Source of the DNA: Microtetraspora malaysiensis
GTDB lineage: Bacteria; Actinomycetota; Actinomycetes; Streptosporangiales; Streptosporangiaceae
Length of the DNA stretch: 64,000 bases
Reading direction: 5' to 3'
NCBI RefSeq assembly: GCF_001528665.1
Contig: NZ_BBYJ01000020.1
Coordinates: forward strand, 1 to 64,000
This document shows, one piece after another, positions 1 to 64,000 of this stretch. A program made the position numbers and the translations under genes. The notes beneath the pieces are model-generated. The model was not told the DNA's origin, did not search any database, and was given only the letters and a program-made list of their open reading frames with translations. How positions within the stretch are numbered: the stretch's first letter is position 1; every line of letters starts with the position of its first letter.

Positions 1-31
1 ACTGCGGTGTTTCCGACATCACAAACGCTAC

Positions 32-111
32 GTTGCTTTCCAAAGTCATGCAACATCAACGTTGCTGCAGATCGGCATTCATGCAGGCAGATGCCAGAAA
101 ACTGTTGCAAC
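32..111. promoter_or_regulatory. Cluster of GTTGC/GCAAC half-sites upstream of an HTH regulator
   Basis: GTTGC occurs at 32-36 and 61-65, GCAAC at 50-54, and the palindrome GTTGCAAC at 104-111. GCAAC and GTTGC at 50-65 form an inverted pair around CAACGTTG. The cluster ends about 130 bp before the regulator start at 242. An autoregulatory operator is an inference; only the repeats are seen. Confidence 0.35.
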
Positions 112-241
112 GGTCTTCACGGTTAACGCAATGACCACCGCTCGATCATTGCAATGCATTGAAACTGAACGCTATGGTGAAAGCCATCAGGGAACACCGA
201 ACAGCGCCATGAGACACCCATAGCGCATGAAAGGGGCCACA

Positions 242-1024
242 ATGCCGGGAGGCAGGCTCACCCAGCAGGAACGCCAGCAAATCGCGGCGGGACTGGCCGA
301 CGGCCTGGCCTACGCCGAGATCGCCCGCCGCCTCGACCGCCCGACCTCCACGATCACACGCGAGGTGACACGCAACGGCGGCCCCACCGGCTACCGCGCC
401 GACCTGGCCCACCGCGCCACCCAGCAACGCACCCACCGACGCAGACAGACCACACCCCAAGGGCCACAAGCATCCCCACAACCCCACGGACGCGACGCCG
501 ACACCGTCCACGACTACCAGGAGACACTCACCACCGTCTTCATGACCTCGGGCCTGCCCAAGATGATGGCCCGGGTGCTGGCCTGCCTCTACACCCTCGA
601 CACCGGCAGCCTCACCGCCTCCGAACTCGCCCAGCGCCTCCAGGTCAGCCCGGCATCCATCTCCAAAGCGATCACGTTCCTCGAGAGCATGGACCTCATC
701 CGCCGAGAACGCGACGAACGCCGCCGCGAGCGCTACGTCGTCGACGACGACCTCTGGTACCAGTCCATGATCCGCAGCGCCCGGTCCAACGACCAAGTCG
801 TCGAGGCCGCACGCCAAGGCGTCGGCATCCTCGGCCCCGGCACCCCCGCCGCCACCCGCCTGGAGAACGTCGCCCGCTTCCTCGACTTCGTCAGCGAAGG
901 CCTCATCCGCGCCGCAGAGCAGGCCCGCGAGGTCCTCTACACCAAAACCGGAACAACCTCGGACGGCACCGCCAAGCCGAGTTCAGATCACGAACCGACA
1001 CCCGCCCCGACGGCCACAGCATGA
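242..1024 (+). CDS. Two-headed HTH regulator: IS30-type HTH plus MarR-like winged helix
   Basis: This is a predicted DNA-binding transcriptional regulator of about 260 residues. The first ~45 residues form an IS30/HTH_38-type helix-turn-helix (LTQQERQQIAAGL, then YAEIARRLDRPTSTITREV). After a basic linker comes a GbsR/MarR-like winged helix (LTASELAQRLQVSPASISKA, then a wing rich in R and E near residue 160). I chose the ATG at 242 over the in-frame one at 227 because AAAGGGG stands 5 bases before it. It lies left of the first att copy, so it belongs to the element that extends out of the window. Target genes are unknown; GTTGC/GCAAC repeats upstream may be its operator. Confidence 0.75.
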   Translation: MPGGRLTQQERQQIAAGLADGLAYAEIARRLDRPTSTITREVTRNGGPTGYRADLAHRATQQRTHRRRQTTPQGPQASPQPHGRDADTVHDYQETLTTVFMTSGLPKMMARVLACLYTLDTGSLTASELAQRLQVSPASISKAITFLESMDLIRRERDERRRERYVVDDDLWYQSMIRSARSNDQVVEAARQGVGILGPGTPAATRLENVARFLDFVSEGLIRAAEQAREVLYTKTGTTSDGTAKPSSDHEPTPAPTATA

Positions 1025-1119
1025 GACGAAGCCGGCCATGCTGCTTTCGCCTGCGCCGCCCTTGTGGATCGCCCGCACCCCGGCCGCGGCCGTCCGCAAC
1101 AGTGCGGTCGTCCGCACCC

Positions 1120-1449
1120 GACTACCGAACGGCGCGCGACTCGGCGGGGGAGAGCTGGCATGAGACGGGCCTCGTCTTCACCACCGCGAGTGGTCGACCG
1201 GTGGAGCCGTCGAACTTCCGGCGCAGCTTCGCGAACGCCTGTGTCAAGGCGGGGGTGCGAAAGGTCCACGTTCACGCGACCCGGAAGACCTGTGCGTCCC
1301 TCCTCGTCGCCCTCGACATCCACCCCCGCGTGGCAATGCAGATCCTCCGGCACAGCCAGATCGCGGTGACCATGAACGTGTACAGCGAGGTCTCATCCGA
1401 GGAGACACGCAAAGCGCTCAAGCGACTCGGTGACCATCTGGAGCTGTAG
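1120..1449 (+). pseudogene. Tyrosine integrase remnant, C-terminal catalytic part only
   Basis: The ~110 readable residues are the C-terminal catalytic half of an actinobacterial phage-type tyrosine recombinase. ETGLVFTTASGRPVEPSNF is followed by HATRKT (the H-x-x-R box, with K where H is usual), then LRHSQIAVTMNVYSEV with the GH-like position and the nucleophilic Tyr. The N-terminal arm-binding and core-binding domains are missing, and the bases before about 1120 do not read as integrase. The gene ends 75 bp before an att copy, the normal place for int in this family. It is the relic of the integrase of the element lying to the left. Confidence 0.8.
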
Positions 1450-1482
1450 CCCTTGCCGTATTTCACTGCTGTACGGCATCGA

Positions 1483-1516
1483 AAAGGCCACTTCCTGATC
1501 ATGGGAAGCGGCCTTT
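1483..1516 (+). terminator. Hairpin after the integrase remnant
   Basis: Arms AAAGGCCACTTCC (1483-1495) and GGAAGCGGCCTTT (1504-1516) pair at 12 of 13 positions around an 8-base loop. A nearly identical hairpin lies before the att copy at 7685, and related ones precede 6679 and 17794. Confidence 0.6.
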
Positions 1517-1523
1517 GACCTGC

Positions 1524-1567
1524 GGTGGAGCCTAGGAGATTCGAACTCCTGACATCCTGCTTGCAAA
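1524..1567. repeat. att copy 1: 3' end of tRNA-Ala(TGC)
   Basis: These 44 bp match the 3' half of the intact tRNA-Ala at 17795-17838, from the encoded CCA region through the T arm to the anticodon loop (ending CTTGCAAA). Identity stops exactly in the anticodon loop; the 5' half of the tRNA is absent, so it is an attachment-site scar and not a tRNA gene. It is the left boundary of module E1 and the right boundary of the element to its left. Confidence 0.88.
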
Positions 1568-1680
1568 ACGGTCTGATCTTCAAGCACAACGGCCTCGACC
1601 TGCATGAAGGACGATCCGCAAGTGACCGTGATTGACCGTTACTGACTGCCCTTAATGGCACGCCAATGGCACGACGATCA
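1568..1680. other. Element-end arm region with paired AATGGCAC octamers
   Basis: This is the DNA next to att copy 1 and is related to the DNA right of copies 2, 3 and 4. It ends with AATGGCAC at 1654-1661 and 1665-1672, spaced 11 bp (one helical turn), then ACGACGATCA. By analogy with tyrosine-integrase elements these are probable arm-type integrase or excisionase sites. Confidence 0.6.
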
Positions 1681-1698
1681 ACAGATGAGGTGTTGCTC

Positions 1699-2277
1699 AT
1701 GGCGTTTACCCACGCCGATGTTGCCTGGCTGGCCGAAGACGACGAGTTGGGCGATCTGTGGTGCCTGACCTTCGTGCGTGGAGTCAGCGAGGTGGAGGCG
1801 CTTCTCCGACTTGGTGCTGACCAGGAGAGCATCCGACCGCTCACCTATGACAAGTTGATAGACGCTGGCCTCTTTCCTGAGACCGTGCTCGCAGGGCGAG
1901 TGGGCGACTGGACCGTGCTCATCGAGGAGAGCGGGTGGGCGTGCACGGAAGCCGACAAGGCACAGGTACTTTCGGCCGGGACCGTGGCCGTGGCAGTACT
2001 GAGGCACGACTACGCATCCGACGACTTCGTTTACGCGGTGGACGGGGAGTTGGTCACGTACTTCAACCCCAAGATTCCAGAATGGCGGCACGGAAGTGAT
2101 CCTGATCGGCTCAACGACCTGATGAGGGAGGCGGGCCTTGATCCCGATGGTGTACCCGGAACCGGCGCTGAGGCGCCGTCGGTCTCCGGAGCGCTTCTCC
2201 TCGCGGCCCGGTTGACCGGTGCGGTGCTGCCCCCGGAGAGCATCAGAGGGCCGCTCATGAGCGGCGTCGTCGGCTGA
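1699..2277 (+). CDS. DUF6461-like hypothetical protein
   Basis: This is a soluble protein of 192 residues with no signal peptide or membrane segment. The layout (WLAEDDELGDLWCLTFVRG, then RLGAD near residue 40, and a central DWTVLIEESGW) resembles actinobacterial DUF6461 proteins of unknown function. I chose the ATG at 1699: GATGAGG stands upstream of it, while the earlier in-frame ATG at 1666 lies inside the arm repeat shared by all att copies and so is probably not coding. It is the first gene of module E1 and is followed by 243 bp without a gene. No function can be assigned. Confidence 0.65.
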   Translation: MAFTHADVAWLAEDDELGDLWCLTFVRGVSEVEALLRLGADQESIRPLTYDKLIDAGLFPETVLAGRVGDWTVLIEESGWACTEADKAQVLSAGTVAVAVLRHDYASDDFVYAVDGELVTYFNPKIPEWRHGSDPDRLNDLMREAGLDPDGVPGTGAEAPSVSGALLLAARLTGAVLPPESIRGPLMSGVVG

Positions 2278-2520
2278 CCTGTCCCCGATGCCACGTCCGG
2301 CGGCCAGCGTGGGGGCGGCTGCCAGATGAGCCACAGGAGCGAGCACGCCTGCTGAGCAGTCGTCGTTCTGGTTGTCGGCCGCGCGGATGTGCCCTGCGCC
2401 GCGCCGGCGGCCACTGCATCGCCGGGATACGCAGACGGATCCGGTGCCTGCCGGATCGGCTGCGTAGCTCGTCGTTGCGGCTGGCGCCTTCGGCGCGTTC
2501 GGTACGGGACCGAGGCCGGA

Positions 2521-3183
2521 TCAGGACCCGCCGGGGCGGATCAGTCCGCACTCGTAGGCGAACACCACCGCCTGAACGCGGTCGCGCAGAGTCAGCTTGG
2601 CCAGGACGCGGGTTACATGCGTCTTGATGGTCGGTTCGCTGAGGAACAGGGCGGCGGCGATCTCGGCGTTGGACAGGCCACGGGCAATCAGCACCAGCAC
2701 CTCCCGCTCGCGCGGGGTCAGCTGGTTCAGGCCGACCAGGGCGGCGGCCGACGGGCGGGGTTGGCGTACATAGTCCTCGATCATCCGCCGCGTGATCTCC
2801 GGAGCGAGGAGCGCCTCGCCCGCCGCGACGGTGCGGATGGCGTCCGCGAGCTGCCGGGGCGGCGCGGTCTTGAGCAAGAAGCCGCTCGCGCCGGCGCGCA
2901 GCGCCGTGTAGACGTACTCGTCATGGTCGAACGTGGTCAAGATCAGCACCCGGGCCCGGCTGCGGCCGTCGGCGAGTAGCCGCCGGGTGGCCTCGATGCC
3001 GTCTATGCGGGGCATCCGGATGTCCATCACGACCACGTCCGGGTCACCGGCCAGGGCGGCAGCCACCGCCTCGGCGCCGTCGGCCGCCTCGCCCATTACC
3101 TCGATGTCGGGCTGGCCGTCGAGGATCGAGCGGAAGCCGCCGCGCACCAGGGCCTGGTCGTCGGCCAGGAGGACCCTAATCAT
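2521..3183 (-). CDS. NarL/LuxR-family response regulator
   Basis: This 220-residue DNA-binding response regulator has an N-terminal receiver domain (about 1-120) with the acidic pair in LLADDQ, phosphoacceptor Asp in VVMDIRMPRIDG (near residue 54) and conserved Lys in FLLKTAPP. The C-terminal LuxR HTH (about 150-215) reads LTPREREVLVLIARGLSNAE then IKTHVTRVLAKL. The start ATG overlaps the stop of the kinase gene by 4 bases, so the pair is translationally coupled. It probably acts on nearby promoters, for example the divergent membrane gene at 4535, but the target is not shown by the sequence. Confidence 0.92.
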   Translation of the reverse strand: MIRVLLADDQALVRGGFRSILDGQPDIEVMGEAADGAEAVAAALAGDPDVVVMDIRMPRIDGIEATRRLLADGRSRARVLILTTFDHDEYVYTALRAGASGFLLKTAPPRQLADAIRTVAAGEALLAPEITRRMIEDYVRQPRPSAAALVGLNQLTPREREVLVLIARGLSNAEIAAALFLSEPTIKTHVTRVLAKLTLRDRVQAVVFAYECGLIRPGGS

Positions 3184-4361
3184 GGCTGTGGGGCCGCGTC
3201 GACGCGGGACGGCGGCTCGGTCAGCGGCAGACTCGCCCGCACCGCGAACCCGCCGGCCGGCTCGGGCGCAGCGCTGAGCGTGCCGCCGTACAGGTCGATC
3301 CGCTCCCGCATGCCGACGAGTCCGTGCCCGGTCCCGGTGCCGGTCGCATCGCGCCCGTCGTCGAGCACCTCCACGGTCACCTCGCTGTCCGTATAGTGCA
3401 CCAGCACGCGGGCCTGTGCGGGGCCAGCATGCTTGAGCGTGTTGGTCAACGCCTCCTGCACCACACGGTAGATGGTGAGCTCGACACCGGGCGCGAGCGG
3501 GCGTACCGCGCCGGTTGCGGAGACCGTGACCGGCAGCCCGATCTCGCTCATGTGGGTGGCAAGGTCGGCGAGGTCGGCTGTGCCCGGTTGGGGTCGCAGG
3601 GCCGGCCCACCGGCCGCGCCGCGCAGCAGCCCGAGCATCCGGCTGAGCTCCGTGATCGCCTGCCGGCCCGTGTCCTGGACCGAGCGCAGCGGGGCCCGGG
3701 CCGCCTTCGGATCGCGGTCGAGCAGGTCCTCGGCGGCGCCGGCCTGCACGACCATCACACTCACGCAGTGCGCCACGATGTCGTGCAGCTCCCGGGCCAG
3801 CCGGCCCCGCTCCTCGGAGATCGCGGCGCGGATGGACTCCTCCCGCTCGTCCTCCAGCTGGCGCGCGAGGACCCGGGCCGCTTCCTGGCCGTGCACCTGG
3901 CGGCGTACGATCCGGCCGGCGGCTATGCAGAAGAGGTACGGCAGAAACGCGATCGGCAAGTTGGGCGTGGTGTGGACGGACGGCACCAGCAGCCAGTCGA
4001 CCGTCATGGCCACGCCCGGCGCGAGGACTCCCGCGACCACCCGGCGGCCCCCGGCGTACCGGGCGGCGGAGTAGGTGGCGATGAGCAGCGGCACGAAGTC
4101 GCCCCACAGCTGCACGGTGAGCGTGGTGAACAGCTGCGGCCCCGCGGTCGCCAGCGCCACACACACCGCCGTCGCAACCGGCGCCCGGCGGCGCAGCGCG
4201 AGCACGGCGGTGGCCACCGCGGTGGTGAGCGCGCGGGCCGGCTCGGAGCCGTAGTGGTCCGCCTGCTCAACGTTGAAGCGCAGGTCAAGCTGGGCGAAGA
4301 CGGTGAGCACCAGGGCGAGCATCCAGTCGCCGATCAGGTGTGCCTGGCGCCGGTCGGTCAT
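3180..4361 (-). CDS. Sensor histidine kinase, HisKA_3 type
   Basis: This 393-residue membrane sensor kinase is partner of the downstream regulator. Several hydrophobic helices occupy residues 1-150 (for example WMLALVLTVFAQL and VAGVLAPGVAMTVDWLLV). The HisKA_3 dimerisation box has phosphoacceptor His193 in RLARELHDIVAHCV. The HATPase domain carries VVQEALTNTLKHA (N box), a D-G-R box and GHGLVGMRERI (G box). The start was placed at MTDRRQAH; an upstream ATG at 4400 would add 13 residues. Signal unknown. It is cargo of module E1 and is divergent from the gene at 4535. Confidence 0.9.
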   Translation of the reverse strand: MTDRRQAHLIGDWMLALVLTVFAQLDLRFNVEQADHYGSEPARALTTAVATAVLALRRRAPVATAVCVALATAGPQLFTTLTVQLWGDFVPLLIATYSAARYAGGRRVVAGVLAPGVAMTVDWLLVPSVHTTPNLPIAFLPYLFCIAAGRIVRRQVHGQEAARVLARQLEDEREESIRAAISEERGRLARELHDIVAHCVSVMVVQAGAAEDLLDRDPKAARAPLRSVQDTGRQAITELSRMLGLLRGAAGGPALRPQPGTADLADLATHMSEIGLPVTVSATGAVRPLAPGVELTIYRVVQEALTNTLKHAGPAQARVLVHYTDSEVTVEVLDDGRDATGTGTGHGLVGMRERIDLYGGTLSAAPEPAGGFAVRASLPLTEPPSRVDAAPQP

Positions 4362-4534
4362 GCGCCGAATGTACCGACAGGCGCGGCCGGCGCACGTCAT
4401 CCACGGGTATCTCCCGGGTCATCCGCGGGTATCGGCACGAGGCGACCCAGGCTCGATGCCCCGGCCCGGGCCGCCAGGCGACCCTGGATCCGCCGGAGCG
4501 CGCCACCGTGGCGCGGCGCGGCAGGAGGGTTGTC

Positions 4535-5170
4535 ATGAACGACATACGGGCACGCCTGGCCGGCTGGGCGCTGATCGTCGGCGCCGTGGTGGCGAGCGCC
4601 GGATACCTCGCGGCGAACGCGCTGGCGAGCGGCGCCGGGGACACGCGGTTCACCAGTCCGCACTGGTCGCTGCTCAACGGCATCGCCATCGGCGGCGACA
4701 TCATCGTCGTGCTCGGCTTACCGGCAATCCTCGCCGGGCACGGGCGCCGGGCAGAAAAACTAACCATATTCGGGTACATCGGCATCTTCGCGGCGCTGGT
4801 GATGCTGAACATCAGCGAGGGCGTCATCGAGGCCTTCGTCAAGCCGTACCTGGTCGGGCACGGCGGCATCCCCTCGGACCCACCGGCCGGCTACGCCGTA
4901 TACGAGACGTTCGCGCTGGTCCTGACGCTCGCCGGTTTCATCTGCATGGGCATCGCAGTACTGCGGGCCAAGGTGTACCCGTGGTGGACCGGCGTGCTGC
5001 TCATCGTCACACCGGTGGTGAGCTTCCTCGGCCTGCCCGGGGGCTGGGCGCTGATCGCCGACTACCTGTGCTTCGCCGCGCTGCTCACCATCGGGGTGCT
5101 GACGGTGCGCGGCTCAGCGCGTACAGCGCTCGACCCGCAGCTGCGGGTCAGAGCCGAGCAGCAGGCTTGA
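4535..5170 (+). CDS. DUF4386-like multi-pass membrane protein
   Basis: This 211-residue integral membrane protein has about six hydrophobic helices, for example WALIVGAVVASAGYLAANAL near the N terminus and GVLLIVTPVVSFLGL in the second half. The pattern resembles the DUF4386 group, function unknown. The start at 4535 has a strong AGGAGGG 6 bases upstream. It is transcribed divergently from the histidine kinase with 173 bp between starts. It could be the output of the two-component system; that is inference from position only. Confidence 0.72.
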   Translation: MNDIRARLAGWALIVGAVVASAGYLAANALASGAGDTRFTSPHWSLLNGIAIGGDIIVVLGLPAILAGHGRRAEKLTIFGYIGIFAALVMLNISEGVIEAFVKPYLVGHGGIPSDPPAGYAVYETFALVLTLAGFICMGIAVLRAKVYPWWTGVLLIVTPVVSFLGLPGGWALIADYLCFAALLTIGVLTVRGSARTALDPQLRVRAEQQA

Positions 5171-5192
5171 GTCCTGCCTGCTCAGTGCGTGC

Positions 5193-5456
5193 TCACTCAC
5201 GCGGCTGCTGCTGACGCACGGTAGTCGCCTCGCGGGCGAGCGCGAGCCGCAGTTCGGGGTAGCCGCGCAGCCCAATGGTCCAGCAGAACCGCAGCACCGT
5301 GGTCTCCAAGGTACCGCGCTCGGGGGCGAGCACGCCGATCGACCACTCGGCGACGCCCTGGGGGTCGGGCGGCACCACGTGCGGCGTGAGCCTGAGCCAC
5401 ATGTTGGGGCAACGCTCCCCGTTCAGCAACACAACGATCGGGAACGCAGCGGGCAC
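5193..5456 (-). CDS. Small hypothetical protein, possibly a 3' fragment
   Basis: A reading frame of 87 codons has strong third-position G+C bias and a protein-like sequence (CPNMWLRLTPHVVPPDPQG, EWSIGVLAPERGTLE). That bias argues that it is or was coding. The proposed start is a GTG without a clear ribosome binding site, and the frame lies at the end of module E1 just inside att copy 2. It may therefore be the C-terminal part of a gene cut by recombination. I do not recognise the family. Confidence 0.4.
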   Translation of the reverse strand: MPAAFPIVVLLNGERCPNMWLRLTPHVVPPDPQGVAEWSIGVLAPERGTLETTVLRFCWTIGLRGYPELRLALAREATTVRQQQPRE

Positions 5457-5486
5457 GGAAGCCGAAGAAGGCCGAATAACGATCAA

Positions 5487-5520
5487 AGCCCAGGTCGGGG
5501 AAACCGCCCCTACCTGGGCT
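5487..5520. terminator. Inverted repeat just before att copy 2
   Basis: AGCCCAGGT (5487-5495) and ACCTGGGCT (5512-5520) are perfect complements, with inner GGGG/CCCC pairing. It occupies the place where the other modules have their int-side hairpin, but its sequence is unrelated to theirs. Confidence 0.5.
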
Positions 5521-5529
5521 AATACATGA

Positions 5530-5572
5530 GTGGAGCCTAGGAGATTCGAACTCCTGACATCCTGCTTGCAAA
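5530..5572. repeat. att copy 2: 3' end of tRNA-Ala(TGC)
   Basis: These 43 bp match the tRNA-Ala 3' half and diverge after CTTGCAAA, in the anticodon loop. It is the boundary between E1 and E2. Confidence 0.87.
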
Positions 5573-5785
5573 TCGGCCTGATCATCAGTGGGAACGGCCG
5601 CAACCTGGGCGAGAGACTGTCCATCAGTGACCGTGAGTGCCCCCTGTTGACCGCCCTTAATGGCACGCCAATGGCACGACGATCACGTCTGCGAGCTGCG
5701 GCGGCGTGCCATACGCGGCACGTCCCCTGGTCCGCCCCCGTCCTCCTCGTAGCTGCCGACCCCAGGACGGGACCGCTGTGTCAAG
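5573..5785. repeat. Element-end arm region, long repeat of 7729-7940
   Basis: From att copy 2 to about 5785 the sequence aligns with 7686-7940 with scattered changes and few indels, including a shared CCGCCCCCGTCCTCCTCGTA block. AATGGCAC octamers stand at 5659-5666 and 5670-5677. The distal ends of E2 and E4 are thus recent relatives although their cargo is unrelated. Confidence 0.7.
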
Positions 5786-5967
5786 GCTTCGCAGCCGCGT
5801 TACAGGTACGGACTTCGATCGGCTCCTGTGTCGGATCACCCCATCCATCGGGTTTCAGCTGCAGCTGACCGACGCAACCGCCAAATCACCCCACTGCCGC
5901 TGGCCTTCCTTCGGATCGCAGCGGACAATCCACACGAGAAGGTCTCCCTAGGTTGTGGAGTTCGAGC

Positions 5968-6444
5968 GTGGCCGCGATCAGAAGTAGCGTCTCGGCCCTG
6001 GGCGCACTCGTCATGTTGACAGCGGGATGCTCGGCGAGCGGTCCGTCCCAAGACGCCCGGCCGTCGTCCAACGCGTGCGTTTCCACCGTCACCCGGGACG
6101 CGCTGCCCATCTGGGCGAGGACGGGGTTCAGCGGTGACGGCTCGGGCGTCCCCCACGTGTTCAGCGAGCACGGCGACATCATCGCCGTGCTGTTCAATTA
6201 TCCGCCGGTAGCCTCTGCCGATCCCGACGTCACGAACAAGATCCTGTGGATCTCGCGGCTGCCGCAACAACCGATGCGGTCACTGACCATCGGGGCCGTA
6301 CTGCACGGAACGACGACGTCGGTGGTCCGCGAGATCGTCGGCGGCGCCGGGCCCTCGTCGGTCAACCTGCCCAAGGCGGGATGCTGGCACTTGACGTTGA
6401 GCTGGTCCGGGCACAGCGATGCCATCACGCTCAGGTTCACCTGA
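5968..6444 (+). CDS. Small exported lipoprotein, function unknown
   Basis: This 158-residue protein starts with a short lipoprotein signal peptide ending in the lipobox LTAGC (Cys near residue 20), so it should be acylated and anchored outside the membrane. The mature part has no motif I recognise; it contains two further Cys residues (SNACVS and KAGCWHL) that could pair. The GTG at 5968 was chosen because GGAG stands 7 bases upstream and because a start further upstream would lengthen the signal peptide oddly. It is the only gene in module E2. Confidence 0.6.
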   Translation: MAAIRSSVSALGALVMLTAGCSASGPSQDARPSSNACVSTVTRDALPIWARTGFSGDGSGVPHVFSEHGDIIAVLFNYPPVASADPDVTNKILWISRLPQQPMRSLTIGAVLHGTTTSVVREIVGGAGPSSVNLPKAGCWHLTLSWSGHSDAITLRFT

Positions 6445-6619
6445 CCGGAGAGGCATGGTGCCTGACAACTGCCTCCGCCAACGCAAGCGGAAGGTCGCAG
6501 CGTGCGGCCCGTAAGCTCGGGCCGCACGGCGGTGCGGAGCGCCGCCCTTGACACGCGGGTCATTAAAGTGCGACAGGACGCGGGAGACGGAGGCACGGCC
6601 GGTGCAGCACCCGCAAGCT

Positions 6620-6672
6620 AATGGCACCTTAATGGCACGAACGCCGCTTCCCATGATCTGGAAAGCGGCGTT
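6620..6672. other. int-side arm sites and hairpin before att copy 3
   Basis: AATGGCAC octamers at 6620-6627 and 6631-6638 (11-bp spacing) are followed by a hairpin with arms AACGCCGCTTCC and GGAAAGCGGCGTT. The same order occurs at 17736-17788 behind the integrase gene, but here no integrase precedes it. Confidence 0.6.
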
Positions 6673-6678
6673 TTGGCT

Positions 6679-6724
6679 GGTGAAGCGCCTAGGAGATTCG
6701 AACTCCTGGCATCCTGCTTGCAAA
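6679..6724. repeat. att copy 3: diverged 3' end of tRNA-Ala(TGC)
   Basis: Same core as the other copies, but with a 2-base insertion near the acceptor end (TGAAGCGCCT for TGGAGCCT) and one change in the T-stem/variable part (CTGGCATCC). It is the most decayed of the five sites. Confidence 0.8.
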
Positions 6725-6940
6725 TCGGCCTGATCTTCAGGGGAAACGGCCGCGACCTGGGCGAGGGGCACTCCGTGAGTGACCGTGGCTGCCCCCTGTT
6801 GACCGCCCTTAATGGCCCGCTAATAGGCCCGATGATCAGCTCAGCCACGCGGATCCCTGAGTCACCACCGGGACACACACGCCCACCATGTGCGCGTGTC
6901 TACGGAACGCCCTACCCATCATGGTTGTGTCGGACATAAT

Positions 6941-7192
6941 ATGGGTATGAGGAAGTTGCGCTTCTACCGGTCGGCACGCAAGCACCGCATCGGGCAGGCG
7001 CGTGCTCTTCACGTGGTTCGATCCGGACCGCCAGCCATCGTTCCGGCTGCCGACCCTAACTTGGAGGACCGATGGGTGTGGATCGGCCCAGATGATAGGG
7101 GCGTCGAACTGGAAGTGATCGGCATCCTCACCGATAAGTACCTGGTGATCATTCACGTGATGCCGACCGCGTTGAGGAGGAGGAAGCCATGA
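6941..7192 (+). CDS. Putative toxin of a type II toxin-antitoxin pair (BrnT/RelE-like size)
   Basis: This is a basic protein of about 83 residues, with many Arg and Lys in the first 25 (MRKLRFYRSARKHRIG), then DRWVWIGPDDRGVELEVIGI and YLVIIHVMPTALRRRK. It is the size and style of small RNase toxins of the BrnT or RelE/ParE folds, but I cannot fix the family by eye. Its stop overlaps the ATG of the ribbon-helix-helix gene by 4 bases, the usual coupling of such pairs. There is no Shine-Dalgarno sequence; CATAAT at 6935-6940 just before the ATGs at 6941 and 6947 could mean a leaderless transcript. Confidence 0.6.
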   Translation: MGMRKLRFYRSARKHRIGQARALHVVRSGPPAIVPAADPNLEDRWVWIGPDDRGVELEVIGILTDKYLVIIHVMPTALRRRKP

Positions 7193-7548
7193 CCGAGCAC
7201 CGAGAAGCGTGGCCGCCCGACGACATCGAGTTGGCCTTGGATCACGACTCCGAGATCGACAGTGACTTCGAAGAGATTTACGACAGCAAGGGCAATCGGA
7301 TCACCGACAAGTACGTGAGTGATGCGATCGCCGACGTCCACCGTGCGATCGATGAGGGCCGCGTACCCGTCCCGACCAGCCGCGGCGGGCGTCCCTCACT
7401 GACACGCGAAGGGACGCACTCACCAAGGGTCTCCTTCCGGGTACCCGAAGAACTACGCGAACGCGCAAAGGCTCGAGCCGAGCAAGAGGGTAAGACGGTG
7501 TCCGCACTGGCCCGAGAAGCATTCGAGCAGTTCCTCAAGGCAGGCTGA
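7189..7548 (+). CDS. Ribbon-helix-helix antitoxin-like protein
   Basis: This 119-residue protein has an acidic N-terminal half (many D and E) and a C-terminal ribbon-helix-helix segment: RVSFRVPEELRERAKARAEQ, then EGKTVSALAREAFEQFL. This is the CopG/Arc-type DNA-binding fold typical of antitoxins that repress their own operon. An acidic region facing a basic partner fits neutralisation of the upstream gene product. It is coupled to the toxin candidate by an ATGA overlap. The order toxin first, antitoxin second is seen in BrnTA-like systems. Confidence 0.65.
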   Translation: MTEHREAWPPDDIELALDHDSEIDSDFEEIYDSKGNRITDKYVSDAIADVHRAIDEGRVPVPTSRGGRPSLTREGTHSPRVSFRVPEELRERAKARAEQEGKTVSALAREAFEQFLKAG

Positions 7549-7643
7549 CTTTCAGAACCGCCCTGTTGACAGCGGAAAGGCAATCCGCCGGATAGCCGAT
7601 TGCCCGTGCGTCGGCTCCGCGCTTCGCCGTCTCACAAGATCGA

Positions 7644-7677
7644 AAAGGCCGCTTCCCGATCAAGGGAAGTGGCCTTT
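7644..7677 (+). terminator. Hairpin before att copy 4
   Basis: AAAGGCCGCTTCC and GGGAAGTGGCCTTT pair around a short loop, nearly identical to the hairpin at 1483-1516. The stretch 7549-7643 before it holds no recognisable gene or integrase remnant. Confidence 0.6.
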
Positions 7678-7684
7678 GACCTGC

Positions 7685-7728
7685 GGTGGAGCCTAGGAGA
7701 TTCGAACTCCTGACATCCTGCTTGCAAA
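7685..7728. repeat. att copy 4: 3' end of tRNA-Ala(TGC)
   Basis: A 44-bp match to the tRNA-Ala 3' half, ending in CTTGCAAA. It is the distal end of module E4, whose other end is the intact tRNA gene. Confidence 0.88.
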
Positions 7729-7940
7729 ACGGCCCGATCTCCAGGGGAAACGGCCGCGACCTGGGCAAGAGGCAGTCCGCGAGTGACCGTGACTGCCCCC
7801 TGTTGTCCGCCCTTAATGGCCCGCTAATGGCCCGACGATCACACCCACGACCTGCGGCGGTGTGCCATGCGTGGCCCGTCTCCTGGACCGCCCCCGTCCT
7901 CCTCGTAGCTGCCGACCCCCAGGACGGGACCGCCGTGTCA
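7729..7940. repeat. Element-end arm region of E4, repeat of 5573-5785
   Basis: It carries AATGGCCC octamers at 7815-7822 and 7826-7833, again 11 bp apart but with C where copies 1 and 2 have A. The remaining bases to 8091 hold nothing I can identify. Confidence 0.65.
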
Positions 7941-8091
7941 GGGGTCAACGAAGTTGATCGCGAAGCGACGCCGCAGGCGCCCTTGACTCGGCGGGCACGT
8001 CCGGGACACTCAAGCAGCGAGGAGGACTGGGATAGCCAGATCAATATGGACGGTGCTGGTATTAACGCCTATATCGTCGTAACGTCGCCGT

Positions 8092-8307
8092 ATGCCAAAC
8101 GATCCAGAGTGGTTACCCTTCGCACCAGAGAATCACGACCCTCGCAGCATCGCGTTCCGAGAGGAGCGCTGTACCCAGCATGGTGTTGGGCCCGACAGAG
8201 GCCCTTGTCGCGAACCCGTGGTCGCAACTGTGAAGACCGGGCAAGGGCGACAGGCCGTTTGCGCCGAAGCCTTCGAGGAGCTGACCGGCCAACCATGGCG
8301 AGGCTAG
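8092..8307 (+). CDS. Small hypothetical protein
   Basis: This possible 71-residue protein starts at ATG. Three Cys and one His (CTQH, GPCRE, AVCAEAF) are spaced as in small zinc-binding proteins, but no family is recognised. There is no clear ribosome binding site. It lies in the transition from G+C-rich arm sequence to the AT-richer operon and may be spurious or a small accessory gene of that operon. Confidence 0.3.
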   Translation: MPNDPEWLPFAPENHDPRSIAFREERCTQHGVGPDRGPCREPVVATVKTGQGRQAVCAEAFEELTGQPWRG

Positions 8308-8530
8308 TTTCGTTAGCGGATGATGGCTCTCGAACACAACTAGTGGCAAGGGGACGTCGAGCGTCTGACGGAACCAATCCGGCATAACATTCGAACCAAT
8401 TTTCGTTTTAATGGCGCGAATCTCGCTATAAGCACTGTCGCTCATGACGTTGGTCATGGATCGCGGGTGTAACGAGCCTGCCGCAGTTGAGTATATGCGA
8501 GTAGTAGAGCTGTGATCAGTAAGGACTGAA

Positions 8531-9481
8531 GTGGATATAGATCGCCGTCCTGCGCTAGATCCTGGGAACGCGTTTGAGCAGACTTGTTGGAGCATACTTC
8601 GCCGCCGCTATCCTCCAGAAAAACTCGTCTACATCCCCGCCGAGATGGGTGGCGACGCCGGGATTGAAGGCTATTCGACGGACGGCATTGCATATCAATG
8701 CTACGCCGATCGAGATTCACTAACCCTTCGCAATCGAACAGATAAGCAGAAGGGCAAGCTTTACGACGATACCGTTAAACTAAAAAAGTATGCTAGCAGA
8801 CTTGAGGAGCTCCTCAACGGCTTGATTCTTGAGCACTATTTTCTCATGGTGCCGGAATTTCATGCAGCCGAACTTGTTTCATATGCCCACAGTCGTGCAG
8901 CTGTCGTCCGCGAGTATGGATTGAGTTTTATTAGTCCCACCTTTGCTATTCATATTAAGACACTACACGACTATCCGTCGGAGCTCCGCGCGGCTCTGGC
9001 GGATGGAGCTGCCAAAGCTGCGGTGCCACCTCCGCTAGTTAACGCCACAGAGGTAGGGTTGTTTCCCTCAGATAAGCCGCATCTTGTGACTGTTCTGGAG
9101 AGAAAGCTAGCGGTCCTCAAGGCTTCCACTCCGGAAGCTGGCGTTCGTGCTTTGCGTGATCGATTTATTCGCGCCTTCCTGCAAAAAGAAGGGGTCATGG
9201 CTTCGCTGCGCGACTGGCCTGACACTTGGGAAGCCGTAGAGCTTCGCCGACAATTGCGCGAAGAATATCTAGAAATTGAAAGCGAACTGAGTCCAGATGA
9301 TCCAAGTTCGCGAATGCTAAGCCTTATAAAATCCTACCAAGCCGATTTGGAAGCACACGTCTCGGGTATTCGTGAGCCAGATGCCCAAAGAATCGCATTA
9401 GGCCAAGTAGGCGACTGGCTGATGCGTTGTCCGCTAGATTTCCGGGCGGCGTCACGAGTGCGCCTCATTCGCTCGATATAG
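8531..9481 (+). CDS. ABC-3C/Lamassu-type effector with restriction-endonuclease-like N terminus
   Basis: This 316-residue predicted effector is the first gene of a three-gene operon. Residues 13-60 look like a PD-(D/E)XK nuclease core: Glu16 in NAFEQ, then GGDAGIEGYSTDG (Asp42, Glu46) and YQCYA at 55-59, the place where these nucleases usually have Q-x-K. The usual Lys is not visible there, so catalysis is uncertain. The rest (60-316) is alpha-helical and charged and would bind its partners. The GTG start has AAGGA upstream. The next frame begins inside this gene (55-base overlap). Base composition is clearly more AT-rich than the flanks, suggesting transfer from elsewhere. Function as an anti-phage nuclease is inferred from operon type. 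Confidence 0.7.
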   Translation: MDIDRRPALDPGNAFEQTCWSILRRRYPPEKLVYIPAEMGGDAGIEGYSTDGIAYQCYADRDSLTLRNRTDKQKGKLYDDTVKLKKYASRLEELLNGLILEHYFLMVPEFHAAELVSYAHSRAAVVREYGLSFISPTFAIHIKTLHDYPSELRAALADGAAKAAVPPPLVNATEVGLFPSDKPHLVTVLERKLAVLKASTPEAGVRALRDRFIRAFLQKEGVMASLRDWPDTWEAVELRRQLREEYLEIESELSPDDPSSRMLSLIKSYQADLEAHVSGIREPDAQRIALGQVGDWLMRCPLDFRAASRVRLIRSI

Positions 9482-9939
9482 AGGAACTCTTAGACGTTCC
9501 ATTTCGATTCGTTCGTCAACCTGATCCTGTCCCGCCGGCGCTACGGCCGGAGCGTCGTGTTGCACTCGTTCTTCTTCTAGTAGCGAAATGCCACGGCTCG
9601 GGTGCTAACTGGAAGGTACTGCAACTCTTGAGCTGGGCTATTCGCGACGACGAACACAGTGCTCTCTTAGTGGCGCTTCTGAATGGTCGTGATCACCCTG
9701 GACAACCGGTGGTTCGCTTTGAACCTGCACTGGATCGGGCTCTAGACCTGGCAGTGGGCATCGGCTTGCTTGAGCAGAAATCCTCTCGAACTTTCAAGCT
9801 AACCCGTGAGGGGAAACGTGTCGTGGACTTAATTAACAAGAGTCCGGCATTCGCAAAAGAGCGCGAACTCCTAGCAAGCATACCGGGAAAACTGACCAAG
9901 AAAGACACTGACCGTATCTATGAGTGGCGGACAGCATGA
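9427..9939 (+). CDS. ABC-3C middle component (small winged-helix-like protein)
   Basis: This protein of about 170 residues lies between the nuclease-like gene and the ATPase gene, overlapping both (55 bases and 4 bases). The central part, with short helices and a basic segment SSRTFKLTREGKRVVDLINK near residue 120, is compatible with a winged helix, as described for the middle components of ABC-three-component systems. The start is uncertain: the TTG at 9427 has no good ribosome binding site and conserved-looking sequence begins around residue 25. Its likely role is to bridge effector and ATPase. The family call rests on position and size more than on sequence. Confidence 0.6.
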   Translation: MSARFPGGVTSAPHSLDIEELLDVPFRFVRQPDPVPPALRPERRVALVLLLVAKCHGSGANWKVLQLLSWAIRDDEHSALLVALLNGRDHPGQPVVRFEPALDRALDLAVGIGLLEQKSSRTFKLTREGKRVVDLINKSPAFAKERELLASIPGKLTKKDTDRIYEWRTA

Positions 9940-11969
9940 GCAGGCTGCGCTTTCGCCATCTCCGGCTGCGAACCGAGACGGGTCGAGGTCGATTCGGAGC
10001 TGATATCCCTATCGGCGATGGCCTTATGGTCTTATGGGCAGATAACTCGCGCGGCAAGTCCACTGCAGTTCAAAGTCTGCTCTTTGCTCTCGGGCTTGAA
10101 CGAATGATAACCGCACGACCAATCCATGCGGTCACGTCGGCTATGCGCGAAAGGTTGATATATGACGTAACCACAAAGCGCGAGACACCAGTCCTTTCTT
10201 CATGGGTGACTGTGGAGATTGAGGGCAAGGATGGTAAGATCGCGACCGTCACTCGTTGGATCAAGCATGAACAAATGAGCCCGAGTCTTGTGCGAGTAGT
10301 CGAAGGGCCGGCTATATCTGCTCCTGGCAGCTATAACAGCCAGGACTTGTATGTAGGCCGCCCAGGGGCTGCCGCTAATCCGCGCGGCTTCCATCGCTGG
10401 CTTGCATCATTCATCGGTTGGGAAATGCCCGAATTACCAGGGACCGATGGACGCATGTCTCGGCTGTATATGGAGCAAGTATTTCCGCTCCTATTCGTGG
10501 AACAACGGCGGGGATGGGGCGGAATTCAAGCTCAGATGCCTTACTTCTCGGGTGTTACGGACGTCCGTCTTAGATCGATCGAATTCCTCCTGAATTTAGA
10601 CGTTGGCAAGATGGAAGCTGAACGTTTGCGGCTTCGAGCGCAAGAGACGAAGCTTCAAGAAGCCTGGCGATCCGCTGTGCGGGCTTTCAAGGAGATTCTC
10701 CGTGGCAGTGGCCTCATTACCTTCCAATTGCCGGAGACGTTAACTGTTGCCTGGCCGCCACAAGAGACACCTTCGCTAGCGGAGAGTAGGGATTCGGGAT
10801 GGGTCCCTATGACTGATGTCCTGAGAGAACTGGAGGAGGAACATAGACAGCTCACAGAAGCCGTGGTTCCGCGTGTTGCTGATATCGAGCCTGAGACCGA
10901 GCATCGGCTTGCCGAAGCACTCAACAATCTCGATGAGCTGCGTGAGGCTGGTTCTTACATCAGAGATGATATCCTGCGCGATCGTACCGAGTTCCATTCA
11001 CTGGAGAACCGCTTAGATGCCCTGAAGGAGGATCTTCGCCAGCATCAAGATATTCTGACTCTTCAGCGCCTCGGCTCAGATGAGATCGGCCGACTACATG
11101 GCGATTGTCCAGTTTGTCATCAGCAGCTTCCCGAATCTCTCGTCGGTGCCCCATCGCCGGTGCGCACTTTGAGCCCAGAGGATACTGTTTCTTATATCAA
11201 GCAACAGATTGAACTTTTCCATATTATGGCTAGGGATGCCGAAATTACGCTGAATGCGAAGGAGGAGCGATGGGCCGCCATACATGGCAGGACGGCGGAA
11301 CTGAACTCACTTGTCAGAGCTCTTCGAGCAACACTCGGCGCACCTAGGGGAACTCCGTCCATAGAGATAATCACACGTCAAGTGCAACTGCGCGAGCGCA
11401 TCGATCGGCTGCACTCGATAAATGAGAGATTCCTTGAGCTGATCGGCGAATTGACCCGCATCGCCGATGACGCGCGCTTGATTCGAACCGCAATGAAAGA
11501 TCTGCCGGCGGACAGGCTCTCAGATGCCGATCGCGAAAAACTGAGCGGTCTAGAGCGTTCTTTCGTGCAACAGCTCCACGCCTACGATTTCGGTTCATTC
11601 TCAGATGAGCGGTTGCGGATCTCTGACGTGGACTACTTGCCGAGACGTGATGACTTCGACATTCAGGCTGATATTTCTGCTTCTGATTCAATCAGAGTGA
11701 TCTGGGCTTATTTGCTGGGCCTCCTGGAAGTGTCGAATCGAATGGAGACAAACCACCTGGGACTGCTGATCCTGGATGAGCCGAGACAGCAGAGCGCAAA
11801 GGAGATATCATTCAGGGCGCTCCTTGATCGCGCATCTAGGGATGCGGAGGGTCGTCAAGTAGTCTTTGCGACATCCGAGGCGCTTTCGTCGCTGAGAGGG
11901 ATGCTCTCTGATATCCCCCACCATCTACATGTCATCGATGGCTACGTCCTGAAGCCTGTTTCGGAGTAG
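9936..11969 (+). CDS. SMC/Rad50-like ATPase with zinc-hook motif (ABC-3C/LmuB-like)
   Basis: This 677-residue ATPase is the third gene of the operon. Near the N terminus lies Walker A in WADNSRGKSTAVQSL (Lys41). Long charged coiled-coil-like stretches run from about 210 to 560 and carry a Rad50-type hook CPVC at 391-394. Walker B LGLLILDEP (Asp614, Glu615) lies near the C terminus. This is the architecture of LmuB-like and ABC-3C ATPases, which bind DNA ends or unusual DNA and control a nuclease partner. The ATG at 9936 overlaps the previous stop (ATGA); a GTG at 9924 would add 4 residues. Codon use is AT-richer than in the neighbours, as in the whole operon. Confidence 0.82.
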   Translation: MSRLRFRHLRLRTETGRGRFGADIPIGDGLMVLWADNSRGKSTAVQSLLFALGLERMITARPIHAVTSAMRERLIYDVTTKRETPVLSSWVTVEIEGKDGKIATVTRWIKHEQMSPSLVRVVEGPAISAPGSYNSQDLYVGRPGAAANPRGFHRWLASFIGWEMPELPGTDGRMSRLYMEQVFPLLFVEQRRGWGGIQAQMPYFSGVTDVRLRSIEFLLNLDVGKMEAERLRLRAQETKLQEAWRSAVRAFKEILRGSGLITFQLPETLTVAWPPQETPSLAESRDSGWVPMTDVLRELEEEHRQLTEAVVPRVADIEPETEHRLAEALNNLDELREAGSYIRDDILRDRTEFHSLENRLDALKEDLRQHQDILTLQRLGSDEIGRLHGDCPVCHQQLPESLVGAPSPVRTLSPEDTVSYIKQQIELFHIMARDAEITLNAKEERWAAIHGRTAELNSLVRALRATLGAPRGTPSIEIITRQVQLRERIDRLHSINERFLELIGELTRIADDARLIRTAMKDLPADRLSDADREKLSGLERSFVQQLHAYDFGSFSDERLRISDVDYLPRRDDFDIQADISASDSIRVIWAYLLGLLEVSNRMETNHLGLLILDEPRQQSAKEISFRALLDRASRDAEGRQVVFATSEALSSLRGMLSDIPHHLHVIDGYVLKPVSE

Positions 11970-12317
11970 CTTGGGCGGCCTGCAGTATGCGGGTTCGGGT
12001 GTAGGCGTTGGACTCGGTACGTCGGAGTGAACTAACTACTCCCCGGTAAGCGACATTGTTCTTCTAATCTTCACCTGATTAGTTAGGTTCCGCATCCCCT
12101 GTCGGATGCAAGCGGTGGCACGGCGCCGTATGTAGTGCGCTCGCTCGGCTGCGGGGCGATGGTGTGCGACAGGCGGCCCGAGCTGCTGGCGGCCGGGACC
12201 GGCCCCCCAGGCCGCATGCCCGGCCGCCGGGCGGGCGCAGCGCCGCCCTTGATCCTTAAAAGCTCAATTCGGCAATGATCGGCCGAGCTGTCTGCGTCCG
12301 GTGGTAGACCGTTGGTC
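11970..12317. other. Non-coding stretch between the ATPase and XRE genes
   Basis: It holds the hairpin CTAATC-N7-GATTAG (12064-12082) and a very G+C-rich segment around 12170-12245. Composition switches here from AT-richer to G+C-rich, which marks the right edge of the acquired operon. No gene is seen. Confidence 0.5.
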
Positions 12318-13147
12318 ATGGAGGATCGGCGGGATCGGTTGCGGGAGCTGGGCGAGCTGCTGCGGCGGCTGCGTAAGGATGCAGGGCTGACAGGTAAGGA
12401 CCTGGCGCAGCGGGCCGGGGTGGCTCAGCCGACGATCTCTCGGATGGAGACCGGGCGACTGCTGCCGACTCCGGAGACGGTTGAGCGGGCGCGGCGCTTG
12501 ACCTCGACGAGGACAGGCGGCGTGAGTTGGACGCGCTGCTGCTGCGGCTGCGTGATGAGGTGTCCCGGTTGAAGAGTGGGCTTGCCGGCCGAGAGGCGGC
12601 GAACGCCGCACGGGTTCGCTCGGCTCAATGGATGGCCGTGTTCTCCTCGGCGATGATTCCGCCGCTGTTGCAGACGGCCGAGTATGCCCGGCTCGCTCTC
12701 TCGATCGGCCAGGATGTGGACCAGGACGACGCGGCCAAGGCTGCGGCCGTACGGGTCGAGTCTCAGGCCGTCGTGTTCGAGCCTGGCCGGAAGTTCGCGT
12801 TCGTGCTGACGGAGGGTGCGGTGCGAACGTGGCCGGGCTCGCCGTCCTTGATGCCGGCGCAGCTCGACCGGCTCGCCCAGGTGTCCACGCTTCCCCATGT
12901 CCGCCTGGGGGTCGTGCCCTGGAACGTGGAAGCGCCGGCCTTCCCCCTCCACGGGTTCACGATCTACGACGGCTCGGTGAGCGTGGTCGAGAGCCTGACC
13001 GGTGATCTCACCCTGACCGAGGTCGGGGAGATCGACACGCATATGGACGTCTTCGAGGCGTTCGCTGCCGCCGCTGTGTATGACGATGCCCTGCGGGATC
13101 TTCTAGGGCAGACCGGTACGGACTACCGCGCTCTCGCGAGCAAGTAG
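12318..13147 (+). pseudogene. XRE-family regulator with DUF5753 domain, broken by a frameshift
   Basis: The first frame (from ATG 12318) gives an XRE helix-turn-helix: LRRLRKDAGLTGKDLAQRAG, then VAQPTISRMETGRLLP. About base 12500 the reading must shift by one base to continue into ELDALLLRLRDEV and a complete DUF5753 sensor domain (for example MIPPLLQTAEYARLAL and LPHVRLGVVPWNVEAP) ending at 13147. A single missing base after CGCTTG explains it. It is either a true pseudogene or a sequence error. Intact homologues usually sit beside a DUF397 gene; none is adjacent here (the DUF397 gene at 19548 is outside the island). Confidence 0.8.
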
Positions 13148-13250
13148 CCAGTTCTGGCGCATTTATACGTCGAATGCCTTGAGCAGTTTCTAGCGTTGGT
13201 CATACGCTGCCGACATGGATGCATAGCCCCCTATACACAGGGGTACGCCC

Positions 13251-13658
13251 ATGTCAGGCTGGCGAATGTCCCGCCACTTCCTCGGCTCCCCCGCCTCGAT
13301 CACCGAAGCCCGCCGCTTCGTCACCATCTTCCTGAAGGGTTGGCCGTCCCTCGAATCGGCTGAACTCATCGTCAGTGAACTGGCCACCAACGCCGTACGA
13401 CACTCGGCCAGCGGTCGATTCGGCGGGATGTTCATCGTCACGATCCGCGTCAACCACCGGCGGCTGTGGCTCGGTGTCGCCGACGAGGGAGGCCCCCGCT
13501 CCCCGGAACTGCTCCCCGCCTACGAAGAGGCCGGAGGCGGGCGCGGCCGCATGCTCGTCTCCACCCTGGCCACCGGATGGGGTGTCCTGGGCGACCACAA
13601 CGGCCGCACCGTGTGGGCCGTCCTCGACCCCGCCCCGGCCATGGCGGCCGGCAGATGA
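13251..13658 (+). CDS. RsbW-like ATP-binding protein
   Basis: This 135-residue single-domain HATPase (GHKL fold) is of the anti-sigma-kinase type common in actinomycetes. The N box SELATNAVRHS is near residue 45, GVADEGG is the D-x-G box, and GGGRGRMLVSTLATGWGV is the glycine-rich lid. In RsbW/SpoIIAB proteins this fold phosphorylates an anti-anti-sigma factor; no STAS protein is nearby. It overlaps the next gene by 4 bases. A PP2C phosphatase in the same island raises the possibility of a partner-switching circuit, which is inference. Confidence 0.75.
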   Translation: MSGWRMSRHFLGSPASITEARRFVTIFLKGWPSLESAELIVSELATNAVRHSASGRFGGMFIVTIRVNHRRLWLGVADEGGPRSPELLPAYEEAGGGRGRMLVSTLATGWGVLGDHNGRTVWAVLDPAPAMAAGR

Positions 13659-13927
13659 GCGACTGCGTCGCACCGCACCTGTCCTTGCCGCAACCCAACT
13701 GCCGCGAGCTGAAGTGGTTCGAGTTCGTATCTGGCGACCGGTGCCGTGCGGTGGCGTGGACGTGTGACTGCACAGCCAGGTTCTACGAGCTGTACGCGAT
13801 GGCCGGCGTCGGATTCATCCGCCGCACCATTCAGAGGACTCCGATCTCGATCGTCGAGACGAACCGCTGGCCGCTCCGGCAAGCTCGCGAGGTCTGGGCG
13901 GACATCATGGCTGGACGGGCGAGATGA
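13655..13927 (+). CDS. Small hypothetical protein coupled to the RsbW-like gene
   Basis: This 90-residue protein of unknown function has several Trp and Cys residues (CRELKWFEF, RAVAWTCDCTARFYEL). Its ATG overlaps the stop of the RsbW-like gene, so the two are probably made together. It resembles no domain I know. Its stop comes just before the operator-like palindromes that precede the HTH gene. Confidence 0.55.
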   Translation: MSDCVAPHLSLPQPNCRELKWFEFVSGDRCRAVAWTCDCTARFYELYAMAGVGFIRRTIQRTPISIVETNRWPLRQAREVWADIMAGRAR

Positions 13928-13995
13928 GCCCGCGCGGTGTCCCTAACCGACACTCCGCCATACGGGCAACGAATCACAAAACGGGTGAAGTCATA

Positions 13996-14037
13996 CCGTC
14001 TAGAGGGATAGACGGCATTCTGTCCAGGGGTCTAGAC
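13996..14037. promoter_or_regulatory. Paired palindromes upstream of the HTH gene
   Basis: CCGTCTA (13996-14002) and TAGACGG (14009-14015) form a perfect inverted repeat with a 6-base spacer, and GTCTAGAC at 14030-14037 is a second palindrome sharing the GTCTA core. They lie 28-69 bp before the ATG at 14065, a good position for an autoregulatory operator. Confidence 0.5.
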
Positions 14038-14064
14038 TCGGCGGAGTTCAACCCTGGGGGAGCA

Positions 14065-14904
14065 ATGCCACCGAGCGACATTGAGCGCATAGCCGCCATC
14101 GACGATCCGTACCTGCTGCTGCGGACCGCCACCGAACGGCTCAACGCCGCTCAACAAGAGGTCACCGAGTTGGCTCGACTCCGCCGCCGCGTGATCCAAA
14201 AACTACACGCGCAAGGCATGTCCTACGCGCAGATCGCCCAGGCGGCCGGGCTCACCCGTGGCCGGATCCACCAGATCCGCCACACCGGCCCGGCCCCTGA
14301 AGGCGCGTTCCTCGGCACCGGCACCATCACCCTGGCCACCCCGCTCAAGCGCGAAGCCACCAACGCCCGCCCCGTCGTCGCGATGGAAGACGTCGCAGCG
14401 GCCAAGCGGCTGGAAGACCTCGCCCGCGGCTTCGGCCTGTCGATGGAACTCGAACACGTCCCCCTCGGCGGCGAGATCGACCTCAACCGGCCCAACCTCA
14501 TCGTGATCTGCGGCCCCAAACTCTCCCCGGTCATGGGCGCGCTGTACGAGACCGATCCCGTGTTGGATTGGGTCAAGGACGGCGCCTGGACGCTGCGCGA
14601 CACCCGCACCGGCACGATCTACCGGTCCGGCTCCGACAGCGACCCGGCCCGGCCGGTCGACTACGCCTATCTGGGGCGGCTGCCCCGGCCGGACGGCAAG
14701 GGCAACGTCCTGGTCTTCACCGGCATCCACCCGCAAGGCACCCTCGGCGTGGTCCAGCTCATCACCACCGAGATCGCCACCCTGTGGGGCCAAGCAGGGG
14801 ACGGGCGCTTCTCCACGGTGGTCGGCGTCGAATACGACCCGGAGACAGGGGAACCAGTCACAGCGGAACTCGCCAGTCCGCTCTACCGCCACGAGGACAC
14901 CTGA
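14065..14904 (+). CDS. HTH protein with uncharacterised C-terminal domain, paired with PP2C
   Basis: A 279-residue protein. Residues about 20-75 are a coiled helix followed by a sigma-region-4/IS-type HTH (MSYAQIAQAAGLTRGRIHQI). Residues 110-279 form an alpha/beta domain I do not recognise (NLIVICGPKLSPVMGALY, then NVLVFTGIHPQGTLGVVQLI), suggesting a Rossmann-like ligand sensor. ATG 14065 was chosen over upstream frames because GGGGGAG precedes it. It overlaps the PP2C gene by one base (TGATG). It probably binds the palindromes at 13996-14037. Regulator of the island or of a stress response are both possible. Confidence 0.6.
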   Translation: MPPSDIERIAAIDDPYLLLRTATERLNAAQQEVTELARLRRRVIQKLHAQGMSYAQIAQAAGLTRGRIHQIRHTGPAPEGAFLGTGTITLATPLKREATNARPVVAMEDVAAAKRLEDLARGFGLSMELEHVPLGGEIDLNRPNLIVICGPKLSPVMGALYETDPVLDWVKDGAWTLRDTRTGTIYRSGSDSDPARPVDYAYLGRLPRPDGKGNVLVFTGIHPQGTLGVVQLITTEIATLWGQAGDGRFSTVVGVEYDPETGEPVTAELASPLYRHEDT

Positions 14905-15746
14905 TGCGCGTCACCTTCGCCACCGAACCCGCATCCCCTGACCGGCTCAACGAGGACTTCATCGCCGCAACCCCGGACGCTGTTGTCCTCCTCGATGGTG
15001 CAGGTACGCCCGCGGGCTCGGAGTCCGGCTGCTCCCATGGCGTGGCCTGGTACGCCCGGACCCTCGGCTCAACACTGATCGCGTCCCTGACCCAAAGTGC
15101 CGGCACCTTGACGGAGATCCTTGCGGAAGGCATTAAGGCCACCACATCACTGCATGACTTCACCTGCGACGTGAACCATCCCGGCTCGCCCTCGGCAACC
15201 GTTGTCATGCTCCGCCGTACGGGCGAGGTGCTGGACTTCCTCGTCCTGGCCGACTCCGTCCTCGTGCTCGACGTGATCGGCACAGACGATCCAATGGTTA
15301 TTACAGATGAACGCGAGAGCCAGGTCGGCAAGCGCTACCGGACATCGATGGACGCGCTCGACTCTGGCACACCCCATCACACCGCCGCTCTGCGGACATA
15401 CGTGGAAGCCATGCGAGCGCACCGCAACCGCGACGGCGGATTCTGGGTCGCCTCATCCGACCCCCTCGCCGCCGAACAAGCACTCACAGGCACACTCCCC
15501 GCTGACCAGATTCGCGCGGCAGCGCTCCTCAGCGATGGCGCATCCCGCCTCGTCGATCGCTTCGGACTCGCCACCTGGCGGCAAGCCCTCGACATCCTCG
15601 CCCAGGGCGGACCCGCCGAACTTGTCCGCCGGGTCCGCGATGCAGAACGGTCCGACCTCAACGGCAAGCGCTGGCCTCGAGGCAAGACCTTTGACGACGC
15701 GACGGCGGCACTGATGGTCGGTTCTCCCCAGGGAAAACACAGGTGA
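14904..15746 (+). CDS. PP2C-family protein phosphatase
   Basis: This 280-residue predicted Mg/Mn-dependent Ser/Thr phosphatase has the metal-binding aspartate motifs in order: LNEDFI near residue 15, VVLLDGAG near 32, LADSVLVL in the middle, LLSDGAS near 205 and DDATAALM near the C terminus. There is no membrane or sensor domain, so it is a soluble single-domain enzyme. Translation is coupled to the HTH gene through TGATG. The likely substrate is a phosphorylated partner such as the HTH protein or a target of the RsbW-like kinase at 13251. The pairing suggests a signalling unit carried by the island. Confidence 0.75.
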   Translation: MRVTFATEPASPDRLNEDFIAATPDAVVLLDGAGTPAGSESGCSHGVAWYARTLGSTLIASLTQSAGTLTEILAEGIKATTSLHDFTCDVNHPGSPSATVVMLRRTGEVLDFLVLADSVLVLDVIGTDDPMVITDERESQVGKRYRTSMDALDSGTPHHTAALRTYVEAMRAHRNRDGGFWVASSDPLAAEQALTGTLPADQIRAAALLSDGASRLVDRFGLATWRQALDILAQGGPAELVRRVRDAERSDLNGKRWPRGKTFDDATAALMVGSPQGKHR

Positions 15747-15794
15747 TCGGCTCTCGCCAAAGACGTGGCCGTGACGACACTCTTCGCTATTCGA

Positions 15795-16664
15795 TCAGCG
15801 AAGCACCTGTGCCGCTCCGCCCTGGTCCGGCTGGTTTATCGGTACATCGTCGAAGTCCACAACCTCAGATGCCGGAGGTGCCACGATCTTCACCTTTGCA
15901 TTCCAATGGTGGTATCGAGTATCCACCACCTGGGTACTCGGCTTCCTGGCCAGATTGCCGTCAGGGTCAAGGACATACACCATTGCTTCGTACTGCGTAA
16001 TCAGACGGACAGGCAATCCCTCCTTGCTGATGAACAACCTGAACGAGATCTTGTACTTGTCCGGGTTCATGGGCCCTAGCCCGGCGTACAGATCCTGAGG
16101 AGTCTTGAGGGTGCCGCGATACTCGCCTGAGCGGAAAGAAGCGGATTTCGAGATCACGGACTTCAGCCTTGCGGGGTTGAGAGTGTCTACAAGTTGATCG
16201 CCGCGCTGACCGTAACTTCCCCAGTGTGTGTTGTTCTTGCCGAACCTGATCCAGGTCGTTCCTTCAGGCATCGGACCCCAGTTCAAACCGTGGACACGGA
16301 CACCCTGGACATAGGTGTAGCGTCCCATGTTGACTGCGCGAATGGGTGTCCTCATGGCTTCCGCCTCTTCGTCGGTGAGGGTGGCCTTGAGCCCGGGGAT
16401 GATCTTCATCTTGGATGTGAGGTCATAACCGACTACGCCAGACTTCCCAAACCCGACCGTGCCGGTGGTCCGCCTGATGTAGGTCTGCTTGGAACCCTTG
16501 ATGGTCGTCCGGCTCGTCTCTGAAACCAGAACCCCTCGCCCGGCCACGAACTGCCGCCTGAGAGCCTGGATCGGATTGACGGCGGATGCGGCAAGAGCAG
16601 TGCCCGTGTCGGTAAGCAGGACCGCGAGCATACCGAGCACGACGACGACGTTAAGACGCTTCAT
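15795..16664 (-). CDS. Secreted LolA/LppX-like protein
   Basis: This 289-residue exported protein has a Sec signal peptide (basic MKRLNVVVVLGMLAVLLTD, cleavage after ALAA near residue 26) and no lipobox. The mature part is rich in beta-strand-like segments (TIKGSKQTYIRRTTGTVGFG, YKISFRLFISKEGLPVRLIT), like the LolA/LprG/LppX fold of lipid or hydrophobic-molecule carriers. AAGGAGCG precedes the ATG. It is transcribed against the other island genes and towards the phosphatase gene. Function unknown. Confidence 0.6.
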   Translation of the reverse strand: MKRLNVVVVLGMLAVLLTDTGTALAASAVNPIQALRRQFVAGRGVLVSETSRTTIKGSKQTYIRRTTGTVGFGKSGVVGYDLTSKMKIIPGLKATLTDEEAEAMRTPIRAVNMGRYTYVQGVRVHGLNWGPMPEGTTWIRFGKNNTHWGSYGQRGDQLVDTLNPARLKSVISKSASFRSGEYRGTLKTPQDLYAGLGPMNPDKYKISFRLFISKEGLPVRLITQYEAMVYVLDPDGNLARKPSTQVVDTRYHHWNAKVKIVAPPASEVVDFDDVPINQPDQGGAAQVLR

Positions 16665-16906
16665 ATCGCTCCTTGAGCTAAAGCAAGCGATAGAAATCTT
16701 GTCGCCTTTGAATCACGTAGTGATCTCGGAGTTCGTTAGATTAGTGCTCTACGTTCACATTTGGGACACTTTGCGGGATAGATCGAGGACTGCCGGAACC
16801 GCCTCGGCGGAGTTCAGGTGCTCGTCACAACCTCGGCCGCCGACCACGTCACGGCGGAGGATGTGGAGTTCGCGCGGGCTCTGGCGCGTGAGGCGGCCTC
16901 GGTGGG

Positions 16907-17737
16907 GTGGCGGTCGGCAAGCTAACCACACCGATGGTGCGTTCATGGCGGGCCAAACTCATCAACAAAGGTGTCTCGGTGTCCACGGCGGCCAAGGCAT
17001 ACCGCCTGCTGCGGGCCGTGCTCATGACGGCGGTAGAAGAGGACAAGCTGATCAGCCGGAACCCCTGCCGTATCAAGGGCGCGGACAACGAGCAGACGCC
17101 GGAACGTCCCATCCTCACCGTCGCCCAGGTCTTCGAGCTATCTGACCGGATGGACGATCGCCGCTTTCGTGCGTTGATCCTGCTCACCACGTTCGCAAGC
17201 CTCCGGTGGGGCGAAGTGATCGCGCTGCGCCGGTCGGACATCGACCTCAAGGCGCGCACGGTCCGGGTGCGGGAACAGCTCATCGAACTGGACGGGGGAG
17301 AGATGGTGCTCGCGCCGCCCAAGTCTCGGGCCGGCAAGCGGACCGTCAGCATCCCCGCCGCGATCGTTCCGGCACTGTCTGAGCATCTCGCCGAGTTCGT
17401 CGAAACGGCGGACGACTCGTTCGTCTTTCTCGGCAAGCGGGGCGCATTCCTACGCGGCGGCAACTTCCGGCGTGAGGCGCGCTGGTCGAAAGCCCTGGCC
17501 ACGATGGGAGTCAAGAGCCTGCACTTCCACGACCTTCGGCACACCGGCAACACACTCGCCGCGCAGTCAGGCGCGAGCCTCGCCGACCTCAAGGCTCGGA
17601 TGGGGCACGACAGCGACCGTGCGGCGCTGATCTACCAGCACGCCACCCGCGACGCGGACCAGAAGATCGCTGACGCGTTGAGCGCCCGGGTGGAAGCTGA
17701 GCGCAAGGACTCAGAAGATGCTCCGGCCAGACGCTAA
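16907..17737 (+). CDS. int: Tyrosine integrase of E4, N-terminally shortened
   Basis: A 276-residue site-specific recombinase. It retains part of the core-binding domain (LTTPMVRSWRAKLINKG) and the whole catalytic domain: Arg in FASLRWGEV, HDLRHTG (H-x-x-R-H), MGHDSD and the nucleophile Tyr in ALIYQHAT. Full-length relatives begin 80-100 residues earlier with an arm-binding domain; here upstream bases 16665-16906 do not read as integrase and contain a short unrelated reading fragment at 16816-16925. Start at GTG 16907 is formal only. The stop overlaps an arm octamer beside tRNA-Ala, the normal layout. Ability to recombine is doubtful without the N terminus. Confidence 0.8.
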   Translation: MAVGKLTTPMVRSWRAKLINKGVSVSTAAKAYRLLRAVLMTAVEEDKLISRNPCRIKGADNEQTPERPILTVAQVFELSDRMDDRRFRALILLTTFASLRWGEVIALRRSDIDLKARTVRVREQLIELDGGEMVLAPPKSRAGKRTVSIPAAIVPALSEHLAEFVETADDSFVFLGKRGAFLRGGNFRREARWSKALATMGVKSLHFHDLRHTGNTLAAQSGASLADLKARMGHDSDRAALIYQHATRDADQKIADALSARVEAERKDSEDAPARR

Positions 17738-17788
17738 TGGCACGTTAATGGCACGAACGCCGCTTTCCTTGATCCGGAAAGCGGCGTT
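17736..17788. other. int-side arm sites and terminator next to tRNA-Ala
   Basis: AATGGCAC at 17736-17743 and 17747-17754 is followed by a perfect hairpin (AACGCCGCTTTCC, GGAAAGCGGCGTT) and TTTT, so it can end int transcription. The layout equals that at 6620-6672. Confidence 0.7.
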
Positions 17789-17793
17789 TTGGC

Positions 17794-17869
17794 TGGTGGA
17801 GCCTAGGAGATTCGAACTCCTGACATCCTGCTTGCAAAGCAGGCGCTCTGCCAACTGAGCTAAGGCCCC
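17794..17869 (-). tRNA. tRNA-Ala(TGC)
   Basis: The complementary strand folds as a full cloverleaf: acceptor GGGGCCT/AGGCTCC (one G-U pair), D arm AGCTCAGTTGGCAGAGC, anticodon loop with TGC, T arm containing GTTCGAATC, and encoded CCA. Its 3' 44 bp (17795-17838) are the attachment core repeated at four sites to the left. Insertion regenerates the 3' end, so the gene stays functional. Confidence 0.95.
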
Positions 17870-17885
17870 TGGTGCTAGGGAAAGC

Positions 17886-18608
17886 TTACCGGGCGGAAGT
17901 GGCAGCGTGGTGCGCGCCGACCCCTTCGGTGGCGGTGAGCAGAGCGGGGAACTCCGCGACCGACTCGACGATGTGGGTGGCGCCGCCGTCGATGAGGCGC
18001 TCACGGCTGTGGCCGCCGGACAGCATCCCCGCGACGATCGAGGCGCCCGCGCGTCTGCCGGCGAGCATGTGGTTCTCCGAGTCGCCGAGAACGGCCACCT
18101 CGCGTACGTCCTCGAGGCCGGCGCGTAACAGGGCGGTGAGGATCAGATCCGGGAAGGGGCGGCCCCGTCCGGAGCAGTCCTCGGGGCAGAGGGCGAAGTC
18201 GAGCTCTCCGGCCCAGCCGAGCGTGCCCAGGACACGTCCGAGAGTGGATCGGGTGAAGCCGGTGACCAAGGCGATCTTGACCTCGGCCTCGCGGAGCTGT
18301 CGCAGCGCCTCGACGGCCTCGGGAAGCGGGAACAGCCCCGTCCGCTCGATGGCCCCCTCGTAGGCGCGCTCGAACGTGAGGTTCGCTGCCTGTGCCTGGG
18401 CCTCGTTGCCCGGGAAGATGCCGCGGAAGACGTCGATCGTCGGGCAGCCCCGGGACCTGTGCACGTGCACCATGGCGCGCGCGTACGCACCGGTCCCGGG
18501 GACGATGCCCTGGGTGGCGATCGCCTCAGCGAACGCCCTTTCCACCATCGCGATGTCGCCGATCGTGGTGCCGGCCAGGTCAAGGCAGACCAGCCGTACG
18601 GGCGTCAT
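17886..18608 (-). CDS. Phosphonatase-like HAD hydrolase
   Basis: A 240-residue haloacid-dehalogenase phosphatase. Motif I reads CLDLAGTT (nucleophile Asp near residue 9), motif II lies in ALVTGFTRST, and the C-terminal acidic motif is VLGDSENHMLAGRRAGA. The DxAGTT form and the helical cap fit the phosphonatase-like subgroup, whose substrates are mostly unknown. GGAAGG precedes the ATG at 18608. It lies directly right of tRNA-Ala, so it is core chromosome next to the integration site. Confidence 0.85.
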   Translation of the reverse strand: MTPVRLVCLDLAGTTIGDIAMVERAFAEAIATQGIVPGTGAYARAMVHVHRSRGCPTIDVFRGIFPGNEAQAQAANLTFERAYEGAIERTGLFPLPEAVEALRQLREAEVKIALVTGFTRSTLGRVLGTLGWAGELDFALCPEDCSGRGRPFPDLILTALLRAGLEDVREVAVLGDSENHMLAGRRAGASIVAGMLSGGHSRERLIDGGATHIVESVAEFPALLTATEGVGAHHAATSAR

Positions 18609-18647
18609 GCCCGTTCCTTCCCCACGATCAAGGTCCACCCCCGGTGG

Positions 18648-18767
18648 TCAGTTCTCGCTGCCGGTGGCCTCAGTCCACAGGTCCAGCTCGGCGCGGTCCG
18701 CCTGCACCTTGCGCCAGACGAGCAGTCCCCCAAGAGCGACCAGCGCCAGAACGAGCAGCTTCTTCAC
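18648..18767 (-). CDS. DLW-39 family small membrane protein
   Basis: A 39-residue protein: a basic start MKKLL, one hydrophobic helix (VLALVALGGLLVWRK), then QADRAELDLWTEATGSEN with the DLW motif that names the family. It starts with GTG. Its length and sequence match the conserved actinobacterial DLW-39 protein of unknown function, usually found near gyrA and the tRNA-Ile/tRNA-Ala genes. Here it stays near tRNA-Ala but is 32 kb from tRNA-Ile and gyrA. Confidence 0.85.
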   Translation of the reverse strand: MKKLLVLALVALGGLLVWRKVQADRAELDLWTEATGSEN

Positions 18768-19055
18768 GGTGTGACCCCACTTCTATGACGGTCTCACCTG
18801 CCGGGTGAGACAACGCCCGGTTCTACGGTTCCCTGCAGCCTAGCAAGGGATGGACGTTCAGCCCTGCTCACGATGGAACCGGTTGGACCTTATCCCAAGG
18901 CCCAATCGGTCCGTATGGCAGGTCGTACAACTCGCGACGAACGGTGTACTACGTGAGATTGCCCAGGTCACGGACGCGCTAATCCCGGCGACGCGAGCAA
19001 GGTCGGCGGCTTTTCGGACAACCATCGCCGGATCCGCCCTGAGCAAAAAACGTTC

Positions 19056-19448
19056 TCACGAGACGGGGGTGGACAGGAGCACCCTCGTACCTTCGGGCCC
19101 GGTACGGATGTTGACATCGGAGAGCCGGTGCATCAGCCAGATCCCGCGGCCGCCGAAATCGAACCGAGACAGGCGCTTGCGATGCAGCGAGCGGTCGGGG
19201 ATGCCCGGCCCGCTGTCGGTGACCTCGCAGCGCAGCACGCCCGGCTCTCTCCACATGGCGATGCCCCGGGGGGCGTTGCCGTACCGGACGGCGTTGGTGA
19301 CCGCCTCGTGCACGGCGAGAACGTAGTCCTCCAGCGCCATGCCGGTCAGGCCGGCGTTGCGGGCCGAGTCGGTGACCATGTGCCGGACCATTGTGATCGT
19401 GCTGCGGTCGAACTCCAGGCTCAGGAGGGTGCCCGACACCTCGTCCAC
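19056..19448 (-). CDS. ATP-binding protein of the RsbW/anti-sigma type
   Basis: This protein of about 130 residues consists of one HATPase domain: VHEAVTNAVRYGNAPRG (N box), VTDSGPGIPD (D-x-G box), FGGRGIWLMHRLSD (lid). The GTG start chosen (19448) has GAGAGG before it; an upstream start would add a basic, unconserved extension. Such proteins act as anti-sigma-factor kinases or regulators in actinomycetes; the partner is not encoded next to it. Confidence 0.75.
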   Translation of the reverse strand: MDEVSGTLLSLEFDRSTITMVRHMVTDSARNAGLTGMALEDYVLAVHEAVTNAVRYGNAPRGIAMWREPGVLRCEVTDSGPGIPDRSLHRKRLSRFDFGGRGIWLMHRLSDVNIRTGPEGTRVLLSTPVS

Positions 19449-19547
19449 CGCCTCTCGCCGTCTGCGGCTTTCGTCTCTTTTGCCGATACCTCTACTAACC
19501 GGCGAGGGCCGCCTGACACATCCTGCGGACAATCGGCTGAGGAAAGC

Positions 19548-19787
19548 TCAGTCGCCGAGCAGATCGTCGAACTCGCCGGCCTTGACCGCGTGGGCGAAGA
19601 GACGCAGGTCTGCGGCTCGGTAGACGAGCGCGGGCCCCTCGGGGTGCCGCGAGTTCCGCATCGCCACGCCGCCGCCGGGCAGCGGCGCGAGTTCGACGCA
19701 GTTGCCGTTCGGGTTGCTGTACCGGCTCTTGCGCCAGGGAAGGTCGCCCAGTTCGGCGCACGACGCTCCGTTGGGGAAATCGGTCAT
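19548..19787 (-). CDS. DUF397 domain protein
   Basis: This 79-residue protein has the DUF397 signature: WRKSRYSNPNGNCVELAPL, then VAMRNSRHPEGPALVYR and a final helix with FAHAVKAGEFDDLL. In actinomycetes these small proteins are usually coded next to an XRE-DUF5753 regulator and act with it. Here no such partner is adjacent; the only one in the window (12318) is frameshifted and 7 kb away in island E4. Confidence 0.88.
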   Translation of the reverse strand: MTDFPNGASCAELGDLPWRKSRYSNPNGNCVELAPLPGGGVAMRNSRHPEGPALVYRAADLRLFAHAVKAGEFDDLLGD

Positions 19788-19836
19788 CCATGCCTCACTC
19801 TCTCTTGATCATGGGCAAGAATACGACCCTCCCATT

Positions 19837-19859
19837 TGCACGTGCATCCGTACATGCAC
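19837..19859. promoter_or_regulatory. Palindromes upstream of the DUF397 gene
   Basis: TGCACGTGCA (19837-19846) is a perfect palindrome overlapping an inverted pair GTGCAT...ATGCAC (19842-19859), about 50 bp before the DUF397 start. A regulator site is likely. Confidence 0.4.
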
Positions 19860-19905
19860 TGACAGATGCCCTGATATACCGAATCGGCAGAACTCCGGCG
19901 TACGG

Positions 19906-20631
19906 CTATCGCGGGCCGCGAGCGCGTACGGCGATGAAGGCGGCCGCGAGAAGCACCCCGGTGGCGACCCCGACGAGGAAGCCCGATCCGCCGTCGCTCG
20001 CGCCCGTCTTGATCAGGACGACACCGACCACGGCCAGGAAAGCGAGATATGCCGCCGAGAAGGCGTAGAAGCGGCGACTGAAGAAGGTGCGTCGCCTGGG
20101 GGCGTCCGGAGGCGAGGCGACCTCGGCGGCCGGGCCCGCGCTGGCGGAGGCGGGGCGCTTGAAGTATTCGAAGTACATCCAGGAGCCACACGGCTCCCAG
20201 CCTTCGGGGGCGAGGCGGGCGCTCAACGCGCGGCGTCCCCCGACCGGGACCCGCTCGCGGCGGTACTCCCACTGAAGCGGACGCTCGGCGTCGCGGCGGC
20301 AGACGAAACGGCCGAGGCCGTCCACCCGCTCGACCTCCCAGCCCTGCTGCCCGAAGTGGTCGAGCATCTGCCGGTCCTGGAAGATGTCGGCGGTCCACCG
20401 CCACTCCCTCGCCTGCGGCGGCGCCTCGCCCTCGTCGGCAGTACGCGCGGTGAGTTCGGCGGCGAAGTCGGCCGCGGGGCCGAACTCGGCCTCGGCCTCG
20501 GCCTCGGCCCCGGTCTCGTCGAGGTGGGCGGCCAGGTCGTCGATCGTGGCGGCCACCTGGTCCGCCGGGACGCCCGAGGCGCGCAGCCGCTCCGCCAGCT
20601 CCTCGAAGTAGTCGTCAGAGGTGCCCGTCAT
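19906..20631 (-). CDS. HAAS-domain / DUF2812-like membrane protein
   Basis: A 241-residue protein. Residues 1-55 are a HAAS-like helical domain (YFEELAERLRASGVP...). Residues 80-150 resemble DUF2812 (DRQMLDHFGQQGWEVERVDG, LQWEYRRERV). Two transmembrane helices lie at the C-terminal end (AAYLAFLAVVGVVLIKTG and GFLVGVATGVLLAAAFIAV). HAAS proteins are commonly coupled to PadR regulators, as here: its ATG overlaps the PadR stop by 4 bases. It probably controls or senses a membrane process under PadR control. Confidence 0.75.
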   Translation of the reverse strand: MTGTSDDYFEELAERLRASGVPADQVAATIDDLAAHLDETGAEAEAEAEFGPAADFAAELTARTADEGEAPPQAREWRWTADIFQDRQMLDHFGQQGWEVERVDGLGRFVCRRDAERPLQWEYRRERVPVGGRRALSARLAPEGWEPCGSWMYFEYFKRPASASAGPAAEVASPPDAPRRRTFFSRRFYAFSAAYLAFLAVVGVVLIKTGASDGGSGFLVGVATGVLLAAAFIAVRARGPR

Positions 20632-20966
20632 TCGATCTTTCCCTTGGACAGCACGGCGCGTACCGAGTCGTCGAACGCCAGCCACAACTGGCCCTGCTCG
20701 TCGAGAGTCCGGTGCCCTTCCTCGGTGAGGCGGTAGTAGCGGCGGCCCGGCCCCCGCTCGGTGGCCCGGAACTCCGCGGCGACCAGCCCCGCCTCCTCCA
20801 ACCGGTTGAGCACGGGGTAGAGCGTGCCGCCCCTGATCTGGCCCAGCCCGGTGCCCGCCAACGTCTTGGCGATCTCGTATCCGTAGCTCTCGCCCTCGGT
20901 GAGGCTGGCGAGCACCAGGAGGTCGAGGACGCCCTTGAGCCAGCTCGCGCGTCGGTCGGTGGCCAT
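20628..20966 (-). CDS. PadR-family transcriptional regulator
   Basis: A 112-residue PadR-type winged helix: LKGVLDLLVLASLTEGESYG, then GLGQIRGGTLYPVLNRLEEA, and a wing with RRYYRLTEEG. PadR proteins are ligand-controlled repressors of membrane or transport genes. It sits in the middle of an operon: the CPBP gene ends 4 bp upstream and the HAAS gene starts within its stop codon. Confidence 0.92.
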   Translation of the reverse strand: MATDRRASWLKGVLDLLVLASLTEGESYGYEIAKTLAGTGLGQIRGGTLYPVLNRLEEAGLVAAEFRATERGPGRRYYRLTEEGHRTLDEQGQLWLAFDDSVRAVLSKGKIE

Positions 20967-20970
20967 GCGC

Positions 20971-21729
20971 TCATCCTCGCACCGGTTCGACCGCTCCCGT
21001 GTCGGCGCCGGCCGGCCGTTCGGGGGTGGGCACGAAGAGCAGCCCGCGGAGGTCCATGAGGGCGTGGACGACGATCGGGAGGAGCAGGCTGCCCTGGGCG
21101 AGGTACAGCGCGGTGAGGCCGCATCCGGCCAGCGTCACCATCAGCAGCCCCTTCCACCCCTGGTACCAGTGGCCGGCGACGAAGATGATCAGGGCCGCTC
21201 CGGCCGCCACCTTGACATCGAGGCCGAGCACGCCGACGCCGAGCGCGATCAGGAAGCCGCGGTAGAGCACCTCCTCGCAGATGCCCGCGGTCACCGCCAT
21301 CGCGGCCGCGGCCCAGCGCTCGGCCGTCGTACGCGGCAGCATCGCGCTGAAGGCGGCCTGGCCGGGGATGTCGCGGCCCGACTTCGCCCGGCTCCGGAGC
21401 ACCAGGGTCACGATGACCAGGCCGATCGTCGCCCCGACGACCATTCCGATGATCCACGAACCGCCGCCGGACGGCATCACGAGGCCGAGGTCGGCGAGGC
21501 CGACGCCCGGTGACATCGCGGCGAGGGCGAGCGCGACGGCCATCAGGCCCCACGACTCGGCGATCCAGGAGCGGAACATCCGTACGAGCGCACGGGGGTC
21601 GCCGTCCCGGCGGCGGACCAGCCGGTCGTACGAGCGCTTGCCCAGCCAGGGGGCGAGGAGCAGCAGGTACGCCACCAGCGGGGCGGCGAGCCAGGCGGCG
21701 AGGGTGGAGAAATCAGGGGAGATCGTCAT
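20971..21729 (-). CDS. CPBP-family intramembrane protease
   Basis: A 252-residue membrane protein with about seven hydrophobic helices and the CPBP (CAAX protease and bacteriocin-processing) motifs: EEVLYRGFLIALG (E-E-x-x-x-R) in the centre, FVAGHWYQGWKG with the metal-binding or catalytic His, and HALMDLRG near the C terminus. Substrate unknown. It is the first gene of the CPBP-PadR-HAAS operon. Confidence 0.88.
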   Translation of the reverse strand: MTISPDFSTLAAWLAAPLVAYLLLLAPWLGKRSYDRLVRRRDGDPRALVRMFRSWIAESWGLMAVALALAAMSPGVGLADLGLVMPSGGGSWIIGMVVGATIGLVIVTLVLRSRAKSGRDIPGQAAFSAMLPRTTAERWAAAAMAVTAGICEEVLYRGFLIALGVGVLGLDVKVAAGAALIIFVAGHWYQGWKGLLMVTLAGCGLTALYLAQGSLLLPIVVHALMDLRGLLFVPTPERPAGADTGAVEPVRG

Positions 21730-21795
21730 CGCCGGTTGTCCCTTCTTCGTTGCGTGACGATCTAAACCGTAAGGCAACCTAGTTAGGATTACAAC

Positions 21796-22365
21796 CTAGA
21801 TGAGTTCGCTAGTACGGAGGACGGTGGCGAAGCGACCGTGGTGGAGGCTGGCCGCGGTGGCCCGAGTCAGCTCCTCGGCCGTGACGACGTCGCCGTCCGG
21901 CCCCACAGCGTCGAAGGTGTGCATCGCGTCGATCGGGTAGAGCACGTCGAAGCCGAGGTTTCCGCCCATCCGGGCGGTGATCTCGTTGCACATGTTGGTC
22001 TGGATCCCGGCGATGACGATCTGGCCGATACCCCGCCCGCGCAGCCAGCCCAAGAGGTCCGGCGTGCCGTAGAACGCCGAGTTGACCGCCTTGGTGACCA
22101 ACAGGTCCGGCTCGGCGCCGTCCATCGCCTCGATGACGACGTCCTTGAACGCGTGCCCCGGCGTGTCCGCCGCCAGCGGCGCTCCGGGCCTCTGCGTGGC
22201 ATGCCGGACGAGCACGACCGGCCGCTCCGCGGCGCGCCAGGCGCGGATCAGCGCGGCGATGTTCTTCTCGGCGTCCGGATTGTCCCTGCGCCCCCAGAAG
22301 GCGTCCTCGAAGCCCTTCTGCACGTCGATGACGATCAGGGCGGCGTTGGTGTCGATCTCTCTCAT
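21796..22365 (-). CDS. Isochorismatase-like cysteine hydrolase
   Basis: A 189-residue cysteine hydrolase of the isochorismatase/nicotinamidase superfamily: catalytic Asp in LIVIDVQKGF, Lys in VTKAVNSAFYGT, nucleophile Cys in GIQTNMCNEITARMG. Substrate (an amide or isochorismate) cannot be read from sequence. It is divergent from the GlxA-type regulator with 72 bp between starts, a common pair in actinomycetes, so the regulator probably controls it. Confidence 0.88.
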   Translation of the reverse strand: MREIDTNAALIVIDVQKGFEDAFWGRRDNPDAEKNIAALIRAWRAAERPVVLVRHATQRPGAPLAADTPGHAFKDVVIEAMDGAEPDLLVTKAVNSAFYGTPDLLGWLRGRGIGQIVIAGIQTNMCNEITARMGGNLGFDVLYPIDAMHTFDAVGPDGDVVTAEELTRATAASLHHGRFATVLRTSELI

Positions 22366-22437
22366 GCCCCCAAGCCTGGCCCTGGCCCGGCCGCGACGGT
22401 GAGTGGCAGAAATGTCATCGTTCGATATTTTCCTGCC

Positions 22438-23391
22438 ATGTTCACCGTTGCCGCCCTGCTTTACGACGATGTCCGGGCCTTCGACTTCGGAGTGATCTGC
22501 GAGGTCTGGGGGATGGACCGCACGAACGGAGGCCTGCCCGGTTTCGAGCTGCGCCGCTGCTCGGCGGGCGCGCGGCCGGTTCGGATGTTCCCCGGGGTGA
22601 CGGTGTCGGCCACCCATGACCTGACCGGGCTCGACGATGCCGACCTGGTCGTGGTCCCCGGGCGGGACGCCCCGTTCACACCGGTTGAGCCGGAGGTGCT
22701 GTGCGCGCTACGCGAGGCGCACGCGCGGGGCGTTCCCGTCGGGTCGCTCTGCGCGGGCGCGTTCGTCCTCGCCGCCGCCGGGCTGCTGGACGGGCGCCGG
22801 GCGGTGACCCACTGGGCGCTCGCCGACCGGCTCGCCACCGACCATCCGCAGGTGCGCGTCGAGCCTGATGTGCTGTTCATCGAGGACCGGGGCGTCTGGA
22901 CCGGCGCGGGCACCGTCGGCGGGGTGGACCTCTGCCTCGAACTCGTCCGGCGGTCGCACGGCGCGACCGTGGCCAACGCCATCGCCCGCCGCATGGTGGC
23001 CGCGGCGCACCGGACCGGGGGGCAGGCGCAGTTCATCGAGCGCCCGGTCCCGCCGGTCACCACGACGAGGTCCGCGCTGGCCGAGACCATGGACTGGGCG
23101 AGGGCGCACCTCGACCGGCCGCTGACCGTGGCCGACCTGGCCAGACGGGCCCGCTCGGCGCCGCGCACGTTCGCCCGCCACTTCACCGAGGCGACGGGGA
23201 CGACCCCGGCCCGCTGGCTCGTCGCGCAGCGGGTCGCGGAGGCGCAGCGGCTGCTGGAGGCCGGAGAGCTGTCCGTGGAGCAGATCGCCGGCCGGTGCGG
23301 CTTCGGGACCACCACGATGCTCCGCCGTCACTTCCTCCGCATAGTCGGGACAACTCCTACGGCGTACCGGCGGACGTTCGCCCGGGCATGA
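22438..23391 (+). CDS. GlxA-family regulator: DJ-1/PfpI domain plus AraC HTH
   Basis: A 317-residue transcriptional regulator. Residues 1-185 form a DJ-1/PfpI class I amidotransferase-like sensor with Cys in VGSLCAGAFVLAAAGLLDG and VTHWALADRL. Residues 215-315 are two AraC HTH units (LTVADLARRARSAPRTFARH and QIAGRCGFGTTTMLRRHF). It is divergent from the cysteine hydrolase gene, which is the likely target. Confidence 0.92.
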   Translation: MFTVAALLYDDVRAFDFGVICEVWGMDRTNGGLPGFELRRCSAGARPVRMFPGVTVSATHDLTGLDDADLVVVPGRDAPFTPVEPEVLCALREAHARGVPVGSLCAGAFVLAAAGLLDGRRAVTHWALADRLATDHPQVRVEPDVLFIEDRGVWTGAGTVGGVDLCLELVRRSHGATVANAIARRMVAAAHRTGGQAQFIERPVPPVTTTRSALAETMDWARAHLDRPLTVADLARRARSAPRTFARHFTEATGTTPARWLVAQRVAEAQRLLEAGELSVEQIAGRCGFGTTTMLRRHFLRIVGTTPTAYRRTFARA

Positions 23392-23420
23392 CCTGGGCCG
23401 ACAGGGGTAATTGCGGGCCC

Positions 23421-23627
23421 ATGGCCCGAATAGCGGCGGAATCTCTGATCGAACGGCCGGCCGCCTGGGGCGTCGGCACGGTCTTCGGCCTGCCCGGCGA
23501 GGTGCCGGGCAGGGCGACCTGCCGGCAGGCCGAGAAGTTCACCGAGGCGTTCCCGCGTGGCCGGCCGCACAAGACGGCGATCGCGACCACGCCGCTCAAG
23601 AACCGGATCCGGCAGAAGGGCGACTAG
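23421..23627 (+). pseudogene. Remnant of a TPP-dependent oxidase/decarboxylase with internal deletion
   Basis: The first ~26 residues (MARIAAESLIERPAAWGV, then VFGLPGE) are the usual N terminus of thiamine-pyrophosphate enzymes of the pyruvate-oxidase/acetolactate-synthase group. The last ~35 (QAEKFTEAFPRGRPHKTAIA, then KNRIRQKGD) are a typical C terminus of the same group. The ~500 residues between are missing, but the frame is kept. It ends 3 bp before the next gene, so a large in-frame deletion left a scar. It cannot be catalytic. Confidence 0.65.
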
Positions 23628-23630
23628 ACC

Positions 23631-26552
23631 ATGGCTTCCCGCAACCTTCTGCTCGAAGGCGAGTTGCGCCGCCGCGTGGACGGCGAGGTCAGGTTCGACG
23701 ACGGCAGCCGCGCGCTGTACTCCACCGACGCGAGCAACTACCGGCAGGTGCCGGTCGGCGTGGTCGTCCCGCGCACCGTGGAGGCCGCCATGGAGACGGT
23801 GGCGATGTGCCGCGAGCAGGACGTCCCGGTGCTGTCACGCGGCGGCGGCACCAGCCTCGGCGGGCAGTGCTGCAACGCGGCCGTCGTCATCGACTGGTCC
23901 AAGTACTGCGACCGGATCGTCGAGATCGACCCCGACGCCAAGAGCGTGACGGTCGAACCGGGCATCGTGCTCGACACGCTCAACGCGCGCATCGCCGAGT
24001 ACGACCTCATGATCGGACCCCGGCCGGCGACGCACGACCACTGCACCATCGGCGGGATGCTGGGCAACAACTCCTGCGGCTCCACCGCCCAGGCGTTCGG
24101 CAAGATGTCCGACAACGTGCTCGGCCTCGACGTGCTGACGTACGACGGCGACCGCTTCTGGGCGGCGCCGGGCGGCGGCGACGGCGTGCCCGCGCAGATG
24201 ACCGCGCGGCTGCGCTCGATCGCCGAGCGGTACGGCGAGGAGATCCGGCGCCGCTTCCCCGCCATCCCGCGCCGGGTCTCGGGATACAACCTCGACGCCC
24301 TCCTGCCGGAGAACGGCTTCGACCTCGCGAACGCGCTGGTCGGGTCGGAGTCCACCCTGGTCACGATCCTGCGGGCGCGGATGCGGCTGGTGAACCGGCC
24401 GAAGGCGCGGGCGATGGTCGTCTTCGGCTACCCCTCGATCTTCGAGGCGGCGGACGCGGTGCCCGCGATCCTGCCGCACAAGCCGCTCGCCCTGGAGGGG
24501 CTGGACGACAAGCTGATCGGCTTCGAGAAGCGCAAGCATCTCAACGCCGAGGCGCTGCGGCTGCTGCCCGAGGGCGCGGGCTGGCTGATCGCGCAGTTCG
24601 GGGCGGACACCCAGGACGAGGCGGACGCCAAGGCGCGGGACCTGGCCGAGGAGCTCGGCCACGCCGTGCGCTTCTACGACGACCCCCGGCGCGAGGACGA
24701 GCTGTGGCAGATCCGCGAGGCCGGCCTCGGCGCGACCGCCTGGGTGCCGCTCGAACCCGACACCTGGCCGGGCTGGGAGGACTCGGCGGTCGCCCCGGAG
24801 GATCTCGGCTCCTATCTGCGCGATCTGCACCGGCTCCAGGAGGAGTACGGCTACGCCGAGGCGTCCACGCTGTACGGGCACTTCGGGCAGGCGTGCGTGC
24901 ACACCCGGATGCCGTTCGACCTGGTCACGGCCGAGGGGATCAGGAAATATCGGGAGTTCGTGGAGCGGGCGGCCGACCTCGCCGTCTCCTACAACGGCTC
25001 CCTGTCCGGCGAGCACGGGGACGGGCAGGCCCGGGGCGAGCTGTGGCCCACCATGTTCGGCGCCGAGCTCATGCCGGCGTTCACCGAGTTCAAGGCGGTC
25101 TTCGACCCGCGCGAGCGGATGAGCCCCGGGAAGCTGGTCCGCCTCTCGGGCGACGAGCCGTACCGGATGGACGAGAACCTGCGCCTGGGCACGGACTACG
25201 CGCCGCCCCACCTCGACACACACTTCGCCTACCCGCACGACCGGGGCTCGTTCGCGCGGGCGGCGCTGCGCTGCGTCGGCGTCGGCAAGTGCCGCCACGA
25301 GGAGGGCGGCGTCATGTGCCCGAGCTACCGCGCGACCCGCGAGGAGAAGCACTCCACCCGAGGCCGGGCCCGGCTGCTGTTCGAGATGGTGAACGGCGGC
25401 GTGATCGAGGACGGCTGGCGCTCGGAGGCCGTGATGGACGCCCTCGACCTGTGCCTGGCCTGCAAGGGCTGCAAGAGCGACTGCCCGGTCAACGTGGACA
25501 TGGCGACGTACAAGGCCGAGTTCATGGCCCACCACTACGCCGGGCGGCTGCGCCCGCGCGCCCACTACTCGATGGGGTGGCTGCCGGTGTGGGCGCGGCT
25601 CGCGGCGCTCGCACCCGCCCTGGTCAACTTCATCACGGGGACGCCTCCGCTGGACGAGCTGGTCAAGCGCGCCGGCGGCATCGCGCTGGAACGGGCGCTC
25701 CCGCCCTTCGCCGCCGCCAGGTTCAGCCGGTCCTACCGCCGCCGGGGGCCGCGCGGCGACGGCCACCGGGGCGAGGTGCTGCTCTGGCCGGACACCTTCA
25801 TGGACAACTTCCACCCCGAGGTCGGTGTGGCCGCGGTCCGGGTCCTGGAGCGGGCCGGGTTCACCGTACGGCTGCCGCGCGCGGCGGCGTGCTGCGGCCT
25901 GACCTGGATCTCCACCGGGCAGCTCGGCGTCGCGCGCAAGGTGATCGAGCGGACTCTCGCGGTGCTCCGCGAGGAGATCAGGGCGGGCCTGCCGATCGTC
26001 GGCCTCGAACCGTCCTGCACGGCCGTGTTCCGCTCCGACGCCGCCGAGCTGATGCCGCACGACCTCGACGTCAGACGGCTGCGCGACCAGACGCGTACGC
26101 TCGCCGAGCTGCTGGACGAGCACGGCGTGGAGCCGCCGCCGATGGACCGCGAGGTCGTCGCGCAGCCGCACTGCCACCAGCACGCGGTCATGCGGTTCGA
26201 CGCGGACCGGCGGCTGCTTGAGGCGGCCGGGGCGGGGCTGACCGTGCTCGACGCCGGATGCTGCGGGCTCGCCGGGAACTTCGGGTTCGAGGACGGCCAC
26301 CACGCCGTGTCGATGGCGTGCGCCGAGGACGCCCTGCTCCCCGCGCTGCGCGCCGCCCCGCCGCACGCGCTCGTCCTCGCCGACGGGTTCAGTTGCCGTA
26401 CGCAGATCGAGCAGGCGCAGATCGGGCGGCGGCCGATCCACCTCGCCGAGGCGCTGGACCAGGCATGGCGGGAGGCCGTCTCCGGCGCGCTGCCCCGGCA
26501 GGCGCGGCGGCTGATGCCGGTGCCGGCGGATCGGACCTCCGGCTCGCGATGA
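23631..26552 (+). CDS. FAD-linked oxidase fused to Fe-S reductase domains (Dld-II/GlcD-GlpC type)
   Basis: A 973-residue 2-hydroxyacid dehydrogenase-like flavoprotein. Residues 40-220 are the FAD-binding PCMH domain (LSRGGGTSLGGQCCNAAV, TIGGMLGNNSCGST). Residues 250-530 are the FAD-oxidase C-terminal domain. Then come ferredoxin-like Cys clusters (CVGVGKCRHE and CLACKGCKSDCPVN) and two CCG domains (CCGLTWISTG, HCHQHAV, DAGCCGLAGNFGFEDG). It probably oxidises D-lactate or a related acid and passes electrons to the respiratory chain. It overlaps the enolase-superfamily gene by 4 bases. Confidence 0.88.
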   Translation: MASRNLLLEGELRRRVDGEVRFDDGSRALYSTDASNYRQVPVGVVVPRTVEAAMETVAMCREQDVPVLSRGGGTSLGGQCCNAAVVIDWSKYCDRIVEIDPDAKSVTVEPGIVLDTLNARIAEYDLMIGPRPATHDHCTIGGMLGNNSCGSTAQAFGKMSDNVLGLDVLTYDGDRFWAAPGGGDGVPAQMTARLRSIAERYGEEIRRRFPAIPRRVSGYNLDALLPENGFDLANALVGSESTLVTILRARMRLVNRPKARAMVVFGYPSIFEAADAVPAILPHKPLALEGLDDKLIGFEKRKHLNAEALRLLPEGAGWLIAQFGADTQDEADAKARDLAEELGHAVRFYDDPRREDELWQIREAGLGATAWVPLEPDTWPGWEDSAVAPEDLGSYLRDLHRLQEEYGYAEASTLYGHFGQACVHTRMPFDLVTAEGIRKYREFVERAADLAVSYNGSLSGEHGDGQARGELWPTMFGAELMPAFTEFKAVFDPRERMSPGKLVRLSGDEPYRMDENLRLGTDYAPPHLDTHFAYPHDRGSFARAALRCVGVGKCRHEEGGVMCPSYRATREEKHSTRGRARLLFEMVNGGVIEDGWRSEAVMDALDLCLACKGCKSDCPVNVDMATYKAEFMAHHYAGRLRPRAHYSMGWLPVWARLAALAPALVNFITGTPPLDELVKRAGGIALERALPPFAAARFSRSYRRRGPRGDGHRGEVLLWPDTFMDNFHPEVGVAAVRVLERAGFTVRLPRAAACCGLTWISTGQLGVARKVIERTLAVLREEIRAGLPIVGLEPSCTAVFRSDAAELMPHDLDVRRLRDQTRTLAELLDEHGVEPPPMDREVVAQPHCHQHAVMRFDADRRLLEAAGAGLTVLDAGCCGLAGNFGFEDGHHAVSMACAEDALLPALRAAPPHALVLADGFSCRTQIEQAQIGRRPIHLAEALDQAWREAVSGALPRQARRLMPVPADRTSGSR

Positions 26553-27661
26553 CGCCGATCCGGAGCCTGCGCGCGACCGCCTACACCGTGCCGACCGACC
26601 GGCCGGAGGCCGACGGCACGCTGGCCTGGGACCGGACGACCGTCGTCGTGGTCCAGGTCACCGGTGGTGGGCAGAGCGGCCTCGGCTGGACGTACGGCGC
26701 CGCCGCGTGCGCCGCGGTCGCCCGCGCCGAGCTGGCCCCGGTGGTGATCGGCCGGAACGCGTTCGACGTACCCGGCGCCTTCCAGGAGATGGTCCGCAAG
26801 GTCCGCGACGACGGCCGGGCGGGCGTGTGCGGGTACGCGATCTCGGCCATCGAGACCGCGTTGTGGGATCTGAAGGCGCGGCTGCTCGGTGTGCCGCTCT
26901 GCGTGCTGTTCGGCCAGGCGGCCGACGGGGTGCGCATCTACGGCAGCGGCGGCTTCACCACCTATCCCCACGCGGTCCTGGCCGCGCAGCTCGGCGGCTG
27001 GGTCCACGACCAGGGGATCTCGCGGGTGAAGCTCAGGATCGGCGAAGGCCGGGGCACCCGGGAGGAACGCGACCTCCGGCGCGTATGGCAGGCCCGCGAG
27101 ACCGTCGGCGACCACGCGGAACTGTACGTCGACGCCAACGGCGCGTACACGTCGAAACAGGCGATCCGGATGGGCCGGGCGATGGAGGAGTGGGACGTCC
27201 GGTGGTTCGAGGAGCCGGTCACCTCCGACGACATCGCGGGCCTGCGCCGGGTCCGCGACGCGGTGCGCGCCGACGTCGCGGCGGGGGAGTACGGCTGCGA
27301 CCTGTACACCTTCCGGCGGCTGGCCGGCGCGGTCGACTGCCTGCAGATCGACGTCACCCGGTGCGGCGGGATGCTGGAGTGGCGGCGGGCCGCCGCGCTC
27401 GCCGCCGCGCGCGGCCTCGACGTGTCCGGGCACTGCGCGCCGCAGCTGCACCTGCACGTCGCGCTGGCGACGCCGAACGTCCGGCACCTGGAGTGGTTCC
27501 ACGACCACGTCAGGATCGAGTCGATGTTCTTCGACGGCTTCCGTGAACCGGTCGAGGGCGTGCTGCGGCCCGACCTGTCCCGCCCCGGCCTCGGTCTCGA
27601 ACTGCGGGAGGCCGACGTGGCGCGGTTCCGCACGGGAGGCGTGGACGCCGCGGGCGACTGA
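26549..27661 (+). CDS. Enolase-superfamily enzyme (mandelate racemase/sugar-acid dehydratase type)
   Basis: A 370-residue enzyme of the mandelate racemase/muconate lactonizing group. The barrel catalytic positions are visible: RVKLRIGEG (K-x-R in place of K-x-K), LYVDANGAY (metal Asp), WFEEPVTSDD (Glu), VAAGEYGCD (Glu) and SGHCAPQLHLH (His). The second Lys of the usual K-x-K is Arg, as in several acid-sugar dehydratases. It is translated with the preceding 2-hydroxyacid oxidoreductase, suggesting one catabolic route for a sugar acid or hydroxy acid. Exact substrate unknown. Confidence 0.85.
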   Translation: MTPIRSLRATAYTVPTDRPEADGTLAWDRTTVVVVQVTGGGQSGLGWTYGAAACAAVARAELAPVVIGRNAFDVPGAFQEMVRKVRDDGRAGVCGYAISAIETALWDLKARLLGVPLCVLFGQAADGVRIYGSGGFTTYPHAVLAAQLGGWVHDQGISRVKLRIGEGRGTREERDLRRVWQARETVGDHAELYVDANGAYTSKQAIRMGRAMEEWDVRWFEEPVTSDDIAGLRRVRDAVRADVAAGEYGCDLYTFRRLAGAVDCLQIDVTRCGGMLEWRRAAALAAARGLDVSGHCAPQLHLHVALATPNVRHLEWFHDHVRIESMFFDGFREPVEGVLRPDLSRPGLGLELREADVARFRTGGVDAAGD

Positions 27662-27686
27662 GGACCATGTCAGGAGACGCCGAACC

Positions 27687-27730
27687 GGGGCCCGGCGCCG
27701 AGCGCCGGACCCCGTTGGCATCCCTTTTTC
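27687..27730 (+). terminator. Rho-independent terminator after the oxidoreductase/enolase operon
   Basis: GGGGCCCGGCGC and GCGCCGGACCCC form a strong stem soon followed by CCCTTTTTCCC. It lies 26 bp after the enolase-superfamily stop. Confidence 0.7.
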
Positions 27731-27789
27731 CCTAGGAGTCATCCCTAGGTCGTGCTTCCCTGACGGGCGGAATCACCCGATGGGGGGAA

Positions 27790-29343
27790 CTAGACGATCG
27801 AACCCGACCAGACGTTGGCGGCCTGCTTGTAGACGCCGTAGGTCTCCCCGTCGAAGTACGGGGACATGCTGGTGTCGATCCGCTTGTTGCCGTCACGGTC
27901 GGCCACGGCGATGGTCACGCCGTTCAGGTAGCCGAGGCGGCGGTTGTTCTTGTAGTTGAGCAGCCACGCCGAGCCGAGGGAGCCCTCACCGGTGAAGGAG
28001 GACTTCACGGCGACCAGTTCCTCGGCCTTGATCGCGGGCGCCTTGGCGGCGAACGTCTTGCCGTAGCTCCACTTGAGGGTCTGGCCGGTGTAGGCGTGGT
28101 TGCCGTCCGGGTGCGACCCGCTCGGGTAGCCGAAGACGTAGACGTTCTTGCCGAGCTTCTGGTTGTAGGCCAGGCCCTGGCCGCCGACCTTGTCGCCCAG
28201 GCGGCCGACGTTGGAGACCGCGCGGACGTAGTAGTGGTCCTTGTAGTACTTCTCCGGGGTGCTGGTCTTGATCCACCGCTTGAGGAAGTACTGCTTCTTG
28301 TACGCCTCGACGTAGCGCTTGCCGCGCGCCACCTTGAGGTCGCCCAGGAAGTTCTTGTCCCGCTTGAGCTTGTGGTACTCGATCATGGAGATCCGGGTCC
28401 ACGCGTCGCTCTGGTGGCCGCACCAGTTCGGGCACTTCTCGCCGTTCTTCATGGCGGTGGTGCCGTCCGGGGCCGCCTTGTAGGCCTTGGCGTCGACCTC
28501 GACGGCGGTCAGCTTGATGCCGTCGATGCCCTTGGTGTAGTACTCGTCGTGCTTGGCGTGGCCGTCGGCCGGCGGGTCCACCTCCACGCTCTCGGGGTCG
28601 AGCGCCTTCTTCCAGTACGGTCCGCCCTCGGTGTACTTCGCGGCGAACTCGGCGGCGCTGACCTCCTCGGAGAGGATCTGCTTGTCGCCGGTGTAGGCGT
28701 CGTAGGTCTTCTTGTCGACTTCCTTGTCACCGGCGAGCTGGATGCCGTTGTAGACGGTCACGAACGCGTAGTCGCGGTCGCCGTCCTCGTAGACGTCGTA
28801 GTCGTAGTGCGTGAAGGCCTGCTTGCCGACGTAGATGCCCCAGGGGGTCTTGCCCTGGTAGTAGCCGGGCACGAAGACCCACTTGTCGAGGGTGGCCTTG
28901 TTGCTCTTCGTGTCGTACACGCAGTGGCCCGCCGTGGCGACCAGGTTGCGGTACTTGGACTGCAGGGAGGTGGCGGTGCACCAGTGCGGCTGGTTGTCCG
29001 CCCCGAGGAAGAACACCTTGCCGGTGGTCTTCGGGAGGTTGACGTTCTTGGACTTCGAGGACGACTTCTTCTCATCCCCGATGGCCGGAACGGTGCCGGG
29101 CTTGCTGCTCTTGGACGGCCCGCCGGTGGAGATGTGCTTCGCCGCGACCGTGGTCTCGACGTTGTACGGCGTGGCCTGCTTCAGCATCTGCGCCGACCAG
29201 AAGAAGGCGACCTGCTGTGCGGCCTGCGAGGTGCCGGCCAGCGTCTCCTTGACGCTGTAGCCGCCTGCCTGGGCCGGAGAGGCCACCAGTCCGGCGGCCA
29301 GGAGGCCGGTGAGGGTTCCGCCGATGGCGAGGGTGCGCTTCAA
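27790..29343 (-). CDS. Secreted trypsin-like serine peptidase with large insertion
   Basis: A 517-residue exported protein: signal peptide 1-26 (MKRTLAIGGTLTGLLAAGL, cleavage after AQA), a Ser/Lys-rich linker to about 100, then a chymotrypsin-fold protease with WCTATSL, His in LVATAGHCVYD, Asp in DRDYAFVTVYNG and, near the C terminus, TGEGSLGSAWLLNY around the expected Ser. Between Asp and Ser lie about 250 residues rich in Lys and Tyr with a CPNWCGHQ pair, much longer than in typical trypsins. A CRP-like site lies about 250 bp upstream. The activity is likely but not certain because the Ser motif is not the usual GDSGGP. Confidence 0.75.
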   Translation of the reverse strand: MKRTLAIGGTLTGLLAAGLVASPAQAGGYSVKETLAGTSQAAQQVAFFWSAQMLKQATPYNVETTVAAKHISTGGPSKSSKPGTVPAIGDEKKSSSKSKNVNLPKTTGKVFFLGADNQPHWCTATSLQSKYRNLVATAGHCVYDTKSNKATLDKWVFVPGYYQGKTPWGIYVGKQAFTHYDYDVYEDGDRDYAFVTVYNGIQLAGDKEVDKKTYDAYTGDKQILSEEVSAAEFAAKYTEGGPYWKKALDPESVEVDPPADGHAKHDEYYTKGIDGIKLTAVEVDAKAYKAAPDGTTAMKNGEKCPNWCGHQSDAWTRISMIEYHKLKRDKNFLGDLKVARGKRYVEAYKKQYFLKRWIKTSTPEKYYKDHYYVRAVSNVGRLGDKVGGQGLAYNQKLGKNVYVFGYPSGSHPDGNHAYTGQTLKWSYGKTFAAKAPAIKAEELVAVKSSFTGEGSLGSAWLLNYKNNRRLGYLNGVTIAVADRDGNKRIDTSMSPYFDGETYGVYKQAANVWSGSIV

Positions 29344-29900
29344 GAGAACAGCTCCTTGGGCTGTCGTGGGACGTCATCTGCGCCCCATCCGTCAGTTAAG
29401 GACAGGTCAAGAACCTACAAGCCACACCAACTACCCGTAAGACGGTTTGAGGTCATCATTTGCGCAGGTCGGACGGGTGACCATTTCGTTATCGAAAAGA
29501 TGATCAAAAGGAGACAATGTCGTTTGACCTGGTCAGACAGCAAATCTGGCCACAAATCCTGACCATCGGGACCCTCCCAAGTCAGGGCGCGGAGTGTGAC
29601 ACAGATCACACGAGAAAGATGGCACGGATTTGGCGCTAAAACCGTCTAAGTCGGCCTTGATCTTGACGACCGCCCCGAACCGGCTCCGCGCGAAGCGGCA
29701 GGCGGTTACCCAAGGTCATCGGACGTGCCGAAACAGTCACCACTTCGGGGCGGATGGAGGGAGCGGAGCGGAAGGGAGCGAGGACCGCGGCGTCGGCCCG
29801 GCGAAGCGGGCTTCGCGAGGACCGCACTTCCGGCGAAGTGACCGACCCGGCCGAGCGGAAACCCCAACCGAACCGCGCGTACGGGCGTGCGGGGGGAGAG
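29344..29900. other. 557-bp non-coding region between peptidase and MFS genes
   Basis: It contains the peptidase promoter side, a CRP-type palindrome (29595-29610) and several short G+C-rich inverted repeats around 29755-29835 (for example GGCGAAGCGGGCTTCGC). No gene is supported in it. Confidence 0.6.
29595..29610. promoter_or_regulatory. Perfect CRP-type site TGTGA-N6-TCACA
   Basis: TGTGA (29595-29599), spacer CACAGA, TCACA (29606-29610) is the exact consensus of cAMP receptor protein sites, which actinobacterial Crp proteins also recognise. It lies about 250 bp before the peptidase start, so control of that gene is likely; the MFS gene points away from it. Confidence 0.55.
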
Positions 29901-31181
29901 CTAGGCTCCGGCCTCCGCCGGGGCCGCGTCCGGCGCCGCCGTCACCGGCTCGTCACGCGGCGCGCGCAGGTTCCGTATGCCGGGAGACAGCAGCGCGAGC
30001 AGGGAGGCCACGGCGACGATCGCCGCGCAGCCGAGCAGCGCCGGGCGCGGACCGACCGAGATCGCCACCGGCCCGGCCAGCATCAGACCGATCGGGCCGA
30101 ACATCAGCGAGCCCAGCGCGTCGTAGGAGCTGACCCGCGACAGCGCCTCCGGCGGCACCTCCCGCTGCATCGTGGTGTTCCACAGCACGCCGAAGATGTC
30201 GAAGCAGATGCCCATCACGACCGCGGAAGCCACCACCGTCCACAGCGGAGCCGCCGCCCCGAGCAGCAGGTACGGCAGCGCCGTCGGCAGGGTGAGCAGG
30301 GTCGCGACCAGGATGGGGCGGCGCGGCCGCAGCCGCAGGGTCACCAGGATGCCGGCGATCATGCCGACGGCCTCACCCGCGAGGACGGCGGACCAGGCGG
30401 GAGCGCCGCCCAGACTCTCCTTGGCGATCAGCGGACCGAGGACGCCGTGGGCCGCCTGCATCGCGATGACCATGATGGAGAACTGCGCGACCACCACCCA
30501 CAGCCACTGGCGGGAGCTGAACTCGCGCCAGCCGTCGCGCAGGTCGGCGAGCACCGAGTGGCGTTCGGCGGTGGCGGCGCGTTCCGTCGAGGCGAGGCGC
30601 AGCGCGGCGACCAGCACGGCGGCCACGGCGAACATCGCGCCGCTGATCGCGAGCGACCAACCGGCCCCGATCAGGACCACCGCCGCACCGCTCAGGACGA
30701 GCCCGGCCACCCGCGAGATGTTGCTGCCGAGCCCGAGCAGGGCGTTCGCCGTCTGCAGCCGCTCGGCGGGAACGACGTCGGGCACGATCCCGGTCAGCGC
30801 GGGGAAGAAGATCGCGGTCGCGATGCCGCTGACGGCCGCCGCCGTCACCAGGCCGGGGATCGGCGTCCAGCCGGTGAGCATCATCACGGCGAGGCAGGAG
30901 TACGCCGCGGCGTTGAGCCCCTCGCCCGCCATCATCACGCGGTTCCTGGGCAGCCGGTCCGCGATGACGCCGCCGACGAGCATGAACGCGATCATCGGCA
31001 GCGCCTCGGCGGTGAGGACCACCGATAGCGTGGTCGGCGTCGCCCCCGGCAGCCCGAGCACGCCGAAGGCGAGGGCGACGGGCGCGAAGCCGCTGCCCAG
31101 CACCGAGATGGTCCGCGCGGCGAGCAGCAGGGCGAAACGCCGATCCCGGAGCAGGCCGAGATCACGACGGACACTGTGCAC
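29901..31181 (-). CDS. MFS transporter (drug-efflux type)
   Basis: A 426-residue major facilitator with about 12 hydrophobic helices. The loop 2-3 motif reads GGVIADRLPRNRVMM and helix 4-5 has FFPALTGIVPDVVP, as in the Enterobactin/MefA-like efflux subgroup. I chose GTG 31181 because GAGGAG stands 5 bases before it; upstream ATGs at 31217 and 31250 have no ribosome binding site. Substrate unknown. Confidence 0.85.
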   Translation of the reverse strand: MHSVRRDLGLLRDRRFALLLAARTISVLGSGFAPVALAFGVLGLPGATPTTLSVVLTAEALPMIAFMLVGGVIADRLPRNRVMMAGEGLNAAAYSCLAVMMLTGWTPIPGLVTAAAVSGIATAIFFPALTGIVPDVVPAERLQTANALLGLGSNISRVAGLVLSGAAVVLIGAGWSLAISGAMFAVAAVLVAALRLASTERAATAERHSVLADLRDGWREFSSRQWLWVVVAQFSIMVIAMQAAHGVLGPLIAKESLGGAPAWSAVLAGEAVGMIAGILVTLRLRPRRPILVATLLTLPTALPYLLLGAAAPLWTVVASAVVMGICFDIFGVLWNTTMQREVPPEALSRVSSYDALGSLMFGPIGLMLAGPVAISVGPRPALLGCAAIVAVASLLALLSPGIRNLRAPRDEPVTAAPDAAPAEAGA

Positions 31182-31316
31182 TGCTGCTCCTCGCTGACGC
31201 CCCCGAAACGGATCCATGTTGCCGTTCACGGCATGGAACTGTCGCTTCATTTAAGCGGCGCGAGGTGGGGGTGATCCTCCGTCCGCAGGCCCAGAAGGAC
31301 CGGGACGATGGTCTGA

Positions 31317-34835
<3,519 letters not shown>

Positions 34836-34842
34836 CCGGGTG

Positions 34843-34876
34843 ATCGGTGGGCGGCCACGGGGAGCCGCCCACCGAT
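34843..34876 (+). terminator. Hairpin after the metalloprotease gene
   Basis: ATCGGTGGGCGGC and GCCGCCCACCGAT are perfect 13-bp arms around an 8-base loop, 7 bp after the stop codon. No T tract follows, as is usual in actinomycetes. Confidence 0.75.
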
Positions 34877-34978
34877 TCACTCTCCGAATCCGAAATGTCA
34901 CGCTCCAAAATGAAATCAATCGCGATTTCGTGACGTAGCTTGATTGCACAGACAACTCAACCGCCGTACTTTCCGGCT

Positions 34979-35938
34979 ATGGATCTCGAGCTGCGTCACC
35001 TGAAAATCGTGACCGCGGTCGCGGAGGCGGGAAGCATCACCAAGGCGGCCACGCTGCTCGGCCTCGCCCAGCCCGCGCTGACCGCGCAGCTCAAGCGCAT
35101 CGAGCGCACACTCGGCGGCGCCCTGTTCGAGCGCGACCGCTACGGCGCCCGCCCCACGCCCCTCGGCGAGCTGGTCCTGAGCAGGGCCCGCGTGGTCCTG
35201 CCAGCGGTACGGGAGCTTCAAGAGGAGGCGGTGCGGTTCGCCAACACGTACGACGGCATCACCTGCTTCCGGATGGGCGCCACCAACGGGCCCATCCTCG
35301 GCGGGCTCGTCGCCCGGCTGACCACCACCTGCCCGGAGACCCCGGTGAACACCTACACCTCGTGGTCCGCGCGGGAGCTCACCGGGATGCTCGTCACCGG
35401 CCGGCTGGACTTCGCCATGGTGGGCACCTGCGGGGAGAGCCCGCCGCCCGCCGGCGATCCCGTGGTGTGGAGTACCGTCGGCGCCGTCCCGGTCTTCGTC
35501 CTGCTGAGCGAGGACCATCCACTCGCCGACGCGGACGAGATCGAGCTGGGCCGGCTCGCCGACGAGAGCTGGGCGGTCACGCCGGGGGACGGCTGCTTCG
35601 GCGACTGTTTCGCCGCCGCGTGCGCCCGGGCCGGCTTCACCCCGGCCACCATGTACGAGACCGATCTCGCCACCTGCGTCTACCTCGCGCAGCTGAACCG
35701 CGCCGTCGTGCTCTGCCAGGCCACCTTCCAGCTCGTCCCCGGCACCGTCATGGTGCCCCTCGCCGGAGCGCCGCTCCACTGGCGGCAGCGGATCGGCTGG
35801 CACGCCGACGCCCCCGCCGCCAGGGCCGCGTCCATGGTGATCGACCTCGCCATGGCGGCGCACGCCGAGGCCGTAGAGCGCAGCCCGCGATGCGCGGAGT
35901 GGCTCAAGGCGAACCCGCAGTTCCATGCCATTCCATAA
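34979..35938 (+). CDS. LysR-family transcriptional regulator
   Basis: A 319-residue LysR regulator: N-terminal winged HTH (LELRHLKIVTAVAEAGSITK, QPALTAQLKRIERTLGGALF) and a C-terminal effector domain (from about 90). It lies between two secreted protease genes and in the same direction as the next, 88 bp away, so it may control the protease genes; that is positional inference. Confidence 0.88.
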   Translation: MDLELRHLKIVTAVAEAGSITKAATLLGLAQPALTAQLKRIERTLGGALFERDRYGARPTPLGELVLSRARVVLPAVRELQEEAVRFANTYDGITCFRMGATNGPILGGLVARLTTTCPETPVNTYTSWSARELTGMLVTGRLDFAMVGTCGESPPPAGDPVVWSTVGAVPVFVLLSEDHPLADADEIELGRLADESWAVTPGDGCFGDCFAAACARAGFTPATMYETDLATCVYLAQLNRAVVLCQATFQLVPGTVMVPLAGAPLHWRQRIGWHADAPAARAASMVIDLAMAAHAEAVERSPRCAEWLKANPQFHAIP

Positions 35939-36025
35939 CACCGACATAGGGGTAAATCGGTAGATACGCCACGGATGTAATGGCCGTTACCTTGAGGGCG
36001 TCCCCACCCCCCAAGGAGAAACGTC

Positions 36026-37381
36026 ATGCTCCGCATTCGACACTCCGTTCTCGCGGGATGCGCGCTCACCGTCGCCGCCCTGGCATTCCCCGCCACCATG
36101 GCGGCCGCGCAGCCCGCGACCTCCCCCCAAGAGCCGGCCGTCGCCCAGCCGGCCCCGCAACCGCCGCCCGGCGTGGCCGAGGCGATGCAGCGCGACCTCG
36201 GCCTCAGCGCGGAACAGGCGCGGACCCGCCTCGCCAACGAGCAGCGGGCCGGCCAGACCGAGGCGTCACTGCGCTCGCGGCTCTCCGGCAGCTTCGGCGG
36301 CTCCTGGCTGAACGGCCCCACCGCCACGCTCGTGGTCGCCACCACCGACGCGAACGCGGTGCCCGCCATCGTCGCCACCGGAGCCGAGGCCACGGTCGTC
36401 CAGCACTCCCTCACCGACCTCGACGCCGCAAAGGAGGCCCTCGACCGAGCCGCGGCCAAGGCGCCCCGTACCGCTCCCGTCTGGTACGTGGACGTACGGA
36501 CCAACAGCGTCGTCGTGCTGGCCTCCCAGCCCGCGAAGGCCGAGGCGTTCGTCGCCGCCAGCGGCACCGACCGCTCGCTCGTCCACGTGGAGAAGTCGGC
36601 GGAGCAGCCGCGGCCGTTCTACGACCTGCGCGGCGGTGACGCGTACTACATCGGCAGCGGCACCCGCTGCTCGATCGGCTTCCCGGTGACCCGCGGCGCC
36701 ACGCAGGGATTCGTCACGGCGGGCCACTGCGCCGTGGCGAGCTCCACCAGCGGCTCCAACGGCGTCGCCCTGGGCACCTTCCAGGGCTCGTCCTTCCCGG
36801 GCAACGACTACGCCTGGGTCGCGGCCAACGGCAGCTGGACCGCGCAGCCGTGGGTGTACAGCAACGGGGCCAACCTCACCGTACGCGGCGCGAACGTGGC
36901 GATCGAGGGCGCGTCCGTCTGCCGCTCCGGCTCGACCACCGGATGGCACTGCGGCACCGTCCAGCAGCGCAACAGCAGCGTCACCTACCAGGAAGGCACC
37001 GTCTACGAGGTGACTCGCACCAACGTGTGCGCCGAGCCCGGCGACTCCGGCGGCTCCTTCATCTCCGGTGACCAGGCCCAGGGCGTCACCTCCGGCGGCA
37101 CCGGCAACTGCAGCAGCGGCGGCACGACGTACTTCCAGCCGGTCGGCGAGATCCTCTCGACCTACGGCCTCACCCTGAGGGTCGAGGGCGGCGGCGGGAA
37201 CCCGAGCCCGAGTCCCAGCCCCAGCAACCCGCCCGGCGGCACCACCTGGCAGGCCAACACGTCGTACGCGGCGGGCGCCACGGTGACCTACGGCGGCGTC
37301 ACCTACCGGTGCCTCCAGGCGCACACGTCGATGACCGGCTGGGAGCCGCCGAACGTGCCCGCCCTCTGGCAGCGGCTCTGA
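36026..37381 (+). CDS. Streptogrisin-type serine protease with CBM5/12 (S1E)
   Basis: A 451-residue secreted alpha-lytic/streptogrisin protease: signal peptide (1-28, cleavage after AAA), propeptide (about 45-200), mature domain beginning near DAYYIGSG with the triad His in FVTAGHCAV, Asp in NDYAWV and Ser in AEPGDSGGSFIS. A Pro/Ser linker precedes a C-terminal chitin-binding-like module (WQANTSYAAGATVTYGGVTY, CLQAHTSMTGWEPP) closely similar to that of the M4-M28 enzyme. GGAG precedes the start. The two are probably part of one secreted set for polymer-associated protein. Confidence 0.94.
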   Translation: MLRIRHSVLAGCALTVAALAFPATMAAAQPATSPQEPAVAQPAPQPPPGVAEAMQRDLGLSAEQARTRLANEQRAGQTEASLRSRLSGSFGGSWLNGPTATLVVATTDANAVPAIVATGAEATVVQHSLTDLDAAKEALDRAAAKAPRTAPVWYVDVRTNSVVVLASQPAKAEAFVAASGTDRSLVHVEKSAEQPRPFYDLRGGDAYYIGSGTRCSIGFPVTRGATQGFVTAGHCAVASSTSGSNGVALGTFQGSSFPGNDYAWVAANGSWTAQPWVYSNGANLTVRGANVAIEGASVCRSGSTTGWHCGTVQQRNSSVTYQEGTVYEVTRTNVCAEPGDSGGSFISGDQAQGVTSGGTGNCSSGGTTYFQPVGEILSTYGLTLRVEGGGGNPSPSPSPSNPPGGTTWQANTSYAAGATVTYGGVTYRCLQAHTSMTGWEPPNVPALWQRL

Positions 37382-37472
37382 TCACGAACCGGCCCGCGCC
37401 GGCCGCCGCGTAACCCACGGCGGCCGGCCCCGCCACCTGGTACCGACAACGGTTCGAACAGCGAGGACCATC

Positions 37473-37769
37473 ATGATGATCGACGCCATCGGCCACCTGG
37501 AGCGACTCGGCACCGAGCTGGAGCAGCGGCGGTTCGCCGTGCGCGTGCGCGCCCGCGGGGGCCACGCCATGCTGAACATCACCAACGTCGCCGCCCCCGC
37601 CCTGGCGGAGAGCGTGTTCACCGCCCCGGACGAGGAGGGCGCCCTCTGGTTCTGGTTCCCCTGGCAGACGCGGATCGGGCCGGTGGCCGACATCATCGCG
37701 GCTGCCGACCGCATCGAACGGGTCCTCGCCGAGGTCGGGCGTCCCGGCCACGCCCCCGCGGCTCCCTGA
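37473..37769 (+). CDS. Small hypothetical protein
   Basis: A 98-residue soluble protein starting ATGATG, with a GEE-like acidic and aromatic stretch (DEEGALWFWFPWQTRIGP) and two helices at the ends. Similar small proteins are frequent in actinomycetes but have no known function. Stands alone after the streptogrisin gene. Confidence 0.6.
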   Translation: MMIDAIGHLERLGTELEQRRFAVRVRARGGHAMLNITNVAAPALAESVFTAPDEEGALWFWFPWQTRIGPVADIIAAADRIERVLAEVGRPGHAPAAP

Positions 37770-37855
37770 CCCGCCGCGGCGGCGGCACGCATGACATGCC
37801 GAGGCCGGGGTAGGCGTGGGCGGCCGAACCGGTTGCGACGAGTCGAGGAGATGCC

Positions 37856-38065
37856 GTGGCCACCGCTGATCCCGTCCATGTGAGCGAGGCCCTCTCGGCC
37901 TTCCCATATCCGGGGACCCGGGAGCAGCTCGTCCGCTTCGCGGACCGCACGGGAGCGGACGAGAGCGTCGTGACGGCGCTGACCCTGCTGCCCGCCGGCC
38001 GGTACGCCAACTCCGCCGAGGTGATGCGGGCGGTCGCCGGGGACGACACCGGCCCCGGGCACTGA
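37856..38065 (+). CDS. DUF2795 domain protein
   Basis: A 69-residue protein starting with GTG. The fold pattern VSEALSAFPYPGTREQLVRFA...DESVVTALTLLPAGRYANSAEVMRAV, seen as two helical halves, is that of DUF2795. These small proteins are widespread in actinomycetes; function unknown. Confidence 0.75.
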   Translation: MATADPVHVSEALSAFPYPGTREQLVRFADRTGADESVVTALTLLPAGRYANSAEVMRAVAGDDTGPGH

Positions 38066-38104
38066 TCGCGCCTGCCCGGCCTCAGGGGCGCCGGGCGGGG
38101 GCGA

Positions 38105-38359
38105 TCAGAGCGTCCCCGCTCTCCTGCGGCGCCTGATCCGGACCCAGACGACGACCAGGTCGATCGCCGCGACCAGGGCGATGAAAGCGGCGATGCCCGA
38201 CTCCACGGCCCAGACGGTCTCTCCCGTCGCGCTCGCGAGCCACGCGAAGAAGGCGGCGGCCGCGATCGCGATGGGCAGCGCGACGCTCGAGAGGAGCGCC
38301 CGGGCGCGGAGCGCGGAGCGCGCCTCAAGCGGCTCGGTGCCTCGTCGCTTGCCCCACAT
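38105..38359 (-). CDS. DUF6343-like small membrane protein
   Basis: An 84-residue protein: MWGKRRGTEPLEARSALRAR, then two hydrophobic helices (LLSSVALPIAIAAAAFFAWL and GIAAFIALVAAIDLVVVWV) and a basic tail. This matches the DUF6343 pattern of unknown function. A start further upstream is possible but adds a Pro/Gly-rich, unlikely N terminus. Confidence 0.65.
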   Translation of the reverse strand: MWGKRRGTEPLEARSALRARALLSSVALPIAIAAAAFFAWLASATGETVWAVESGIAAFIALVAAIDLVVVWVRIRRRRRAGTL

Positions 38360-38440
38360 GACGTCGTCCCCTTCCCCCGGAGGCGGCGGGAACACCCGGC
38401 ACAGGCGTCCCGCGGCGTCAGCCTTCGGGTATCCGCGGCG

Positions 38441-38797
38441 TCAGCCTTCGGGCACGGCCGGCCCGAGCGGATCGTGGCCCACCGACATCAGCGCGCGCCG
38501 CCAGCGGTCGTCCCGCGCCGCCCCGGCCGGGGCCGTCGTCACCCTCTCGCGTACGAAGTCGACGACCCGGCACATCACCTCGACGTCCTCGTCCGTCAGA
38601 TCGACCTTGCGTTTGCCGAGCACATGCAGGACACCGCGTCCCAGCTCCCGGATGCCCAGGTCGGGATCGGCGGGGAAGGCGTCCTCGTCCGACGCGGAGG
38701 TCAGCAGCCAGGAACGCAGCTCCGCCGACGTCATGTTGACCACCTCGTGGAACTCCTCCCAGAGCAGGTCCACCTCGGGGTCCGAGCGATCGGTCAT
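38441..38797 (-). CDS. DUF3140 family protein
   Basis: A 118-residue soluble protein: DLLWEEFHEVVNMTSAELRS, then GRGVLHVLGKRKVDLTDEDV and VMCRVVDFVRERV. This is the DUF3140 signature; function unknown. It is followed, in the same direction, by the DUF6343-like gene. Confidence 0.78.
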   Translation of the reverse strand: MTDRSDPEVDLLWEEFHEVVNMTSAELRSWLLTSASDEDAFPADPDLGIRELGRGVLHVLGKRKVDLTDEDVEVMCRVVDFVRERVTTAPAGAARDDRWRRALMSVGHDPLGPAVPEG

Positions 38798-38866
38798 GAG
38801 TTCCCCCTTGACCAGGCACACCTACCCGCGAGCGTCGCGCCGATGCGGGGTCCCCCGGAGACAGAC

Positions 38867-38900
38867 GAGACCCCGCCAGGAGCGTTCCTGACGGGGTCTC
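38867..38900. terminator. Inverted repeat between DUF3140 and rhodanese genes
   Basis: GAGACCCCGCCAGG and CCTGACGGGGTCTC pair at 13 of 14 positions around a 6-base loop. It lies upstream of the DUF3140 start, so it is either a terminator for something on the plus strand or a regulatory structure. Bases 38901-39132 hold no recognised gene. Confidence 0.5.
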
Positions 38901-39132
38901 GACGTATGTGTAACCGGTGCCGGGTCGCCTCTCGGCGAAAAGCACAACGCGGCTCCAGCCGAACGGTAGTCCGCGAAGGCGAAATTAGGTGAGGCCCGGG
39001 GACACCTGCACACCGGCCACGTGGAATGTAACCACCGGTCCCCGGGCTTTGTTCCCGGCCCCGGAGCTCGTTTTCCGGGGCCGGGAGGCGCGGGCACGTG
39101 CCATGTCCCGGACGGCGGGTAAGGGCTCACCC

Positions 39133-39825
39133 ATGGTGCACACGATCGACCGCGACGCCGTACAGGACCTGCTGACCGGCCACCGGGCCCAGCTCGTCGA
39201 GGTGCTCCCCCTGGAGGAGTACGAGTGGGCGCACCTCCCCGGCGCCACGCATCTGCCGCTGGCAAATCTCAACGAGGAGACGGCCGCCGGACTGGACCCG
39301 ACCCGGCCCGTGATCGTCTACTGCCACGACCGGATGTGCGACCTGAGCCCCCGCGCGTCCCGCCGGCTCGAACGGCTCGGCTTCGACCAGGTCCACGACT
39401 ATGCCGAGGGCAAGATGGACTGGATCGCCGCCGGGCTGCCCTTCGACGGGCACGCCGTCCTGGTCGCCCAGGCCGTACGACGTGACCCGGTGATCGCCTA
39501 TCTCGACGACACCGTGGACGACGTCGCCGAGCGGATCGTCGCCGACCCGGCCGGGCTCGCCGTGGTGGTCGACCGGGACCGCCTCGTCCAGGGCGTGATC
39601 GGCCCGGCCGAGCTGAGGGACGTGCCGGCCGACGCCACCGCCGAGCGCGTCATGCGCGTCGGCGTGACGACCGTACGGCTCAGCGAGGACATGGAGCCCC
39701 TGGTACGCCGGATGGACCGGAAGAAGGTCCACCAGGTGGTCGTGACCCTGCCCGACGGCATCCTGGTCGGCCTGTTCGTCCTGGACGCCGTCCGCGCCCC
39801 GGAAACCGGCCCCGACGAGGGCTGA
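39133..39825 (+). CDS. Rhodanese-like domain fused to CBS domains
   Basis: A 230-residue protein. Residues 5-105 are a rhodanese fold (LVEVLPLEEYEWAHLPGATH, then VIVYCHDRMCDLSPRASRRL). The active loop has Cys in YCHDRMCD, not the standard C-x-x-G-x-R, so sulfurtransferase activity is uncertain. Residues 120-225 look like a pair of CBS motifs (VIAYLDDTVDDVAERIV, VVVDRDRLVQGVIG, KKVHQVVVTLPDGILVGLF) that bind adenine nucleotides in other proteins. Role unknown. Confidence 0.75.
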   Translation: MVHTIDRDAVQDLLTGHRAQLVEVLPLEEYEWAHLPGATHLPLANLNEETAAGLDPTRPVIVYCHDRMCDLSPRASRRLERLGFDQVHDYAEGKMDWIAAGLPFDGHAVLVAQAVRRDPVIAYLDDTVDDVAERIVADPAGLAVVVDRDRLVQGVIGPAELRDVPADATAERVMRVGVTTVRLSEDMEPLVRRMDRKKVHQVVVTLPDGILVGLFVLDAVRAPETGPDEG

Positions 39826-39841
39826 CGCCGCGGAGATCCGG

Positions 39842-40987
39842 TCAACCGGCCTGGAGCACGACCCGGGCGATCCGTTCGACGGTGCTGAAGTCGCCCATCG
39901 ACGCGCGGTTCTTCATCACGCCGACGGAGACGCCCGTCGCCGTGTCCGCGAAGGCCGCGGTGCCGCCGCTGCCGGCCATGCCGAACAGGGTGGGATCCGA
40001 CAGGGCCTCGGTCAGCCCGATCGTGTAGCCGAGCCCGAAGACGGCAGGGGCGCCGGTGACCTCGTCCGTCCCGGAGACCGCCGGCGAGGACAACTCCGCC
40101 AGCCGGGCAGGGGAGACCAGCGTCCCGGCCAGGAGCGCGTCGTACAGGCGGGCCGCCGCGCGGGCCGTCATCGTCGCCCCGGCCGGAATGTCCGAGGTCA
40201 GCACGTCGGCGCGGTTGCTGAACGCGGCGTCGGGCAGCGCCGCCATCGGAGCGGCGGTGTACCCGTTCACCACGCGGAAGAACGGCATGTCCACCGGCGC
40301 CTCCGCGGCGTCGGCGGGTGGCTCCGCCGTCTCCGCGGCCTCGGCGGGTGGCTCCGCCGGGAACGGGGCGTCCTCGATCCTGGCCAGCCGTCCGAGCTCC
40401 CGGCGCGGCACGCCGAAGAACAGCTCGCCGGCCACGCCGAGCGGACCCGCCACCTCGTCACGGAGGACCTGGGAGATCGCCCTGCCCGTCACCCGGCGCA
40501 CGACCTCGCCCAGGATGTAGCCGTATGTCTGGGCGTGGTAGCCGAAGCCGGTGCCCGGCTCCCACCACGGCACGGCGTCCGCGATCGCCGCGCACATCCG
40601 GTCCCAGTCGCACAGGTCCGCCGCCGTCGTCGCGACCGGCAGCCCCGGCACACCGGTCGCGTGCGTCAGCGCGTGCCGTACGGTCGCCTTGTCCTTGCCG
40701 TGGGCGGCGAACTCGGGCCACACGTCCGCGATGGGAGTGTCGTAGTCGAGCGCCCCGCGCTCGGCCAGCACGTGGACGACGGCCGCGGTCACCCCCTTGC
40801 CCGTCGACGTGGCGTACACGGGGGTGTCGGAGGTGAAGGCGCGACCCGTCTCCGGATCGGCGACGCCCGCGACCGCGTCGACCACCGGCTCGCCGCGCCG
40901 GTAGACCGCGACCTGCACCCCGCGCTCGGCCCCCGACCCGACGATCTCGTCGACGACGGCCTGCACGTTCCGCTGAAGATCGGCCAT
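39842..40987 (-). CDS. Serine hydrolase of the beta-lactamase/EstB class
   Basis: A 381-residue enzyme of the class C beta-lactamase/esterase fold: nucleophile Ser in YATSTGKGVTAA (S-x-x-K), Tyr in FGYHAQTYGYILGE (Y-x-x motif), and GMAGSGGTAAF near the C terminus. No signal peptide. A Glu/Ala/Pro-rich insertion near residue 215 is coded by imperfect tandem repeats. GAGAGGAA precedes the ATG. It follows the sigma factor gene by 71 bp and probably is co-transcribed with it. Confidence 0.85.
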   Translation of the reverse strand: MADLQRNVQAVVDEIVGSGAERGVQVAVYRRGEPVVDAVAGVADPETGRAFTSDTPVYATSTGKGVTAAVVHVLAERGALDYDTPIADVWPEFAAHGKDKATVRHALTHATGVPGLPVATTAADLCDWDRMCAAIADAVPWWEPGTGFGYHAQTYGYILGEVVRRVTGRAISQVLRDEVAGPLGVAGELFFGVPRRELGRLARIEDAPFPAEPPAEAAETAEPPADAAEAPVDMPFFRVVNGYTAAPMAALPDAAFSNRADVLTSDIPAGATMTARAAARLYDALLAGTLVSPARLAELSSPAVSGTDEVTGAPAVFGLGYTIGLTEALSDPTLFGMAGSGGTAAFADTATGVSVGVMKNRASMGDFSTVERIARVVLQAG

Positions 40988-41058
40988 TGTGGTTCCTCTC
41001 TTGTTGGCTCCCTCGTGAGACGAGCGGGGCGGGAGAAAGGAATCGGTCCGCAGGAAGA

Positions 41059-42018
41059 TCAGAGCGCGGCCGGCAGCCCGAACCGCGGGAACACCTCGTC
41101 TCCGTACGTCGTGATCTGCGACACCAGGCCGTCCTCGACCCGCAGGATTCCCATCCAGGACGGCGAGAACCGGGACTCCCCGGGCCTGCGGAGGTACGCG
41201 GCCGCGGCAAGTTGCCGGTTCGCCCGGACGGGCAGGAGCCGCCAGTCGCCCCACGCCTCGGGGCCCACCATGGCGGGCGTCCAGCCCGCCACGAACGCCT
41301 CGCGTCCCAGGATCCAGATCGGCTCGGGCGGCATCGACTGCCACACGTCGGCCCGCAGGATCCCCGGCAGAAGGGACGGGTCGCCCCGCTCGACCGCGTC
41401 CATGTAGCGCCGCAGGACCGCGCGCTCCTCGGCGGTGGGCTCCGTCACCGCGCCCCACTCCAGGCGCCGCTCCGGCAGGTGCTCCCGGAGCGTCGGCCTG
41501 GCCCGCTGCAGAGCGCTCTTGACCGCCGCCACGGTGAGATCCAGCGACTCGGCGGTCTCCTGCGCCGACCAGCCGAGCACGTCGCGCAGGATCAGCACGG
41601 CGCGCTGCCGAGGCGGCAGGTGCTGGATCGTGACGAGGAAGGCCAGCTCGATCGTCTCGCGCTCGATCGCCGCGTCCGCCGCGTCCAGCAACGCGTCCGG
41701 GTACGGCTGCAGCCAGGGGACCGCGTCGGAGACGGGCGGCTCGATTCCGGGATCGGCCGCGGCCGGAGCCGAGCGCGGCTGCGGCCGCCGGGGGTGCGCC
41801 CGGAGATGGTCCAGGCACGCGTTGGTGGCGATCCGGTACAGCCAGGCCCGCAGCCCGGACTCCTCGCGCAACGCGTCCCGGCGCCGCCAGGCCCGCAGGA
41901 GCGTCTCCTGCACCAGATCCTCGGCCTCGTCGAAGGAGCCCAGCATCCGGTAGCAGTGAATGTGCAGCTCGCGCCGGTGCTCCTCCACGCGCGCCCCGAA
42001 GTCCTCCGCCGCTGTCAT
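41059..42018 (-). CDS. ECF sigma factor, SigG-like (TIGR02960 type)
   Basis: A 319-residue sigma-70-family factor: region 2 (LHIHCYRMLGSFDEAEDLVQ, LRAWLYRIATNACLDHLRAH) and region 4 (LPPRQRAVLILRDVLGWSAQ, AVKSALQRARPTLRE). A 130-residue C-terminal SnoaL/NTF2-like extension (RRYMDAVERGDPSLLP...) is typical of long ECF factors such as M. tuberculosis SigG. It has no adjacent anti-sigma gene. The next gene is a serine hydrolase that may be its target. Confidence 0.88.
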   Translation of the reverse strand: MTAAEDFGARVEEHRRELHIHCYRMLGSFDEAEDLVQETLLRAWRRRDALREESGLRAWLYRIATNACLDHLRAHPRRPQPRSAPAAADPGIEPPVSDAVPWLQPYPDALLDAADAAIERETIELAFLVTIQHLPPRQRAVLILRDVLGWSAQETAESLDLTVAAVKSALQRARPTLREHLPERRLEWGAVTEPTAEERAVLRRYMDAVERGDPSLLPGILRADVWQSMPPEPIWILGREAFVAGWTPAMVGPEAWGDWRLLPVRANRQLAAAAYLRRPGESRFSPSWMGILRVEDGLVSQITTYGDEVFPRFGLPAAL

Positions 42019-42246
42019 CCGCTCCCCTCCCGTACGACCGGGCCATCCAGGGTCGCACGCGTACGGACCGGGTGGGGTTGATTCCGACGCCCGGGGCTCA
42101 GCCCGGCGGGCGCCGCACGCTCTCGCGAAGGTCGAGCCGGACCGGCGCGCCGCCCTGGGTGTTCTCGAAGATGCGGTCGGCTCCGATGGCCCGCGCCTGA
42201 CCGGCCGGGACGCGCGAACGGATCCGCGCCCCGGTCCGGATCATGT

Positions 42247-42723
42247 TCACGGCGTCGGCAGCGAACCGGTGAGCTTGTCGGCGGGGTCGCCGGGCTTGGG
42301 GAAGTCGCCGTCGACCGCGAACTGGGTGAAATACCGCGTGCCCTTCACCGTCGCGACGCCGCTGAGCGTGACCGTCGCGTCGTACGGCTTCTCCGTGCAG
42401 CCGGGCAGGCACCAGGTCCCGCTCAGGGCACCGGTGCCGACCGCCTGGTCCGGCCCCCAGCTCGTCCAGGTGATCCCGTTCATGGAGCTGAACTCCGACA
42501 GCACCAGGTTCGCCGGACTGCTGTCATCCCGTCCCTGCTCGGCCCCGTACAGGTTGTTCACGTAGATGGGCGAGGCGGTCGGAGGCGTCGCCACCACGGC
42601 CTCGGGCGACGTCCCGGCCGTGGCCGGCGCCCCCGTGGACGCCGCCTCGCCCGCGCTCTGCCCGCACGCCGCCACTGTCGCACTGAGCGCGGCGACCACA
42701 GCCGCGATCAGGATCCTTCGCAC
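42247..42723 (-). CDS. Secreted lipoprotein, unknown function
   Basis: A 158-residue lipoprotein: signal peptide with VVAALSATVAACG (lipobox VAAC, Cys near residue 20), a low-complexity Ala/Thr/Ser linker, then a beta-rich domain containing LVLSEFSSMNGITWTSWGPD and GTWCLPGCTEKPYDATVTLS. GTG start with AAGGGGG upstream. No family recognised. The 140 bp after it hold no clear gene. Confidence 0.7.
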   Translation of the reverse strand: MRRILIAAVVAALSATVAACGQSAGEAASTGAPATAGTSPEAVVATPPTASPIYVNNLYGAEQGRDDSSPANLVLSEFSSMNGITWTSWGPDQAVGTGALSGTWCLPGCTEKPYDATVTLSGVATVKGTRYFTQFAVDGDFPKPGDPADKLTGSLPTP

Positions 42724-43006
42724 GTTTCCCCCTTGTCGTCTGCACCGCGATCTCGGCGTCGCGGCCTCGGCGTCGCGATCCGCTTCACCGGAGCGGGCCC
42801 GTTCGGCTACTTCCCCTTCGTTCCCGCACGTCACTGATGCTAGGGGTGTTTCTGTTTCTCCGATTTTCTGTGGCTATGTGACGTTTGTCCATTCGCCGAG
42901 GCCCCCGTTCAGCTGACGGCCGATGCCGGGCCGCTCCCCCGCAAGAGGGAGACGGCCGGCACCTACGGGGGAGGCCTGGGCCCTCCGCCGCCGGGACGCT
43001 GAAAAC

Positions 43007-43648
43007 ATGAGCAGCCGAGCCGACGCCAGCCCCCACGTCCCCGCGACACGCGCGCTCCCCATCGTCCCGCCGCCGCCTCGCTGGGCGGTCTGGGCGGCCC
43101 ACACCGTGCCGCTGCTGGTCCTGCCCTCGGGACTGTGGCGGGTGGCGCTGGTGACCGGCCTCCCGATCGGCTACGCCGACCACCTCCCGGCCGGAGGACC
43201 CCACATCGGCCCGGGAGAGATCGCGTACATCCTCTCGCTGAGCCTGATCAGCGAACTGGCCGCGTTCATGACCCTCGGCCTGGTCCGCCCCTGGGGCGAG
43301 GTGGCGCCCCGCTGGATCCCCTTCGTCGGCGGCAGAAGAGTACGGCCGGCCGCCGCCGTCACGGCCGCCTGCGTCGGCGCCGCGCTCATCGCCATGATCT
43401 GCGCCTGGGCGCTGCGCGGTGACACAACCATCTCCACCGTCCTGTCCTCGAGGGGCGTCGCGGTGCTGATCGTCTGCTACGCGCCGCTGCTCGGCTGGAG
43501 CCCCCTGCTGCTCGCCGTCACCTTCTCGTACTGGCGACGCCACCGGAGAGCCACGTTCGACACTCCGGCCGCTACGGGATCAGCGTCGCGTAGTGCCGCT
43601 GGAGGGCCTGCTGCTCCTGCGGCGACCAGGGCAGGCTCTGGCCGCTGA
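43007..43648 (+). CDS. Multi-pass membrane protein, unknown function
   Basis: A 213-residue protein with about four hydrophobic helices (VWAAHTVPLLVLPSGLW, IAYILSLSLISELAAFMTLG, AAVTAACVGAALIAMICAWA, VAVLIVCYAPLLGWSPLLLA) and an Ala/Gly-rich tail. Similar proteins are common beside regulators in actinomycetes; function unknown. Its 3' end overlaps the convergent SRPBCC gene by 77 bp, so the tail may be dispensable. Confidence 0.6.
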   Translation: MSSRADASPHVPATRALPIVPPPPRWAVWAAHTVPLLVLPSGLWRVALVTGLPIGYADHLPAGGPHIGPGEIAYILSLSLISELAAFMTLGLVRPWGEVAPRWIPFVGGRRVRPAAAVTAACVGAALIAMICAWALRGDTTISTVLSSRGVAVLIVCYAPLLGWSPLLLAVTFSYWRRHRRATFDTPAATGSASRSAAGGPAAPAATRAGSGR

Positions 43649-44102
43649 GATACGCCCCGAGCATGTCGAGCACGTGGTGCCACCCCGCGCCGTTGCGGGC
43701 CAGGATGGTGCGCGGATCGTCTCCCGCCGCGATCCCCTCCGCCGCCGCCCGTACGTCGTCCATGGGCAGGCGGTGGGTGAAGGTGAGCAGCGCGCCGGTG
43801 TCGGCCTTCTGGAGCCGCCAGGTCACGACGGCGCCGGGGTTGACGTCCTTGAAATAGGTGTGCTCGAACAGGTGCGGCGGCTCCGCCCGCAACACGCGGT
43901 CCTCGACGCGATGGCCGCCCTGGTGATACGAGACGAACTGCCCGCCGGGGCGGAGGTCGAGTTCGGTGCGCGCCCCGCCCCAGCGCTCGATCTCCGCCGG
44001 GTCGGTGACGGCGTGCCAGGCGGCGTCCAGGGGCCGCGCCAGGCGGCGTTCGTACCGGAAGACGACCTGTTCACCGTCACGCTCGATGATGCCGTCCGTC
44101 AT
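43572..44102 (-). CDS. SRPBCC (AHSA1/START-like) protein
   Basis: A 176-residue protein of the START/Bet v 1-like fold (SRPBCC, ATPase-activator-type): RRLARPLDAAWHAVTDPAEI, ERWGGARTELDLRPGG, VTWRLQKADTGALLTFTHRL, GWHHVLDMLGAYL. Such proteins bind hydrophobic ligands. ATG 44102 is 6 bases after GAGGAG. Confidence 0.82.
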   Translation of the reverse strand: MTDGIIERDGEQVVFRYERRLARPLDAAWHAVTDPAEIERWGGARTELDLRPGGQFVSYHQGGHRVEDRVLRAEPPHLFEHTYFKDVNPGAVVTWRLQKADTGALLTFTHRLPMDDVRAAAEGIAAGDDPRTILARNGAGWHHVLDMLGAYLSGQSLPWSPQEQQALQRHYATLIP

Positions 44103-44193
44103 CACTGCTCCTCATCGTCGAGATGGGCTCGCCGCCGCCCGCGAGTGCCGTACGTACCCGACCAGCGGCTCCTCTACTCGAAGGGGGCCGGGC

Positions 44194-44916
44194 TCACATC
44201 GGGCCGCCGCGCCAGGACGGCAGGGCGAAGTGACCGGCCGCCACCTCGTACGCGGCGCGGGCCAGCAGGCGGGTCGAGTCCAGCGTAGGCAAGGGAGACG
44301 CCTCGGGAGTGACCAACAGCGGAATCTCCGTGCACACCAGGGCGACGGCGTCACAACCCCGGGCCGCCAGCCGGCCGATGACGCGGCCGTACTCCTGTCG
44401 CGAGGCCTCGGTGACCACGCCGTTCACCAACTCATCGAAGATGATCTCGTTGACGATCCGGCGGTCGTCGGCATCCGGCACCTCGGCGGCGATGCCCCGG
44501 GCGGCAAGGGCCCGCGGGTACAGCGGGCCGTCCATCGTGTACGTCGTCCCCAGTACGCCGACGCGCCCGCGCCCCTCACGAGCGGCCTGGTCGGCGACCA
44601 CATCCGCGATGTGCAGCCCCGGCAGGGCGAGATCGGGTCCGGGCACCTCAAGAGCCATGTGGGCGGTGTTGTCCGGACAGACGAAGAAATCCGCGCCCGC
44701 GCGGGCGAGCCGCTCCACGCTCCTGGCCAGGGTGGTCCTGATCGTCGTGTGATCTCCGGCGTCCCAGGCCGGCATGCTGTACCCGAAGGCGATGTAGTCG
44801 AGCGTCACATCGGGGTGCTCGTGACGGCCCAGCCGCCGGAACCCCTCCTGGCAGAACTCGAGGAAGCACAGCGCGGCCCCTCCGGTGCTGTGGGCGAGGA
44901 TGCCGAGGTGACGCAT
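44194..44916 (-). CDS. Aspartate/glutamate racemase-family protein
   Basis: A 240-residue Asp/Glu racemase-fold protein with the two catalytic Cys positions: FFVCPDNTAHMALE and ALVCTEIPLLV, plus LGILAHSTGG at the N terminus and GVLGTTYTMDGPLYP. Start at MRHLG chosen for a GGAG before it; an upstream ATG at 44952 is possible. It is divergent from the decayed LysR copy at 45026, suggesting that this LysR once controlled it. Confidence 0.8.
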   Translation of the reverse strand: MRHLGILAHSTGGAALCFLEFCQEGFRRLGRHEHPDVTLDYIAFGYSMPAWDAGDHTTIRTTLARSVERLARAGADFFVCPDNTAHMALEVPGPDLALPGLHIADVVADQAAREGRGRVGVLGTTYTMDGPLYPRALAARGIAAEVPDADDRRIVNEIIFDELVNGVVTEASRQEYGRVIGRLAARGCDAVALVCTEIPLLVTPEASPLPTLDSTRLLARAAYEVAAGHFALPSWRGGPM

Positions 44917-44976
44917 GGCTTCTCCGGGGGTCAGGCAGGCGGGTTCCTCCATCCTGGCACCGGCGCGCCTCCGTCT

Positions 44977-45187
44977 CTTACCGTGAGGCATCGATCGGCA
45001 TAGCGGTCATGCCCGGGAGGTATGGATGGATCTACGCGTGCTCGACTGAGTGATCGCGATCGCCGAGGAAAAGTCGATCCGCGGCGCCGCTCGTCGGCTG
45101 CACCTCACCCAGCCGACCCTGAGCAGGCAACTGCGCGAACTGGAACGGCGGCTGGGCGTCGACCTGTTCGCGCGCTCAGGCCGCGGC
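44977..45187. repeat. Direct repeat copy A (LysR 5' end)
   Basis: 211 bp matching 47695-47905 with about a dozen differences at a constant offset of 2,718 bp. It includes 48 bp upstream of the LysR start and the first ~54 codons. Together with copy B it brackets the sigma/YCII/reductase cassette. Confidence 0.85.
45026..45187 (+). pseudogene. Truncated LysR regulator remnant
   Basis: The HTH region (VIAIAEEKSIRGAARRLHLT, TLSRQLRELERRLGVDLF) is readable, but codon 8 is TGA (Tyr in the intact copy at 47744) and the gene ends in ARSGRG where it runs into the 3' end of the sigma factor gene. No function is possible. Confidence 0.85.
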
Positions 45188-45215
45188 CGGGTTCGTGATC
45201 AGCAGGGAATGCCGG

Positions 45216-46457
45216 TCAGCGCGATAGTTCCTTGGTCCGCCGCTCGAGAAAGGCCCGGAGAGCGGGATCCGCGCTGAGCGTGGCCGCCTGGGCGTAGGCC
45301 GCGACCGCGTCCTGGCGCCGGCCGAGCTGGGCGAGTAGATCGCCGCGTGCTGCGTGATACGGCTGGAACCGCTCCCGCTCGACGGGCAATGCCTCCAGCA
45401 GCGACAGCCCCGTTTGCGGTGATTGGGTGCGGCCGATGACGGCGGCGTGCGCGACCCGGCTGCCCAGACTCGGCGCGATCGCGACCAGAGCCGTGTAGAG
45501 GGTGCGCAGTGCGTCCCAGTCGGTGGCACCGCTGCGGGCCCGATCGCAGTGGACCGCCTGGATGGCCGCCTCGAGCTGGAAGCGCCCGGGCGGCCGGCCG
45601 GGCCGCTCGGCGCGGCGGAGATAGGCTTCGCCCTCGGTGATGAGGCGGTGATCCCAATCGTCTGGGGCCTGGTCCTGCAGCGGTAGATAGCAATCGCGGG
45701 GAGTCGTGGCGCGTGCCGAGGCAAGGGTGAGCAGCGCCGCCAGCGCCCACGCCTCAGGTTCGTCGCCGAGCAGCGTCGCGGTGGTGACGGCCAGATACCG
45801 GGCCTCGCCCGCGAGCGACGCCTCGTCGCCCCGTTCCGGAAAGGCCAGTGCGTAGCAGCCGTACACCGCCTCGAGCACCGGCGGCAGCCGCTGGGGCATG
45901 GCCTGCCGCCCGGGAACGGCGAAGGGGATCTTGGCATCCCGGATCCGGCGCTTGGCCCGCACCAGGCGTTGCGACATCGCCCCGGCGGGTAGGGCGAAGG
46001 CCCGCGCGATCTGGGCGGAGTCGAACCCGAGCACGGCCTGAAGCATCAGCGGGGTACGGACGTTGGCGGCGATGGCCGGGTGCGCGCAGACGAACAGCAA
46101 GGCCAGCCGCGGGTCGGGGATCTGGTCCGGGTCGAGATAATTCAGTGGCGAGACGGCGTCGGCAGCGATGTCGGTGGCCGCTTCCAGCGGCTGGTTGCGG
46201 CGGTGGGCGGCGGACTTCCACAGATCCCGCTGACGGTTGCGTGCGACCGTGAACAGCCAGCCCTCGGGGTTGTCCGGTACGCCGTCGCGCGGCCACGTGG
46301 TCAGAGCCTGCTCGAAAGCCTGGGCCAGGGCGTCTTCGGCGAGTTCGAGGTCGCCGGTCGGAGCGGCCAGCAGGGCGACCAGCCGGCCGTAGGACGCCCG
46401 TGCGGTGCGCTCGGCGACGTGCGCGGCCGTCTCGCCGGTCACGATGATGGAACCCAT
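45216..46457 (-). CDS. ECF42-type sigma factor with TPR-like C terminus
   Basis: A 413-residue sigma factor: region 2 (YGRLVALLAAPTGDLELAED, GWLFTVARNRQRDLWKSAAH), region 4 (AVLGFDSAQIARAFALPAGA, MSQRLVRAKRRIRDAKIPF) and a 200-residue helical C-terminal domain (DUF6596/TPR-like). This is ECF group 42, known to be encoded with DGPF/YCII proteins and without an anti-sigma factor. It overlaps the YCII gene by 19 bases, and a DHFR-like reductase lies upstream, probably its operon partners. Confidence 0.9.
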   Translation of the reverse strand: MGSIIVTGETAAHVAERTARASYGRLVALLAAPTGDLELAEDALAQAFEQALTTWPRDGVPDNPEGWLFTVARNRQRDLWKSAAHRRNQPLEAATDIAADAVSPLNYLDPDQIPDPRLALLFVCAHPAIAANVRTPLMLQAVLGFDSAQIARAFALPAGAMSQRLVRAKRRIRDAKIPFAVPGRQAMPQRLPPVLEAVYGCYALAFPERGDEASLAGEARYLAVTTATLLGDEPEAWALAALLTLASARATTPRDCYLPLQDQAPDDWDHRLITEGEAYLRRAERPGRPPGRFQLEAAIQAVHCDRARSGATDWDALRTLYTALVAIAPSLGSRVAHAAVIGRTQSPQTGLSLLEALPVERERFQPYHAARGDLLAQLGRRQDAVAAYAQAATLSADPALRAFLERRTKELSR

Positions 46458-46816
46458 GTCCCGGCCTCGATGTGCACGGCACCGGGCCGGACCTCGACGG
46501 TGCCCCACGACAGCGGCGGCGCCTGCCGCGCCCACTCCAGGGCGGCGTCCAGATCCGGCACCTCGATGACGATCACGCCGCCGAGCTGCTCCTTGGTGTC
46601 GGCGAACGGCCCGTCCTGGATGCGCGGCTCCCCGTCGACCAACGTGAGTGTGGTCGAGCTGGCCGACGGCTGCAACACCTGGCCGCTCACCAGAATCCCG
46701 GCCTGCTCCAGCGTCACGGCGTAACTGGCCATGGCTCGCATCCCTGCGGCTATCGCCTCGGCCCCGATCGACTCCTCGTTCTCCTCGCCATAGTGGAACA
46801 ACAGCATGTACCGCAT
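46439..46816 (-). CDS. YCII/DGPF-domain protein
   Basis: A 125-residue YCII-fold protein: MRYMLLFHYGEENEES at the start and IQDGPFADTKEQLGGVIVIE with the DGPF motif that names the group. These proteins accompany ECF42 sigma factors; the biochemical role is unknown. The 3' end overlaps the sigma gene start. Confidence 0.92.
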   Translation of the reverse strand: MRYMLLFHYGEENEESIGAEAIAAGMRAMASYAVTLEQAGILVSGQVLQPSASSTTLTLVDGEPRIQDGPFADTKEQLGGVIVIEVPDLDAALEWARQAPPLSWGTVEVRPGAVHIEAGTWVPSS

Positions 46817-46833
46817 ATCCCGATCCTCCCTCG

Positions 46834-47415
46834 TCACTTGACCCGGTAGCGTGCGATCACCACACCGGTCGTGGCCGTGATCGCCTCCTGGAGCGTCAGG
46901 TTGGTGTGTTCCCCCTCGCCGAACAGCCGCGTGCCCGAACCGAGCACGATTGGGTGGATCAGCAGGACGTACTCCTCGACCAGGCCCGCCGCATGGAGTG
47001 AGCGCACCAGCTCACCGCTGCCGATCACCCTGATCACGCCGTCGACCTCGTCCTTCAGCCGTGCGACGGTGCCGGCCGCTTCCCCCACCAGCGGCGTGGA
47101 GTTGGGGTAGGCGAGTTCGCTGCCCGCCTCGCGTGAGGCGACGTACTTGCGCGAGTTCATCAGCACCTCGGTGAACGGGTTGGGGTCGGTCACCGCTGTC
47201 CAGTGACCCAGAAGGTCGTCGTACGTCCGACGCCCGAAGAGCATCGCCGTGGCTCTGCCGATCCCCGACCCGACGAACTTCCCGATCACCTCGTCGGTGT
47301 ACCCGATGCCCCAACCGCCGTGATGGAATCCACCCCTGGTGTCCTCGCCCGCCCGGCCCGGCCCTTGCATGACGCCGTCCACACAGACGCTCTCGAAAGC
47401 GCTGATCGTGCCCAC
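46834..47415 (-). CDS. Dihydrofolate-reductase-like protein (RibD C-terminal fold)
   Basis: A 193-residue protein of the RibD-C/DHFR-like group: VGTISAFESVCVDGVMQGPG, AMLFGRRTYDDLLGHW, then VIRVIGSGELVRSLHAAGLV and EEYVLLIHPIVLGSGTRLF. GTG start with GAGGAG upstream. Such proteins commonly accompany YCII/ECF42 genes. It lies 17 bp upstream of the YCII gene in the same operon; 47416-47694 behind it hold nothing recognised. Confidence 0.88.
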   Translation of the reverse strand: MGTISAFESVCVDGVMQGPGRAGEDTRGGFHHGGWGIGYTDEVIGKFVGSGIGRATAMLFGRRTYDDLLGHWTAVTDPNPFTEVLMNSRKYVASREAGSELAYPNSTPLVGEAAGTVARLKDEVDGVIRVIGSGELVRSLHAAGLVEEYVLLIHPIVLGSGTRLFGEGEHTNLTLQEAITATTGVVIARYRVK

Positions 47416-47694
47416 CCCGTACTCCTCATCTCGTGATCGTCCAGGCCGCGGTAGTGCCTGGCGGAGTGATGACGAGGTCGGGAGGGGCAGACAGACACCT
47501 GCCGGTCCACACGTGGAGACCCTTGAAACCTGACCACGCAGGCGGCTATGCCTGGCCGTCCGGACACGCACGTACAGGGACAGGGCCCACACGAGCCACC
47601 TGTTCAGTGTGCGCATTTCGCCGCTCCCGGCAGCGAATCCCGAGGTCAGCGCCCCGCACGCAGTCATGATCCTGAAGCTGGAGCCAAGTCAGGC

Positions 47695-47905
47695 CTTACT
47701 GTGAGGCATCGATCGGCCTAGCGGTCATGCCCGGGAGGTATGGATGGATCTGCGCATGCTCGGCTACGTGATCGCGATCGCCGAGGAGGGGTCGATCAGC
47801 GGCGCCGCTCGTCGGCTGCACCTCACCCAGCCGACCCTGAGCAGGCAACTGCGCGAACTGGAACGGCGGCTGGGCGTCGACCTGTTCGCCCGTTCGGGCC
47901 GCGGG
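47695..47905. repeat. Direct repeat copy B (LysR 5' end)
   Basis: Partner of 44977-45187. This copy reads into the intact LysR gene. Confidence 0.85.
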
Positions 47906-48652
47906 CTCGTACCCACCGCCGCCGGCGAAGCCCTGCTGCGCCGCGCGGTCACCGTCCTGGCCGAGGCCGAGACGGCCCTCGACGACGTACGACTGGCTGC
48001 CCAGGGCAGGACCGGACGCGTGACGGTCGCGTTCGCCGGATCGGGCATCAACGGGGCGCTGGGGGAGGCTCTCGGGCGCCTCCGGCTCCGCCTCCCCGAC
48101 GTCGATCTGCGGCTGGTGGAGATGTTCGACGACGCCGAGATGTCGGCGGGCGTCCTGGACGGCAGCATCGACGTGGCGGTGCAGCGGCTGCCGGTCCGCG
48201 ACGCCCGGCTCGCCACCCGCGTCTGGACGCGGGAGCCGCTCACCGTCTTCCTGCCGTCCGCCCACCCACGCGCGGCGACCCGCGAACCGGCACCGGTCTC
48301 CGTTCTCGGAGACATCCCGCTGGTCCTGTGGCCGCGCGAGTCCGCACCCCACTCCCACGACGAGATCCTCGCGCTGTGCCATCACGCCGGGATCGTGCCG
48401 CGCATCGGGGCCCGGGGCCGGAGCGTGCAGACGATCCTCGCCCTGGTCGCCGCGGGCTTCGGCGCGGCCGTCATGACGGACTCCTACCGCGTCCTGCGTC
48501 GCGAGGGGGTGACGCCCCGGCGGCTCGCGGGCACCGCGACCACGCTGCATCTCGTCCGGCGGGCCACCGAGCCAAGCGCGCTCCTCACCCGCTTCCTGGC
48601 CGTCCTCGACCCCTCCGACAGGAGGCATAGTGCTCACCAACGGCGACCTTGA
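47744..48652 (+). CDS. LysR-family transcriptional regulator
   Basis: A complete 302-residue LysR regulator: HTH (VIAIAEEGSISGAARRLHLT, LSRQLRELERRLGVDLFARS) and an effector domain with GRTGRVTVAFAGSGINGAL and SVLGDIPLVLWPRE. ATG with GGGAGG upstream, all inside the duplicated segment. It overlaps the next gene by 23 bases. Target may once have been the racemase gene that is divergent from copy A. Confidence 0.92.
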   Translation: MDLRMLGYVIAIAEEGSISGAARRLHLTQPTLSRQLRELERRLGVDLFARSGRGLVPTAAGEALLRRAVTVLAEAETALDDVRLAAQGRTGRVTVAFAGSGINGALGEALGRLRLRLPDVDLRLVEMFDDAEMSAGVLDGSIDVAVQRLPVRDARLATRVWTREPLTVFLPSAHPRAATREPAPVSVLGDIPLVLWPRESAPHSHDEILALCHHAGIVPRIGARGRSVQTILALVAAGFGAAVMTDSYRVLRREGVTPRRLAGTATTLHLVRRATEPSALLTRFLAVLDPSDRRHSAHQRRP

Positions 48653-49229
48653 TCCGCGCACGCTGAGCCGACTCTGGGAACAACAGTGGCCCGAGTGCCC
48701 GCCGTTCGCCCACTGGCTGCGCGGCCACTATCCGGACCGTTGGGTCAGATTTCACAGCCTGCCGGAGTCCAAGCGCTATCCGGACAATGAGGCGGAATAC
48801 GCGGTCGTGCTCGACCGCCACTACACCCTGCTGTCCGAACTCGATCCGGGCGCGGACCTCCTGATCATCACGGCCGACTGGACGAACACTGCGGCGATCA
48901 CACCCCACCGGTGGCCGAGGCGATCCCAGGTCGCGCCGTCAGCGCGGCATTGGCAGACTCTCATCGAAGAGCCAGACGACCCCGATTTCCACGCCTATAC
49001 GCAGCTCTATGCCGAGCTACGACCATGGTGTCCCGGCATCGTCGACACCGTGCTGCGAGCGGTCGCGGACGACGAGATCGGCGGCGTGATCCTCGGCCCT
49101 TCGGACCTCCGATGGCTGTACCACCCTTACGACGGCGGCACCGACGTGATACTGCCCACGTGCTCAGAACGTGACGCCCTCAGGGAGCGGCACCGTACCT
49201 GGTTGTCGAACCATCCATCGGGCTACTAG
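48630..49229 (+). CDS. DUF3885-like protein
   Basis: A 199-residue soluble protein: LSRLWEQQWPECPPFAHWLR, RWVRFHSLPESKRYPDNEAE, then LIITADWTNTAAIT and WLYHPYDGGTDVIL, all typical of the actinobacterial DUF3885 group of unknown function. GTG start with GGAGG 5 bases before it, coupled to the LysR gene. Confidence 0.75.
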   Translation: MLTNGDLDPRTLSRLWEQQWPECPPFAHWLRGHYPDRWVRFHSLPESKRYPDNEAEYAVVLDRHYTLLSELDPGADLLIITADWTNTAAITPHRWPRRSQVAPSARHWQTLIEEPDDPDFHAYTQLYAELRPWCPGIVDTVLRAVADDEIGGVILGPSDLRWLYHPYDGGTDVILPTCSERDALRERHRTWLSNHPSGY

Positions 49230-49327
49230 AGGTCCTCGGCACACAGGCTGTGGACAAGTGGCGGCGATCCCGAGAGCACGAAGAGCTTCCGCGTGCGACC
49301 CCCCGGACGAGACGGCATGCTGTGATC

Positions 49328-50287
49328 ATGACATTGTCGACGGTGTTCACAGAGATGCTCGGCGTGCGATATCCGATCGCGCTGGCGCCGATGGGTGGGT
49401 CGGCCGGTGGCGCGCTGGCCGCAGCCGTCTCCCGCGGTGGCGGGTTCGGGATTCTGGGCGGCGCGTACGGAGACCCGGAGTGGCTGGCACGTGAGGTGCC
49501 GATCGTCGCGAGCACTGAAGGGCCGTGGGGGGTCGGATTCCTGACCTGGGGGATCGATCTCGCCGCGGTGGAGCTGGCGCTGAGCTACGGCCCCAGCGCC
49601 GTGATGCTGTCCTTCGGCGATCCGAGCCCGTACGTGGAGCATGTCCGCCGGGCGGAGGCTCTGTTGATCCTCCAGGTCACCGATCTGGAGGAGGCCAGGC
49701 GGGCCGTGGACCTGGGCGCCGATGTGATCGTGGCCCAGGGAACCGAGAGCGGTGGGCACGGAGCCGTGCGCGGACGGTCCACCCTGCCGTTCGTGCCCAC
49801 GGTGGTGGATCTCGTAGCGCCGGTGCCGGTGCTGGCGGCGGGCGGGATCGCCGACGGGCGCGGGGTGGCGGCGGCTCTCGTGCTGGGCGCTGCCGGGGCA
49901 CTCATCGGCACCCGATTCCAGGCCACCACCGAGGCTCTGGTCGATCCCTCGATCACCAAGGCGATCCTCGAGGGGCGGGGGGAGGACACCGAGCGCAGCA
50001 CCGTGCTGGACATCGCACGAGGCTCCAGCTGGCCGTCGAAGTACCCCGCCCGCACCCTCGGCCACCCCTATCTCGACCGCTGGCGTGGCAGGGAGGCCGA
50101 GCTCGCCGCCGAGCCCCAAGCCCTTCAGGACTACCAGGACGACGTGGCACGCGGCGCGATCCCCTCGCAGCCGGTTTGGGCGGGCGAGGCCGTCGACCTC
50201 ATCACCGACCTGCCCTCAGCGCAGGACCTGGTCACCGCGATGGCCACCCAGGCCGAGGACGCACTGACCCGAGCGGGACGCCGCTGA
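49328..50287 (+). CDS. Nitronate monooxygenase-like flavoenzyme
   Basis: A 319-residue TIM-barrel FMN enzyme of the nitronate monooxygenase/2-nitropropane dioxygenase group: PIALAPMGGSAGGALAAAVS, DVIVAQGTESGGHGAV and PVLAAGGIADGRGVAAAL with phosphate-binding GTRFQATTEA. Likely detoxifies nitronates such as propionate 3-nitronate. The start at 49328 lacks a strong ribosome binding site. It ends the variable region before tRNA-Ile. Confidence 0.88.
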   Translation: MTLSTVFTEMLGVRYPIALAPMGGSAGGALAAAVSRGGGFGILGGAYGDPEWLAREVPIVASTEGPWGVGFLTWGIDLAAVELALSYGPSAVMLSFGDPSPYVEHVRRAEALLILQVTDLEEARRAVDLGADVIVAQGTESGGHGAVRGRSTLPFVPTVVDLVAPVPVLAAGGIADGRGVAAALVLGAAGALIGTRFQATTEALVDPSITKAILEGRGEDTERSTVLDIARGSSWPSKYPARTLGHPYLDRWRGREAELAAEPQALQDYQDDVARGAIPSQPVWAGEAVDLITDLPSAQDLVTAMATQAEDALTRAGRR

Positions 50288-50379
50288 CCGACCCACCAAC
50301 CATCGGCACCGTTCCGGCTCGTTCGTCACGTGCCGCGGTGAAACTCATCGAATGAGGCTGTTGCAGTACAGGTGGCAAT

Positions 50380-50412
50380 AAAAAGGCCCCGGAGCTTGAT
50401 CGCTTCGGGGCG
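50380..50412 (-). terminator. Terminator of tRNA-Ile
   Basis: On the minus strand, GCCCCGAAGC and GCTCCGGGGC pair (one mismatch) and are followed by CTTTTTATT. It lies 11 bp after the tRNA 3' end. Confidence 0.8.
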
Positions 50413-50422
50413 TTTATCGAAG

Positions 50423-50496
50423 TGGGGCTACCAGGACTTGAACCTGGGACCTCTTCCTTATCAGGGAAGCGCTCTAACCGACTGAGCTATAGCCCC
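50423..50496 (-). tRNA. tRNA-Ile(GAT)
   Basis: The minus strand folds into a cloverleaf with acceptor GGGGCTA/TAGCCCC, D arm AGCTCAGTCGGTTAGAGC, anticodon loop CTGATAA (GAT) and T arm GGTTCAAGTCC; CCA is not encoded. It lies upstream of the DUF3566 gene side, as tRNA-Ile does near gyrA in many actinobacteria, but tRNA-Ala is not its neighbour here. Confidence 0.95.
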
Positions 50497-50645
50497 TCGT
50501 ACGCGCAACGAACGTTACCGCATCCGTAAGACGGAGGCGAATTCCGTTGCTCGAACGAGAGAAAGCTTACCCTGTCCGGCGGGCTGGTCGGGCCGCCGGA
50601 CTGGTACGGCCACCGCCCGGCGAGCGGCGACCGTACCGGAGCGGG

Positions 50646-51547
50646 CTACTCGGCCTCGCTGAAGGTGACCTCGATGCCACCGACGAGGCTGGACGACAGG
50701 TTGTAGATGACGGCGCCCAGCGTGGACAGCGCGGTGATGAGAACGACGTTGATCGCACCGAGCAGGGCCGTGTAGCCGAGGATGCGGACCGGGTCGAACC
50801 ACGACTCGATGCTCTTGGCGAGGTCACTCGTCGCCTTGCCGCCGTCGCCGGAGGTGAGCTGGGTGACCATGTCGGTGATGGTGTCGAAGACGCCAAGGGC
50901 CGAGAGCACGCCGTACAGCACGGCCACGGCGACGAACAGCACCACGAAGCAGACCAGCGACAGGACGAAGCTGAACTTCATCGCCGACCACGGCTCCACC
51001 CGGCGGAGCACCAGGTGGGCCTTACGCGGGGCGCGGATCGCCGGCTTGCCGTCGGGGGCCGGATCGGTCCGCAGAGGCAACTCGGACGCGCTAGACGCGC
51101 CCGCGCCCGGCTTGGGCGTGGAGCCCGTGGCGGGCCGAGGGTAGGCGGCCGTCGGACCCGGGCCGGCGACCTGCCTGCCGGGAGCCGCGCCGGAGCCGGC
51201 GGGACCGTTCCCGCTCGGACCGCCCGCACCGGGACCGCTCGCCCCCGGGCCGCCGGGATTGCCGCCCGGCCGCTGCGGCCCTCCGCCCGGCGCACCGGGC
51301 CGCGGAGCGCCGCCGTCGGCGGACGGCTTCCAGGATTGGTCCGGCCCTCCGGGCCGGGGCCGTGCCGAATCTCCGGCTTTGCCGTCCTTGCCCGGAGGTG
51401 TCACATCTGCTTCGCGCGCCACCCCAGCGACGCTACCGCTTTCGCCGACCCGCTCGGTCACCTGATCCCGCATCGGTGAAGAAGCGGGACGGGCGCCTCC
51501 TGCTTTCTTCTTTGGCGCGCCGGCCGCGTTCTCGCCGCTGGAGTTGC

Positions 51548-51551
<4 letters not shown>
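50646..51551 (-). CDS. DUF3566 membrane protein
   Basis: A 301-residue protein: a long Pro/Gly/Ala-rich cytoplasmic N terminus (1-190), then the DUF3566 domain with two hydrophobic helices ([20 protein letters not shown] and [20 protein letters not shown]). It is conserved next to gyrA in actinobacteria and may be linked to cell division or envelope; function unknown. It starts within the gyrA stop (4-base overlap), so it is coupled to gyrA. Confidence 0.93.
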
Positions 51552-54049
<2,498 letters not shown>

Positions 54050-54062
54050 GAAAAGTCAGTCC

Positions 54063-56171
<2,109 letters not shown>

Positions 56172-56295
56172 CTACTGCGCTCACAGCACTTATGTAGCAA
56201 TGACGGCCGCTGTGATGCCCTGTAGCGCGACGATCATGTTTTCAGGCACTCCCCCTCATGGAAGGGGGTCAGCCGCTCAGGGGCAATCAGGGGGC

Positions 56296-56856
56296 CTAGC
56301 CGTAGGTGTCGCCGGGACCCCGCCCACCGCGGACGCGCAACCCGCCCTGCCGCGGCCCCGCCCCCGGACCGCGCACCTTGACCCGCTTGACCGTGGCGTC
56401 GCCGAGCTCCTCGTTCAACCGCCGCACGAGAGTGGCCGCGAGCAGCCGCACCTGCGTGGCCCAGGCGGTGGAGTCGGCCGCCACGAGCACCTCGCCGTCC
56501 TCGAAAGACTCCGGCCTCGTGTGTGCCGCCAGATCGGGCCCCACGATCTCGCGCCAGCGGCCGAACACCCCGCCCACCGCGACCGGACGCTCCCAGCCCC
56601 GGGCGGCCAGCAGATCTCTGATCGCCTGGCCGAAGGGCTGTGGATCGCCGGCGTCCCGCCGCTGCCCCGGAGACCTGCGGCGCGGCTCCGTACGGGGGAG
56701 CTGCCCCCGCCTGGCCGCGTCGGACTTCGCCTGGGCCAGCTTCTCCCGCGCGAGCGCCGCCCCCTTCGCCGCTGTGTTCATGGCGCCCGCTGTGCTTACG
56801 GCGCTCACTTCGCTCGCACGGTCCGGGCCAGACGCCTGGGACGGCTCATCGGACAC
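56296..56856 (-). CDS. dciA: DciA family protein (DUF721)
   Basis: A 186-residue DUF721/DciA protein, the replicative helicase operator or loader found in bacteria without DnaC: a variable N terminus, then [40 protein letters not shown] and [20 protein letters not shown]. Its start overlaps the recF end by 11 bases, as usual in actinobacterial origin regions. Confidence 0.9.
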
Positions 56857-58024
56857 GGGTGGCGCTCCCTTCGGTGACGTCGAACCGCGCGCCCGCCAGC
56901 TCGGCGGGGACGTCGTCCGGCACCGCCGCGGTGATCAGCACCTGCTCGGCGGGCGCGACGATCTCCGCGAGCCGGGTCCGGCGCTGGCCGTCCAGCTCGG
57001 CGAACACGTCGTCAAGGATCAGCACCGGATCGCCACCGTCCGCACGGAGCAGGTCGTAGGCCGCCAACCGCAGTGCCAGCGCGAACGACCACGACTCGCC
57101 GTGGCTCGCGTATCCGCGGGCGGGCAGCTCGCCCAGTGCCAGGTGCAGGTCGTCGCGATGCGGCCCCACCAGGGTCACGCCGCGCTCCAGCTCTGCCTGC
57201 CGTGCCTCGGCGAGGCTCGCCCGCAACGCCTCTTCGAGGATATCCCGCGATCGTCCACAGTCTGTGGACAACTTCACGCCGGTCCGATACTCGAGATCCG
57301 CCGCGGCCGAGGCGGGCGCGAGCGTCGCGTACGCCTTGGCGGTCAGCGGGCGCAACGCCTCGACCAGGTCCAGCCGGGCCGCGAGCAGCTCCGCGCCGTG
57401 CCGTACGAGGTGGGAGTCCCAGACGTCGAGCGTGCTCAGCACGTCGCCCGCGCCCGCCGACGAGAACGCCGCCTCATCGTCCTGCCGGCGCGGGCCGCGC
57501 CGCCGCCCCTTGGTCGCGGCGGCCGTGCGCAGCAACGTGTTGCGCTGCTTGAGCACGCGGTCGTAGTCCGCGCGGACCCCGGCGAAACGGGGCGCGCGGG
57601 CCACCAGCAGGTCGTCGAGGAAGCGGCGCCGCTCCGAGGGGTCGCCCTTGACCAGGGCGAGGTCCTCAGGAGCGAACAGGACCGTGCGCAGCAGGCCGAG
57701 CGCCTCGCGCGGCCGCGCGACCGGCGAGCGGTTCACCCGCGCCCGGTTGGCCCGGCCCGGGTTGATCTCCAACTCGACGAGCGCCCGGCGCTCGTCCCTG
57801 GCGACGAGCGCGCGGACGATCGCCCGCTCGGCTCCGTGCCGCACCAACGGGGCGTCGGTGGCGACGCGGTGGCTCGACTGCGTCGCGACGTACCCGATCG
57901 CCTCGACCAGGTTGGTCTTGCCGTGCCCGTTGGGACCGACGAACGCCGTCACCCCGGGTTCCAGGGCGATCTCGGCCGAGGGGTAGGACCGGAAGTCGGT
58001 CAGGGACAGGTGGCACACACGCAC
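56846..58024 (-). CDS. recF: DNA replication and repair protein RecF
   Basis: A 392-residue RecF ATPase: [20 protein letters not shown] at the start, Walker A in [20 protein letters not shown] and Walker B in [19 protein letters not shown]. RecF loads RecA at gaps with RecO and RecR. Lies between gnd and dciA in the usual order. Confidence 0.97.
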
Positions 58025-58118
58025 CCCGAAAGGCTAGTCCCTGCCGGCGACCACCCGCGGGACGATGAGCCTCGCCCCTGTCACGCCCCGGCCGCGCCGA
58101 TTGTCCACAGCCTGTGGA

Positions 58119-59063
58119 TCAGCCCTGGACCTCCACCGGCGGAGTGACATCGGCGCCGGGAGCGTCCGCGCCCATACCGGTCTGCCCCTCCTGCGCGGCG
58201 ACCGCGTGCCCGCCGAACTGGTTGCGCAGCGCGGCGACCATCTTCATCGCGGGGGAGTCCTCCTGCCGGGACGCGAACCGCGCGTACAGCGCGGCCGTGA
58301 TGACCGGCAGCGGCACCGCGTGGTCCACCGCCGCCTGGACCGTCCAGCGACCCTCGCCGGAGTCCTGGGCGTGCCCCTTGATGTCGGCGAGGCCCGGGTC
58401 CTGGTCCAGCGCGCGGACCAGGAGGTCGAGCAGCCAGGAACGGATGACCGTGCCCTGCCGCCAGCTCTTGAACGACCCGTGGACGTCCGTGACGATGTCG
58501 GCGGCCTCAAGCAGCTCCCAGCCCTCGGCGAAGGCCTGCATCATGCCGTACTCGATGCCGTTGTGGACCATCTTGGCGAAGTGCCCGGCGCCGATCCGGC
58601 CGGCGTGGACGAAGCCGTCCTCGCCCTCGGGCTTGAGCGTCTCGAAGACCGGCCGCAGCCGCGCGACGTCCTCGGCCGAGCCGCCGACCATCAGGGCGTA
58701 GCCGTTCTCCAACCCCCACACACCGCCGCTGACTCCGACGTCGACGAAGCCGACCTGCTTGGTGGCGAGGTCGGCGCCGTGCTTCTGGTCGTCCACATAG
58801 TGGGAGTTGCCGCCGTCGATCACGATGTCGCCGGGAGAGAGCATCTCGTGCAGCAGCCGGATGGTGCCGTGGGTCGGCTCCCCGGCCGGCACCATGACCC
58901 AGACGGCACGGGGAGCCTCAAGACGGTCGACCAGCTCCTTGAGGCTGCCGACGTCGCTGAGCTCCGGATCCCGGTCATATCCGACGACGTCGTGGCCACC
59001 GCGGCGAAGCCGCTCGGCCATGTTGCCGCCCATCTTGCCGAGCCCGATCATGCCGATCTGCAT
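58119..59063 (-). CDS. gnd: 6-phosphogluconate dehydrogenase, decarboxylating (short form)
   Basis: A 314-residue NAD(P)-dependent enzyme: Rossmann MIGLGKMGGNMAERLRRGGH, DIVIDGGNSHYVDDQKHGAD, VGVSGGVWGLENGYALMVGG and the active-site GHFAKMVHNGIEYGMMQ. It is the short dimeric form. Its place between dnaN and recF is characteristic of Streptomyces-like actinomycetes. Confidence 0.96.
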   Translation of the reverse strand: MQIGMIGLGKMGGNMAERLRRGGHDVVGYDRDPELSDVGSLKELVDRLEAPRAVWVMVPAGEPTHGTIRLLHEMLSPGDIVIDGGNSHYVDDQKHGADLATKQVGFVDVGVSGGVWGLENGYALMVGGSAEDVARLRPVFETLKPEGEDGFVHAGRIGAGHFAKMVHNGIEYGMMQAFAEGWELLEAADIVTDVHGSFKSWRQGTVIRSWLLDLLVRALDQDPGLADIKGHAQDSGEGRWTVQAAVDHAVPLPVITAALYARFASRQEDSPAMKMVAALRNQFGGHAVAAQEGQTGMGADAPGADVTPPVEVQG

Positions 59064-59150
59064 AGAGCAACCCCCCTCAGGGTCGAACATCCACAAGGAC
59101 GCCGTACCCGGACATACGACCTCCACGCCCGGGAGATCGTACGCCCCGGA

Positions 59151-60290
59151 TCAACTCGACAGACGGATCGGCATGATCAGGTAGCGGTAATCCGGGGTCG
59201 CGCCCTCATCCACAGGCTTGCCTCCGGTGAGGATGGCGGGCTTCGTCGCGGTGGTGAACTGCAGGCGGGCGACATCGGAGTCGATCGCGCCGAGGCCCTC
59301 CAGCAGGAACTGGTGGTTGAACGCGATGTTGATCTCGTCGCCGTCGAACTCGACCGGCAGGACCTCGACCGCCTGCGCCTCGTCGCCGCTGCCCGCCTCC
59401 AGGACGACCTCGTCGCCGCGGAAGGCCAGCCGTACCGGGGTGTTGCGCTCGGCGACCAGCGCGACGCGCTTGACCGCCTCGACGAACGACGCGGTGGCGA
59501 TGTCGGCCCGCGCGGAGAACTCCGTCGGCAGCAGCGAGCGATACTTCGGGAACTCGGGGTCGAGCAGCCGCGTGGTGGTCCGCCTGCCCGCGCTGGAGAA
59601 GCCGATCATGCCCTCGCCGGTGCCCCCGACCGAGCTCAGCGCGATCTCCACCTCGGCCCCGGTGCCGCCCAGCGCCTTCGCCGTGTCCGCGAGCGTACGG
59701 CCCGGCACCATCGCGATCGCCTGGAAGTCGGGCTGCTCCGGGTGCCACTTCAGCTCGCGTACGGCGAGGCGGTAGCGGTCGGTGGCGGCGAGCGTCACCG
59801 TGTCGCCCTCGATCTCCATCCGGACGCCGGTGAGCATCGGGAGGGTGTCGTCCTTGCCCGCGGCCACGGCGACCTGGCCGACCGCCCCCGCGAAGACGTC
59901 ACTGCCGATCCGCCCCGCGGCCGGCGGCATGGCCGGCAGGGACGGGTAGTCCTCGACCGGCATCGTCAGCAGGGTGAACCGCGCGCTGCCGCACGTGACC
60001 ACCGCCTTGGCTCCGTCGACCACGAAATCCACAGGCTGTGCGGGAAGCGCCCGGGTGATTTCGGCGAGGAGCTTGCCGGAGACGAGGACGACGCCGGGCT
60101 CGCCGGACTGCGGTTCGAGTGTCACCTCCGCCGAGACCTCGTAGTCGAAGCCGGAGAGCTTCAACTGCTGGTCGTCGGTGACCTCTAGGCGCATGCCCGC
60201 CAGCACCGGCACGGACGGCCGCGCCGGAAGGCTGCGTGCCGTCCACGCGACGGCCTCGGCGAGTACGTCGCGGTCGATCCGGAACATCAC
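59151..60290 (-). CDS. dnaN: DNA polymerase III beta subunit (sliding clamp)
   Basis: A 379-residue clamp with three repeats of the DnaN fold: FRIDRDVLAEAVAWTARSLP and VPVLAGMRLEVTDDQQLKLS at the start, FTLLTMPVEDYPSLPAMPPA in the middle and DYRYLIMPIRLSS at the end. The GTG at 60290 aligns with the start of homologues and has AGGAGG 9 bases upstream; the adjacent ATG at 60287 is the alternative. Confidence 0.97.
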   Translation of the reverse strand: MMFRIDRDVLAEAVAWTARSLPARPSVPVLAGMRLEVTDDQQLKLSGFDYEVSAEVTLEPQSGEPGVVLVSGKLLAEITRALPAQPVDFVVDGAKAVVTCGSARFTLLTMPVEDYPSLPAMPPAAGRIGSDVFAGAVGQVAVAAGKDDTLPMLTGVRMEIEGDTVTLAATDRYRLAVRELKWHPEQPDFQAIAMVPGRTLADTAKALGGTGAEVEIALSSVGGTGEGMIGFSSAGRRTTTRLLDPEFPKYRSLLPTEFSARADIATASFVEAVKRVALVAERNTPVRLAFRGDEVVLEAGSGDEAQAVEVLPVEFDGDEINIAFNHQFLLEGLGAIDSDVARLQFTTATKPAILTGGKPVDEGATPDYRYLIMPIRLSS

Positions 60291-60808
60291 GTGGATCAGC
60301 CTCCTGGGTATCGCAGATTGAGCATTGTTGCAGGTGTTCACTCTCCCGCACCTTGGAGCCTCGAGAACCCTCTATGGCTCTTGAGTTCTTCAGTAGAGAG
60401 AACTGAACGTCATCGTCATAGGGGCGGTGGATACTGTGGAAATCACGTTCCTCCGCAGGTCAGAGCCCATTATTCATCCACCGGTGGGTGTGGAGGACCA
60501 GTGGATTACCTGTGGTCGGCTGGGGATGCCCACACGTTGCCCACAAGCCGTCCCCAGAAGTCGGGGTCTCTGTCCACCGGTTATCCACGAGGTTTCCACC
60601 GGTTATCCACTGGGTAAAAGCACTCCTCAGGTGGACATCTTTTCACTACGCACAGGACGTCCCCAAGCTATCCACGAGAAATCCCCAGGTTATCCACAGA
60701 CTCGTCCCCAGGGTGTGGGCGGGATTCTCCCCCGGAAGACGGGGTTATCGGCCGAGCAGGGCAGACGTCAGCGGACGTCGATCCACAGAGTTATCCACAG
60801 CCTGTGCA
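60291..60808. promoter_or_regulatory. oriC: oriC: dnaA-dnaN intergenic region with DnaA boxes
   Basis: DnaA-box-like nonamers at 60581-60589, 60603-60611, 60668-60676, 60690-60698 and 60791-60799 (TTATCCACA or one or two mismatches), plus inverse matches such as TGTGGAAAT at 60435. The gene order dnaA-dnaN and this cluster identify it as the replication origin, as in Streptomyces. Confidence 0.9.
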
Positions 60809-62338
60809 TCACGCGTTGCGTGCGCGCTGCTTGATCCGGGTCGTCAGCTCGTTGACCTGGTTGTACATCGACCGACGCTCGGCCATCAGCGACCTGATTT
60901 TGCGTTCGGCGTGCATGACCGTCGTGTGGTCGCGACCGCCGAACTGCTGGCCGATCTTCGGCAAGGACAGGTCGGTGAGCTCGCGGGCGAGGTACATGGC
61001 GATCTGGCGGGCCGTCACCAGGGCGCGCGAGCGCGAGCTGCCGCAGACGTCGTCGAGGGAGACGCCGAAATACTCGGCGGTTGTGGACATGATGAGCGAG
61101 ATGGTGATCTCCGGCGTGGAGTCCTCGCTGATCAGGTCTTTCAACACGATCTCGGTCAGCTTGATGTCGACAGACTGCCGGTTCAGGCTGGCGAACGCGG
61201 TGACCCGGATCAGGGCGCCCTCAAGCTCGCGGATGTTGGTCGCGATCCGGCTGGCGATGTACTCCAGCACGTCGGGCGGCGCGGCCAGGCCCTCCTGGAT
61301 CGCTTTCTTGCGCAGGATCGCGATCCGCGTCTCCAGCTCGGGCGGCTGGACGTCGGTGATCAGTCCCCACTCGAAGCGGTTGCGCAGCCGGTCCTCCAGG
61401 GTGACGAGCTGCTTGGGCGCCCGGTCGCTGGAGATCACGATCTGCTTGCTCGCGTTGTGGAGCGTGTTGAAGGTGTGGAAGAACTCCTCCTGCGTCTGCT
61501 CCTTGCCCTCGAGGAACTGGATGTCGTCCACGAGCAGGATGTCCACAGCGCGGTAGCGGGCACGGAACCCGTCCGCTTTGTGGTCGCGGATGGAGTTGAT
61601 GAAGTCGTTGGTGAACTCCTCCGAGCTCACGTACCTGACCCGCGCGCCGTCGTACAGGCTCTGGGCGTAGTGGCCGATCGCGTGCAGCAGGTGCGTCTTG
61701 CCCAGGCCGGAGTCGCCATAGATGAACAGCGGGTTGTACGCCTTGGCCGGCGCCTCGGCGACCGCGACCGCGGCGGCGTGCGCGAACCGGTTGCTCGCGC
61801 CGATGACGAACGTCTCGAAGGTGTATTTGGCGTTCAGCCTGGCCGGCTCACCGGCGGTGCGGGCGCCGCGGCTGTCCCACCTGTTCTGCGGCGGCTCCGC
61901 GCCCCCCTGGTCGAGCGGCTCCGGAGGAGGAGCGACCCCGTGCTGCGGCTCCTGCGCGCGCTCCTGTGGATAGTCGGACGGCGGCGCCGCGGCGGGGCGG
62001 GACTGCGCCCCCGGGCCCCGCGGCGAAAAGGACGGCGACGGGGAGAAGGCGTCGTGCTTGCGGCTGTCGCCCCCGCCGGCCTCGTGCGGATCGACCATCA
62101 CCGCGATGCGCATCGGCCGGCCGAACTCCTGCGAGAGGGCGTGCGCGATCAGCGGGCGGAGCCGTACCTCGATGACTTCCTTGGCGAAGTCGTTCGGTGC
62201 GGCGAGGAGGATGGTGTCGTTGATGAGCCCGGACGGCTGGGTCATCTGGAGGAATGCCCGCTGCTGTCCTGAAACGCCCTCATCGAGAAGGGTCCCCAAC
62301 GCGCGAGCCCACACCTCGTTGAGGTCGTCGGCCTCCAT
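60809..62338 (-). CDS. dnaA: Chromosomal replication initiator DnaA
   Basis: A 509-residue initiator: domain I ([20 protein letters not shown]), a Pro/Gly-rich linker, AAA+ domain with Walker [21 protein letters not shown] and Walker [21 protein letters not shown], and domain IV with the DnaA signature [27 protein letters not shown] precedes the ATG. Confidence 0.98.
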
Positions 62339-62817
62339 GGTCCGGCACTCCTCCCTAGCGCGGCCCCCGCGTATTCGCCGCGATCTGTTCTTCCACGCCG
62401 ATCCCGGCCGAGGCTCCCCGGCGGGGCCAGCCCCCGATACGTGATCCACAGAGGGATCCACACGTTATGCACAGGCCGTCGCACAGGTCCCGGGCGCATC
62501 CACGTTCGATGGAGGAGAGTCCGGAGGGTTGACAGTAGTGGTGTGCGCGACCTGGGTTCAAGACGTTGTCCACAGCCTACTGGTAGCTGTGGCTGCCTCG
62601 TGTGGGCGATCTGGCACCAGGGAAAAATCGCCTCGCCGAGGGGAGAGAGCCGCTCCTTGATCGCAGTCTGGTTTGACCTGTGGCAGGATTCCCGCCTAAC
62701 GTGTGGAGGTCGGCTGGTCGGCGACGGCTATTTCGCATGTCCACGCACTGGCGAGCCGCATCCTTTGGAATGTTGCGCGCCCGCTCTTGCGGGTGAATCT
62801 GATCCTGGAGTCCACTC
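62339..62817. promoter_or_regulatory. dnaA-rpmH intergenic region with DnaA boxes
   Basis: Divergent promoters of dnaA and rpmH. A perfect DnaA box TTGTCCACA lies at 62566-62574, with near matches at 62442-62450, 62455-62463 and 62465-62473. They could mediate dnaA autoregulation. Confidence 0.75.
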
Positions 62818-62955
62818 GTGAGCAAGCGTACTTACCAGCCGAACAACCGTCGTCGCGCGAAGACCCACGGCTTCCGGTTGCGTATGCGCACGCGTGCCGG
62901 CCGCGCCATCCTGGCCGCCCGCCGTCGCAAGGGTCGCGCCGAGCTGACCGTCTGA
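62818..62955 (+). CDS. rpmH: 50S ribosomal protein L34
   Basis: A 45-residue ribosomal protein: [43 protein letters not shown] start with GGAG upstream. First gene of rpmH-rnpA-yidD-yidC. Confidence 0.98.
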
Positions 62956-63023
62956 CGAGCGAAACCGTTGTCGCCCGCCGTCGTATCGTCGGCGGGCGAT
63001 AGTCGTAGTTCAAGGAAGTTTCG

Positions 63024-63401
63024 GTGCTGCCGTCCGCGTCCCGTATGCGACGCGGTGATGAGTTCGCCGACGCGATCCGGCGCGGTCAACGCGCCGGACG
63101 CCCCACCCTGGTCGCCCACCTGAACGTGGGCGACAGCGAGGGGCAGCCGTTGGTGGGCTTCGTCGTGAGCAAGGCCGTCGGCGACGCCGTCACCAGAAAC
63201 CGGGTAAAGCGCAGGCTCAGACACCTGATGCGGGCCCGACTCCACCGGCTTCCGCGAGGTAGCCTGCTTGTGGTACGCGCCAACCCTGCTTCCGCGTCCG
63301 CGCGGAGCGAGGACCTGGCCGCCGAACTCGACACCGCGCTCGATCGTTTACTCCGGCGGCGGGGGTCCACGCCGCGGACCCTGACGGATGGACGGTCATG
63401 A
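63024..63401 (+). CDS. rnpA: Ribonuclease P protein component
   Basis: A 125-residue protein subunit of RNase [49 protein letters not shown] with the RNR core. GTG start with AAGGAAG upstream. Overlaps yidD by 4 bases. Confidence 0.97.
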
Positions 63402-63706
63402 CAGTCGAGCAGTCGAGTCCCGGGCGAGCGGTCGCCTCTGACACGCGGCCCACGCTGGCCGCGCGCGTGCTGCTCGTCCCGATCAAGTTCTACCGGGCGT
63501 TCATCAGCCCGGTGCTCGGGCCGCGTTGCCGATTCGAGCCGTCCTGCAGCGCCTACGGGATGGAGGCCATCGCCGTACACGGAGCGGTGCGCGGATCATG
63601 GCTGACCATCAGGCGCATCGGGCGTTGCCACCCGTTCCATCCCGGAGGTTACGACCCGGTGCCCCCACCCCGAGGCCAGTCTCACGACACAACGCAAGGG
63701 AGCTAG
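63398..63706 (+). CDS. yidD: Membrane protein insertion efficiency factor YidD
   Basis: A 102-residue Yid[41 protein letters not shown] and [14 protein letters not shown] with three conserved Cys. Helps YidC-dependent insertion; peripheral at the inner face of the membrane. Confidence 0.95.
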
Positions 63707-63710
63707 CTCG

Positions 63711-64000
63711 GTGGAGCTGTCATTCCTCAACTGGCTGTATACCGCCGTGGCGTGGGTGATCACCCACATCCACGCCGGTTACAGCACTTTCCTCTCCCCG
63801 GACAGCGGACTGACCTGGGCGCTGACCATCATCACGCTGACCGTGGCGATGCGGATGCTCATCTTCCCCCTCTTCCTCAAGCAGATGCGCTCGTCGAGGA
63901 AGATGCAGGAGCTCGCTCCCAAGGTGCAGGAGCTGCGCAAGAAGTACAAGAACGACAAACAGCGCATGAACCAGGAGGTCATGCGCGTCTACCAGGAGGC
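63711..64000 (+). CDS. yidC: Membrane protein insertase YidC (5' part, cut by window end)
   Basis: The first ~96 codons of YidC/Oxa1: GTG start with AAGGGAG upstream, LNWLYTAVAWVITHIHAGYS, WALTIITLTVAMRMLIFPLF and the charged cytoplasmic helix LKQMRSSRKMQELAPKVQEL. The rest lies outside. Confidence 0.95.
   Translation, partial: MELSFLNWLYTAVAWVITHIHAGYSTFLSPDSGLTWALTIITLTVAMRMLIFPLFLKQMRSSRKMQELAPKVQELRKKYKNDKQRMNQEVMRVYQE

Follow-up and report, generated by a model that had tools for sequence, protein, structure and literature searches.

What does a gene cassette control in which a kinase-type ATPase, a putative DNA-binding protein, and a protein phosphatase are encoded side by side? Such a cassette lies at positions 13,251 to 15,746 of the window, i.e., the whole stretch of 64,000 nucleotides from Microtetraspora malaysiensis (contig NZ_BBYJ01000020.1) analyzed here. 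A preliminary description had regarded it as a possible phospho-switch borne by a mobile island, and the parts named there were all present (Table 1), namely a GHKL-type ATPase gene with a coupled small ORF, two inverted repeats between the gene pairs, and an HTH gene whose stop codon overlaps the start codon of a PP2C phosphatase gene. The small ORF revealed no family match, Pfam included. In the PP2C, residues D18, D31, D117, D211, and D264/D265, which correspond to the metal ligands in PP2C motifs, were invariant in 26 sequences including the window copy, and structure comparison supported the fold at an E-value of about 1e-10. Absent from that description were an XRE-DUF5753 regulator gene just upstream of the HATPase gene and the conservation of an in-frame leader of the HTH gene, which was kept in most Streptosporangiaceae-type and Streptomyces loci, occurred in a related form in Actinomadura, and was lost or shortened in loci L047, L049, L052, and L099.

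Table 1. Features of the cassette and of the surrounding element in the window
Feature	Position	Strand	Remarks
Left att-like repeat	7685..7728	.	44 bp of tRNA-Ala 3' end
Lamassu-like cargo, LmuA	8531-9481	+	PADLOC E 3e-20
Lamassu-like cargo, LmuC	9427-9939	+	PADLOC E 3e-15
Lamassu-like cargo, LmuB	9924-11969	+	PADLOC E 3e-97
XRE-DUF5753 regulator gene, broken	12312..13147	+	Pfam HTH_31 7e-16, DUF5753 2e-30, one per piece
Degenerate operator box GCATAGCCCCCTATAC	13221..13236	.	3 mismatches; about 15 bp before HATPase start
HATPase, RsbW/SpoIIAB/AbaA-like, 135 aa	13251..13658	+	Pfam HATPase_c_2 7e-10
Small ORF, 90 aa	13655..13927	+	overlaps HATPase stop
In-frame leader of HTH gene, MSPRGVPNRHSAIRA...	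13924..14064	+	overlaps small ORF stop
Operator box GTCTAGAGGGATAGAC	13998..14013	.	1 mismatch; -35-like TAGACG 14009-14014 overlaps box
Operator box GTCCAGGGGTCTAGAC	14022..14037	.	1 mismatch; -10-like TAGACT 14033-14038, 18 bp from -35-like site
HTH regulator, 279 aa	14065..14904	+	alternative in-frame start 13924
PP2C phosphatase, 280 aa	14904..15746	+	TGATG overlap with HTH gene
Junction of deletion of about 4.36 kb versus L033, left side	16804..16901	.	L033 13106 to 17467
Tyrosine integrase, 5'-truncated	16907..17737	+	276 aa versus 388 aa in L033
Right att-like repeat	17795..17838	.	inside tRNA-Ala(TGC) gene 17794-17869

Among 80 named loci kept from 193 relatives, the HATPase gene was found at most 3 kb from the HTH gene in 77 and the PP2C gene in 78, so that a rare co-occurrence of the two pairs is ruled out and their association holds beyond the window. 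In 74 of the 80 loci, the HTH gene was accompanied by DUF5753, HATPase, and PP2C genes alike; the small ORF was detected in 28, all from Streptosporangiaceae-type genera. Downstream genes were counted in the 67 loci whose downstream sequence reached 9.8 kb: TRA was identified in 53, REP in 52 (both in 52), INT in 45, and all three together in 44, with the cassette preceding the FtsK/TraB and RepSA genes in 52/67. Pfam confirmed the identities of FtsK, RepSA, Xis, and Int in relatives, and the Streptomyces-type first gene of the transfer operon (D126) scored above the NCBIfam cut-off as a member of the SCO3933 (Pra) family. Relatives thus carried the integrase, FtsK/TraB, RepSA, and nearby tRNA gene characteristic of pSAM2-like AICEs. 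At locus L114, the HTH gene adjoins the transfer operon and no cassette partners were found on the contig; since only 1.2 kb of this contig follows the HTH gene, partners may lie further out. Altogether, the cassette is the control block of a family of conjugative elements in soil actinomycetes. A control circuit carried by a mobile island was supported, and its reading as an isolated phospho-switch was rejected, since the cassette recurs within AICEs.

The window element itself sits in a five-copy tRNA-Ala att array. The segment of Microtetraspora fusca L033 that is deleted here comprises the beginning of int as well as tra and rep; within positions 7685-17838, no match to tra, rep, xis, or the first transfer gene was found. 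As these genes are absent and the integrase is truncated, the window copy is a decayed AICE remnant. Alignment to L033 also revealed a 4-bp deletion near position 12490 that splits the XRE-DUF5753 gene over two frames, and the G2 box of the window HATPase reads GRGR versus GRGL in nearly all relatives. Based on the changed G2 box and the broken XRE gene, the window copy of the cassette may be partly dead. Among the 80 loci, one XRE gene was broken (L098), three were partial at contig ends, and four loci lacked it, two of them at contig ends. The idea that XRE decays first was dropped, since most apparent breaks (XRE 6/80, PP2C 2/80) were artefacts, with stops that fell in the upstream extension of the query or marked natural ends lying slightly earlier.

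The HATPase profile matched the structures of RsbW (8e-8) and SpoIIAB (4e-7). Residues E43 and N47, presumably the catalytic Glu and the Mg-binding Asn, were invariant in 24 sequences, and D78 and G80 were also kept in the window copy. With a GHKL-type Ser-kinase fold, the conserved N-box Glu/Asn, and a PP2C, the cassette resembles RsbW-RsbV-RsbU and SpoIIAB-SpoIIAA-SpoIIE. As had been proposed, it differs from classical partner switching in that no STAS gene is linked: STAS and STAS_2 yielded zero matches on the contig of the window, and STAS_2 none on the contig carrying a complete element (G007:C29). A complete sigma factor is lacking in the cassette as well, so the partner would be the HTH regulator. 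STAS proteins are encoded elsewhere in the host genome and are possible partners. Both enzymes share their folds with PstP-type PP2C and the Rv1364c/SigB-type RsbU-RsbW proteins, though PP2C identity was only 9-17% (Foldseek rows) and the context here is a mobile element. With an XRE-DUF5753 gene adjoining an AbaA-type HATPase gene, the cassette is also reminiscent of WhiJ-BldB-AbaA, except that the window cassette harbors no DUF397/BldB gene, the small ORF taking its place. The pair of ATPase and XRE appears to be an addition of the WhiJ/AbaA type. A HATPase-DUF397 pair was located outside the window element, at 19056-19787.

For the HTH regulator, residues of about 22-75 form a sigma-70 region-4-like HTH (Pfam Sigma70_r4, 2.6e-5). 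The remaining C-terminal part had been listed as an unknown domain and gave no Pfam match at E-values up to 1, but structure comparison showed residues 77-266 to be an alpha/beta domain with the GH67N/GH20b/BcsB fold (1k9e: Z 11.2, rmsd 2.4, 123 residues; BcsB 7l2z: Z 11.0, rmsd 3.6, 127 residues), the best Foldseek E-value being just 2e-3. An unknown fold was therefore rejected. Two serines of the protein, Ser154 and Ser250, are invariant. No GntR/UTRA family match was found in the protein at E-values up to 1. A phage origin was dismissed, with no match in 50,697 phage records and four IMG/VR contigs; the HATPase alone matched a PHROG (1e-14).

The inverted repeats turned out to belong to a 16-bp operator consensus, GTCTAG-N4-CTAGAC, which a search for inverted repeats with 10-nt arms fails to detect in the window. 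Counted without genes starting at most 170 bp from the left end of a locus, a box precedes the HATPase gene in 77/77 loci (in relatives GTATAGCCCCCTAGAC or similar, with at most two mismatches in all 77), the HTH gene in 77/79, and the first gene of the transfer operon in 63/65 (D126 type 38/38, D138 type 25/27), where up to three boxes occur. The chance expectation is about 0.0045 per 170-bp window, and the box is rare in other places, with 36 further sites in 1.37 Mb. No box was detected before rep (0/53, at most 160 bp upstream of the blast-derived start); a check of five Streptomyces loci placed a box between 47 bp before and 392 bp inside the aligned rep start. Exact boxes were present in 15 of 149 genomes, in 14 of these at the HTH cassette, and the genome of the window itself contains sites with at most one mismatch only at the two window boxes ahead of the HTH gene.

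These positions suggest that the HTH protein probably governs the transfer genes via one shared operator sequence. In the reading we consider rather likely, the cassette would be the regulatory block of AICEs: by binding GTCTAG-N4-CTAGAC, the HTH protein would control, most likely repress, the transfer operon as well as the operon it belongs to and the promoter of the HATPase gene; the PP2C would act on, or answer to, the C-terminal domain of this protein and reset it; and the RsbW-type ATPase, together with XRE as its partner, would be an added input releasing it, through anti-sigma-like capture or phosphorylation by the ATPase, whereupon the transfer genes would be expressed. With the transfer genes of the window gone, the only targets left there would be the cassette itself and any incoming element that shares the operator. 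The arrangement parallels that of pSAM2, where, according to the passages on KorSA in PMC8584621, sites for this protein lie at the promoters of both its own gene and pra, a Pra-type gene preceding transfer and replication functions; here, the boxes before the HTH gene and before the SCO3933-type gene would be the corresponding HTH sites. However, KorSA is a GntR/HutC-type regulator with a UTRA domain, while in the cassette regulator a GH67N/BcsB-fold domain follows a sigma-4-like HTH, and both a PP2C and an RsbW-like ATPase are coupled to it. Among the literature matches listed, none described the cassette, and AICE transfer control was detailed only for pSAM2-type KorSA/Pra. The cassette would thus add a second arrangement, a widespread one, in which the operator is readable, the regulator putatively defined, and the phosphatase a dedicated one, making the question of induction directly testable, and possible phospho-signalling would be tied to the spread of elements with anti-phage cargo.

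Alternatively, the HTH protein could activate transfer in a sigma-like or class II manner, with the boxes as activator sites and PP2C and HATPase tuning its activity. The sigma-70 region-4 likeness, the sigma-70 family annotation of plasmid relatives, and the location of boxes at -10/-35-like positions, several of them before some transfer operons, are in line with this, but repression is the better fit for boxes overlapping both the -35-like and the -10-like hexamer, the window protein gave no match to a sigma region 2 family, and KorSA, in the equivalent place of pSAM2, is presented as a repressor in the same passages (PMC8584621). We therefore regard activation as unlikely.

Regarding the phosphatase, the HTH-PP2C order was kept on 22 of the 24 plasmid records bearing the HTH gene, while neither HATPase nor XRE genes were found in the four plasmid loci examined. 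Co-divergence was analyzed in the 53 of 80 loci having all six genes, where linkage alone may make neighbours co-diverge. In 17 Streptosporangiaceae loci, the C-terminal domain of the HTH protein co-diverged with PP2C (r 0.76, partial 0.74), beyond XRE and TRA, and not with HATPase; in 20 Streptomyces loci, the former value was only 0.32 (p 0.08). Kinase and phosphatase as one unit, as previously suggested, thus did not hold up, though the pairs are not cleanly separate, since over all 53 loci partial r was 0.39 for PP2C and HATPase and 0.27 for the C-terminal domain and HATPase (both p 0.002). A strict pairing of HTH and PP2C in both directions was also rejected, since PP2C homologues with 62-71% identity occurred in five genomes in which HTH had no match; L118 and L120 retained XRE or small-ORF relics, and L119, L121, and L122 showed no other cassette gene in the stretches examined. 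These PP2C copies, together with the plasmid loci devoid of an RsbW-like gene, would agree with a PP2C directed at host phosphoproteins and linked to the HTH gene by co-regulation only. Given the gene order conserved on plasmids and in 78/80 named loci and the co-divergence in Streptosporangiaceae, such a host target appears improbable to us, and a PP2C acting on the HTH protein is preferred.

The operator might instead be read by the XRE-DUF5753 protein, with the HATPase modulating XRE in the WhiJ-AbaA style and HTH-PP2C as a separate output. XRE adjoins HATPase, and their divergence is correlated (partial r 0.62), HATPase tracking the XRE protein in Streptosporangiaceae; a box lies between both genes in all 77 loci; L099, which lacks XRE and HATPase, has no box, its promoter region being replaced; and WhiJ9 binds DNA repeats near a neighbouring gene, as stated in the excerpt of PMC10294661. 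However, these WhiJ9 sites are described there as direct repeats, a box was found at just 2/72 XRE promoters, and boxes are retained in L110 and L117, where XRE was not found. Plasmid and distant HTH genes, at loci without a detected XRE, moreover have their own related repeats upstream, differing in their letters (in two of six such regions, no short inverted repeat was found at the threshold used). Reading of the box by XRE is therefore rather unlikely, and we retain the HTH protein as the candidate reader.

A bolder version of the favored mechanism is more doubtful still. Here, a STAS-less partner switch would govern conjugation, the ATPase acting as anti-repressor by capturing or phosphorylating the sigma-4-like HTH repressor, and a PP2C matched to the GH67N-fold domain of this repressor resetting it, while copies without the conjugative core would silence or exploit incoming AICEs; with one operator common to many elements, such core-less cassettes, the window copy and those of two Nonomuraea among them, would be element-derived immunity or satellite units. 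That the cassette is a defence, addiction, or superinfection-immunity module and not a transfer control is very unlikely, since the operator ties it to transfer promoters and neither HATPase, small ORF, HTH, nor PP2C matched PADLOC, although it adjoins defence genes (Lamassu in the window; 264 PADLOC families matched by 90 upstream ORFs, the longest of 234) and has stayed largely intact in 14 loci that lack tra/rep, with dN/dS of 0.08-0.18 in two core-less pairs. In two Nonomuraea, core-less, att-flanked copies of about 4.2-4.6 kb were identified, the similarity between their cassettes being 94-95% versus 80-87% in the flanks.

The genes of the preliminary description, an RsbW-like HATPase gene with a coupled small ORF, followed by genes for an HTH protein and a PP2C phosphatase, were all found on the plus strand between 13251 and 15746. 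This inventory had overlooked an XRE-DUF5753 gene directly upstream of the HATPase gene, which is disrupted by a 4-bp deletion near 12490. The 90-aa ORF gave no match in a Pfam search. Ahead of the HTH start lies a conserved in-frame leader peptide of the MSPRGVPNRRSAIRA type, coupled to the upstream stop codon, which either extends the N-terminus, so that the operators would be part of the coding sequence, or is a coupled leader. Pfam also gave no match for a secreted-looking 289-aa protein encoded between PP2C and the integrase, homologues of which occur at other places in L033 (Microtetraspora fusca) and in the related loci L042 and L049.

Features of the cassette and its surroundings in the window
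Feature	Coordinates	Strand	Basis or remark
Lamassu-like three-gene system LmuA, LmuC, LmuB	8531-11969		PADLOC; inside att-flanked unit
HATPase	13251-13658	+	Pfam HATPase_c_2, 7e-10
90-aa ORF	13655-13927	+	ORF call; overlaps HATPase gene
Leader peptide	13924-14064		Conserved, in frame
HTH protein	14065-14904	+	Pfam Sigma70_r4, 2.6e-5; frame open from 13924
PP2C	14904-15746	+	Pfam PP2C_2, 4e-6
289-aa protein	15795-16664	-	Secreted-looking
Second RsbW-like HATPase and DUF397 protein	19056-19787	-	Chromosomal side of tRNA

The HTH protein was matched in 47 of 149 genomes, in many of them by its HTH part alone. The best 24 loci, the window's among them, all have HATPase and PP2C adjoining the HTH gene (24/24), and 23 have DUF5753 there; in five more distant full-length loci (L025–L029), no HATPase or DUF5753 was seen and PP2C was present in two. 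A scan of named genomes found 193 relatives, 80 of which were retained. Within 3 kb of the HTH gene, these revealed PP2C in 78/80, HATPase in 77/80, DUF5753 in 76/80, and all three in 74/80, so that the two gene pairs, whose co-occurrence had been proposed for checking, indeed occur together; the small ORF was present in 28/80. In two of the three HATPase-less loci, under 200 bp of sequence precedes the HTH gene. PP2C also occurs apart from the HTH gene: its homologues, present in 77 of the 149 genomes, include some with 62–71% identity in five genomes where the HTH protein had no match. Cassette relics were detected in two of these five stretches (L118, L120), and none were seen in L119, L121, and L122.

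Alignment of 24 HATPase sequences revealed residues E43, N47, D78, G80, G97, and G99 to be invariant, while the G2 box carries R in the window copy versus L in nearly all, and a profile search led to the structures of RsbW and SpoIIAB. For PP2C, the metal-binding Asp motifs noted before (D18, D31, D117, D211, D264, D265) are invariant among 26 sequences, the predicted model reached a pLDDT of 94, and PPM phosphatases such as PstP were matched at about 1e-10. Structure prediction of the HTH protein (pLDDT 92), as suggested for its C-terminal domain (CTD), led to a GH67 N-terminal/BcsB-type fold: residues 77–266 resembled the N-terminal domain of GH67 glucuronidase (1k9e: 123 residues at rmsd 2.4, Z 11.2) and a domain of BcsB (7l2z: 127 residues at rmsd 3.6, Z 11.0); accessory domains of GH115, GH84, and GH20 ranked below. 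Foldseek alone gave nothing at 1e-3 or better for the HTH protein, and Pfam had no match for residues 77–266. As modelled, this fold is uninformative about function.

Downstream of PP2C, relatives harbor genes for FtsK/SpoIIIE, RepSA, an excisionase, and an integrase, often with an adjacent tRNA; the cassette belongs to actinomycete integrative conjugative elements (AICEs). Of the 67 loci whose downstream sequence spans 9.8 kb or more, 53 contain the FtsK/TraB gene (tra), 52 RepSA (rep), 52 both, 45 the integrase, and 44 the full set of three; tra and rep were both absent in 14, ten of which have a tRNA 1.7–4.2 kb downstream. The first gene of the Streptomyces-type transfer operon (D126) belongs to the SCO3933 family (116 bits versus a cut-off of 80), and Pra of pSAM2 is homologous to SCO3933 according to PMC8584621. 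Family searches gave no name for its Streptosporangiaceae-type counterpart (D138). The cargo 1.8–8.5 kb upstream of the HTH gene (L031–L110) is rich in varied defence genes, with 264 PADLOC families matched at 1e-8 (90 of 234 ORFs scanned), e.g., RM, BrxH, SduA, CBASS cyclase, HEC-01A, SspD, and Druantia and DISARM methylases. Among the papers listed in literature searches, none described the cassette.

The palindromes reported before the HTH gene correspond to two boxes conserved in the aligned upstream DNA of Streptosporangiaceae-type loci; in the window, they overlap TAGACG and TAGACT, spaced 18 bp. Defined as GTCTAG-N4-CTAGAC with at most two mismatches within 160 bp upstream of a gene, a candidate box precedes all 77 HATPase genes, 77 of 79 HTH genes, and, at the start of the transfer operon, 38 of 38 D126 and 25 of 27 D138 genes. 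The same holds for 2 of 72 XRE genes and for none of 53 rep genes; 36 sites with at most two mismatches lie elsewhere in 1.37 Mb. The window boxes are the only sites in their own genome with at most one mismatch (26 others have two), and 15 of 149 genomes contain the exact form GTCTAGGGNNCTAGAC, all except G112 at such an HTH cassette. A complete element of Murinocardiopsis flavida (L110/L117) possesses HATPase, HTH, PP2C, and boxes, and XRE was not found in it. In L114, the HTH gene (37% identity) and a D138-FtsK-RepSA operon are divergently oriented, and the DNA between them carries GTAAGGGCCCTTAC and GTAAGAGGTCTTAC; HATPase, XRE, and PP2C were not found in this stretch, which extends 1.2 kb beyond the HTH gene. 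Against the HTH protein as reader counts L099, which lacks XRE and HATPase and has no box. Inferring from these loci and the plasmid loci described below, we regard the HTH protein as the likelier operator reader.

Most likely, the HTH protein would control, and probably repress, the promoters of the transfer genes and of HATPase as well as its own. PP2C would most likely be a partner dedicated to the HTH protein, and the RsbW-like ATPase, together with XRE, an input added in these AICEs. The HTH protein would occupy the position of KorSA of pSAM2, yet is not a GntR protein. The enzyme types are those of partner switching, but no STAS protein was found alongside the cassette in searches of the window's contig (STAS, STAS_2) and of a contig with a complete element (G007:C29, STAS_2), in agreement with the earlier statement that it departs from the classical system. 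Six matches each to STAS_2 and STAS lie elsewhere in the genome, and host-encoded STAS proteins are possible partners. Protein distances over 53 loci gave partial r values of 0.62 for HATPase-XRE and 0.55 for CTD-PP2C; PP2C-HATPase (0.39) and CTD-HATPase (0.27) likewise exceeded permutation. For 17 Streptosporangiaceae loci, CTD-PP2C reached r 0.76 (partial 0.74, p 0.002), CTD-HATPase 0.19, and CTD with the N-terminal HTH part 0.06; for 20 Streptomyces loci, the CTD-PP2C partial value was 0.32 (p 0.08). Gene adjacency may account for part of the CTD-PP2C and HATPase-XRE co-divergence.

The HTH protein was also found in 24 plasmid records, in 22 of which PP2C follows directly. At four plasmid loci examined, its gene is divergent from a longer operon. 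In pXL100 this operon includes a gene annotated as FtsK, in pVMKU a conjugative coupling gene, and in pRL1 a weak FtsK-type match (26%, 4e-6) without a Pfam match; the fourth revealed nothing decisive for transfer genes. HATPase and XRE were not found at these four loci, and two annotated ATP-binding proteins were rejected as HATPase candidates, being AAA_33 and Schlafen AlbA_2 proteins. The HTH promoters at these four loci carry repeats such as GTTAACGGGGG, GTCAACCCCC, and GTCAAGCCCCC. Compared with shuffled sequence, short inverted repeats were in excess in L139 and L114 (count reached by 5 and 7 of 200 shuffles), weakly so in L136 and L138 (19 and 55 of 200), and not in L137 or L115. The divergent operon of L137 (Micromonospora maris pVMKU) starts with a complete ECF-type sigma factor with regions 2 and 4 (6054–6674, minus strand). 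On many Streptomyces plasmids (hits H50–H65), the PP2C downstream of HTH lies under features named 'integrase' or 'UTRA domain-containing protein', which look like misannotations.

In the window, the 3' end of tRNA-Ala(TGC) occurs in five direct copies (1524, 5529, 6681, 7685, and 17795), a tandem att array which suggests that elements have repeatedly accreted at a single tRNA gene. The unit 7685–17838 comprises the Lamassu-like genes, the cassette, and a truncated integrase; a search of it for tra, rep, xis, and the first transfer gene gave no match, and compared to L033 it lacks some 4.36 kb that comprise tra, rep, and the start of int. Among 14 other cassettes without tra and rep, the HTH gene is intact in all, HATPase and PP2C in 13 each, and XRE in 12, and dN/dS was 0.08–0.18 in two pairs of such cassettes. 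In two Nonomuraea, the cassette is 94–95% identical versus 80–87% for the flanks. Both Nonomuraea loci also displayed repeat-bounded units of about 4.2–4.6 kb holding the cassette without tra or rep (L049, 7763–11957; L050, 7121–11684), which are possible mobile mini-elements.
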